A DNA stretch of 25,891 nt from the IMG/VR virus record IMGVR_UViG_3300048930_000269, positions 1-25,891 of that record. One strand, given 5' to 3'. Position numbers and translations under genes: made by a program. Under the pieces are notes generated by a model that was given only the letters and a program-made list of their open reading frames with translations, had not been told where the DNA came from and searched no databases. This document shows positions 1-25,891 of this stretch, piece after piece (the first letter of the stretch is position 1; the number at the start of each line of letters is the position of its first letter). Source of the DNA: a virus.

Positions 1-188
1 ATCGGGTCGAGCATGGGCATCAACCGCAGGCCCTCGATAAACCCGTACTCGCGCATGACGATTTTGCGCCCTGCGATGGTTACGCCCTGGTTTGGGTGCA
101 GCACGGCCAGATCATCTGCACCGTCAGCCTTCGCCGCCTTCGCCTTCACGGGCGCCTTGATGACGCCCGGCTTTTTACGTGGGGGCAT
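1..188 (-). CDS. Tail-region phage protein, N-terminal part (DUF6631-like)
   Basis: Minus-strand gene whose 3' part lies outside the window. Translation from the ATG at 188 begins MPPRKKPGVIKAPVKAK, a Lys/Ala-rich lead, and continues with motifs DDLAVLHPN and REYGFIEGLRLMPML. It starts 12 nt after the tail tube stop, where a tail-assembly protein (chaperone or similar) would be expected. The wording of the motifs recalls the DUF6631 family found beside tail tubes in transposable phages, but this is from memory. No enzyme motif is visible in the roughly 62 residues present. The gene call is firm and the function is not. Confidence 0.6.
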   Translation of the reverse strand, partial: MPPRKKPGVIKAPVKAKAAKADGADDLAVLHPNQGVTIAGRKIVMREYGFIEGLRLMPMLDP

Positions 189-200
189 GACGCAGGCCTA

Positions 201-971
201 TCAGTAGTCGATGGTGCGCATGTAGCCGAATTGACCCAGCGCATCGTCGGCAGCTTTGCTCATGTCAGCCAACGGCTTGAACGATACCGGCGAACTGGCC
301 AGCTGCTCGCCGTTGTTAATGAGTGACAACGTCTGCAGCAGGCCCACGTCCACCTTGAACAGCATCACCTCACAGGGCTTGCTTTCTTCCGCGAGGTTCA
401 CACCCCGGTAGCGCAGCGCATACTCCTTGCGGGTACGGTTGAGCAACGTTCCGGTCTTGTACGCGGTGTGCGCGTATGCGGCCTTCAGCGGATTGGTCGG
501 CGCGGGGCCCGATGGCAACGTAAGGAACCTGATCTCGCCGAACACATCAAACTCGTAATGCGTCGCGGCGATCGTGGCAGGCGAGCCGGCGCTGTCTGTG
601 ATCACCAGGCTGCTAACGCCCGGATGGGCCAGCTGCACCACGTCACCGGCAGTGATATTACCGAGCGATTCTTCCGTGACAGTTCCCGACGCCTGGGTAG
701 CAGCGGTGCCCAGCGTCAACAACGCTACGATATCGGTGTTGAGTGTGTGCAGCACCATATTACCGCTGGCTGTGACTGCGTTATGGATTTGGCGCACCTC
801 GCGGCGCACGCCTGAATAGCTCTCGCGGTGCGCGAATGTGCCATCCTCCAACCCAACGCTCAGCTCACTGACATCGCCCAGCCACTGCCAGTCGCCGAGG
901 CCTTCGCCGATGCGTTCTGCAATTTCAACCGCGCCCTGGCCGTAGTGGTATGTCTCTTGTCCCTGGTTCAT
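201..971 (-). CDS. Major tail tube protein
   Basis: 256 residues. It looks like the beta-rich tube subunit of a long-tailed phage: a variable N-terminal third, then Val/Thr/Gly-rich segments (QLAHPGVSSLVITDSAG, GEIRFLTLPSG) and a Tyr/Arg-rich stretch (ALRYRGVNLAEESKPCEVML) that is common in tail tube proteins. The subunits would stack as hexameric rings forming the DNA channel. The ATG at 971 overlaps the stop of the preceding DUF7210 gene in an ATGA junction. No tail sheath gene precedes it, unlike Mu, where sheath L comes before tube M. This supports a siphovirus-like, non-contractile tail. A different tail structural role is possible. Confidence 0.7.
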   Translation of the reverse strand: MNQGQETYHYGQGAVEIAERIGEGLGDWQWLGDVSELSVGLEDGTFAHRESYSGVRREVRQIHNAVTASGNMVLHTLNTDIVALLTLGTAATQASGTVTEESLGNITAGDVVQLAHPGVSSLVITDSAGSPATIAATHYEFDVFGEIRFLTLPSGPAPTNPLKAAYAHTAYKTGTLLNRTRKEYALRYRGVNLAEESKPCEVMLFKVDVGLLQTLSLINNGEQLASSPVSFKPLADMSKAADDALGQFGYMRTIDY

Positions 972-1159
972 GATTTGCTATCTCCGGTTGGTGACTCCGA
1001 CACCGTCTCCGGTGCGATGACATGCTGCGCGAGCAGCCAGTTGCGCACTGGTTCGGTGACCTGGATTGTTTCGCTGGCGCGATGCTGCTCGCCGGCGTGT
1101 TCGTGATCACGCAGCAGCATGACCTTGTGCAGTTTTGCTTGTCCCTGGGCTTTGCTCAC
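968..1159 (-). CDS. Small DUF7210-like phage protein
   Basis: 63 residues, starting at a GTG at 1159. The start is supported by GGAGG about 7 nt upstream (complement of 1167-1171) and by a GTGA overlap with the stop of the tail terminator-like gene; the stop overlaps the tail tube start (ATGA). The sequence has the pattern KVMLLRDHEHAGEQH, then ETIQVTEPVRNWLLAQHVI, which resembles the short DUF7210 proteins found beside tail genes. The pattern suggests a small beta-barrel-like fold. The same frame stays open far upstream to 1681, but that part is antisense-style composition over a real gene and is not used. Function unknown, presumably tail assembly. Confidence 0.65.
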   Translation of the reverse strand: MSKAQGQAKLHKVMLLRDHEHAGEQHRASETIQVTEPVRNWLLAQHVIAPETVSESPTGDSKS

Positions 1160-1590
1160 GGTGTACCTCCGAGCGTGTAGGTCGTGGTGTAAACGTCGAT
1201 CCACAGCAGGTTGCTGCGGTCGTAATCGAGCACGTCGCCCTGCAACCAGATGCACGGCGTGCAGTGCGGCGGCGTCCAGCCGAACACGGCCTTGCGGGCA
1301 TTGCCGACCAGGATGCCGGCTTCCTGCAGCGCGGCCCGGCCACTGGCATCGCGGTAATTGCGCGCCGCTACGATCACGCCAAACGTGGTTGGTGCAGCGG
1401 CTCGGCCGCGCGCCTGGGGCGCAGAGCCCGCGCCGTTGCGATCGCCTGCCAGCACCACATACACCGTGCCAGGCCGAAAATCGCCAACACTCTTGACTGC
1501 CGCATAATCGGCGGCACCCGATACCGTTTCGAACCCGAACTGCGGATCTTGCAAACGCTGTTCGATCGGCGTGGTGTCGAAGAACCACAT
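1156..1590 (-). CDS. Tail terminator / head-tail completion-like protein
   Basis: 144 residues, between the DUF1320 connector gene (2-nt gap) and the DUF7210 gene (4-nt overlap). It starts MWFFDTTPIEQRLQDPQFGFETVSGAADYA, then has VYVVLAGDRNGAG, FGVIVAARNYRD and a C-terminal WLQGDVLDYDRSNLLWIDVYTTTY. This order (short alpha/beta domain, then a strand-rich end reporting on the finished value) is typical of tail terminator proteins such as lambda gpU or the Mu gp37 position. Such proteins cap the tail tube and form the joint with the head. Assignment rests on position and general sequence character, not on a diagnostic motif. Confidence 0.55.
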   Translation of the reverse strand: MWFFDTTPIEQRLQDPQFGFETVSGAADYAAVKSVGDFRPGTVYVVLAGDRNGAGSAPQARGRAAAPTTFGVIVAARNYRDASGRAALQEAGILVGNARKAVFGWTPPHCTPCIWLQGDVLDYDRSNLLWIDVYTTTYTLGGTP

Positions 1591-1592
1591 CG

Positions 1593-2105
1593 TCAGTAGT
1601 CCTGCAGCGCATCGCGCACGGGTGTGCAGCCTTTGCTGACCAGGGGCGCGCCGCCGGTACCGCTGCTCGCGACTTCGTCATCCTCGCCCAGTGCCAGCTT
1701 GCCGTCGGCCACTTGCTGCAGCAGCTTCATCGCGTCGCGGTAGTCGCGCACGATGGTGTCGTCGGAATCCATCGAGCGGCGATTCTTGTGCAGGTTGTAC
1801 CGGGTGATCGCGCGGCTCCAGACCGTGACCAGGCGATGGATAGGATCGAGCGGCAGGGCATAACCCCGCTGCCGCAAGAAGCCGTCAATCAGGCCGTCCG
1901 CGTCAGCGATCGCATCATCGATACGCAGCAGTGCCTCATCTGCCAGGGCAATCTCTTCCATACTCCAGTCGGTGCGATCGCCTGCCTGCAGAGTCAGCTC
2001 CATCAGCTCATAAGGCACCAGCGCCTGGTGCTCGTCGCTGGCGACCTGCGCCAGCTCACGCGCGCCGGGTCGCTCGGCGAGTTGCTGATGGGTGACGTAG
2101 GGCAT
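1593..2105 (-). CDS. DUF1320 family head-tail connector (Mu gp36-like)
   Basis: 170 residues, mostly helical. The N-terminus MPYVTHQQLAERPGARELAQ, the middle motif ADALLxRIDDAIADADGLIDGFLRQRGY and YALPLDPIHRLVTVWSRAITRYNLHKNR are the DUF1320 signature (Mu gp36). These proteins act as head completion adaptors between portal and tail. It lies between the gp35-like gene and the tail terminator-like gene, the same relative place as in Mu. The C-terminus (after about residue 145) is a Gly/Ser-rich tail. Start ATG at 2105, 2 nt after the preceding stop. Confidence 0.85.
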   Translation of the reverse strand: MPYVTHQQLAERPGARELAQVASDEHQALVPYELMELTLQAGDRTDWSMEEIALADEALLRIDDAIADADGLIDGFLRQRGYALPLDPIHRLVTVWSRAITRYNLHKNRRSMDSDDTIVRDYRDAMKLLQQVADGKLALGEDDEVASSGTGGAPLVSKGCTPVRDALQDY

Positions 2106-2107
2106 GA

Positions 2108-2455
2108 TCAGGTGCCGGACTGTTGCGCGGCTTTCTCACGCGCGGCTTGAATCACCACGATGAAATCAGCTTTCGTTTTCGCGTTACCCGCTTCCAGGGC
2201 CATACCCTCCACTGCGGCCTTGAGATCGGCGACTTTCATGGCAGAGATCGCCGCAACGAACTCGGCGTCGGGCATCGTCATCAGGTTGCCAGTGATTTCC
2301 TCGGATTCCTCCGTCTCATGCGAAAACGTCACTGCGCCTTTCGCCAACAGCCTCTCGGCCTGCTCGTCCGTCAGCTGGATTGGTTTACCGGCGGGTACGG
2401 TCTTGCCACCAGGGCAAGCGATCGCGTAAACAGCCAGGTAGATTTTTAAACTCAT
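2108..2455 (-). CDS. Mu gp35-like small structural protein
   Basis: 115 residues. The N-terminus MSLKIYLAVYAIACPGGKTV leads to LTDEQAERLLAKGAVTF, a helix-turn pattern common in the small gp35-type proteins (HI1506-related) found right after the major capsid gene. The C-terminal half (MTMPDAEFVAAISAMKVADLKAAVEGM) is a predicted helical, LEM/SAP-like bundle. Start choice: the ATG at 2455 has GGGAG about 7 nt upstream, whereas the in-frame GTG at 2476 falls inside the hairpin region and has no ribosome site. Probable role is in head completion or decoration; there is no catalytic motif. Confidence 0.65.
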   Translation of the reverse strand: MSLKIYLAVYAIACPGGKTVPAGKPIQLTDEQAERLLAKGAVTFSHETEESEEITGNLMTMPDAEFVAAISAMKVADLKAAVEGMALEAGNAKTKADFIVVIQAAREKAAQQSGT

Positions 2456-2475
2456 GGTGGGTCTCCCAAAAGACA

Positions 2476-2498
2476 CCCGGCAGGGGAGACCTGCCGGG
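2476..2498 (-). other. Perfect 9-bp stem-loop between capsid and gp35-like genes
   Basis: The arms CCCGGCAGG (2476-2484) and CCTGCCGGG (2490-2498) are perfectly complementary around a 5-nt loop. The stem sits 41 nt after the capsid stop and just before the ribosome site of the next gene. The sequence after it on the transcribed strand is TGTCTTTTGG, so there is only a weak T run. It could be an attenuating terminator or a 3' mRNA protector that gives more capsid protein than downstream products. Seen directly; function inferred. Confidence 0.7.
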
Positions 2499-2539
2499 GC
2501 CGACGTTACGGGGGCTTATGCCCCCTCTAGTTATCCTGA

Positions 2540-3472
2540 TCAGCCGCTGAACGGCGCGCCGGCATCCTCGAAAAAGTAACCCGCCGCAACGCCCGTCAAC
2601 TGCGGTGCGCGCTCGTAAGTAGCAGGGTAAATCCACGACTTGGCAGATTCGTCGTAGTACGGCGACTCAATCAGCGGGTGACCCTCCATCTCGTAGGTGT
2701 AGCCATAAGAGGGCTCGTCCATGCTGCTGTTGGCAGGTGCCGCGTAGGCAAGTACCGCGTGCAATCCCCAGACCTGGACGAACGCTCCCGCGCCGTTTTG
2801 GTAACGCGCCCGGCCCACTACAACACGTTCCACGTCGAACACGCTTGCAAGCTGCGCTGCCGAAACGGAGCCTGACTGCAGCCCCGTGAAGCGCGCCAGC
2901 ACGTGAGGGTTGCTTCGGGCTGCCGCAAACGCCTTGCCCGACAGCAACAGGACGTTCGGGACCATACCGATGCTGTCACCGATGGCCTCTTGTGCCGTCG
3001 CGACATCGACGATGGGGTTGCGATCGGGGTCGAACCACGAACTGGCGCCCAAATCGATTTTATTGTCACTGCCGTACAACGAGGCATTGGTCGCAATCAC
3101 AGCCTGCTCACTTTCCAGCGCGAGTTGTGCGACCCCCAAGCCCAGGCGGACTGCACGTGTGCCCAGGTTGATGCCTGGTACGACTGACGCGTCACGCATC
3201 CACTCGCGCGGCACGCCCACTTCCAGCGCGTCTTGCACGAGGGCATATGGCACGCCGGCATAGCCGAATTGAATGCGCGCCGTGTTGCCGCCAGGCGCGC
3301 GACGAATGTTGTATTGGCGGAACTGTTCGGTACCAAACTGGATCACCTGGCCACCGCTCACCTGAACGGGAACTTTCGGGAACAGGTTGTGCCCGACGTA
3401 CTCCTGCTTTTGGTAGCCGATGGCGATGTTGGTCAGAACGGGATCTATCAGTCGCACTTGCTTAAGATTCAT
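2540..3472 (-). CDS. Major capsid protein (transposable-phage HK97-fold type)
   Basis: 310 residues. It opens with MNLKQVRLIDPVLTNIAIGY and NLFPKVPVQVSGGQVIQFG, typical of the capsid proteins of Mu/D3112-type phages. Later segments are ESEQAVIATNASLY, GMVPNVLLLSGKAFAAARSNP, RVVVGRARYQN and SYGYTYEMEGHPLIESPYYDESAKSWIYP. The order fits an HK97-fold subunit with no large N-terminal delta domain, consistent with a separate protease/scaffold protein encoded upstream. It lies between the cement gene and the gp35-like gene, as expected. Start ATG at 3472; the ribosome site is weak (AAGG). No truncation seen. Confidence 0.92.
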   Translation of the reverse strand: MNLKQVRLIDPVLTNIAIGYQKQEYVGHNLFPKVPVQVSGGQVIQFGTEQFRQYNIRRAPGGNTARIQFGYAGVPYALVQDALEVGVPREWMRDASVVPGINLGTRAVRLGLGVAQLALESEQAVIATNASLYGSDNKIDLGASSWFDPDRNPIVDVATAQEAIGDSIGMVPNVLLLSGKAFAAARSNPHVLARFTGLQSGSVSAAQLASVFDVERVVVGRARYQNGAGAFVQVWGLHAVLAYAAPANSSMDEPSYGYTYEMEGHPLIESPYYDESAKSWIYPATYERAPQLTGVAAGYFFEDAGAPFSG

Positions 3473-3560
3473 GGCCTTGTCTCACTGTGAATGAAATTGG
3501 TCCAGTTTTTTTGTATTGGGGATCTGGGAACCCCGCCCGCACCAGGGAGTTCGGTACCGC

Positions 3561-3914
3561 TTAGGCCAGAGCCACCAGGCCTGGTATCAGCAATATTTCA
3601 AACGGTTGATCGGCGACGCCGGCTTGCAGCGCGATGCCTACGGGTATTTTGGTACTAACCGCCGTGATCACCTTGCCGCTGGAGCCCACCGCGACCTTCG
3701 CACCGGCGGCGACATCCGCACCGGCAATTGCAATCGTGGTGCCCAGCGCATCGGTGGCGACGTAATCGCCGATCGCGGCGTCTTCGGTGGCAAACCCCGC
3801 CACGGCTACACCATTGCCAGCCACTGCACCGGCGTACGTGACGGCCTGATACTTCGTTAACACCGCACTGGCCAGGATGGTCAGCGTCAGCAACGGTCTC
3901 TTCTGTGCACTCAT
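3561..3914 (-). CDS. DUF2190 capsid cement / head decoration protein
   Basis: 117 residues, very rich in Ala, Val, Gly and Thr. Segments such as TYAGAVAGNGVAVAGFATEDAAIGDY, AGADVAAGAKVAVGSSG and IPVGIALQAG match the DUF2190 family, small beta-barrel proteins that trimerise on the capsid surface and stabilise it. It stands between the protease/scaffold and capsid genes, where Mu-like phages often carry a cement gene. The ATG at 3914 has AGGAG 6 nt upstream. The first 20 residues are slightly hydrophobic (LLTLTILASAVLT), but this is ordinary for the family and I do not read it as a signal peptide. Confidence 0.85.
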   Translation of the reverse strand: MSAQKRPLLTLTILASAVLTKYQAVTYAGAVAGNGVAVAGFATEDAAIGDYVATDALGTTIAIAGADVAAGAKVAVGSSGKVITAVSTKIPVGIALQAGVADQPFEILLIPGLVALA

Positions 3915-3949
3915 GTCATGCTCCTATGGACGATTAAACGATGTGCGGG

Positions 3950-4933
3950 CTACGCACCCACTGCAGCAGCAGCGGTGGCGTAATCCACGTTGTGTTTTTT
4001 CTGGTGAGCCACGATGCGGTCGTGCAGATCGAGGCGGGACTTGTCGACGCTGTAGCCGGTCGGCGCAGCGAAGTTGGCATTGCCTCCACCCTGTTGGTTG
4101 TCGGCATCGGCGCGCGAATGCTCGCTGAAATCGACACGGGGCGGCAGTTCCTGCAGGAACTCGCGCAGCCACTGGCCAGCGGGCTTTTTGACCTCGCCGG
4201 TATCGGCGGCGAATGACACGGTGCCCGCGTCATCCTGGGCAGCCATGAATGCGACCAGGCCAGCTTGCTCGCGCGGCAACACTTTGCCGTCTTTCACGAG
4301 CTGCTCGGCGAATGACGCGATCTCATCGGTGCGCGCCTTGGCTTCCTTTTCCTGCAACCCTTTTTCACGGGCGGCAAGATCGGCAGCTTTGCTATCGAGC
4401 TCCGCCTGGCGCGCAGCGAATTCGGCAGTCTGTTCCTTGGCTTTGTCTTTGTCAGGCACGTTGGTCTCCTCGGTTTGGATCGTTGCTGCCCCCGGGGCGG
4501 CAAACTCAATGGTGACGACGCCATCGTCGTCGGCGGAAAAGCTGGCAGGCTTGAGGCCGGTCACGGCAGGTGCCGCGCCCCCCAGGAACCCGACATGGCG
4601 CAAGTACCACACACCAGGCACCGGGTTTGCGGGGCTTTTGGGTGTGAAGAATGACGCGGAAATTTTTGGGTAACGCCCATCGTTCACCAGCTGGGCAAAT
4701 GCGGGGTCGACCTGGTCGCCCTCGGCGAGCAGCTTGTCGCCGACCGTTCCCAGGCGGCTGGCCCAGCCATAGGCGGGGTCGTCGGTTTTCGGGTGACCTA
4801 CAACAAACGGCGATTTGAACACGGCCGGGTCATACGCTGCAGCCGTGGCTGCAAGATCAGCGGCGGTGAACGACAGCGCCTGGCCGCTCATGTCGGTCCA
4901 GTTGCCAGCCTTGAAGATCTCCAGAAAATTCAC
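3950..4933 (-). CDS. Capsid maturation protease with C-terminal scaffold (Mu I/Z-like)
   Basis: 327 residues from a GTG at 4933 (MNFLEIFKAGNWTDMSG). The N-terminal half (about 1-150) is the Mu I-type protease: FVVGHPKTDDPAYGW and YPKISASFFTP carry the His and Ser motifs of this family. The centre (about 165-215) is a Glu/Lys/Ala coiled coil, and the C-terminal third looks like the internal Z scaffold. The protease processes the prohead and the scaffold domain guides capsid assembly. Start choice: GGAG at 4942-4945 lies 8 nt before this GTG. The frame stays open to 5116, but that stretch has Arg/Pro/His-rich non-coding composition and is excluded. Confidence 0.85.
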   Translation of the reverse strand: MNFLEIFKAGNWTDMSGQALSFTAADLAATAAAYDPAVFKSPFVVGHPKTDDPAYGWASRLGTVGDKLLAEGDQVDPAFAQLVNDGRYPKISASFFTPKSPANPVPGVWYLRHVGFLGGAAPAVTGLKPASFSADDDGVVTIEFAAPGAATIQTEETNVPDKDKAKEQTAEFAARQAELDSKAADLAAREKGLQEKEAKARTDEIASFAEQLVKDGKVLPREQAGLVAFMAAQDDAGTVSFAADTGEVKKPAGQWLREFLQELPPRVDFSEHSRADADNQQGGGNANFAAPTGYSVDKSRLDLHDRIVAHQKKHNVDYATAAAAVGA

Positions 4934-5264
4934 ATCACGCACTCCGTAGTCGTGTTGTCGAATCGAATTCGCAGGGTGCAGATTGCGCGCGGGAATAGCG
5001 TGCGTCTTTTTGCTCGGGCAGGAATCGTGTAAAACTTTGAGGAGGCGACGGCCGAGGGGATGCAATGGGATTGCGTGACGGCCCGTGAGGCGGAAAATAG
5101 CACGCCTATGGCCCATTAATCACCGAAATTCTGCCCCGCGCCCGATCCTGTGCTGCGGATCTGCAACACAACCCCTTCAAAAACCTTTATAAAGGCGCTC
5201 CACGCTCGAACGCGTGCGTTGGGACGCCGGGAACGTAACCGCGCTCACAGGCGCATTCTGGGGC
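4934..5264. other. 331-nt gap between gpG and protease genes; palindrome but no gene seen
   Basis: This is the largest gap in an otherwise packed operon. I find no convincing gene on either strand. It holds a perfect 12-bp palindrome CCTTTATAAAGG at 5184-5195, followed on the minus strand by TTTTTG. The palindrome contains a TATAAA-like box, so an internal late promoter is possible, but no good -35 box lies 16-18 nt upstream. The region may also be a long untranslated leader for the protease gene. Confidence 0.5.
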
Positions 5265-5828
5265 TCAGCGGCGTAAGGCGAACTGTAGGTATTCCTGCGT
5301 CATTTCGATAATGCGCCGCTCATCGTCGGCGGTGGTGCCAAGCCAGGGCCGCGCGGGCATGGTGATGCCGTGTTCGCGGACGGTGACATCCTGGGCAAAG
5401 TTGCTGCGGCTCTCCTTGACGAACCGGTTGCCGACAGTGCCATCTCGCCCCTGACGAAAATGGAGCGTTCGCTGGCTCGCGGGCTTTTTGATCACGCCGC
5501 CGAACTGGTGGATCGCGCCGTAGGGTTGGTTGGTGCCGAACTCCAGACCGGTATCACTGACATTGCCGCGCAATGTGTCGCGCAGATGCCCGCGCAGCGT
5601 CAGCACCTTATCCGCGTTCTTGTGCTTGCGCCGCTGATACGCCGGGGAGAGCGGCCGCCATGGCGTACCCTGTGGCGATACCTGCGCCTTAAAGCGTGCA
5701 TCATGCGAACGCTTCAGGTGATCACTGATCTGCTGGAATAGCGGTGCCGGATGTTCAACGGCATCGAGCACGCGCCCGATCGCTGCAATCACGTCCTGGT
5801 TGTCAAACTCGATTCTGGCCCCGGCCAT
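5265..5828 (-). CDS. G: Phage virion morphogenesis protein (Mu gpG-like)
   Basis: 187 residues. The segments SDHLKRSHDARFKAQVSPQG, TPWRPLSPAYQRRK, LTLRGHLRDTLRGNVSDTG, FGTNQPYGAIHQFGG and PARPWLGTTADDERRI are the Phage_tail_S / Mu gpG family signature in the right order. In Mu, gpG works in head-tail joining or tail completion. The 'PARPWLG' end motif is a common mark of tail completion proteins. The ATG at 5828 has AGGAG 6 nt upstream. A 99-nt gap with an inverted repeat separates it from the MuF gene, and a 331-nt gap follows. Confidence 0.9.
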   Translation of the reverse strand: MAGARIEFDNQDVIAAIGRVLDAVEHPAPLFQQISDHLKRSHDARFKAQVSPQGTPWRPLSPAYQRRKHKNADKVLTLRGHLRDTLRGNVSDTGLEFGTNQPYGAIHQFGGVIKKPASQRTLHFRQGRDGTVGNRFVKESRSNFAQDVTVREHGITMPARPWLGTTADDERRIIEMTQEYLQFALRR

Positions 5829-5871
5829 GCAATGCTCCTATACTGTATTCACGTCCTTTGCGTGTGCTGCC

Positions 5872-5918
5872 CCCGGCTGTAGGGCCTCCAAGCGTAGAGG
5901 GCGCCCACGGTAGCCGGG
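5872..5918 (-). repeat. Inverted repeat between MuF and gpG genes
   Basis: CCCGGCT (5872-5878) and AGCCGGG (5912-5918) form an outer 7-bp stem; GGGC (5882-5885) and GCCC (5903-5906) extend it after an internal loop. It lies in the 99-nt gap between the MuF stop at 5928 and the gpG ribosome site. There is no T run on the minus strand after it, so it is not a standard terminator. It may shape mRNA processing or stability. Seen directly, role unknown. Confidence 0.5.
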
Positions 5919-5927
5919 CTGTGGGAT

Positions 5928-7175
5928 CTATTCTTCCCGTCGATACAACCGCACACCGATCCGCTGCGCTTCCAGATACGCATCATCGGCCGTCTGAAAC
6001 ACGGTGACGCCAGACCATCCCGATTCGCCCAGCTCGAATACGGCCAGCGCTGGCACCTCCTGATCGGGCAGCAGCCAACGCGCGATGTAGCGGCGACGCA
6101 GCATGGATCGCTTGCGCGCCTGGTGATACTCAGCTCGCACCCAGATCTCGTCCGGATCGATAATGGCGTTGGCCAGCAGCGGCAAGTATTGCCCCCGCCC
6201 GCCCTTGTTGGCCTTGCTCTCGCCCGTACGGCGCTGGGTAAACATCTCTGCACCGATCACCAGCGGCTCGCCAATCACGTCGCGATAGATCACAGGCTCA
6301 TCGAGCGTTGCGTCGAAGCGCTCCAGGAAGCGGCGCGAGTACTCCTCATCCGACAGGTCCTGCGGCAGCAACTCGGTTGCGCCGACCGCGCGAGGCGGCG
6401 GCAGCGGGTCACTCGGTGCCGTATTCGGCACGCCTGGTGCGCCACTGGAACCAGGCGGAGGATCTGGCAACTCGGGTGGTACCGCGCTGTGGAGACGCGA
6501 GGCACCGGGGATGTGCTCGAAGCCGGGATCGATGCCTTTGGGGACGCGTACTGTGCGCGGCCCGTCCAATCCACGTTGGCCGATGAGACGCTCCTCCCAC
6601 TCAATCTCCGGCGCGGTATCCGGGCCGCTTTTGCCCAACCGTTCCAGATCCGCCTCGCTCAGTGCGGTGACGCTGCACTGGCAGCCCCAGGCATTGATCG
6701 GGAAAAACCACTGCCACCACTCATTGTCCCAACGCAGGATCATGCCGTCCCATGCCAGGTGTTCCTCGCGCGGATGCTCAACGGCATCGCTGTGGTGGTA
6801 CTGCCAGTAAGGCAGGTAATCGCGTGATGCATACAGCTGCTGGTAACGCCCGGCGTTGTAGCTGGAATACAGGTTTGTCTCGTAGATGGTGCGGGAGCGC
6901 CACAAGCGGCCGCCGTTATAGTCCCAGCCGTGTGTAGCGACAATGCGGTCGAAGTCCTGGCGGAATTGCTCCAGCGTGCGCCCCTCCTCCAGGAAGCGAG
7001 TTACCGCAGCGTGGAAATCCTGCACGATCGCATTGCGATTCGCGCCGGCCACCATGAAAGACCAATCGTGCTCGGCGTTGTAAATGTCCGTCCAGGCCGC
7101 AGTCGGAATCGCCAGCTTGCGACGCATGAACTCGATCTGTTCTTGAAAAGGCACCGAGCCATAACTAGCGGCCAT
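5928..7175 (-). CDS. F: MuF minor head protein fused to a PBECR2 nuclease-like domain
   Basis: 415 residues. Residues 1-180 are the Mu gpF / SPP1 gp7 domain: RTIYETNLYSSYNAGRYQQL (95-114) and INAWGCQCSV (160-169) are its marks. MuF proteins sit near the portal inside the head and can be ejected with DNA. A Pro-rich linker (about 232-262) follows. Residues about 275-415 match PBECR2, a Barnase/EndoU/ColicinE5/RelE-like domain: VIYRDVIGEPLVIG, GRGQYLPLLANAIIDPDEIW, RRRYIARW, ESGWSGVTVF and GVRLYRREE. A C-terminal nuclease domain suggests an effector delivered at infection. No adjacent immunity gene is obvious. The ATG at 7175 overlaps the portal gene by 11 nt. MuF part certain, nuclease activity inferred. 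Confidence 0.9.
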   Translation of the reverse strand: MAASYGSVPFQEQIEFMRRKLAIPTAAWTDIYNAEHDWSFMVAGANRNAIVQDFHAAVTRFLEEGRTLEQFRQDFDRIVATHGWDYNGGRLWRSRTIYETNLYSSYNAGRYQQLYASRDYLPYWQYHHSDAVEHPREEHLAWDGMILRWDNEWWQWFFPINAWGCQCSVTALSEADLERLGKSGPDTAPEIEWEERLIGQRGLDGPRTVRVPKGIDPGFEHIPGASRLHSAVPPELPDPPPGSSGAPGVPNTAPSDPLPPPRAVGATELLPQDLSDEEYSRRFLERFDATLDEPVIYRDVIGEPLVIGAEMFTQRRTGESKANKGGRGQYLPLLANAIIDPDEIWVRAEYHQARKRSMLRRRYIARWLLPDQEVPALAVFELGESGWSGVTVFQTADDAYLEAQRIGVRLYRREE

Positions 7176-8697
7176 TGCGCTCGTCCTGGATCTCGCTGCG
7201 CCCGGCCAGTTCCGCCGCAGTGGTTGCCTCGGCCATCGCGTCGGCGTAATCGTCCAGTGTCATGCTCGGGTACAGCGTGAGCAGCTGGTCGCGCAGCGCC
7301 TCCAACGAATCGACCTCCATTGCCAGGGCGCGGACCTGGTCAATCCAGGCATTGCTTGCTGGCTCCACGTGTTGGCGCGCAGGGTCAAGCATTTGCGCCG
7401 GTGGCGATAACGCAGGCTCGGCAAACGAGGCTGCCGCGCCTGGCGGTGCCGGTGGCAGCTGCGCACCGGGGATTGTTGGCTCAGGCGTAGCCGCTTCCCA
7501 GCCGTCGCCATAGGTGTCATTCACATAGGCGAGCGTTGGCTTGTAGCCCAGGTCCTTGATTTTCGCATCACGCTCGGCCCGTGCGGTGAGATCCTCCTCT
7601 GGCATCACCATCCGATAGACGCGCGGCGGGTTTGCACCTGGGTAGTTATACTCGGTCAGCCAGCGCACCACTGAGCGATTGAAACTCTCGCACACCAGGT
7701 CAGCGTCCGCCTTGATCAGATCCGTGCGCACGTCGCCCTGCAGGTCATCGTTGCCAAGCTTGCCAGGCGTGCCCTGGGTACTCGCCACCTGGCCGAGCGT
7801 CACCTTGGCGATCGCGTTGTCCATATGCTCGTAAAGCTCTTTGTAATCGGCTGTACCGCTGCGCGCGGCCTCCAGGAACTCGATTTCCATGCCTTGCGGG
7901 ATGGCGATACCACTGTCGGTATTGACCGCCTCCAGCGCTTCCAGCAACTTCTGCCGCTCTCCCGGCGTTGCACCCACGGGATGCTTGCCCACCGTGGTCG
8001 GCTGGCCGAATCGCTCCAGGAAGGTCATCCAGTAGCGCATGCCGGCACGCTTGAAAAACACAGGCCAGTAGAGCCAGTGCGCCAGGCCGAGGCCGTAAGG
8101 TTCATCGTCGTGATCGGAGCCTGTGGCGAACGTCCAGAATTTGCGATCAGGGAGTAACTCACCCAGTGGATTATCGCTGGTCTTCAGCCGCAGGCGGCCC
8201 TCGCCGTCCCAGCCAAAGCGCCGGCGGTCTCGCACCTTGATCGCGTCGACGGTGATCATTGCGCCATCGCGCGCCCACATCACCTCGGCAGCGGCATAGC
8301 CATAGTAGACACCGAACAGCATGCGATCGGTGATACGGTCCCAACCGACTTCCGCAATGACCTCGCGCAAGTGGTCGGCCGCCTTCTTGTCGGCGCGGCT
8401 GGTGCCGCCGGGATCGATGTCCCACTCCTTGCCAATCACTGCCAGGCGTCGCTGGTGGAAACACGCGGCCACCTGGTCATCGCGCAGCACTTCCTGGTAG
8501 ATGGTGTAATCGCCGTTCCCGCGCAGGCGCAGCACACTGTCGCTCGGCTGCATGATCATCATCGGGTCGACGTAACCACGGGTGATATCGCGGCCATCGC
8601 GCGTGGTGGCTACCTCGCGCATGTCCGGCCGGCGCGATGTCGACTCCGCGAAGTTGGCCGGAACCAGCAGGCCGGAGCGGTGCGGTTTGTGGATCAT
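7165..8697 (-). CDS. Portal protein (DUF935, Mu gp29-like)
   Basis: 510 residues, the usual size. DUF935 marks include DPMMIMQPSDSVLRLRGNGDY, VLRDDQVAACFHQRRLAVI, YYGYAAAEVMWARDG, FWTFATGSDHDDEPYGLGLA and TLGQVASTQGTPGKLGNDDLQ. The protein forms the dodecameric ring at one capsid vertex through which DNA is packaged and ejected. The C-terminal third is Pro/Ala-rich (from about residue 400), then helical. The ATG at 8697 has GGAGG about 6 nt upstream and overlaps the terminase stop (ATGA). The gene order terminase, portal, MuF matches Mu gp28-gp29-gp30. Confidence 0.93.
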   Translation of the reverse strand: MIHKPHRSGLLVPANFAESTSRRPDMREVATTRDGRDITRGYVDPMMIMQPSDSVLRLRGNGDYTIYQEVLRDDQVAACFHQRRLAVIGKEWDIDPGGTSRADKKAADHLREVIAEVGWDRITDRMLFGVYYGYAAAEVMWARDGAMITVDAIKVRDRRRFGWDGEGRLRLKTSDNPLGELLPDRKFWTFATGSDHDDEPYGLGLAHWLYWPVFFKRAGMRYWMTFLERFGQPTTVGKHPVGATPGERQKLLEALEAVNTDSGIAIPQGMEIEFLEAARSGTADYKELYEHMDNAIAKVTLGQVASTQGTPGKLGNDDLQGDVRTDLIKADADLVCESFNRSVVRWLTEYNYPGANPPRVYRMVMPEEDLTARAERDAKIKDLGYKPTLAYVNDTYGDGWEAATPEPTIPGAQLPPAPPGAAASFAEPALSPPAQMLDPARQHVEPASNAWIDQVRALAMEVDSLEALRDQLLTLYPSMTLDDYADAMAEATTAAELAGRSEIQDERNGR

Positions 8698-10133
8698 TGG
8701 AAGCCTCCGAATTGTGTGCGGCCGCCACTGCGGACAAGGCCCTGATCGAGATCGTTGCGGCTGCTACGCGGGCCAGTTGATTGAAAACCGATGACAACGC
8801 CAGGTTGCGATGCGGCGTGAATCGCCAGCCCGAGCGCCCAGAAATGGTCGGCGTGGCCGTCTGGTGTGCGTTCCGCAGCAAACCGGATGTTCCCGGCGGC
8901 TGTGACCTGCTTTGTCACCTGTCGAAGGTCTGCCCGCACAATCGGATCGTGCGGAATACGTATGCGCCGGTCTTCCATTCGCCCGCGAATCGGGTAGGCG
9001 AGCGCCTCTTTCACACGCGGCGTGAACGTCACCGCTTCAACACGATCTTCCCCAAATTTGTCCTGCGCATCATCCGCCCAGCCGATACCCAGGCCAGTGG
9101 CATCAATGCAAATGCGATCGCTACGTTCGAACCAGGGCCAGATAATTTTCTCCTGGTCGGATTTGCGCATGTTCTGCAGGCGTTCAAGATGACGCGTGTA
9201 CAACACATCACCGAGCTCCTCCAAGACCCATAGCACGGTCAAATCCTTTTTCCGGCCGATATCGACACCCGCGTACAGACGCCCGGTTTCTCGCTTTTGC
9301 CAATCGACATTGGGCGAGTACTCCGCCGAGGCGATCAGGTCGTATTCCAGGAATGCGACATCGTCATCTGCCGGGTTGCACATGTATTCCTGCTGGAACG
9401 ACTCTTCGTCGGCGCAGCCGGAGCGGATGAACTCGAAGTACTCGGCTTCATCCATGGCCTGGCGTTCGTCATCGGCGGGCAGCATCTGCTGCAGTTTGTA
9501 GAGAAACCCGCTATCCAGCGCGTCTTGCAGCGTGACACGGTGCAGGCTGATACCCTTGGGATTGCCGCCCTCGCGCGCCTCCCGCACCAGCTGGTTGAAA
9601 AAGTTGTGGCTGCCCCGGTGGGTGGAGATCACTTCCATGTTGCCGCCCCAGGTGATACCGGGGTAGGCGATGGACCACAGCTTGCGCGGATCTGGATGCA
9701 GGGCAAATTCGTCGAGAATCCGGCCGCCGCGCTTACCGGCCTGGGCGTCGGGGTTACTGGACATGCTGTGAATGCGTCGACCGTTGGCAAACTGCAGCAC
9801 GTACGCTGAGACGCGATCCTTCGGATCGATGACCACTTCGCCCAGGTCCTTGGCGGCGAGATTCATCACGCGCGCCCACATATTGCAATCCTCGACGAAC
9901 AATCGCGCCTGCAGATCATCGCGGCTGCTGACCCATTGATCAAAGCGGGCACCAACAGCCGCAGTGCGTTCGTCTGCGGCGTAAGCGGTCGACCAGGACA
10001 GGCCAATCTGCCTAGCCTTTTCCATCAACTTGAGGCGGCTATCGTCTTTGATCCAACGGCTTTGGAAAGGCAGAAAGATGGCGTCCGTATTCGCCGGAAT
10101 CACCTTCGCATTGCCCTTGCGCGCCGCTGCCAT
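8694..10133 (-). CDS. Terminase large subunit (Mu gp28-like)
   Basis: 479 residues from the ATG at 10133 (a GTG one codon earlier is equally possible). N-terminal ATPase: a Walker A-like EKARQIGLSWS near residues 38-48 and a Walker B-like GGRILDEFALH near 136-146, followed by the coupling motif VISTHRG. The C-terminal RNase H-fold nuclease starts at YAGVDIGRKKDLTVLWVLE (about 287-305), with the catalytic Asp in VDIG; later candidates are IDATGLGIG and DGHADHFWALGLA. It packages DNA with host sequence by the headful method. It overlaps the small subunit by about 1 nt and the portal by 4 nt. Confidence 0.95.
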   Translation of the reverse strand: MAAARKGNAKVIPANTDAIFLPFQSRWIKDDSRLKLMEKARQIGLSWSTAYAADERTAAVGARFDQWVSSRDDLQARLFVEDCNMWARVMNLAAKDLGEVVIDPKDRVSAYVLQFANGRRIHSMSSNPDAQAGKRGGRILDEFALHPDPRKLWSIAYPGITWGGNMEVISTHRGSHNFFNQLVREAREGGNPKGISLHRVTLQDALDSGFLYKLQQMLPADDERQAMDEAEYFEFIRSGCADEESFQQEYMCNPADDDVAFLEYDLIASAEYSPNVDWQKRETGRLYAGVDIGRKKDLTVLWVLEELGDVLYTRHLERLQNMRKSDQEKIIWPWFERSDRICIDATGLGIGWADDAQDKFGEDRVEAVTFTPRVKEALAYPIRGRMEDRRIRIPHDPIVRADLRQVTKQVTAAGNIRFAAERTPDGHADHFWALGLAIHAASQPGVVIGFQSTGPRSSRNDLDQGLVRSGGRTQFGGFQ

Positions 10134-10717
10134 CACGCAATACCCAGGGCTTCACGAATCGTCAGTTTCGTTTCCTCGGTCACGCCGCCTTTCGACTGCA
10201 GCATATCGAGCTTGGCCTTTTGTTCAGCCAGCAGCGCCTTGCGCGCCCGCTCCTCGGCTTCTGTCTGGTACTTCTTCAGCGTCACACTGGAGCGCGTCAG
10301 GGTGGCAATGTTCTTCGCTGCATCCGCCAGCAGCCCGACACGTTCAGCTGGTGACATTTGCTCTTCGCCTTCAGCGTCACCGGCTTCCTGCAGGGCCATG
10401 ATCGACTCGAACAGTTCCGACTGGATCATCGCAGTCAGCGCTTCACTGCGCGCGTCCATTTCATCGCCCGCCTGGGCGCGGATGATCTTCGCGGCCTCGG
10501 TGCTCGCGCGGATCGCGGACAGGCGGCGCTCCAGCTTCTGGCCGTAGCGGCCAACGGCGGAGCGGCTTGGCAGATCCCCGGCTTCGGCTTCGTCTGGCCA
10601 GCGGTCGCGCAGATCCGCGATCAGCTCGTCCAGCGTCATGCTGCCGTCGGCCAATTGCCCCTGGATGTGTGCCTTTATGTCATCAGGTAGCCTGTCGATA
10701 GACGATTTACGGCCCAC
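10133..10717 (-). CDS. Terminase small subunit (DUF3486, Mu gp27-like)
   Basis: 194 residues from a GTG at 10717. The N-terminus GRKSSIDRLPDDIKAHIQGQL is the conserved opening of DUF3486; the helix-turn-helix part (MTLDELIADLRDRW, LPSRSAVGRYGQKLERR) recognises DNA ends for packaging. The C-terminal half is a helical oligomerisation region (RKALLAEQKAKLDML). Start choice: the frame is open up to 10858 but residues before this GTG overlap the upstream gene in unnatural composition. The GTG lies 4 nt after the upstream stop, with GGTGA as a modest ribosome site, and gives the usual family length. Confidence 0.9.
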   Translation of the reverse strand: MGRKSSIDRLPDDIKAHIQGQLADGSMTLDELIADLRDRWPDEAEAGDLPSRSAVGRYGQKLERRLSAIRASTEAAKIIRAQAGDEMDARSEALTAMIQSELFESIMALQEAGDAEGEEQMSPAERVGLLADAAKNIATLTRSSVTLKKYQTEAEERARKALLAEQKAKLDMLQSKGGVTEETKLTIREALGIA

Positions 10718-10721
10718 GGGA

Positions 10722-11030
10722 TCACCAGTACTTCGCGGGGCGGGCAACACCAGGTTCACAGTCAACTGTGTACTCGGCAATGTCGACACCGTGGCGCGTG
10801 AGTTCGGAAAACCATTTGCCGTCGGGCTGTTTGCGCACACTGACCAGGCCGCGGTCATTCAAGTAGTCCAACTCGCGGCGGATCTCCATTGGCGTGGCGT
10901 CCAGATATTCGCTCTGGGCTACCGCGAGGATCGGCATTTCGTAGGCACCGACAGGCCGCGCATTGTTGAGCGTCAGCAGGATCAGCCAGCGCAGGCTTTC
11001 ACGCCGCACCTTGGCCACGTCAATTGTCAT
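10722..11030 (-). CDS. Mu gp26-like winged-helix protein (VpaChn25_0724 family)
   Basis: 102 residues. The opening RRESLRWLILLTLNNARPVGAYE and the segment ATPMEIRRELDYLNDRGLVSV followed by KWFSELTRHGVDIAEYTVDC are those of the small VpaChn25_0724-type proteins found directly before the terminase small subunit. The pattern is a winged helix (helix, helix, recognition helix, wing). It may aid packaging or regulate late genes; the function is unproven. The ATG at 11030 lies inside the end of the DUF2730 gene (11-nt overlap). Confidence 0.8.
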   Translation of the reverse strand: MTIDVAKVRRESLRWLILLTLNNARPVGAYEMPILAVAQSEYLDATPMEIRRELDYLNDRGLVSVRKQPDGKWFSELTRHGVDIAEYTVDCEPGVARPAKYW

Positions 11031-11391
11031 GTTTTTGTACTCCCAACACTCCGCGCAGCTGCGCGTTTTCCAGTTTCACTGCCAAGCCGTCAATCTTCGC
11101 TTCGATGATGCTTTGCCCGCGAATGTAGTCGTCGCGCATCACGAACCGCAGCGGCAGGTCGCTTTTAAGGGCCATCACCTCGCGCTCAACACGGCGCCAC
11201 TGGTTGACCTCCTCGCGGTTCGTGGCCTCGATAGATTCCAGCCTGGTGCTGATCGTGCCGAACTGCAGATCGAGGTTCTTTTGCTGCTGCGCCAGCAAGG
11301 AGCGGCCGACCATGGCGCACGCGCCAATACAGAAGCCAGCGAATGCACCAAGCGCTGTGAGGAGTTGCCACACTTCGATCGATAACAACAT
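11020..11391 (-). CDS. DUF2730 membrane-anchored coiled-coil protein (Mu gp25-like)
   Basis: 123 residues. One transmembrane helix at about 6-30 (VWQLLTALGAFAGFCIGACAM) is followed by a coiled coil (residues about 34-110: NLDLQFGTISTRLESIEATN, EAKIDGLAVKLENAQLR). This is the DUF2730 pattern, at the Mu gp25 position between the lysis and packaging genes. Its role is unknown; a membrane helix beside an endolysin makes a lysis-related function possible, since no classical holin is seen. The ATG at 11391 overlaps the DUF1353 stop by 1 nt. Confidence 0.82.
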   Translation of the reverse strand: MLLSIEVWQLLTALGAFAGFCIGACAMVGRSLLAQQQKNLDLQFGTISTRLESIEATNREEVNQWRRVEREVMALKSDLPLRFVMRDDYIRGQSIIEAKIDGLAVKLENAQLRGVLGVQKHDN

Positions 11392-11825
11392 CAGGAATGG
11401 GTACTCCAGTCGGTTTCAGGGACAAAGTCATAGCCGAACAGCATGCCGTCGCGGCGCTTGCTCCAGTACAGCCAGCCGCCCAGGCGGACGCCGGCCCACA
11501 TAGCCACGCGCTGCAGCCAGTTCACACCTCTGTCACGCATGGCATCGCGGAAAATGCGATCGCATTGCGCACGGCTCAGCCAGCCGTTGAGGCCCTGCGA
11601 GCAGTAGAGGTAGTCGTGTAGCACCGCCGCCTCGCGGGATCGGCCATTGACGTTGAACACGCTGCGTAGTAACCGGGGAATGCTCGCCAGGTCCGTGATG
11701 AACCCGGCGGGTACGCCGATGGTGCCGAACATCTCATGGCTATAGGCCAGTATCGCCAATACCACCCATTCGTTAGGCTCGTCGTGGGCGCGCAGGTCTA
11801 ATGAAGAGAGAAAGCCTGGCATCAT
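11391..11825 (-). CDS. DUF1353 family protein
   Basis: 144 residues. VPAGFITDLASIPRLLRSVF and AAVLHDYLYCSQGLNGWLSRAQCDRIFRDAM are the DUF1353 core; the conserved Asp, His and Asp (TDLASIP, LHDYLY) look like a metal or catalytic site. DUF1353 proteins are frequent in tailed phages, often beside lysis genes, with no settled function. Here it takes the place of Mu gp23/gp24, the latter being a spanin candidate. Start is at either of two adjacent ATGs (11825 or 11822) overlapping the endolysin stop. Confidence 0.85.
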   Translation of the reverse strand: MMPGFLSSLDLRAHDEPNEWVVLAILAYSHEMFGTIGVPAGFITDLASIPRLLRSVFNVNGRSREAAVLHDYLYCSQGLNGWLSRAQCDRIFRDAMRDRGVNWLQRVAMWAGVRLGGWLYWSKRRDGMLFGYDFVPETDWSTHS

Positions 11826-12394
11826 GCCACCGCCGGTATGGGTGCCAGCCCCAGTGCGTTGCGCGCGCGACGCCAGTACGCATCGCGATCCTTATAGCCG
11901 TTATAGCCACCGTTGATCTTGCGGGTGATCGTGCGGAAATCGTTGATGTCGGCCCACAGGTTCAGGCCCTTGTCCCACCAGAACCAGCAGGCCGACTGAA
12001 CGGCGAACTCTGCCGACTCCAGCAGCTCCGGGTGCGAGCACAGATCCACTCCCAGGGCATCACCGCAGGAACGGTAGTTGGTGGCGCCGGTGATCTGGAT
12101 CAGGCCACGGCCACGGAATCTTTGCCCGTCACCGTCCGCCGCAGGTGTGTTGCCCAGGCGTTTTGCGAGAGTGCCGGTGTCGTATTTGGCCAGGTAGTTG
12201 TTACTGCCCAGCTCGCGCACATAGCGAAACTCTGCACTCTCGTGCATCACCTGGCCAAGGAACGCCGCCAGGCGAACGGGTGTATCTATGCTGTACGCAG
12301 GCGCATGGATGGCCAGGTGCGGCAGGTATTCGCCACAGCGGGCCTTACCCGCCTTGGTGATACAAATCTGCTGTAACTGTTTGAGGGTGATCAC
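11822..12394 (-). CDS. Endolysin, GH19 chitinase/lysozyme-like
   Basis: 190 residues from the GTG at 12394. The glycoside hydrolase 19 core is clear: AAFLGQVMHESAEFRYVRE gives catalytic Glu at about 52 with a second Glu at about 61; RFRGRGLIQITGATNY (91-106) is the substrate cleft motif; SACWFWWDKGLNLWAD follows. It hydrolyses the glycan strands of peptidoglycan at the end of infection. No signal peptide or SAR helix is seen, so a holin would be needed, but none is recognised nearby. The reading frame continues to a GTG at 12493, but the extra 33 residues lie over the dyad region and are not typical of the family. It is the first gene of the leftward late operon. Confidence 0.85.
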   Translation of the reverse strand: MITLKQLQQICITKAGKARCGEYLPHLAIHAPAYSIDTPVRLAAFLGQVMHESAEFRYVRELGSNNYLAKYDTGTLAKRLGNTPAADGDGQRFRGRGLIQITGATNYRSCGDALGVDLCSHPELLESAEFAVQSACWFWWDKGLNLWADINDFRTITRKINGGYNGYKDRDAYWRRARNALGLAPIPAVA

Positions 12395-12432
12395 GCGCCG
12401 GCCTGTTATCTCGTAAACACGGCCAGCTTGCC

Positions 12433-12444
12433 CGCGCGCGCGCG
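12433..12444. repeat. Alternating CG tract
   Basis: An uninterrupted run of six CG dinucleotides lies between the endolysin start and the dyad element. Such tracts can adopt Z-DNA under negative supercoiling. It may simply reflect GC-rich composition. Seen directly; no function claimed. Confidence 0.5.
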
Positions 12445-12454
12445 AGGCGTAATC

Positions 12455-12480
12455 TTGCCTAGGCAAAAATAGCTTTGCCT
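12455..12480. promoter_or_regulatory. TTGCCT dyad beside the late operon, candidate Mor site
   Basis: TTGCCTAGGCAA (12455-12466) is a perfect 12-bp palindrome. The half-site TTGCCT recurs at 12475-12480, exactly 20 bp from the first, i.e. two helical turns. It lies between the leftward endolysin and the rightward small gene at 12524. Mor/C-type activators bind dyads near position -43 of their promoters. A weak CACAAT box at 12491-12496 would put this dyad near -43 for rightward transcription; I see no good leftward -10 box. Binding by Mor is inference. Confidence 0.45.
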
Positions 12481-12523
12481 GGATTGAGGTCACAATGCGA
12501 GCTCCACCATCAGGCGCAGCACT

Positions 12524-12787
12524 ATGAACGGTTCACAAAAGGTGACGTTTACCGGGGAACAACGTGTGTTCCTGCGTGCTCTGGTTGAAAACTGGCAAGC
12601 CGAGGCTCAAACCGCACAACACTGTGTCGGCTTGTGCATTGACGAGTATGAGAAGGCCAAGCTGGCCAACAGGCATAAGCACTTTCAGACCTGCGCTAAC
12701 GACCTGACCACGGTATTGGAGCAGGGCCACTTGCCACCGCGCGTTGCGCATGGGCAGTGGCTGGAGGCGATGAGAGCACGGGCTTAA
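12524..12787 (+). CDS. Hypothetical small protein of the accessory segment
   Basis: 87 residues. N-terminal FTGEQRVFLRALVENWQAEAQ and a helical middle (DEYEKAKLANRHKHFQTCAND), ending with PRVAHGQWLEAMRARA. It is soluble, predicted helical, with four scattered residues able to bind metal (Cys and His) but no clear finger. The start ATG at 12524 has no strong ribosome site. It runs opposite to the late operon and is followed, after a gap rich in hairpins, by the methyltransferase, so they may be co-transcribed. The antisense frame is also open (12533-12820) but has a less protein-like composition. Function unknown. Confidence 0.5.
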   Translation: MNGSQKVTFTGEQRVFLRALVENWQAEAQTAQHCVGLCIDEYEKAKLANRHKHFQTCANDLTTVLEQGHLPPRVAHGQWLEAMRARA

Positions 12788-12802
12788 GAGCAAAAGCAAA
12801 CA

Positions 12803-12931
12803 GCGGATCTCGGTCCGCAAGAAAACGAAAAAGACGGGCGACTGACTGCTGCGCTAACAGCAGCCAGCCCCCTCATCGCGACCTACGAGGGATCGCAAAT
12901 CGGGCCATGACCCGCCACTGTGCGCGCACAG
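12803..12931 (+). repeat. Three hairpins/palindromes ahead of the methyltransferase gene
   Basis: The 189-nt gap 12788-12976 holds no convincing gene. It has a GCGGA/TCCGC stem (12803-12818, 6-nt loop), a CTGCTG/CAGCAG stem (12846-12863, 6-nt loop) and a perfect 14-bp palindrome CTGTGCGCGCACAG (12918-12931). None is followed by a T run, so they do not look like terminators. They could be a structured 5' leader controlling methyltransferase expression or operator sites. Seen directly; function open. Confidence 0.5.
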
Positions 12932-12976
12932 CAGGGGCAGTCTACCGGCCGATAACACGGACCACAAGGAGACCCC

Positions 12977-13786
12977 GTGAGCAAACCCCTCGTACCCTGG
13001 ATTGGTGGAAAGCGCAAATTGGCGGATCATATCGTGCCGCTGTTTCCTGACCACACCTGCTACGTCGAGCCGTTCTGTGGTGCGGCGGCGATTTTCTTTT
13101 GCAAACCGCCCAGTTCGGTGGAGGTGCTGAACGATATCAACGGCGATCTGGTGAACCTTTACCGGGTCGTTAAGCACCACTTAGAGGAGCTGTATAAACA
13201 GTTTAAGTGGGCGCTGAGTGGCCGCCAAAATTGGGAGTGGCTGCAGATCACTCCGGTGGAAACACTGACAGACGTGCAGCGTGCTGCGCGCTTTCTCTAC
13301 CTGCAGAAGTTGGCCTTCGGCGGCCTGGTGGAAGGCCAGTCATTCGGCACCGCCACGACCAGCCGGCCGCGCTTCAATATCTTCACTCTGGAACAGGATC
13401 TTGCCGATGCACATTACCGCCTCGCGCATGCCACGATCGAGCACCTGGACTGGCGAAAGATCATCACGCGCTACGACCGGCCGCACACGCTTTTCTATCT
13501 CGATCCACCTTACTGGGAGACCGAGGGCTACGGGGTGGATTTCGGCTGGGAGAACTACCAGGACATCGCGCGCCTGGCGGGCGAGATCGAGGGCCAGATG
13601 ATTATCAGCATTAACGCCCATCCAGAGGTACACGAGTTGCTGGGGCATCTGCCCCACACCTCAGTCGACTACAAGTACACCGTGGCAGGCAACGGCCAAT
13701 CGAGTGAGTGTACGGAGATGATTTACGGCACTTGGCGCGAGGGCAAGGTGCCGCCGCCCAGGGGCGTCACAGGGGGTTTATTCTGA
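12977..13786 (+). CDS. D12-class N6-adenine DNA methyltransferase
   Basis: 269 residues from a GTG start with AAGGAG 5 nt upstream. Motifs are in D12/Dam order: PWIGGKRKL (7-15), CYVEPFCGAAAIFF (28-41) for AdoMet binding, NDINGDLVNLYRVVK (52-66), and the catalytic DPPY (176-179). It methylates adenine in a short site, possibly GATC as in Dam, although the target is not shown by sequence. No restriction partner gene is next to it, so it is probably an orphan that shields phage DNA from host restriction or alters gene control, like Mu's Mom in purpose but not in chemistry. It runs convergently with the gene at 13805, with an 18-nt gap. Confidence 0.9.
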   Translation: MSKPLVPWIGGKRKLADHIVPLFPDHTCYVEPFCGAAAIFFCKPPSSVEVLNDINGDLVNLYRVVKHHLEELYKQFKWALSGRQNWEWLQITPVETLTDVQRAARFLYLQKLAFGGLVEGQSFGTATTSRPRFNIFTLEQDLADAHYRLAHATIEHLDWRKIITRYDRPHTLFYLDPPYWETEGYGVDFGWENYQDIARLAGEIEGQMIISINAHPEVHELLGHLPHTSVDYKYTVAGNGQSSECTEMIYGTWREGKVPPPRGVTGGLF

Positions 13787-13804
13787 TGGGTGTTTATCCG
13801 GCGT

Positions 13805-14026
13805 TTAAATCCATCTCCGCAGCCACCCCATCGCATCAGGCAACCGCGCCAGGCCTTCCCGGGCGAGGCCAGCTGTCACTGCCTGGAGGTGCTGCGCTGA
13901 CAGCGCATTGACCGACGCCGCCAACTCGGCCTTTTCGGTGGCGAGCAGATCGGAGTTCTCGATTGCGGCGAGGAGGACATCGCGGATCGGGGTGGCGTGG
14001 ATTTTCGGGGTTGGCTGGGTGCTCAT
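13805..14026 (-). CDS. Small hypothetical protein of the accessory segment
   Basis: 73 residues, starting MSTQPTPKIHATPIRDVLLA at the ATG at 14026, with GGAAG about 5 nt upstream. The rest (IENSDLLATEKAELAASVNALSAQHLQAVTA, then GLARLPDAMGWLRRWI) is predicted all-helical and amphipathic, with a Trp/Arg C-terminus that might touch the membrane. It has no catalytic motif I recognise. It is on the repressor's strand and follows the zinc-ribbon membrane gene by 23 nt, so it may be expressed in the lysogen. The frame is open further upstream but in shadow composition. Confidence 0.55.
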   Translation of the reverse strand: MSTQPTPKIHATPIRDVLLAAIENSDLLATEKAELAASVNALSAQHLQAVTAGLAREGLARLPDAMGWLRRWI

Positions 14027-14049
14027 GTTGCTTCCACTCGCGGTCAGAT

Positions 14050-14484
14050 TTAGTTTGCAATCCATAACAGCAGACCGGCTAAGCAGGCCCCCGCAAATAC
14101 CAGGACTCCCAGAGCAGTACCACGCGAATGTTCGATCTCTACGACAGGCAGATTTGTGCCGCAGTATCTGCATTTTGCAGCTTCGTTCCTGACAACTTCT
14201 GCACACGCTGTACATTTTTTGTACCCATTGAGCACTTCCCCATCTGCTAGTCGTTGCTTTTCATTCTTACGGGATGCAGTGATACCCAGCGCTACTGCGA
14301 ATATAACGATCCCGGTAGTAATGTAAGAAAACCCGAGACCCGAGGCGAAGGCTGTACCTATAAAAATCGCGGTAGTGGTCAACAGTCCATGCCAGAACCA
14401 ATTGAGACCACGGACTGCAGCAATCAGAGCTATCACTATTCCACCGAGGAACACAATGGACACTACAAAATTCGGCGCATTCAT
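14050..14484 (-). CDS. Four-helix membrane protein with a zinc ribbon
   Basis: 144 residues with four predicted transmembrane helices: about 6-24 (VVSIVFLGGIVIALIAAV), 32-50, 53-70 and 121-142 (GTALGVLVFAGACLAGLLLW). Between helices 3 and 4 sits a cytoplasmic or exposed zinc ribbon with Cys at 91, 94, 105 and 108 (CTACAEVV...CRYCG). The ATG at 14484 has GGAGAG upstream. It is one gene downstream of the repressor on the same strand, the usual place for lysogenic-conversion or superinfection-exclusion genes. By eye it is less GC-rich than the head genes, which suggests separate acquisition. No close family is recognised; function is inference from position. Confidence 0.7.
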   Translation of the reverse strand: MNAPNFVVSIVFLGGIVIALIAAVRGLNWFWHGLLTTTAIFIGTAFASGLGFSYITTGIVIFAVALGITASRKNEKQRLADGEVLNGYKKCTACAEVVRNEAAKCRYCGTNLPVVEIEHSRGTALGVLVFAGACLAGLLLWIAN

Positions 14485-14536
14485 ACTTTTGCTCTCCGTC
14501 GCTAGTTGCGCTGTGTGCTATTGAATCCAGTTGTTG

Positions 14537-14989
14537 TCATTTGCCGCTTTTCTTTTTGCCATCACGTCCGTGTGAGAGAGCACTAGCCGCGCTTTCCACG
14601 GCCCGTTTTCCTTCCTCGCTCGACCCCCTGTAATTTTCGATAAGCGCTCGTTCTCGCCGACTCAATCTGACCAGGTCTACGTCGCTTTCAGCAATACGCA
14701 CATCACGCATCACCTCATTTGCCAGAACCTGATAGTCCGCTGGTGGTTGTTTGTGACGTTCGATATATCGATCTTTGGCTGTTGCGCCATGCAGCACCCA
14801 TTGAGGGTCAATCAACAGTTCGGGGCGTTTTGCGATCAGCGCGAATAGCTTGTCTTCAGGGAATGCATCTCTAGCTTTCCTTGCGGTAAATGCTTTCACG
14901 GTCATCCCTAACAGCGCGGCAACCTCTTTGTCGGTTTCCAGTCCCGCCGCCTGCTTGAGACGCAAAAGAATATCTACAAAAGTATCCAT
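14537..14989 (-). CDS. CI-type lysogeny repressor
   Basis: 150 residues. The N-terminal domain is a Phage_CI_repr-type helix-turn-helix: GLETDKEVAALLGMTVKAFT (about 16-35), then ARKARDAFPEDKLFALIAKR and DPQWVLHG (61-68). This family closes its DNA-binding domain with the 'WVLHG/WLLTG' end. The C-terminal half is helical (LSRRERALIENYRGSSEEGK) with no LexA-type peptidase, so SOS self-cleavage is unlikely. It lies divergent to the gp16-like regulator. AAGGA 4 nt before the ATG is the ribosome site. It should bind the ACTACA/TGTAGT dyad and shut off the early promoter. Confidence 0.85.
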   Translation of the reverse strand: MDTFVDILLRLKQAAGLETDKEVAALLGMTVKAFTARKARDAFPEDKLFALIAKRPELLIDPQWVLHGATAKDRYIERHKQPPADYQVLANEVMRDVRIAESDVDLVRLSRRERALIENYRGSSEEGKRAVESAASALSHGRDGKKKSGK

Positions 14990-14995
14990 AGGTCC

Positions 14996-15023
14996 TTTAC
15001 AAGACTACAAATGTAGTTATAAA
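14996..15023 (+). promoter_or_regulatory. Early rightward promoter with embedded operator dyad
   Basis: TTTACA at 14996-15001 and TATAAA at 15018-15023 are spaced 16 nt, a near-consensus sigma-70 promoter reading toward the gp16-like gene. The spacer is filled by the dyad ACTACA-AA-TGTAGT (15004-15017), so a bound repressor would block RNA polymerase. CTACA also recurs at 14974-14978 and 15050-15054. A weaker leftward promoter for the repressor (TAGTCA, complement of 15039-15044, 17 nt, TATAAC, complement of 15016-15021) overlaps it. All boxes are seen directly; use is inferred. Confidence 0.6.
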
Positions 15024-15075
15024 CTCCATATACAGCATTGACTATGTTGCTACACAGTTAAGAAGGAGCACTACC

Positions 15076-15306
15076 ATGGACGCACCATACCCATTACCTA
15101 TCAACAAGCCGTATAGCAGTCAGGAGGTCAAGGCCAAGTTCCTGGCTGCAGGGGTCACGATTTCGAGCTGGGCGAAAGCCAACGGCTATTCGCGTCATAA
15201 AGTCTATTTCGTCATCAACGGCCAACTCAAAGGCCATTGGGGTAGTTCACACGACATCGCCGTCGCGCTCGGCATGAAACTGTCAGTCGCGCAGATCGCC
15301 GCGTAG
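15076..15306 (+). CDS. BcepMu gp16-family early regulator (Ner/Cro analogue)
   Basis: 76 residues. EVKAKFLAAGVTISSWAKAN, GYSRHKVYFVINGQLKGHWG and HDIAVALGMK are the signature of the BcepMu gp16 family, small helix-turn-helix proteins encoded first in the early operon. It is placed like Ner in Mu or Cro in lambda: divergent from the CI-type repressor, reading into the transposition genes. It probably lowers repressor or early transcription. ATG at 15076 with AAGGAG 8 nt upstream. DNA contact residues lie within about 23-45. Confidence 0.88.
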   Translation: MDAPYPLPINKPYSSQEVKAKFLAAGVTISSWAKANGYSRHKVYFVINGQLKGHWGSSHDIAVALGMKLSVAQIAA

Positions 15307-15316
15307 ACCGACCACC

Positions 15317-15442
15317 ATGACCATTTCCTCATCCGTTCATTTACCCGCCAAGGTTGGCACAGCGGCAAGTGTTTTGCCAACACGCAAACCCTGCATTTGT
15401 TTGGATGCCGCCAAAAACCTGCCGTGCGGGTGCATCCAATGA
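15317..15442 (+). CDS. Small Cys-containing ORF, 41 residues
   Basis: It begins MTISSSVHLPAKVGTAAS and ends KPCICLDAAKNLPCGCIQ, with four Cys in a C-x-C...C-x-C arrangement that could bind zinc. It starts 10 nt after the gp16-like stop; its stop shares ATGA with the start of the next gene, so translational coupling is likely. The ribosome site is weak. The tight fit between two real genes, and the Cys pairs, favour a real peptide over chance, but I recognise no family. Confidence 0.5.
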   Translation: MTISSSVHLPAKVGTAASVLPTRKPCICLDAAKNLPCGCIQ

Positions 15443-15927
15443 CCCGCCGTAATTGGAAACGTGCCCAGCCCAGCAGCCTGCGCCAGGCACTGGAGTGGTC
15501 CATTGACCATGCCCGCGAGCGGCACAACCTGAGCGTTGAGCGCATCGCCGAGCGCATGGGGCTGGAAAGCCACTGGACCTTGTACAAGTGGGTGCAAACC
15601 GGGCGCATACCCGCCGTGTTCATCCCGGCCTACGAACACGTGTGCGGCATCAGCCTGGTGAGCCGCTGGCTGGCAGCCACCACCGGCAAGGTGCTGATTG
15701 ATATGCCAACCGGCAGATCGTGCACCTCCCAGGAGCTGCAGGAGCTGCAAGGCGTATTGCACACCGCCGTGGGCGCGCTGTTTGCGTTCTACGACGGCAC
15801 CACCGATGACATACAGCAAACCCTCAGCGCGATCCAGAGCGGCCTTGAGAGCCTCGCCTGGCATCGCGGCAACGTACAGCAGCACCAGACCCCACAACTT
15901 GAACTCGGAGAAACCGACGATGAGTAA
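15439..15927 (+). CDS. Early-operon DNA-binding-like protein
   Basis: 162 residues from the ATG at 15439 (MTRRNWKRAQPSSLRQALEW), coupled to the small Cys ORF by ATGA. HNLSVERIAERMGLESHWTLYKWVQTGRIPA is a helix-turn-helix (about 36-66); IPAYEHVCGISLVSRWLAAT follows, then a helical C-terminus. Proteins of this shape occur in the early region of Pseudomonas transposable phages near the transposase. It probably regulates early transcription. A longer start at 15397 exists but lies within the Cys ORF and lacks a ribosome site. Confidence 0.75.
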   Translation: MTRRNWKRAQPSSLRQALEWSIDHARERHNLSVERIAERMGLESHWTLYKWVQTGRIPAVFIPAYEHVCGISLVSRWLAATTGKVLIDMPTGRSCTSQELQELQGVLHTAVGALFAFYDGTTDDIQQTLSAIQSGLESLAWHRGNVQQHQTPQLELGETDDE

Positions 15928-16291
15928 CCCCAAAGTCGCGGCGCTCTTGCGTCGCCTGGACAACCAAGCCCAGGAGCAGCTGTGTGCCGAGGTCGTGCGC
16001 CTGGCAGAGGAAACCGAGCGCCTGCGCCACGAGCTGCTGCAGATGGAGTCCTGCGCCGATGGCTGGCGCGAGGATGCGATGAACCTGCACGAGCAACTGG
16101 CGATCGTGACCGGTGGCACAGCCGGCATCATGCAATCGGGCGAACTGGTGGTTGTGGCACAGCATGACGCCGATCTGCAGGACGCCGATGCCCCGCTCAG
16201 CCCCGAGGACGCCGCCTGGATCAACGCGTGGCTGGCCCACGATAGCGCAGACCCTGCTGGCCTCAGCCGGGAGATCGCCGCTCATGGCTAG
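15920..16291 (+). CDS. Early-operon coiled-coil protein, unknown function
   Basis: 123 residues. KVAALLRRLDNQAQEQLCAE leads into a coiled coil (VVRLAEETERLRHELLQMES, about 24-43), then a linker and an acidic C-terminus (DADAPLSPEDAAWINAWLAH). Its start lies within the last 8 nt of the preceding gene (ATGAGTAA, with TAA as that gene's stop), with CGGAG about 10 nt upstream. I see no catalytic motif. It is probably an accessory early factor that dimerises through the coiled coil. Confidence 0.65.
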   Translation: MSNPKVAALLRRLDNQAQEQLCAEVVRLAEETERLRHELLQMESCADGWREDAMNLHEQLAIVTGGTAGIMQSGELVVVAQHDADLQDADAPLSPEDAAWINAWLAHDSADPAGLSREIAAHG

Positions 16292-16616
16292 CACACCACG
16301 CGTCAGCGGGAGCGCCACCAAAGTGCTTCGCGTTATTAAGGCGCTCAAGGGCCACAGCCTGCACGGGTTGAGCAACGGCGACCTGGCCAAGGGACTCGGT
16401 GAGTCACCGTCAACCATCAACCGGGCGCTGAACACACTGATCGAGGAGGGCTTTGCGGTACGGCTCGATACGGGCCGTTTCGCGCCTGGCATCAGCCTGC
16501 TGCAGATCGCACAGTCGTACAGCAATGAGATGTCATCCGCGCAGCAGCGCATCAACGAAACCAACCAGCGCGTCCTGGCGGGCGCCCATACACCAGGAGT
16601 AGGAAACCATGGCTAG
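16284..16616 (+). CDS. IclR-like winged-helix protein
   Basis: 110 residues. The N-terminal part SGSATKVLRVIKALKGHSLHG, LSNGDLAKGLGESPSTINRA and LNTLIEEGFAVRLDTGRFAPG is a clear IclR-type winged helix (about 8-70). There is no effector-binding domain after it; the remainder (QIAQSYSNEMSSAQQRINET) is helical, probably for dimers. Such short forms are common in early operons of transposable phages. The start is in an 8-nt ATGGCTAG overlap with the gene before, and the stop is in an identical overlap with the gene after. Confidence 0.78.
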   Translation: MASTPRVSGSATKVLRVIKALKGHSLHGLSNGDLAKGLGESPSTINRALNTLIEEGFAVRLDTGRFAPGISLLQIAQSYSNEMSSAQQRINETNQRVLAGAHTPGVGNHG

Positions 16617-17553
16617 AACGCCGAATAAAGGCCCAGCAATTACAACCGACAGCCTGCCTGCAGAGGTGGCCGATCATGTTCATGGATTGCAGGAAGTGCA
16701 TTCCAAAGCGGACGCGATGGTCATGAGCGCCACTGACGCTCTGCTGGCGGTCGGGCGTATGCAAGGATTTCAGTTTCTTACGACAGTCTCAGATGTCGCG
16801 TTTGCGCAAAATTTCCAAATTATAAAGAAATCAAAGGGATACATCGGAATACCTTTCCGCGACAGGGACGGCAAACCTTCGACTGTCAGAGATTTGGAGG
16901 AGTTCTGCCGGGTCTTCCTTGGTAAATCTTATACCCGCTGCTTCGAGTTGGCGAAAAACCTGGAACTGCTCGGCACCGACCTCTACGAGGCCGCCGAGGC
17001 AATCGGTTTCCGAGCCCGCGATTACCGTGCATTGAAGGCCTTGCCTGCCGATGAGCAGGCGATCATACAGCAGGCCATCCAGACGCAAGACCGCGAGCAG
17101 GTCATCGAGCTGCTGCAGGACATGGCGTTGAAGCACAAGGAAGAGCGTGATGCCGATAAAAACCTGGCTGCTGATAACGCCGCCGACCTGGACGCAACGC
17201 GGCAGATTCTCGACGAGGAAAAGGCCGCACACCAGGAAACAAAGCTCGGCCTACAGCGCGCCCTGAAACGCATCAAAACCCTGTCGGTGGAGGAGGCCGA
17301 CAAAGAGCTCCGCAAGGAAGCTGCGTTGGTCGCGTTCGAGGCTGAAGTAGCGATATCGGGCAACCTGCGCGAGGTGTGCAACACGATGCTCGATCACGCC
17401 GAGCAGCACGGTGGTACTGATTGCCGGCCATTTCTGGCCAGCATGGTGCGCCACATCGAGACCCAGCTCGCCGCATTGCGTGATGAATTCGCCCTGCCCG
17501 ATGCGGAGGGAATGGAGGAGTTCGCCTTCCTTAGCGCCGACGCAGATCACTAA
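16609..17553 (+). CDS. Early-operon protein, ParB/KfrA-like architecture
   Basis: 314 residues, immediately before the transposase (3-nt gap). The N-terminal third includes VHGLQEVHSKADAMVMSA and a compact part (LEEFCRVFLGKSYTRCFELA, AEAIGFRARDYRALKALPAD) resembling a helix-turn-helix of ParB-like proteins. A long coiled coil (about 165-245) with DKNLAADNAADLDATRQILD and KLGLQRALKRIKTLS follows, then a helical tail. Together these suggest a DNA-binding protein with an extended alpha arm. A role in transposition targeting or early regulation is inference. The DNA for residues about 50-100 is visibly more AT-rich than the rest. Confidence 0.6.
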   Translation: MARTPNKGPAITTDSLPAEVADHVHGLQEVHSKADAMVMSATDALLAVGRMQGFQFLTTVSDVAFAQNFQIIKKSKGYIGIPFRDRDGKPSTVRDLEEFCRVFLGKSYTRCFELAKNLELLGTDLYEAAEAIGFRARDYRALKALPADEQAIIQQAIQTQDREQVIELLQDMALKHKEERDADKNLAADNAADLDATRQILDEEKAAHQETKLGLQRALKRIKTLSVEEADKELRKEAALVAFEAEVAISGNLREVCNTMLDHAEQHGGTDCRPFLASMVRHIETQLAALRDEFALPDAEGMEEFAFLSADADH

Positions 17554-17556
17554 TCC

Positions 17557-19329
17557 ATGAGCGCCGTTATTACCCAGCATTTGGTCGATCTGTCGCGCTC
17601 GCTCGCTACGGCGCCGCGCAATCAGAAAACAGCCCTGTGCCAGGTCGCTGCCGAGGAACTGGGCCTGTCACTGGCCACCGTCTACCGCAAGATGAAGGAG
17701 ATCACCGTGGCAACAACATCACGCAAGCGCCGCACGGATGCTGGCATCAGTCAGCTCACGCGGCAAGAAGCGTTGACCATCAGCGCGGCCATTATCGAAT
17801 CGGCCCGGCGCAACGATAAACGGCTGTACTCACTGGAGGATGCCGTCGAAGCGTTGCGCGCCAGCGGGCTGATCAATGCCGGGCGAGTGGATACTGCTAC
17901 TGGCGAATTCGTCCCCATGTCGATCAGCGCGATTCGCCGCGCAATGATCAATTACCGGCTGCACCCGGATCTGCTGCTTGCCTCGGCGCCAGTGACCGAG
18001 CTGGTGAGTGAGCACCCGAATCACGTGTGGCAGATCGACGCCTCACTGTGCGTGCTGTATTACCTGCAGGGCAGCGCGCAGCCAGGCGTCAACGGTTTGC
18101 AAGTGATGCATGCGGACAGGTTTTACAAGAACAAGCCCCGGAATCTCGCCAGCATTGCCGCTGATCGTGTCTGGTCCTACGAGATCACGGACCACTATAC
18201 AGGCTGGATTTATGTCGAGTACGTAATGCGCGCCGAGAGCAGCGAGAATCTCACCAGCGTGTTAATCAACGCCATGCAGGAACGTGGCGGCGCGGACATA
18301 CTCCACGGCGTACCGCGCATTCTGATGATGGACCCCGGCAGCGCCAACACATCGGCGATGACTCAAAACCTGTGTCGATCGCTGGGTATCCGGTGCATCC
18401 CCCACGCACCTGGTGCGGCTCGTGTAACAGGCCAGGTTGAGAATGCCCGGAACCTGATCGAGCGCAAGTTCGAGGCCGGGCTGCGGTTTCACCCGGTGGC
18501 GAATCTCGACGAGCTGAACATGCTCGCCCAAAAATGGCGGAGCCATTTCAACGCCGACAAGGTGCATTCCCGCCACAAGAAATCGCGCACTGCATTGTGG
18601 ATGACCATCCGCCAGGAACAGCTCATCAAAGCCCCTGCCGTTGACGTGTGCCGTGCGCTGGCGGTGTCGACGCCGGTGTCGCGCAAAGTCACATCGAAGC
18701 TGCGCATATCCTTTGAGGGCAGCGAATACAGCGTCGCGCTCGTACCGCACGTGATGGTGGATGAAAAGCTGATGGTGACGCGCAACCCGTGGCGAGCCGA
18801 CTCTGTGCAAGTGCATACGACCGATGCCGAGGGACAGGAAATATTCTACGTCGCACCGGCGATTGCGAAGAATGAGGCAGGCTTCGATATCGACGGCGCG
18901 GTGATCGGCGAAGCCTTCAAGCGGCATGCCGAGACGCCGGCACAGATATCCCGCAAGGCAGCTTCACGGCTGGCGATGGGTGTGGACTCCGAGGACGAGC
19001 TGAAGGCTGCGCGCAAGGAAAAGCGCATTCCGTTTGGCGGCGAACTCAAGCCATACCAGCACATCGCCGATGCGAAGCTGCCCGATTTCATGCCACGTCG
19101 AGGCACGCAGCACGACCTGGTTCCACCAAAGATCGAAACCGCGCCGCTCAACGTGATCCAGGTTGCAAAGCAGTTGCGATCGCAGTTCACGGATTGGGGC
19201 CCCGATCACCTGGCCTGGCTGAACAAACACCACCCGGCAGGCGTGAAGGAGGAGCAGCTGCAGGCGGTCGCCGATGACCTACGCAAATCCATCACCACAC
19301 GCCCTGCACTCACCGTGGTGGGCGCGTGA
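17557..19329 (+). CDS. A: Transposase A (MuA-type DDE recombinase)
   Basis: 590 residues. N-terminal helix-turn-helix (ELGLSLATVYRKMKEITVA, 35-53) for end binding; a second DNA-binding region about 60-150. The catalytic RNase H-like core has Asp161 (HVWQIDASL), Asp259 (RILMMDPGSAN) and Glu295 (TGQVENARNLIERKFE), a D-x97-D-x35-E triad. A beta-barrel domain follows and the C-terminal part (DDLVPPK, about residue 515 on) should contact transposition protein B. It nicks phage ends, joins them to target DNA and so drives both integration and replicative transposition. Stop overlaps the B start (TGATG). Confidence 0.95.
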   Translation: MSAVITQHLVDLSRSLATAPRNQKTALCQVAAEELGLSLATVYRKMKEITVATTSRKRRTDAGISQLTRQEALTISAAIIESARRNDKRLYSLEDAVEALRASGLINAGRVDTATGEFVPMSISAIRRAMINYRLHPDLLLASAPVTELVSEHPNHVWQIDASLCVLYYLQGSAQPGVNGLQVMHADRFYKNKPRNLASIAADRVWSYEITDHYTGWIYVEYVMRAESSENLTSVLINAMQERGGADILHGVPRILMMDPGSANTSAMTQNLCRSLGIRCIPHAPGAARVTGQVENARNLIERKFEAGLRFHPVANLDELNMLAQKWRSHFNADKVHSRHKKSRTALWMTIRQEQLIKAPAVDVCRALAVSTPVSRKVTSKLRISFEGSEYSVALVPHVMVDEKLMVTRNPWRADSVQVHTTDAEGQEIFYVAPAIAKNEAGFDIDGAVIGEAFKRHAETPAQISRKAASRLAMGVDSEDELKAARKEKRIPFGGELKPYQHIADAKLPDFMPRRGTQHDLVPPKIETAPLNVIQVAKQLRSQFTDWGPDHLAWLNKHHPAGVKEEQLQAVADDLRKSITTRPALTVVGA

Positions 19330-20552
19330 TGCATACGCTGAAACTGAAAACGTTGCTGAGCTATCACAACATTCCGCAATCGGATCTCGCTCGTGGAACT
19401 CGCATTTCAGCCTCAGCCCTGTCCCAGATCTTAAATAGCGACTTCTGGCCGAAACGCATCAAGCGTGTCGACCTGGAGCAACGCATCGTCACCTGGCTGC
19501 AGAATTTCGGGGTCGATGGCATGCAGCTGGTCGGAATATTCGAGCGCGATCCGCCGATCAATGAAGTGGTTGCCGCCCCCCTAAAACGCCGGCACACCCC
19601 GCGACTCGCCTGTTTGCACCATGAAGATTGTGTACTCAACCCCAACCACCAGGAGTTCGATATGTTGCTACGCAAACAAACGCTGACCACGGAGGCGAAG
19701 CAGGCGTTCCGCTTTGCCCGTGATCCATTCTCCGACCCGCGCGACAGCAAGGAATTGTTTGTCTCGCCGGAGATCCGCTACGTGCGGGAAAACCTCTACC
19801 AGGTAACGCGCTACGGCACGTTCCTGGCCATTGTCGGCGAAAGCGGCAGCGGCAAGAGCACCATTCGCAAGGATCTGCACGCGCGCCTGGCTGCAGAGCA
19901 GAAGCCCGTGATCATGATCGAGCCGTATGTGCTCGGTATGGAAGATTGCGACAAGAAAGGCCGCACCCTGAAATCCTCGCACATTTGCGAGGCGATCATG
20001 GCGTGTGTCAGCCCGGGCGTCACCGTACCGCAATCCTCTGAGCGACGGTTCCGGGCGGTGCACAACGCACTGCGCGAGTCGCAGCGCATGGGCAACCGCC
20101 ATGTGCTGATCGTGGAAGAGGCGCACGCGATCCCGATCCCGACGCTGAAGCACCTGAAACGGTTTTTCGAGCTGGAGGACGGATTCGAAAAGCTGCTCAG
20201 CATCGTGCTGATCGGTCAGCCTGAATTGGGCATGAAACTCAGCGAATCACGCGCGGACGTGCGCGAGGTCGTGCAGCGCTGCGAGGTGGTGCGCCTCAAT
20301 CCGCTGGGCGACCAGCTGGCCGCGTACCTAAAACACCGTTTCGCTATGGCCAACACGTCGCTCGACGATGTGATGGACGAGCCCGCAATCGAAGCGCTGC
20401 GCGGACGCCTGACGGGGCACAGCCCCAAGGCAACTGGCACGTTCAGTGTGCTGTACCCACTGGCTGTACATAACGTGCTGACCGCAGCACTTAACCTGGC
20501 CGCGTCGCTCGGATCGGCGCGGCTCACTGCTGAAATCGTTGAGGAGGTGTGA
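19329..20552 (+). CDS. B: Transposition protein B (MuB-type AAA+ ATPase)
   Basis: 407 residues from the ATG at 19329 (a GTG 3 nt earlier also fits). N-terminal Cro-like helix-turn-helix (NIPQSDLARGTRISASALSQ, about 14-33), as in MuB. A linker holds several Cys and His (CLHHEDCVLNPNH). ATPase core: Walker A GESGSGKST (170-178), Walker B HVLIVEEAHAIP (258-269), sensor SIVLIGQPELG, arginine-finger region. B binds target DNA in an ATP-dependent filament, hands it to transposase and gives target immunity. RBS is weak; translation is coupled to A. Confidence 0.93.
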   Translation: MHTLKLKTLLSYHNIPQSDLARGTRISASALSQILNSDFWPKRIKRVDLEQRIVTWLQNFGVDGMQLVGIFERDPPINEVVAAPLKRRHTPRLACLHHEDCVLNPNHQEFDMLLRKQTLTTEAKQAFRFARDPFSDPRDSKELFVSPEIRYVRENLYQVTRYGTFLAIVGESGSGKSTIRKDLHARLAAEQKPVIMIEPYVLGMEDCDKKGRTLKSSHICEAIMACVSPGVTVPQSSERRFRAVHNALRESQRMGNRHVLIVEEAHAIPIPTLKHLKRFFELEDGFEKLLSIVLIGQPELGMKLSESRADVREVVQRCEVVRLNPLGDQLAAYLKHRFAMANTSLDDVMDEPAIEALRGRLTGHSPKATGTFSVLYPLAVHNVLTAALNLAASLGSARLTAEIVEEV

Positions 20553-20553
20553 C

Positions 20554-20874
20554 ATGGACCACGAGGTAAACAGCCCACGCCGGTTGCAGCCGGTGAAGCC
20601 ACTGAGCAGCAGGCACAACATCGACTCGCTGATTGCGCGGCTCGACCAGGCGAGGCCGATCTACGACGCCATCGTGCGCCACAAGCAGCAGTTTGCCACT
20701 GCGGGTATCGGCAGCACCGTAATGCGCGCGGGCGGCTGCAAGAACGCCAACCCGCTGGACGAGTGGACCGACGTCACCGATCAACCTGTGCACGTACTGG
20801 CGCTGCTGGAAAAGCAGGGCCTGATCGCCACCATCAAGATCGGCAGCCGGTACTACAGCCGGCCGGCGGAATAG
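20554..20874 (+). CDS. Early-operon small protein with winged-helix-like end
   Basis: 106 residues from an ATG with GGAGG 8 nt upstream. MDHEVNSPRRLQPVKPLSSR is a basic lead, then SLIARLDQARPIYDAIVRHK and a C-terminal HVLALLEKQGLIATIKIGSR followed by YYSRP, the pattern of a short wing. This suggests nucleic-acid binding. It follows transposition protein B by 1 nt. I do not recognise a family; it is a conserved-looking accessory early gene. Confidence 0.65.
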   Translation: MDHEVNSPRRLQPVKPLSSRHNIDSLIARLDQARPIYDAIVRHKQQFATAGIGSTVMRAGGCKNANPLDEWTDVTDQPVHVLALLEKQGLIATIKIGSRYYSRPAE

Positions 20875-20884
20875 GAGCGCAGCA

Positions 20885-21241
20885 ATGCCAGGACATATTG
20901 AACACTGGAAACACCAGGAGAGGGCCGAGGCGGCGCAGCACGCGCCACGTCTCGAGGAAGCGCAGATTGCACTGCATCACAAGGATACAGAAATCGAGGC
21001 CCTGAAAACCAGGCTGGAAGCGATTTCAATCCAGCTGGGAGACGCGGCGCTGACTGTGGCACGCAAGGACGATGTCATTCGCCAACTGAACCAGTCTCTC
21101 GGCGCGCTGAGCAGTACGATGGCGGCGCTGTGCGAGCTGCAGATCGCCGGAAAGGGTGACGAGCTGGAAGCTGAGATCAAGCGCCTGGCCACCAACTATC
21201 TACAAATCAAAGCGCTGGTACCAGCGAAGAGAGTGCACTGA
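20885..21241 (+). CDS. Early-operon coiled-coil protein
   Basis: 118 residues. Almost all of it is a heptad-rich coiled coil: HAPRLEEAQIALHHKDTEIE, ALKTRLEAISIQLGDAALTV and RKDDVIRQLNQSLGALSSTM. AGGAG lies 7 nt before the ATG at 20885. The stop is shared with the start of the DUF3164 gene (TGATG). Its position matches Gam-type host-nuclease inhibitors in Mu, but the sequence shows no Gam motif I recognise. It may be a structural partner of an early protein. Confidence 0.6.
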   Translation: MPGHIEHWKHQERAEAAQHAPRLEEAQIALHHKDTEIEALKTRLEAISIQLGDAALTVARKDDVIRQLNQSLGALSSTMAALCELQIAGKGDELEAEIKRLATNYLQIKALVPAKRVH

Positions 21242-21870
21242 TGGATACGACGCAGGTTATCGATAAAACGCCGGATGGCTATATGCAAAACGCCGCTGGC
21301 CACCTGGTGCCGGTGGAGCTGGTGGACGAGATCGCGATCATGCGCGACGCCCTGGTGCGCGAAATGATCAAAGGCGCGCAGCAGCTCCAGGCGCAGATCG
21401 CGACGTTTAAAGAGCGCTGGGCGGGTGACTTCCAGGCCTTCCTGCAGCTTTCAGCGGAGAAGTACTCCGTCGCCTACGGCGGCGATAAAGGCAACGTGAC
21501 GCTGAGCTCGTTTGATGGCCGCTACAGGGTCATGTTCGTGATGGCTGACCACATGGAATTCGACGAGCGGCTGCATATCGCAAAGGCAATGCTCGACAAG
21601 TGCATCCTGCGCTGGGGCGAGGGCGTGAACGCGCAGTATCGCGCGCTGGTGATGAATGCGTTCCAGGTCGACAAGAAGGGCAAGATCAACACCACGCGCG
21701 TGCTGGAGATGACGCGATGGGACATCGACGATGAGGAGTGGAAGGGTGCTATGAAGGCCATCCGCGATTCGGTTTTTATCTCCGGCACCAAGAGCTACAT
21801 GCGGTTTTACGAGCGGCCACGCGGCAGCCAGCAGTTCAAACAGATATCACTGGATTTCTCGGCGCTGTGA
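21241..21870 (+). CDS. DUF3164 family protein
   Basis: 209 residues. The opening DGYMQNAAGHLVPVELV, the central SAEKYSVAYGGDKGNVTLSS and YRVMFVMADHMEFDERLHIA, and the ending ALVMNAFQVDKKGKINTTRV, MKAIRDSVFISGTKSYMRFYER are the full DUF3164 pattern. This family is a standard member of transposable-phage early operons downstream of transposition protein B, often beside GemA. Its function is not established. Start ATG at 21241 overlaps the previous stop by 1 nt and its stop overlaps the next start (GTGA). Confidence 0.88.
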   Translation: MDTTQVIDKTPDGYMQNAAGHLVPVELVDEIAIMRDALVREMIKGAQQLQAQIATFKERWAGDFQAFLQLSAEKYSVAYGGDKGNVTLSSFDGRYRVMFVMADHMEFDERLHIAKAMLDKCILRWGEGVNAQYRALVMNAFQVDKKGKINTTRVLEMTRWDIDDEEWKGAMKAIRDSVFISGTKSYMRFYERPRGSQQFKQISLDFSAL

Positions 21871-22112
21871 AGCCGACTTTCGCCGACAACATGACGTTTT
21901 TCGAGGCGCTGCAGCGCACGCGGGCGTGCCTGCTGGCACTCAGCATGCACCAGGTGATCGCGCAGCGCGTGCGCATCATCGGTACCGCGCCCATCGTGAT
22001 TGAGATCGATCGCCCGCTGGAAGTACTCGGGCATGACGTAACGGTAAATAGTGGCTACGCGGCGATCACGTTCGGTGGTTGCACGGTGGCCTGGAAAGCT
22101 CAGCAGGAGTGA
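21867..22112 (+). CDS. Small hypothetical early protein
   Basis: 81 residues from a GTG in a GTGA overlap with the DUF3164 stop. MTFFEALQRTRACLLALSMH is helical; QRVRIIGTAPIVIEIDRPLE and VNSGYAAITFGGCTVAWKAQ are strand-rich, so a small alpha/beta fold is likely. An ATG at 21891 is an alternative start giving 73 residues; neither has a strong ribosome site and the coupled GTG is preferred. No family recognised. Confidence 0.55.
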   Translation: MKPTFADNMTFFEALQRTRACLLALSMHQVIAQRVRIIGTAPIVIEIDRPLEVLGHDVTVNSGYAAITFGGCTVAWKAQQE

Positions 22113-22115
22113 TCT

Positions 22116-23342
22116 ATGGAAAATGTGATTGATATACGGCTGTTGGATTCGATTCGTCGCTCGCCAGGCCGGGTGCTGAAGCACCATACAATGAAGTTGG
22201 GAGTTAATCCGGTGCAGGGATTAGAAAGCGTCAATCGGCTGATAGAGGCCGGGCACGTTCACAGGCACAGCTTTTCTGACAAGCTGAGGATTGCGGATGA
22301 TGTCGCGCCGCAGGGTAAAGAGCCAGAAATTGTTGAGCCTGTGCAGCCGAAACGACCGGGCGCGTTCTCCGCTCGTGTGGGTATCCCTGATCCGGATTCT
22401 GCGACAAGTAAACCGGCTGCAGAGGTGGCTACGCAGGAAGAGGCGCAATCTGCCAGCGATGCGCTGCTGGAGCAGGTGCCGACGATCAGTTCCGCGCCGT
22501 TGCCGCGTCGGCTGGCGCTCTCAGAGCTGCATTGTCGAATTCTGGGGGCACTCTACGCCGGCGCTGGCGCGTTAACGACCCCAGCGATCGCTTCTGCGTG
22601 TGACATCGCTGCTACGGGTATTGGTCCTGCCCTAAACACACTGCGGCATCATGACCTGATAGACCGCATTTCAGAGCCAGGCTCGATGCCAAAAATGTGG
22701 CAGCTCACCGACGCTGGCCGCAGCCTCGCAAAAACGCCAGGTATTGTGGGCGAAATACACACCAACAAGCCCGCTGAGCCCATCTCGACGGATGCCGCCA
22801 CTTCCGTGGAAGCGATCGCAACGCCTGCACCCGCCGACGAGGCTACACCACTGCAGTACATGCCGCTCACCCCTGAGCAGATCGACGAGTTTGCCAACAT
22901 GCCGCTGGGATTCACGGTGATGCTTAACGAGGTGCATCGCGCGGGGTTTAATGCTGCGTCGGAGCTGTCCCAAGCCAGAAGCGCCCATAACCTTGAGCTG
23001 GATCGCCTGATGGCCCTGATCAACACGCCTGAAATCAATGCGTTCCTGCGCGCCGTGCACATCGAAGCTGTGCACCAGATTGAGCGATGGGGAGTTGCCT
23101 CGGATCGGGGAAAAAGGGCAGCAGATTGGTTTTGGCTAGTCGGTTTTCTGGCTGGTAAAGCATTGCACGCGGCCACTGATGGCGACCACGAGAAGGCGCT
23201 GCATCACTGCATCAGCACCTCAGCAGCGCTCTACAACTGGCACTGTGCAATCAAAGCCGTGGATGTGCGCACCTGTCCCGAGAGTAGCGATGTCGCTGAA
23301 CGGATAGAGCAGATATTTCCAGGCGAGACGCTGGAGGCCTGA
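22116..23342 (+). CDS. Three-domain early protein: two winged helices plus a MazG-like helical domain
   Basis: 408 residues. Domain 1 (about 8-60) is winged-helix-like (DSIRRSPGRVLKHHTMKLGV). A Pro/Ala/Glu-rich linker leads to domain 2 (130-206), a MarR-like winged helix (LSELHCRILGALYAGAGALT, ALNTLRHHDLIDRIS, WQLTDAGRSLA). After another linker, domain 3 (about 300-385) has HIEAVHQIERWG, DWFWLVGFLAGKALHA and GDHEKALHHCISTSAALYNW, which recalls the all-helical MazG-type phage domain. MazG enzymes hydrolyse nucleoside triphosphates; I cannot see the complete metal site. ATG with AGGAG 7 nt upstream. Confidence 0.6.
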   Translation: MENVIDIRLLDSIRRSPGRVLKHHTMKLGVNPVQGLESVNRLIEAGHVHRHSFSDKLRIADDVAPQGKEPEIVEPVQPKRPGAFSARVGIPDPDSATSKPAAEVATQEEAQSASDALLEQVPTISSAPLPRRLALSELHCRILGALYAGAGALTTPAIASACDIAATGIGPALNTLRHHDLIDRISEPGSMPKMWQLTDAGRSLAKTPGIVGEIHTNKPAEPISTDAATSVEAIATPAPADEATPLQYMPLTPEQIDEFANMPLGFTVMLNEVHRAGFNAASELSQARSAHNLELDRLMALINTPEINAFLRAVHIEAVHQIERWGVASDRGKRAADWFWLVGFLAGKALHAATDGDHEKALHHCISTSAALYNWHCAIKAVDVRTCPESSDVAERIEQIFPGETLEA

Positions 23343-23344
23343 TC

Positions 23345-23929
23345 ATGTCGATCGCCAGATCCACGCTCAGCAAAATCCACGTCGCGCGGCAGCAGCTCAG
23401 CCTGGACGATGACGCCTATCGTGGGCTGCTGGCACGTGTGGCTGGCGTGCGATCTGCCAAAGACCTCACTGATCACCAGGCCGGTGCCGTGCTGCGCGAG
23501 TTCGAACGCCTGGGTTTCGTGCCACGGACTGCGCCGAAGACCAGGGGCAAACCCCGCAATTTCAATGCCCGGTCCATGCCTCAGATGATAACGAAGATCG
23601 AGGCGCAGCTCGCCGACATGGCGCTGACCTGGTCATACGCGGACGGCATCGCCACGCAGATGTTTGGCATCAAGCGTTGCTCCTGGGTGCGAGAGCCGAA
23701 ACAGCTGCGCGCCATCATCGCCGCTCTCCACGTGGAACAGGAACGTCGCGGTCTATTGGCGAGCGTGGAACGGCTCATGTCCGACCTCGACCGGGTACTT
23801 CCAAACTGGCGGGCTGATTTGGAAGAGCTGCCGAAAGGGTGGCAGCGCCATCGTCCAACGCTCAAGCGGCTTGTATTGCGCCTCGGCGCGCTGCTTGACA
23901 CCCAGCTGGCAGGAGACGACATCGAATGA
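23345..23929 (+). CDS. gemA: GemA-like regulatory protein (Mu gp16, DUF1018)
   Basis: 194 residues. The start STLSKIHVARQQLSLDDDAY, RGLLARVAGVRSAKDLTDHQ, and central PQMITKIEAQLADMALTWSY, ADGIATQMFGIKRCSWV form the GemA (DUF1018) pattern. In Mu, GemA changes host gene expression and DNA supercoiling. It comes before Mor, as in Mu. ATG at 23345, 2 nt after the previous stop; its stop overlaps the Mor start (ATGA). Confidence 0.88.
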   Translation: MSIARSTLSKIHVARQQLSLDDDAYRGLLARVAGVRSAKDLTDHQAGAVLREFERLGFVPRTAPKTRGKPRNFNARSMPQMITKIEAQLADMALTWSYADGIATQMFGIKRCSWVREPKQLRAIIAALHVEQERRGLLASVERLMSDLDRVLPNWRADLEELPKGWQRHRPTLKRLVLRLGALLDTQLAGDDIE

Positions 23930-24294
23930 AAAAGTTTCGTCCGGAGCAAACCAGGCGCCGTAACGATCTGCTGAGCGATCTGGCTGAGTCAGTCTCTCAC
24001 GAGCTGATCAGTTTCGGCATGGACCCCGACCAGGCGAAGCAGGCGGGCGAAAATGTAGCGCTGGCCATTCACGAGAACTGGCGCGGCATGTCGGTGGTGT
24101 TCCCGATGCATCCCGAGCTGGCGCGTCAGCGCCTCCGGGCTGCGGTGCTGGCGGAATACAACGGCAGCAACATGGCTGACCTGGTGCGCAAGTTCAACCT
24201 GGCTGAGAACACGATCTACAAGTGGATCAAGGAAGAGCATACGCGGCGGATGGACCAAAAACAGATCACTCTCGGACTTGAGGAGGGCGCGTGA
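23926..24294 (+). CDS. mor: Mor-family transcription activator
   Basis: 122 residues. The family marks are MADLVRKFNLAENTIYKWIK (about 85-104), a helix-turn-helix, preceded by the helical dimer region (AKQAGENVALAIHENWRGMS, MHPELARQRLRAAVLAEYNG). In Mu, Mor turns on the middle promoter, and C turns on the late ones. No second Mor/C gene is seen here, so this protein probably activates the late operon directly. AGGAG lies 11 nt before the ATG. The best candidate binding site in the window is the dyad at 12455-12480. Confidence 0.9.
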   Translation: MKKFRPEQTRRRNDLLSDLAESVSHELISFGMDPDQAKQAGENVALAIHENWRGMSVVFPMHPELARQRLRAAVLAEYNGSNMADLVRKFNLAENTIYKWIKEEHTRRMDQKQITLGLEEGA

Positions 24295-24413
24295 TGGACT
24301 ATTCCTGGATGGTATTTTTCGCTGCTTTAGCGGTGGTTGTGGTGGTCGCTGGTCCTGCGCTGGGCAGGAAGGCCCTGGATTGGCTGGCTGCGTTCATTAA
24401 CGACGAGTATTGA
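24294..24413 (+). CDS. Small single-pass membrane protein
   Basis: 39 residues. MDYSWMVFFAALAVVVVVAG is one transmembrane helix, followed by a short positively charged then amphipathic tail (GRKALDWLAAFINDEY). GAGGAGG lies about 8 nt before the ATG, and the start overlaps the Mor stop in TGATG, so this is a well-supported small gene. Size and topology would suit a small holin, an antiholin or an early membrane toxin-like peptide; none of these is proven. Confidence 0.65.
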   Translation: MDYSWMVFFAALAVVVVVAGPALGRKALDWLAAFINDEY

Positions 24414-24414
24414 T

Positions 24415-24612
24415 GTGTCGCAGGATGATTGCAGGAAGCTACGCTACCCGGGCAGGAACGAAGCCCGCAACGCGCTGAGCAAGATTCACCGCCAGGCACG
24501 TCGAAATCGTGGTAAGCGGCGTCAGCACAAAGAATGTCGCATTTATCATTGCCCACGATGCAATGGATGGCACCTGACCAGTATCAGCTGGAGTGATAAC
24601 GGTGCCTATTAA
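24415..24612 (+). CDS. Small basic zinc-ribbon-like protein
   Basis: 65 residues from a GTG 1 nt after the previous stop. SQDDCRKLRYPGRNEARNAL is followed by a very basic stretch (KIHRQARRNRGKRRQHKE) and a Cys/His end, CRIYHCPRCNGWHLTS, which could hold one zinc. Small proteins with this basic-plus-'CPxCxGWHLT' ending are common in phages and plasmids and probably bind nucleic acid. The ribosome site is weak. An upstream start at 24337 is in frame but lies in the membrane peptide gene. Confidence 0.65.
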   Translation: MSQDDCRKLRYPGRNEARNALSKIHRQARRNRGKRRQHKECRIYHCPRCNGWHLTSISWSDNGAY

Positions 24613-24649
24613 GCCGGAGAACCGCCACAATTTTTAAGAGGTTAGGTAA

Positions 24650-24889
24650 GTGAAGAACAAACTGACTGATCTGAATAATCACTTATTCGCACAGGTCGAG
24701 CGCCTGTCTGACGAAGGTCTCAAAGGCAAGGAACTCGCCGAAGAGATTGAGCGTGGCAAAGCAATTTCCGGTGTCGCAAAGGACATAATTGCCAACGCTG
24801 CATTGGTTCTCGATGCGCAAAAAGTCGCCTTGGAGCATGGTCCCAAGACAGCAATGCCAGCTCTGCTGGCTCTGGGCGATGATCGTTGA
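24650..24889 (+). CDS. Small helical early protein
   Basis: 79 residues from a GTG, with GAGG about 10 nt upstream. KLTDLNNHLFAQVERLSDEG, LKGKELAEEIERGKAISGVA and KDIIANAALVLDAQKVALEH make an all-helical protein of a type often found just before HNH genes in transposable phages. Its stop shares TGATG with the HNH start. Function unknown; a partner or control factor of the HNH protein is possible from the coupling. Confidence 0.7.
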   Translation: MKNKLTDLNNHLFAQVERLSDEGLKGKELAEEIERGKAISGVAKDIIANAALVLDAQKVALEHGPKTAMPALLALGDDR

Positions 24890-25689
24890 TGTCCAGATAC
24901 ACTAGCGAGATGCTGGAATTCCTTCGCAATGGCTATCTGCTCATGCGAATTCCCGAGCTAACAACGGCATTCAACGCGAGTTTTGCGTTGAACAAATCAG
25001 CTGCGCAGATCAAATCGACACTGAAGAACCACAAATTTACCTGCGGCCGCCCGCCAGGATACGCTAAAGGAGAGCGGTCGATGCTCAACCGTGAGCAGGT
25101 CCAATTCCTGCGACAAAACTACCTCTCGCTGAACAGGGTCGAGCTGACGAATGCACTGAACAGTGCATTTGCCACGGAGTATACGTCGTCGCAGATCGTA
25201 TGCTTTTTGAAAAATCACGGCATCCGCAGCGGGCGCACAGGTGCGTTTCGGAAGGGATCAACGCCGCCCAACAAGGGCGTTAAAGGCTGGCAGGCTGGCG
25301 GGCGCTCAGCGGAAACCCGCTTCCAGCGAGGCAGGCCAGCTCAGGAAGCGCATAACTATCTCAGGATCGGGTCCACTAAGCTCGACAAGGACGGGTATTT
25401 GGTGCGTAAAGTCACTGACGATCCGCTGCTGGTGCCGGCTCGCCGGTGGGTTGGGGAGCATCGCCTGATCTGGGAAGCAGCAAATGGCCCTATCCCCGCC
25501 GGTCATGTCGTGGTCTTCTTGGATGCCGACAAAGGTAACATCGTCCTGGAGAACCTGCGCTGCGTGCACAAGTCTGTGATTCAGTACATGAACAAAACTG
25601 GCCTAAATGGTACATCTGGCGAGGCGCGCAAAGCGGCTATCCTGACATCGGAGATCATGGCTACGGTGTTCAAAAAGTCCCGGCCATAG
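24889..25689 (+). CDS. HNH endonuclease with duplicated N-terminal DNA-binding repeat
   Basis: 266 residues. The N-terminal 110 residues hold two tandem copies of one helical DNA-binding module, with matching FLRxxYL, ELTxAxN, QIxxxLKNH and GR positions (about 11-52 and 68-110). A basic linker (GSTPPNKGVKGWQ) follows. The C-terminal HNH_3-type domain has GEHRLIWEAANGPIPAGHVV, then VFLDADKGN and LENLRC. The second His of a classical HNH (HHxDGN) is replaced by VFLDAD, as in some phage relatives, so activity is uncertain. It may be a homing or packaging-associated nuclease. It is the last recognisable gene of the early operon. Confidence 0.82.
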   Translation: MSRYTSEMLEFLRNGYLLMRIPELTTAFNASFALNKSAAQIKSTLKNHKFTCGRPPGYAKGERSMLNREQVQFLRQNYLSLNRVELTNALNSAFATEYTSSQIVCFLKNHGIRSGRTGAFRKGSTPPNKGVKGWQAGGRSAETRFQRGRPAQEAHNYLRIGSTKLDKDGYLVRKVTDDPLLVPARRWVGEHRLIWEAANGPIPAGHVVVFLDADKGNIVLENLRCVHKSVIQYMNKTGLNGTSGEARKAAILTSEIMATVFKKSRP

Positions 25690-25891
25690 TTCGTCAGTTA
25701 AACTGATTGGTGATGGACGCTGCGTTTACTAATTGTTGGCGTACCCGAGGGTACTTGCACTGATCGCTTAGCCTGTTGCCGTGTCGGCAACGCTTTTTCA
25801 ATAACACATCCCACCCGGTACACAGCTCTCCCCCTAAATCCCACAATTATCGCGCACAGAGATGGGTATTTTTCTCACTCCCTCACAACCT
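25690..25891. other. Non-coding end region with palindromes and terminator; possible prophage end
   Basis: No gene is seen in these 202 nt. CAGTTAAACTG (25695-25705) and GTACCCGAGGGTAC (25741-25754) are near-perfect and perfect palindromes. A terminator follows at 25775. In BcepMu-type genomes the early operon runs outward to one genome end, so transposase-binding repeats and a terminal dinucleotide should be near here. I cannot place the exact end from a single copy. Confidence 0.45.
25775..25798 (+). terminator. Rho-independent terminator of the early operon
   Basis: GTTGCCG (25775-25781), a 3-nt loop TGT and CGGCAAC (25785-25791) form a perfect 7-bp stem, followed by GCTTTTT. It is 85 nt after the HNH stop and points the right way for the rightward early operon. 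The arms contain TTGCC/GGCAA, the same half-sites as the 12455 dyad, with a different spacing. Confidence 0.8.

Follow-up and report, generated by a model that had tools for sequence, protein, structure and literature searches.

The 25.9-kb IMG/VR record analysed here, whose 25,891 nucleotides are called the window, is part of the genome of a BcepMu-like transposable phage in which family matches identify P0009 and P0010 as the Mu-type transposase and ATPase. A CI-type repressor (P0003), presumed to be the first gene of the lysogenic transcript, and a gene of the BcepMu gp16 type (P0004), used as the anchor for comparing loci, diverge from a control region with imperfect CTACAAATGTA repeats and a promoter-like TTTACA..TAAACT on the + strand, recognised from consensus matches only (Table 1). 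Downstream of the repressor, on its strand, lie the two open reading frames that a first-pass annotation had described as a lysogen-expressed pair, P0002 and P0001; both were found in place. P0002 starts 52 bp after the repressor stop. A gap of 23 bp separates it from P0001, whose ATG is preceded by a ribosome-site-like GTGGAAG, and matches to internal promoters or terminators between the repressor and P0001 were near expectation. P0006 converges on P0001 and forms the other boundary of the slot, in which a Dam gene is found in ∼20 relatives too. The order past P0001 is P0006 and P0007, both on the opposite strand, followed by a GH19 endolysin and the late genes; a terminator-like stem could end the repressor transcript ahead of the lysis and late genes. 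No relative of P0007 was found among the fetched loci (described below), and its family hits were sub-threshold only. At 11822-13786 of the window, P0007, the opposite-strand Dam methylase and the GH19 endolysin replace the holin and SLT endolysin genes of relatives, and none of the fetched loci carries the window's GH19 endolysin.

Table 1. Features around the repressor of the window and recognisable occupants of the same slot in related phages
Feature	Sequence	Coordinates	Strand	Match or remark
P0007, 87 aa	Window	12524-12787	+	Between Dam and endolysin
Terminator-like stem	Window	12803..12818	-	Site count not above expectation; fold z -1.5
P0006, Dam-type adenine methyltransferase	Window	12977..13786	+	PF02086, E 5.5e-29
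P0001, 73-aa helical protein	Window	13805..14026	-	C-terminal domain of phrog_3983
P0002, four-helix membrane protein with CxxC-x10-CxxC, 144 aa	Window	14050..14484	-	phrog_31852-like
P0003, CI-type repressor, HTH	Window	14537..14989	-	PF07022, E 5e-6
Divergent control region, repressor/gp16-type gene	Window	14990..15075		Consensus matches only
P0004, BcepMu gp16-family HTH protein	Window	15076..15306	+	TIGR04111, E 3e-23
RexA	L071	3606-4559		E 3e-58
AbiJ_NTD4 with DUF7014	L031	4345-5280
DUF4062	L107	1551-2582		E 1.4e-30; two genes behind the repressor of a Mu-like prophage
Imm_superinfect fused to zinc ribbon	L011	3231-3677		E 1e-15

The AlphaFold2 model of P0002 alone (low confidence, pLDDT 57) contains helices at residues 3-26, 29-50, 54-81 and 122-143, the second of which is weak by hydropathy, with C91, C94, C105 and C108 between helices 3 and 4, in agreement with the ribbon arrangement described earlier. 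The positive stretch SRKNEKQR ahead of the zinc ribbon suggests that the ribbon is cytoplasmic. P0002 matches phrog_31852 (residues 11-112, E 6.8e-11) and phrog_8436 (E 6e-8), phage proteins of unknown function with two or three transmembrane (TM) segments and a KKCPFCAE-type zinc ribbon, and the invariant YKKC..CAE..R.EA.KC..C is common to P0002 and both families. The homology covers the TM region and the ribbon. Members of phrog_31852 have three helices and end after the ribbon, whereas P0002 continues into a fourth, C-terminal TM helix that is present in 0/7 aligned homologues; its place behind a BcepMu-type repressor also sets it apart. P0002 is thus a four-helix form, new to a phage family that is known but uncharacterised; the earlier suggestion of an undescribed system is not supported.

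Profile and database comparisons assigned P0002 to no defence family, as the first-pass annotation had judged. PADLOC gave no hit for P0001 or P0002, NCBIfam nothing above cut-off for either, and the Imm_superinfect profile (PF14373) did not match P0002. With Zn_ribbon_3 (PF13248) P0002 scored 20.6 bits, below the curated cut-off of 27, though the four cysteines are present. A Hom_end match to P0002 (E 0.025) was rejected as chance. Nothing was found in a sequence search of solved structures, and a single-sequence search of viral contigs returned no close relatives of P0001 or P0002; relatives of both were found by profile searches instead. The closest homologue of P0002 (L142/L143; 41% identity over 110 aa, E 4e-23) adjoins a CI repressor (phrog_4, E 4e-39) in an unrelated phage. 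A three-helix-plus-ribbon protein was also seen directly ahead of a large gene in L151, L162, L175, L176 and L210. A ribbon-TM gene stands immediately upstream of the tape measure gene in 16/34 non-redundant loci; in those 16 the next gene lies 46-142 bp downstream, and 16/16 match phrog_339 (tape measure). A22, W29, G33 and the ribbon are invariant across P0002 and a broader group of proteins from phages and Pseudomonas, and a Pseudomonas-wide search found no full-length P0002.

P0001 matches only positions 98-162 of the 165 of phrog_3983 (E 3e-7), a family of winged-helix proteins of the lysogeny region: it has their C-terminal helical domain and lacks the N-terminal winged helix. Its full-length relatives (L056, L076, L104 and L116; ∼165 aa) carry ∼90 additional N-terminal residues and consist of the winged helix and four C-terminal helices; the best Foldseek matches of the winged helix, from a weak model, are MepR/MarR (E ∼2e-3). 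Identity to P0001 is 44-49% over 68 aa for L076 and L056 and 44-52% among relatives overall. A FinO match to P0001 (E 0.005) was rejected as chance. Third codon positions are the most variable for both P0002 and P0001 and, given this variation and the homologues at 41% and 44-52% identity, both reading frames look like genuine genes. Elsewhere the phrog_3983 family is found mostly as lone genes opposed to their neighbours, and often on the cI strand in the interval from cro to cII, where by analogy with the lambda map they would lie on a CII-activated transcript. P0001 is thus lysogeny-associated, and there is no sign of a partnership with P0002.

The start of P0001, with its plausible ribosome site, falls exactly at the domain boundary. 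Such a start, in an intact reading frame of typical codon usage, speaks against a remnant, here meaning the end of a phrog_3983 gene whose winged-helix part was lost by recombination at the slot. The remnant reading is nevertheless a serious one, to which we give somewhat less than an even chance. All full-length relatives have the extra N-terminal residues, chimaeric slots are common among related phages, and what phage U11 retains of the C-terminal domain, encoded behind its repressor and an unrelated 67-aa gene, is shorter still. The coding-type divergence of P0001, which would also argue against a remnant, mostly reflects the time before truncation. In U11 (L001), the unannotated P0001-like ORF (5962-6183) is overlapped by an annotated gene (6041-6523) of the other strand; probably one of them is a misannotation.

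Base composition separates the two genes. P0002 (GC 49.0%, GC3 46%, versus 60% GC for the phage) is the lowest of the called window genes, which bears out the earlier remark that the membrane gene is less GC-rich. The repressor (GC 51.4%) has the second lowest GC3, 48%, and P0001 (GC 64.4%, GC3 77%) resembles the phage core. P0002 was missed when genes were called with training on the codon usage of the phage itself, consistent with a foreign composition. P0002 and the repressor, both AT-rich, may therefore be of outside origin, perhaps jointly, and the core-like P0001 would have arrived separately from them.

To compare the slot across relatives, loci with related transposases were fetched, 80 of them in viral contigs and 34 in genomes; 100 loci were anchored on gp16, with genes called by a simple codon-usage caller. 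The repressor and the holin-like gene each recur in ∼60 loci, and the proteins between them fall into ∼100 clusters, many of them singletons, so turnover in the slot is heavy. RexA, AbiJ_NTD4, DUF4062 and Imm_superinfect proteins were recognised among 65 slot representatives (Table 1). The first gene after the repressor encodes a predicted TM segment in 24/37 non-redundant loci, compared with 6/233 early genes. Turnover, recognisable occupants and TM enrichment together support, for this phage group, the earlier argument that the position downstream of the repressor is the classical place for superinfection exclusion. In Fc02, also a transposable phage, superinfecting phages are excluded by a gene that appears to share the repressor's transcript (PMC9936078), and in KS10 two hypothetical-protein genes lie behind the repressor, with table values of 53.5 and 54.9 versus 56.7 for the repressor (PMC2628397). 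Two further clusters, of 11 members each, make up a recurring pair of genes: one for an NA37 nucleoid-associated protein (PF04245) and, after it, one for a protein of ∼400 aa that matches no Pfam family and has two TM helices at its C-terminus (e.g., L092:1227-3420 and L020:1859-4133); this cargo is a possible defence pair.

The position of P0002 is that of a moron, an accessory lysogen gene: the slot turns over, the composition of the gene deviates, and homologues occupy other moron sites. We propose that P0002 is coexpressed with the repressor during lysogeny, resides in the inner membrane with the zinc ribbon on the cytoplasmic side, and blocks the entry of DNA from superinfecting phages, probably by disturbing the channel formed between the tape measure protein and the host membrane, similarly to HK97 gp15 or T4 Imm. 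P0001 would be a resident gene in its own right, encoding only the C-terminal helical domain of a winged-helix regulator from the lysogeny region, and may retain a dimerisation or partner-binding role if it is not a remnant. For this joint reading, a DNA-entry-blocking moron beside an independent regulator domain, we put the chances at about even. Of the first-pass proposal, a likely exclusion gene in a genuine exclusion slot is thus retained; P0001 is recast as a truncated regulator and probably no partner of P0002.

Comparison with known exclusion proteins shows where the likeness lies. HK97 gp15 excludes phages at DNA injection (PMC10883804); this moron is encoded immediately upstream of the tape measure gene, as are the P0002 homologues, and both proteins are predicted to reside in the inner membrane. 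With 62 aa, one TM segment and no zinc ribbon, gp15 resembles P0002 in position only, and homology was rejected for want of any sequence relation. The Imm_superinfect protein of L011 (PF14373, T4 Imm-type), from a phage whose transposase is 69% identical to that of the window phage, occupies the same slot and has a TM region followed by the same type of ribbon; the TM region itself differs from that of P0002. The RexAB genes of lambda and the Fc02 exclusion gene, like P0002, are encoded on the repressor's strand, after or next to it, and RexA itself occurs in the slot (L071), although these genes have no sequence relation to P0002 or P0001. SNIPE (PMC13190303), a membrane nuclease that acts on DNA at injection, has a link to the tape measure protein such as is proposed for P0002, but carries a nuclease domain that P0002 lacks. 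A search for a tested function among P0002 homologues found none.

Moron functions are diverse, and morons at such positions may do other things, such as surface change, virulence or metabolism. P0002 might accordingly alter the host membrane or surface for a benefit unrelated to phage defence (stress, transport or virulence), in keeping with the related two-TM-plus-ribbon proteins in Pseudomonas genomes. Both the recognisable occupants of the slot and the position of homologues before tape measure genes point to exclusion instead, and we regard this alternative as unlikely.

That P0002 is the holin or antiholin of the phage, making the late membrane lesions that release the GH19 endolysin, would fit a small four-helix protein, the only multi-TM protein in the window, encoded on the late-gene strand ∼1.6 kb upstream of the endolysin. 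The window has neither the holin (phrog_1528) nor the SLT endolysin of its relatives; the phrog_1528 (BcepMu-type) profile had no match there, and no other recognisable holin was seen. The window is a fragment, however, and the holin may lie outside it. P0002 homologues occur ahead of tape measure genes or next to CI repressors rather than in lysis cassettes, and phage U7, with a gene of this kind upstream of its tape measure gene, has two annotated holins elsewhere. Two + strand genes and the terminator-like site separate P0002 from the endolysin, and its AT-rich composition is that of the repressor and unlike that of the late genes. A role in lysis is consequently quite unlikely.

A two-gene defence or toxin-antitoxin system formed by P0002 and P0001 would account for their tight tandem. 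In phages whose repressor DNA-binding domain is related (L056), genes for a zinc-ribbon membrane protein and a P0001-family protein likewise lie behind the repressor; in L056, however, another gene intervenes and no homology between its ribbon protein and P0002 was detected. The opposite composition of the two genes argues against a pair, as do P0002 homologues that occur without P0001 and P0001 relatives with unrelated neighbours (the 67-aa protein in U11, a 200-aa protein in L076). In every relative found, this domain of a separate regulator family occurs without P0002, and a joint system is very unlikely.

In relatives the C-terminal tail of the repressor has short motifs in common with the N-terminus of the next protein downstream, often a membrane protein. 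These belong to several unrelated classes: G..NRVAGRDY.E (e.g., L011, L021, L030, L031 and L056), FNG..GQF..RDIIN (L033, L093 and L101), V.GDIG..VNAE (L091 and L107) and GNNNIQV (L071, the slot also holding RexA); L055 and L083 are further loci with shared motifs. Co-occurrence in the G..NRVAGRDY.E class gave a Fisher p of 1.3e-8, which overstates independence because the loci are related. Tail-head alignment scores averaged 29.3 for true partners versus 18.9, with a permutation p of 5e-5, the smallest possible, again among related loci. In L008, L021, L030, L031 and L056 the downstream protein consists of the motif, a zinc ribbon and two TM segments. The arrangement is reminiscent of receptor/effector pairing through amyloid signalling motifs (PMC12261475); no report linking amyloid signalling to phage repressors was found in the literature. 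The DNA-binding domain of the window repressor is closest to those of L056, L021 and L108 and its tail to those of L010 and phage U11. L056 and L021 have the shared motif, yet in the window it is absent: the own-partner score of the repressor and P0002 ranks 24th of 37. It is improbable that the slot encodes membrane effectors coupled to the repressor by a homotypic motif, with P0002 a motif-free member, the repressor nucleating or holding the effector and setting it off upon a change of repressor state at superinfection or induction.

The slot survey shows that a changing assortment of exclusion genes is maintained behind the repressor in BcepMu-like phages. The ribbon-TM proteins, to which P0002 belongs, form a common uncharacterised phage family with hundreds of loci in viral contigs, and its members are now linked both to the repressor operon and to the position directly ahead of the tape measure gene, each a recognised place for exclusion genes.
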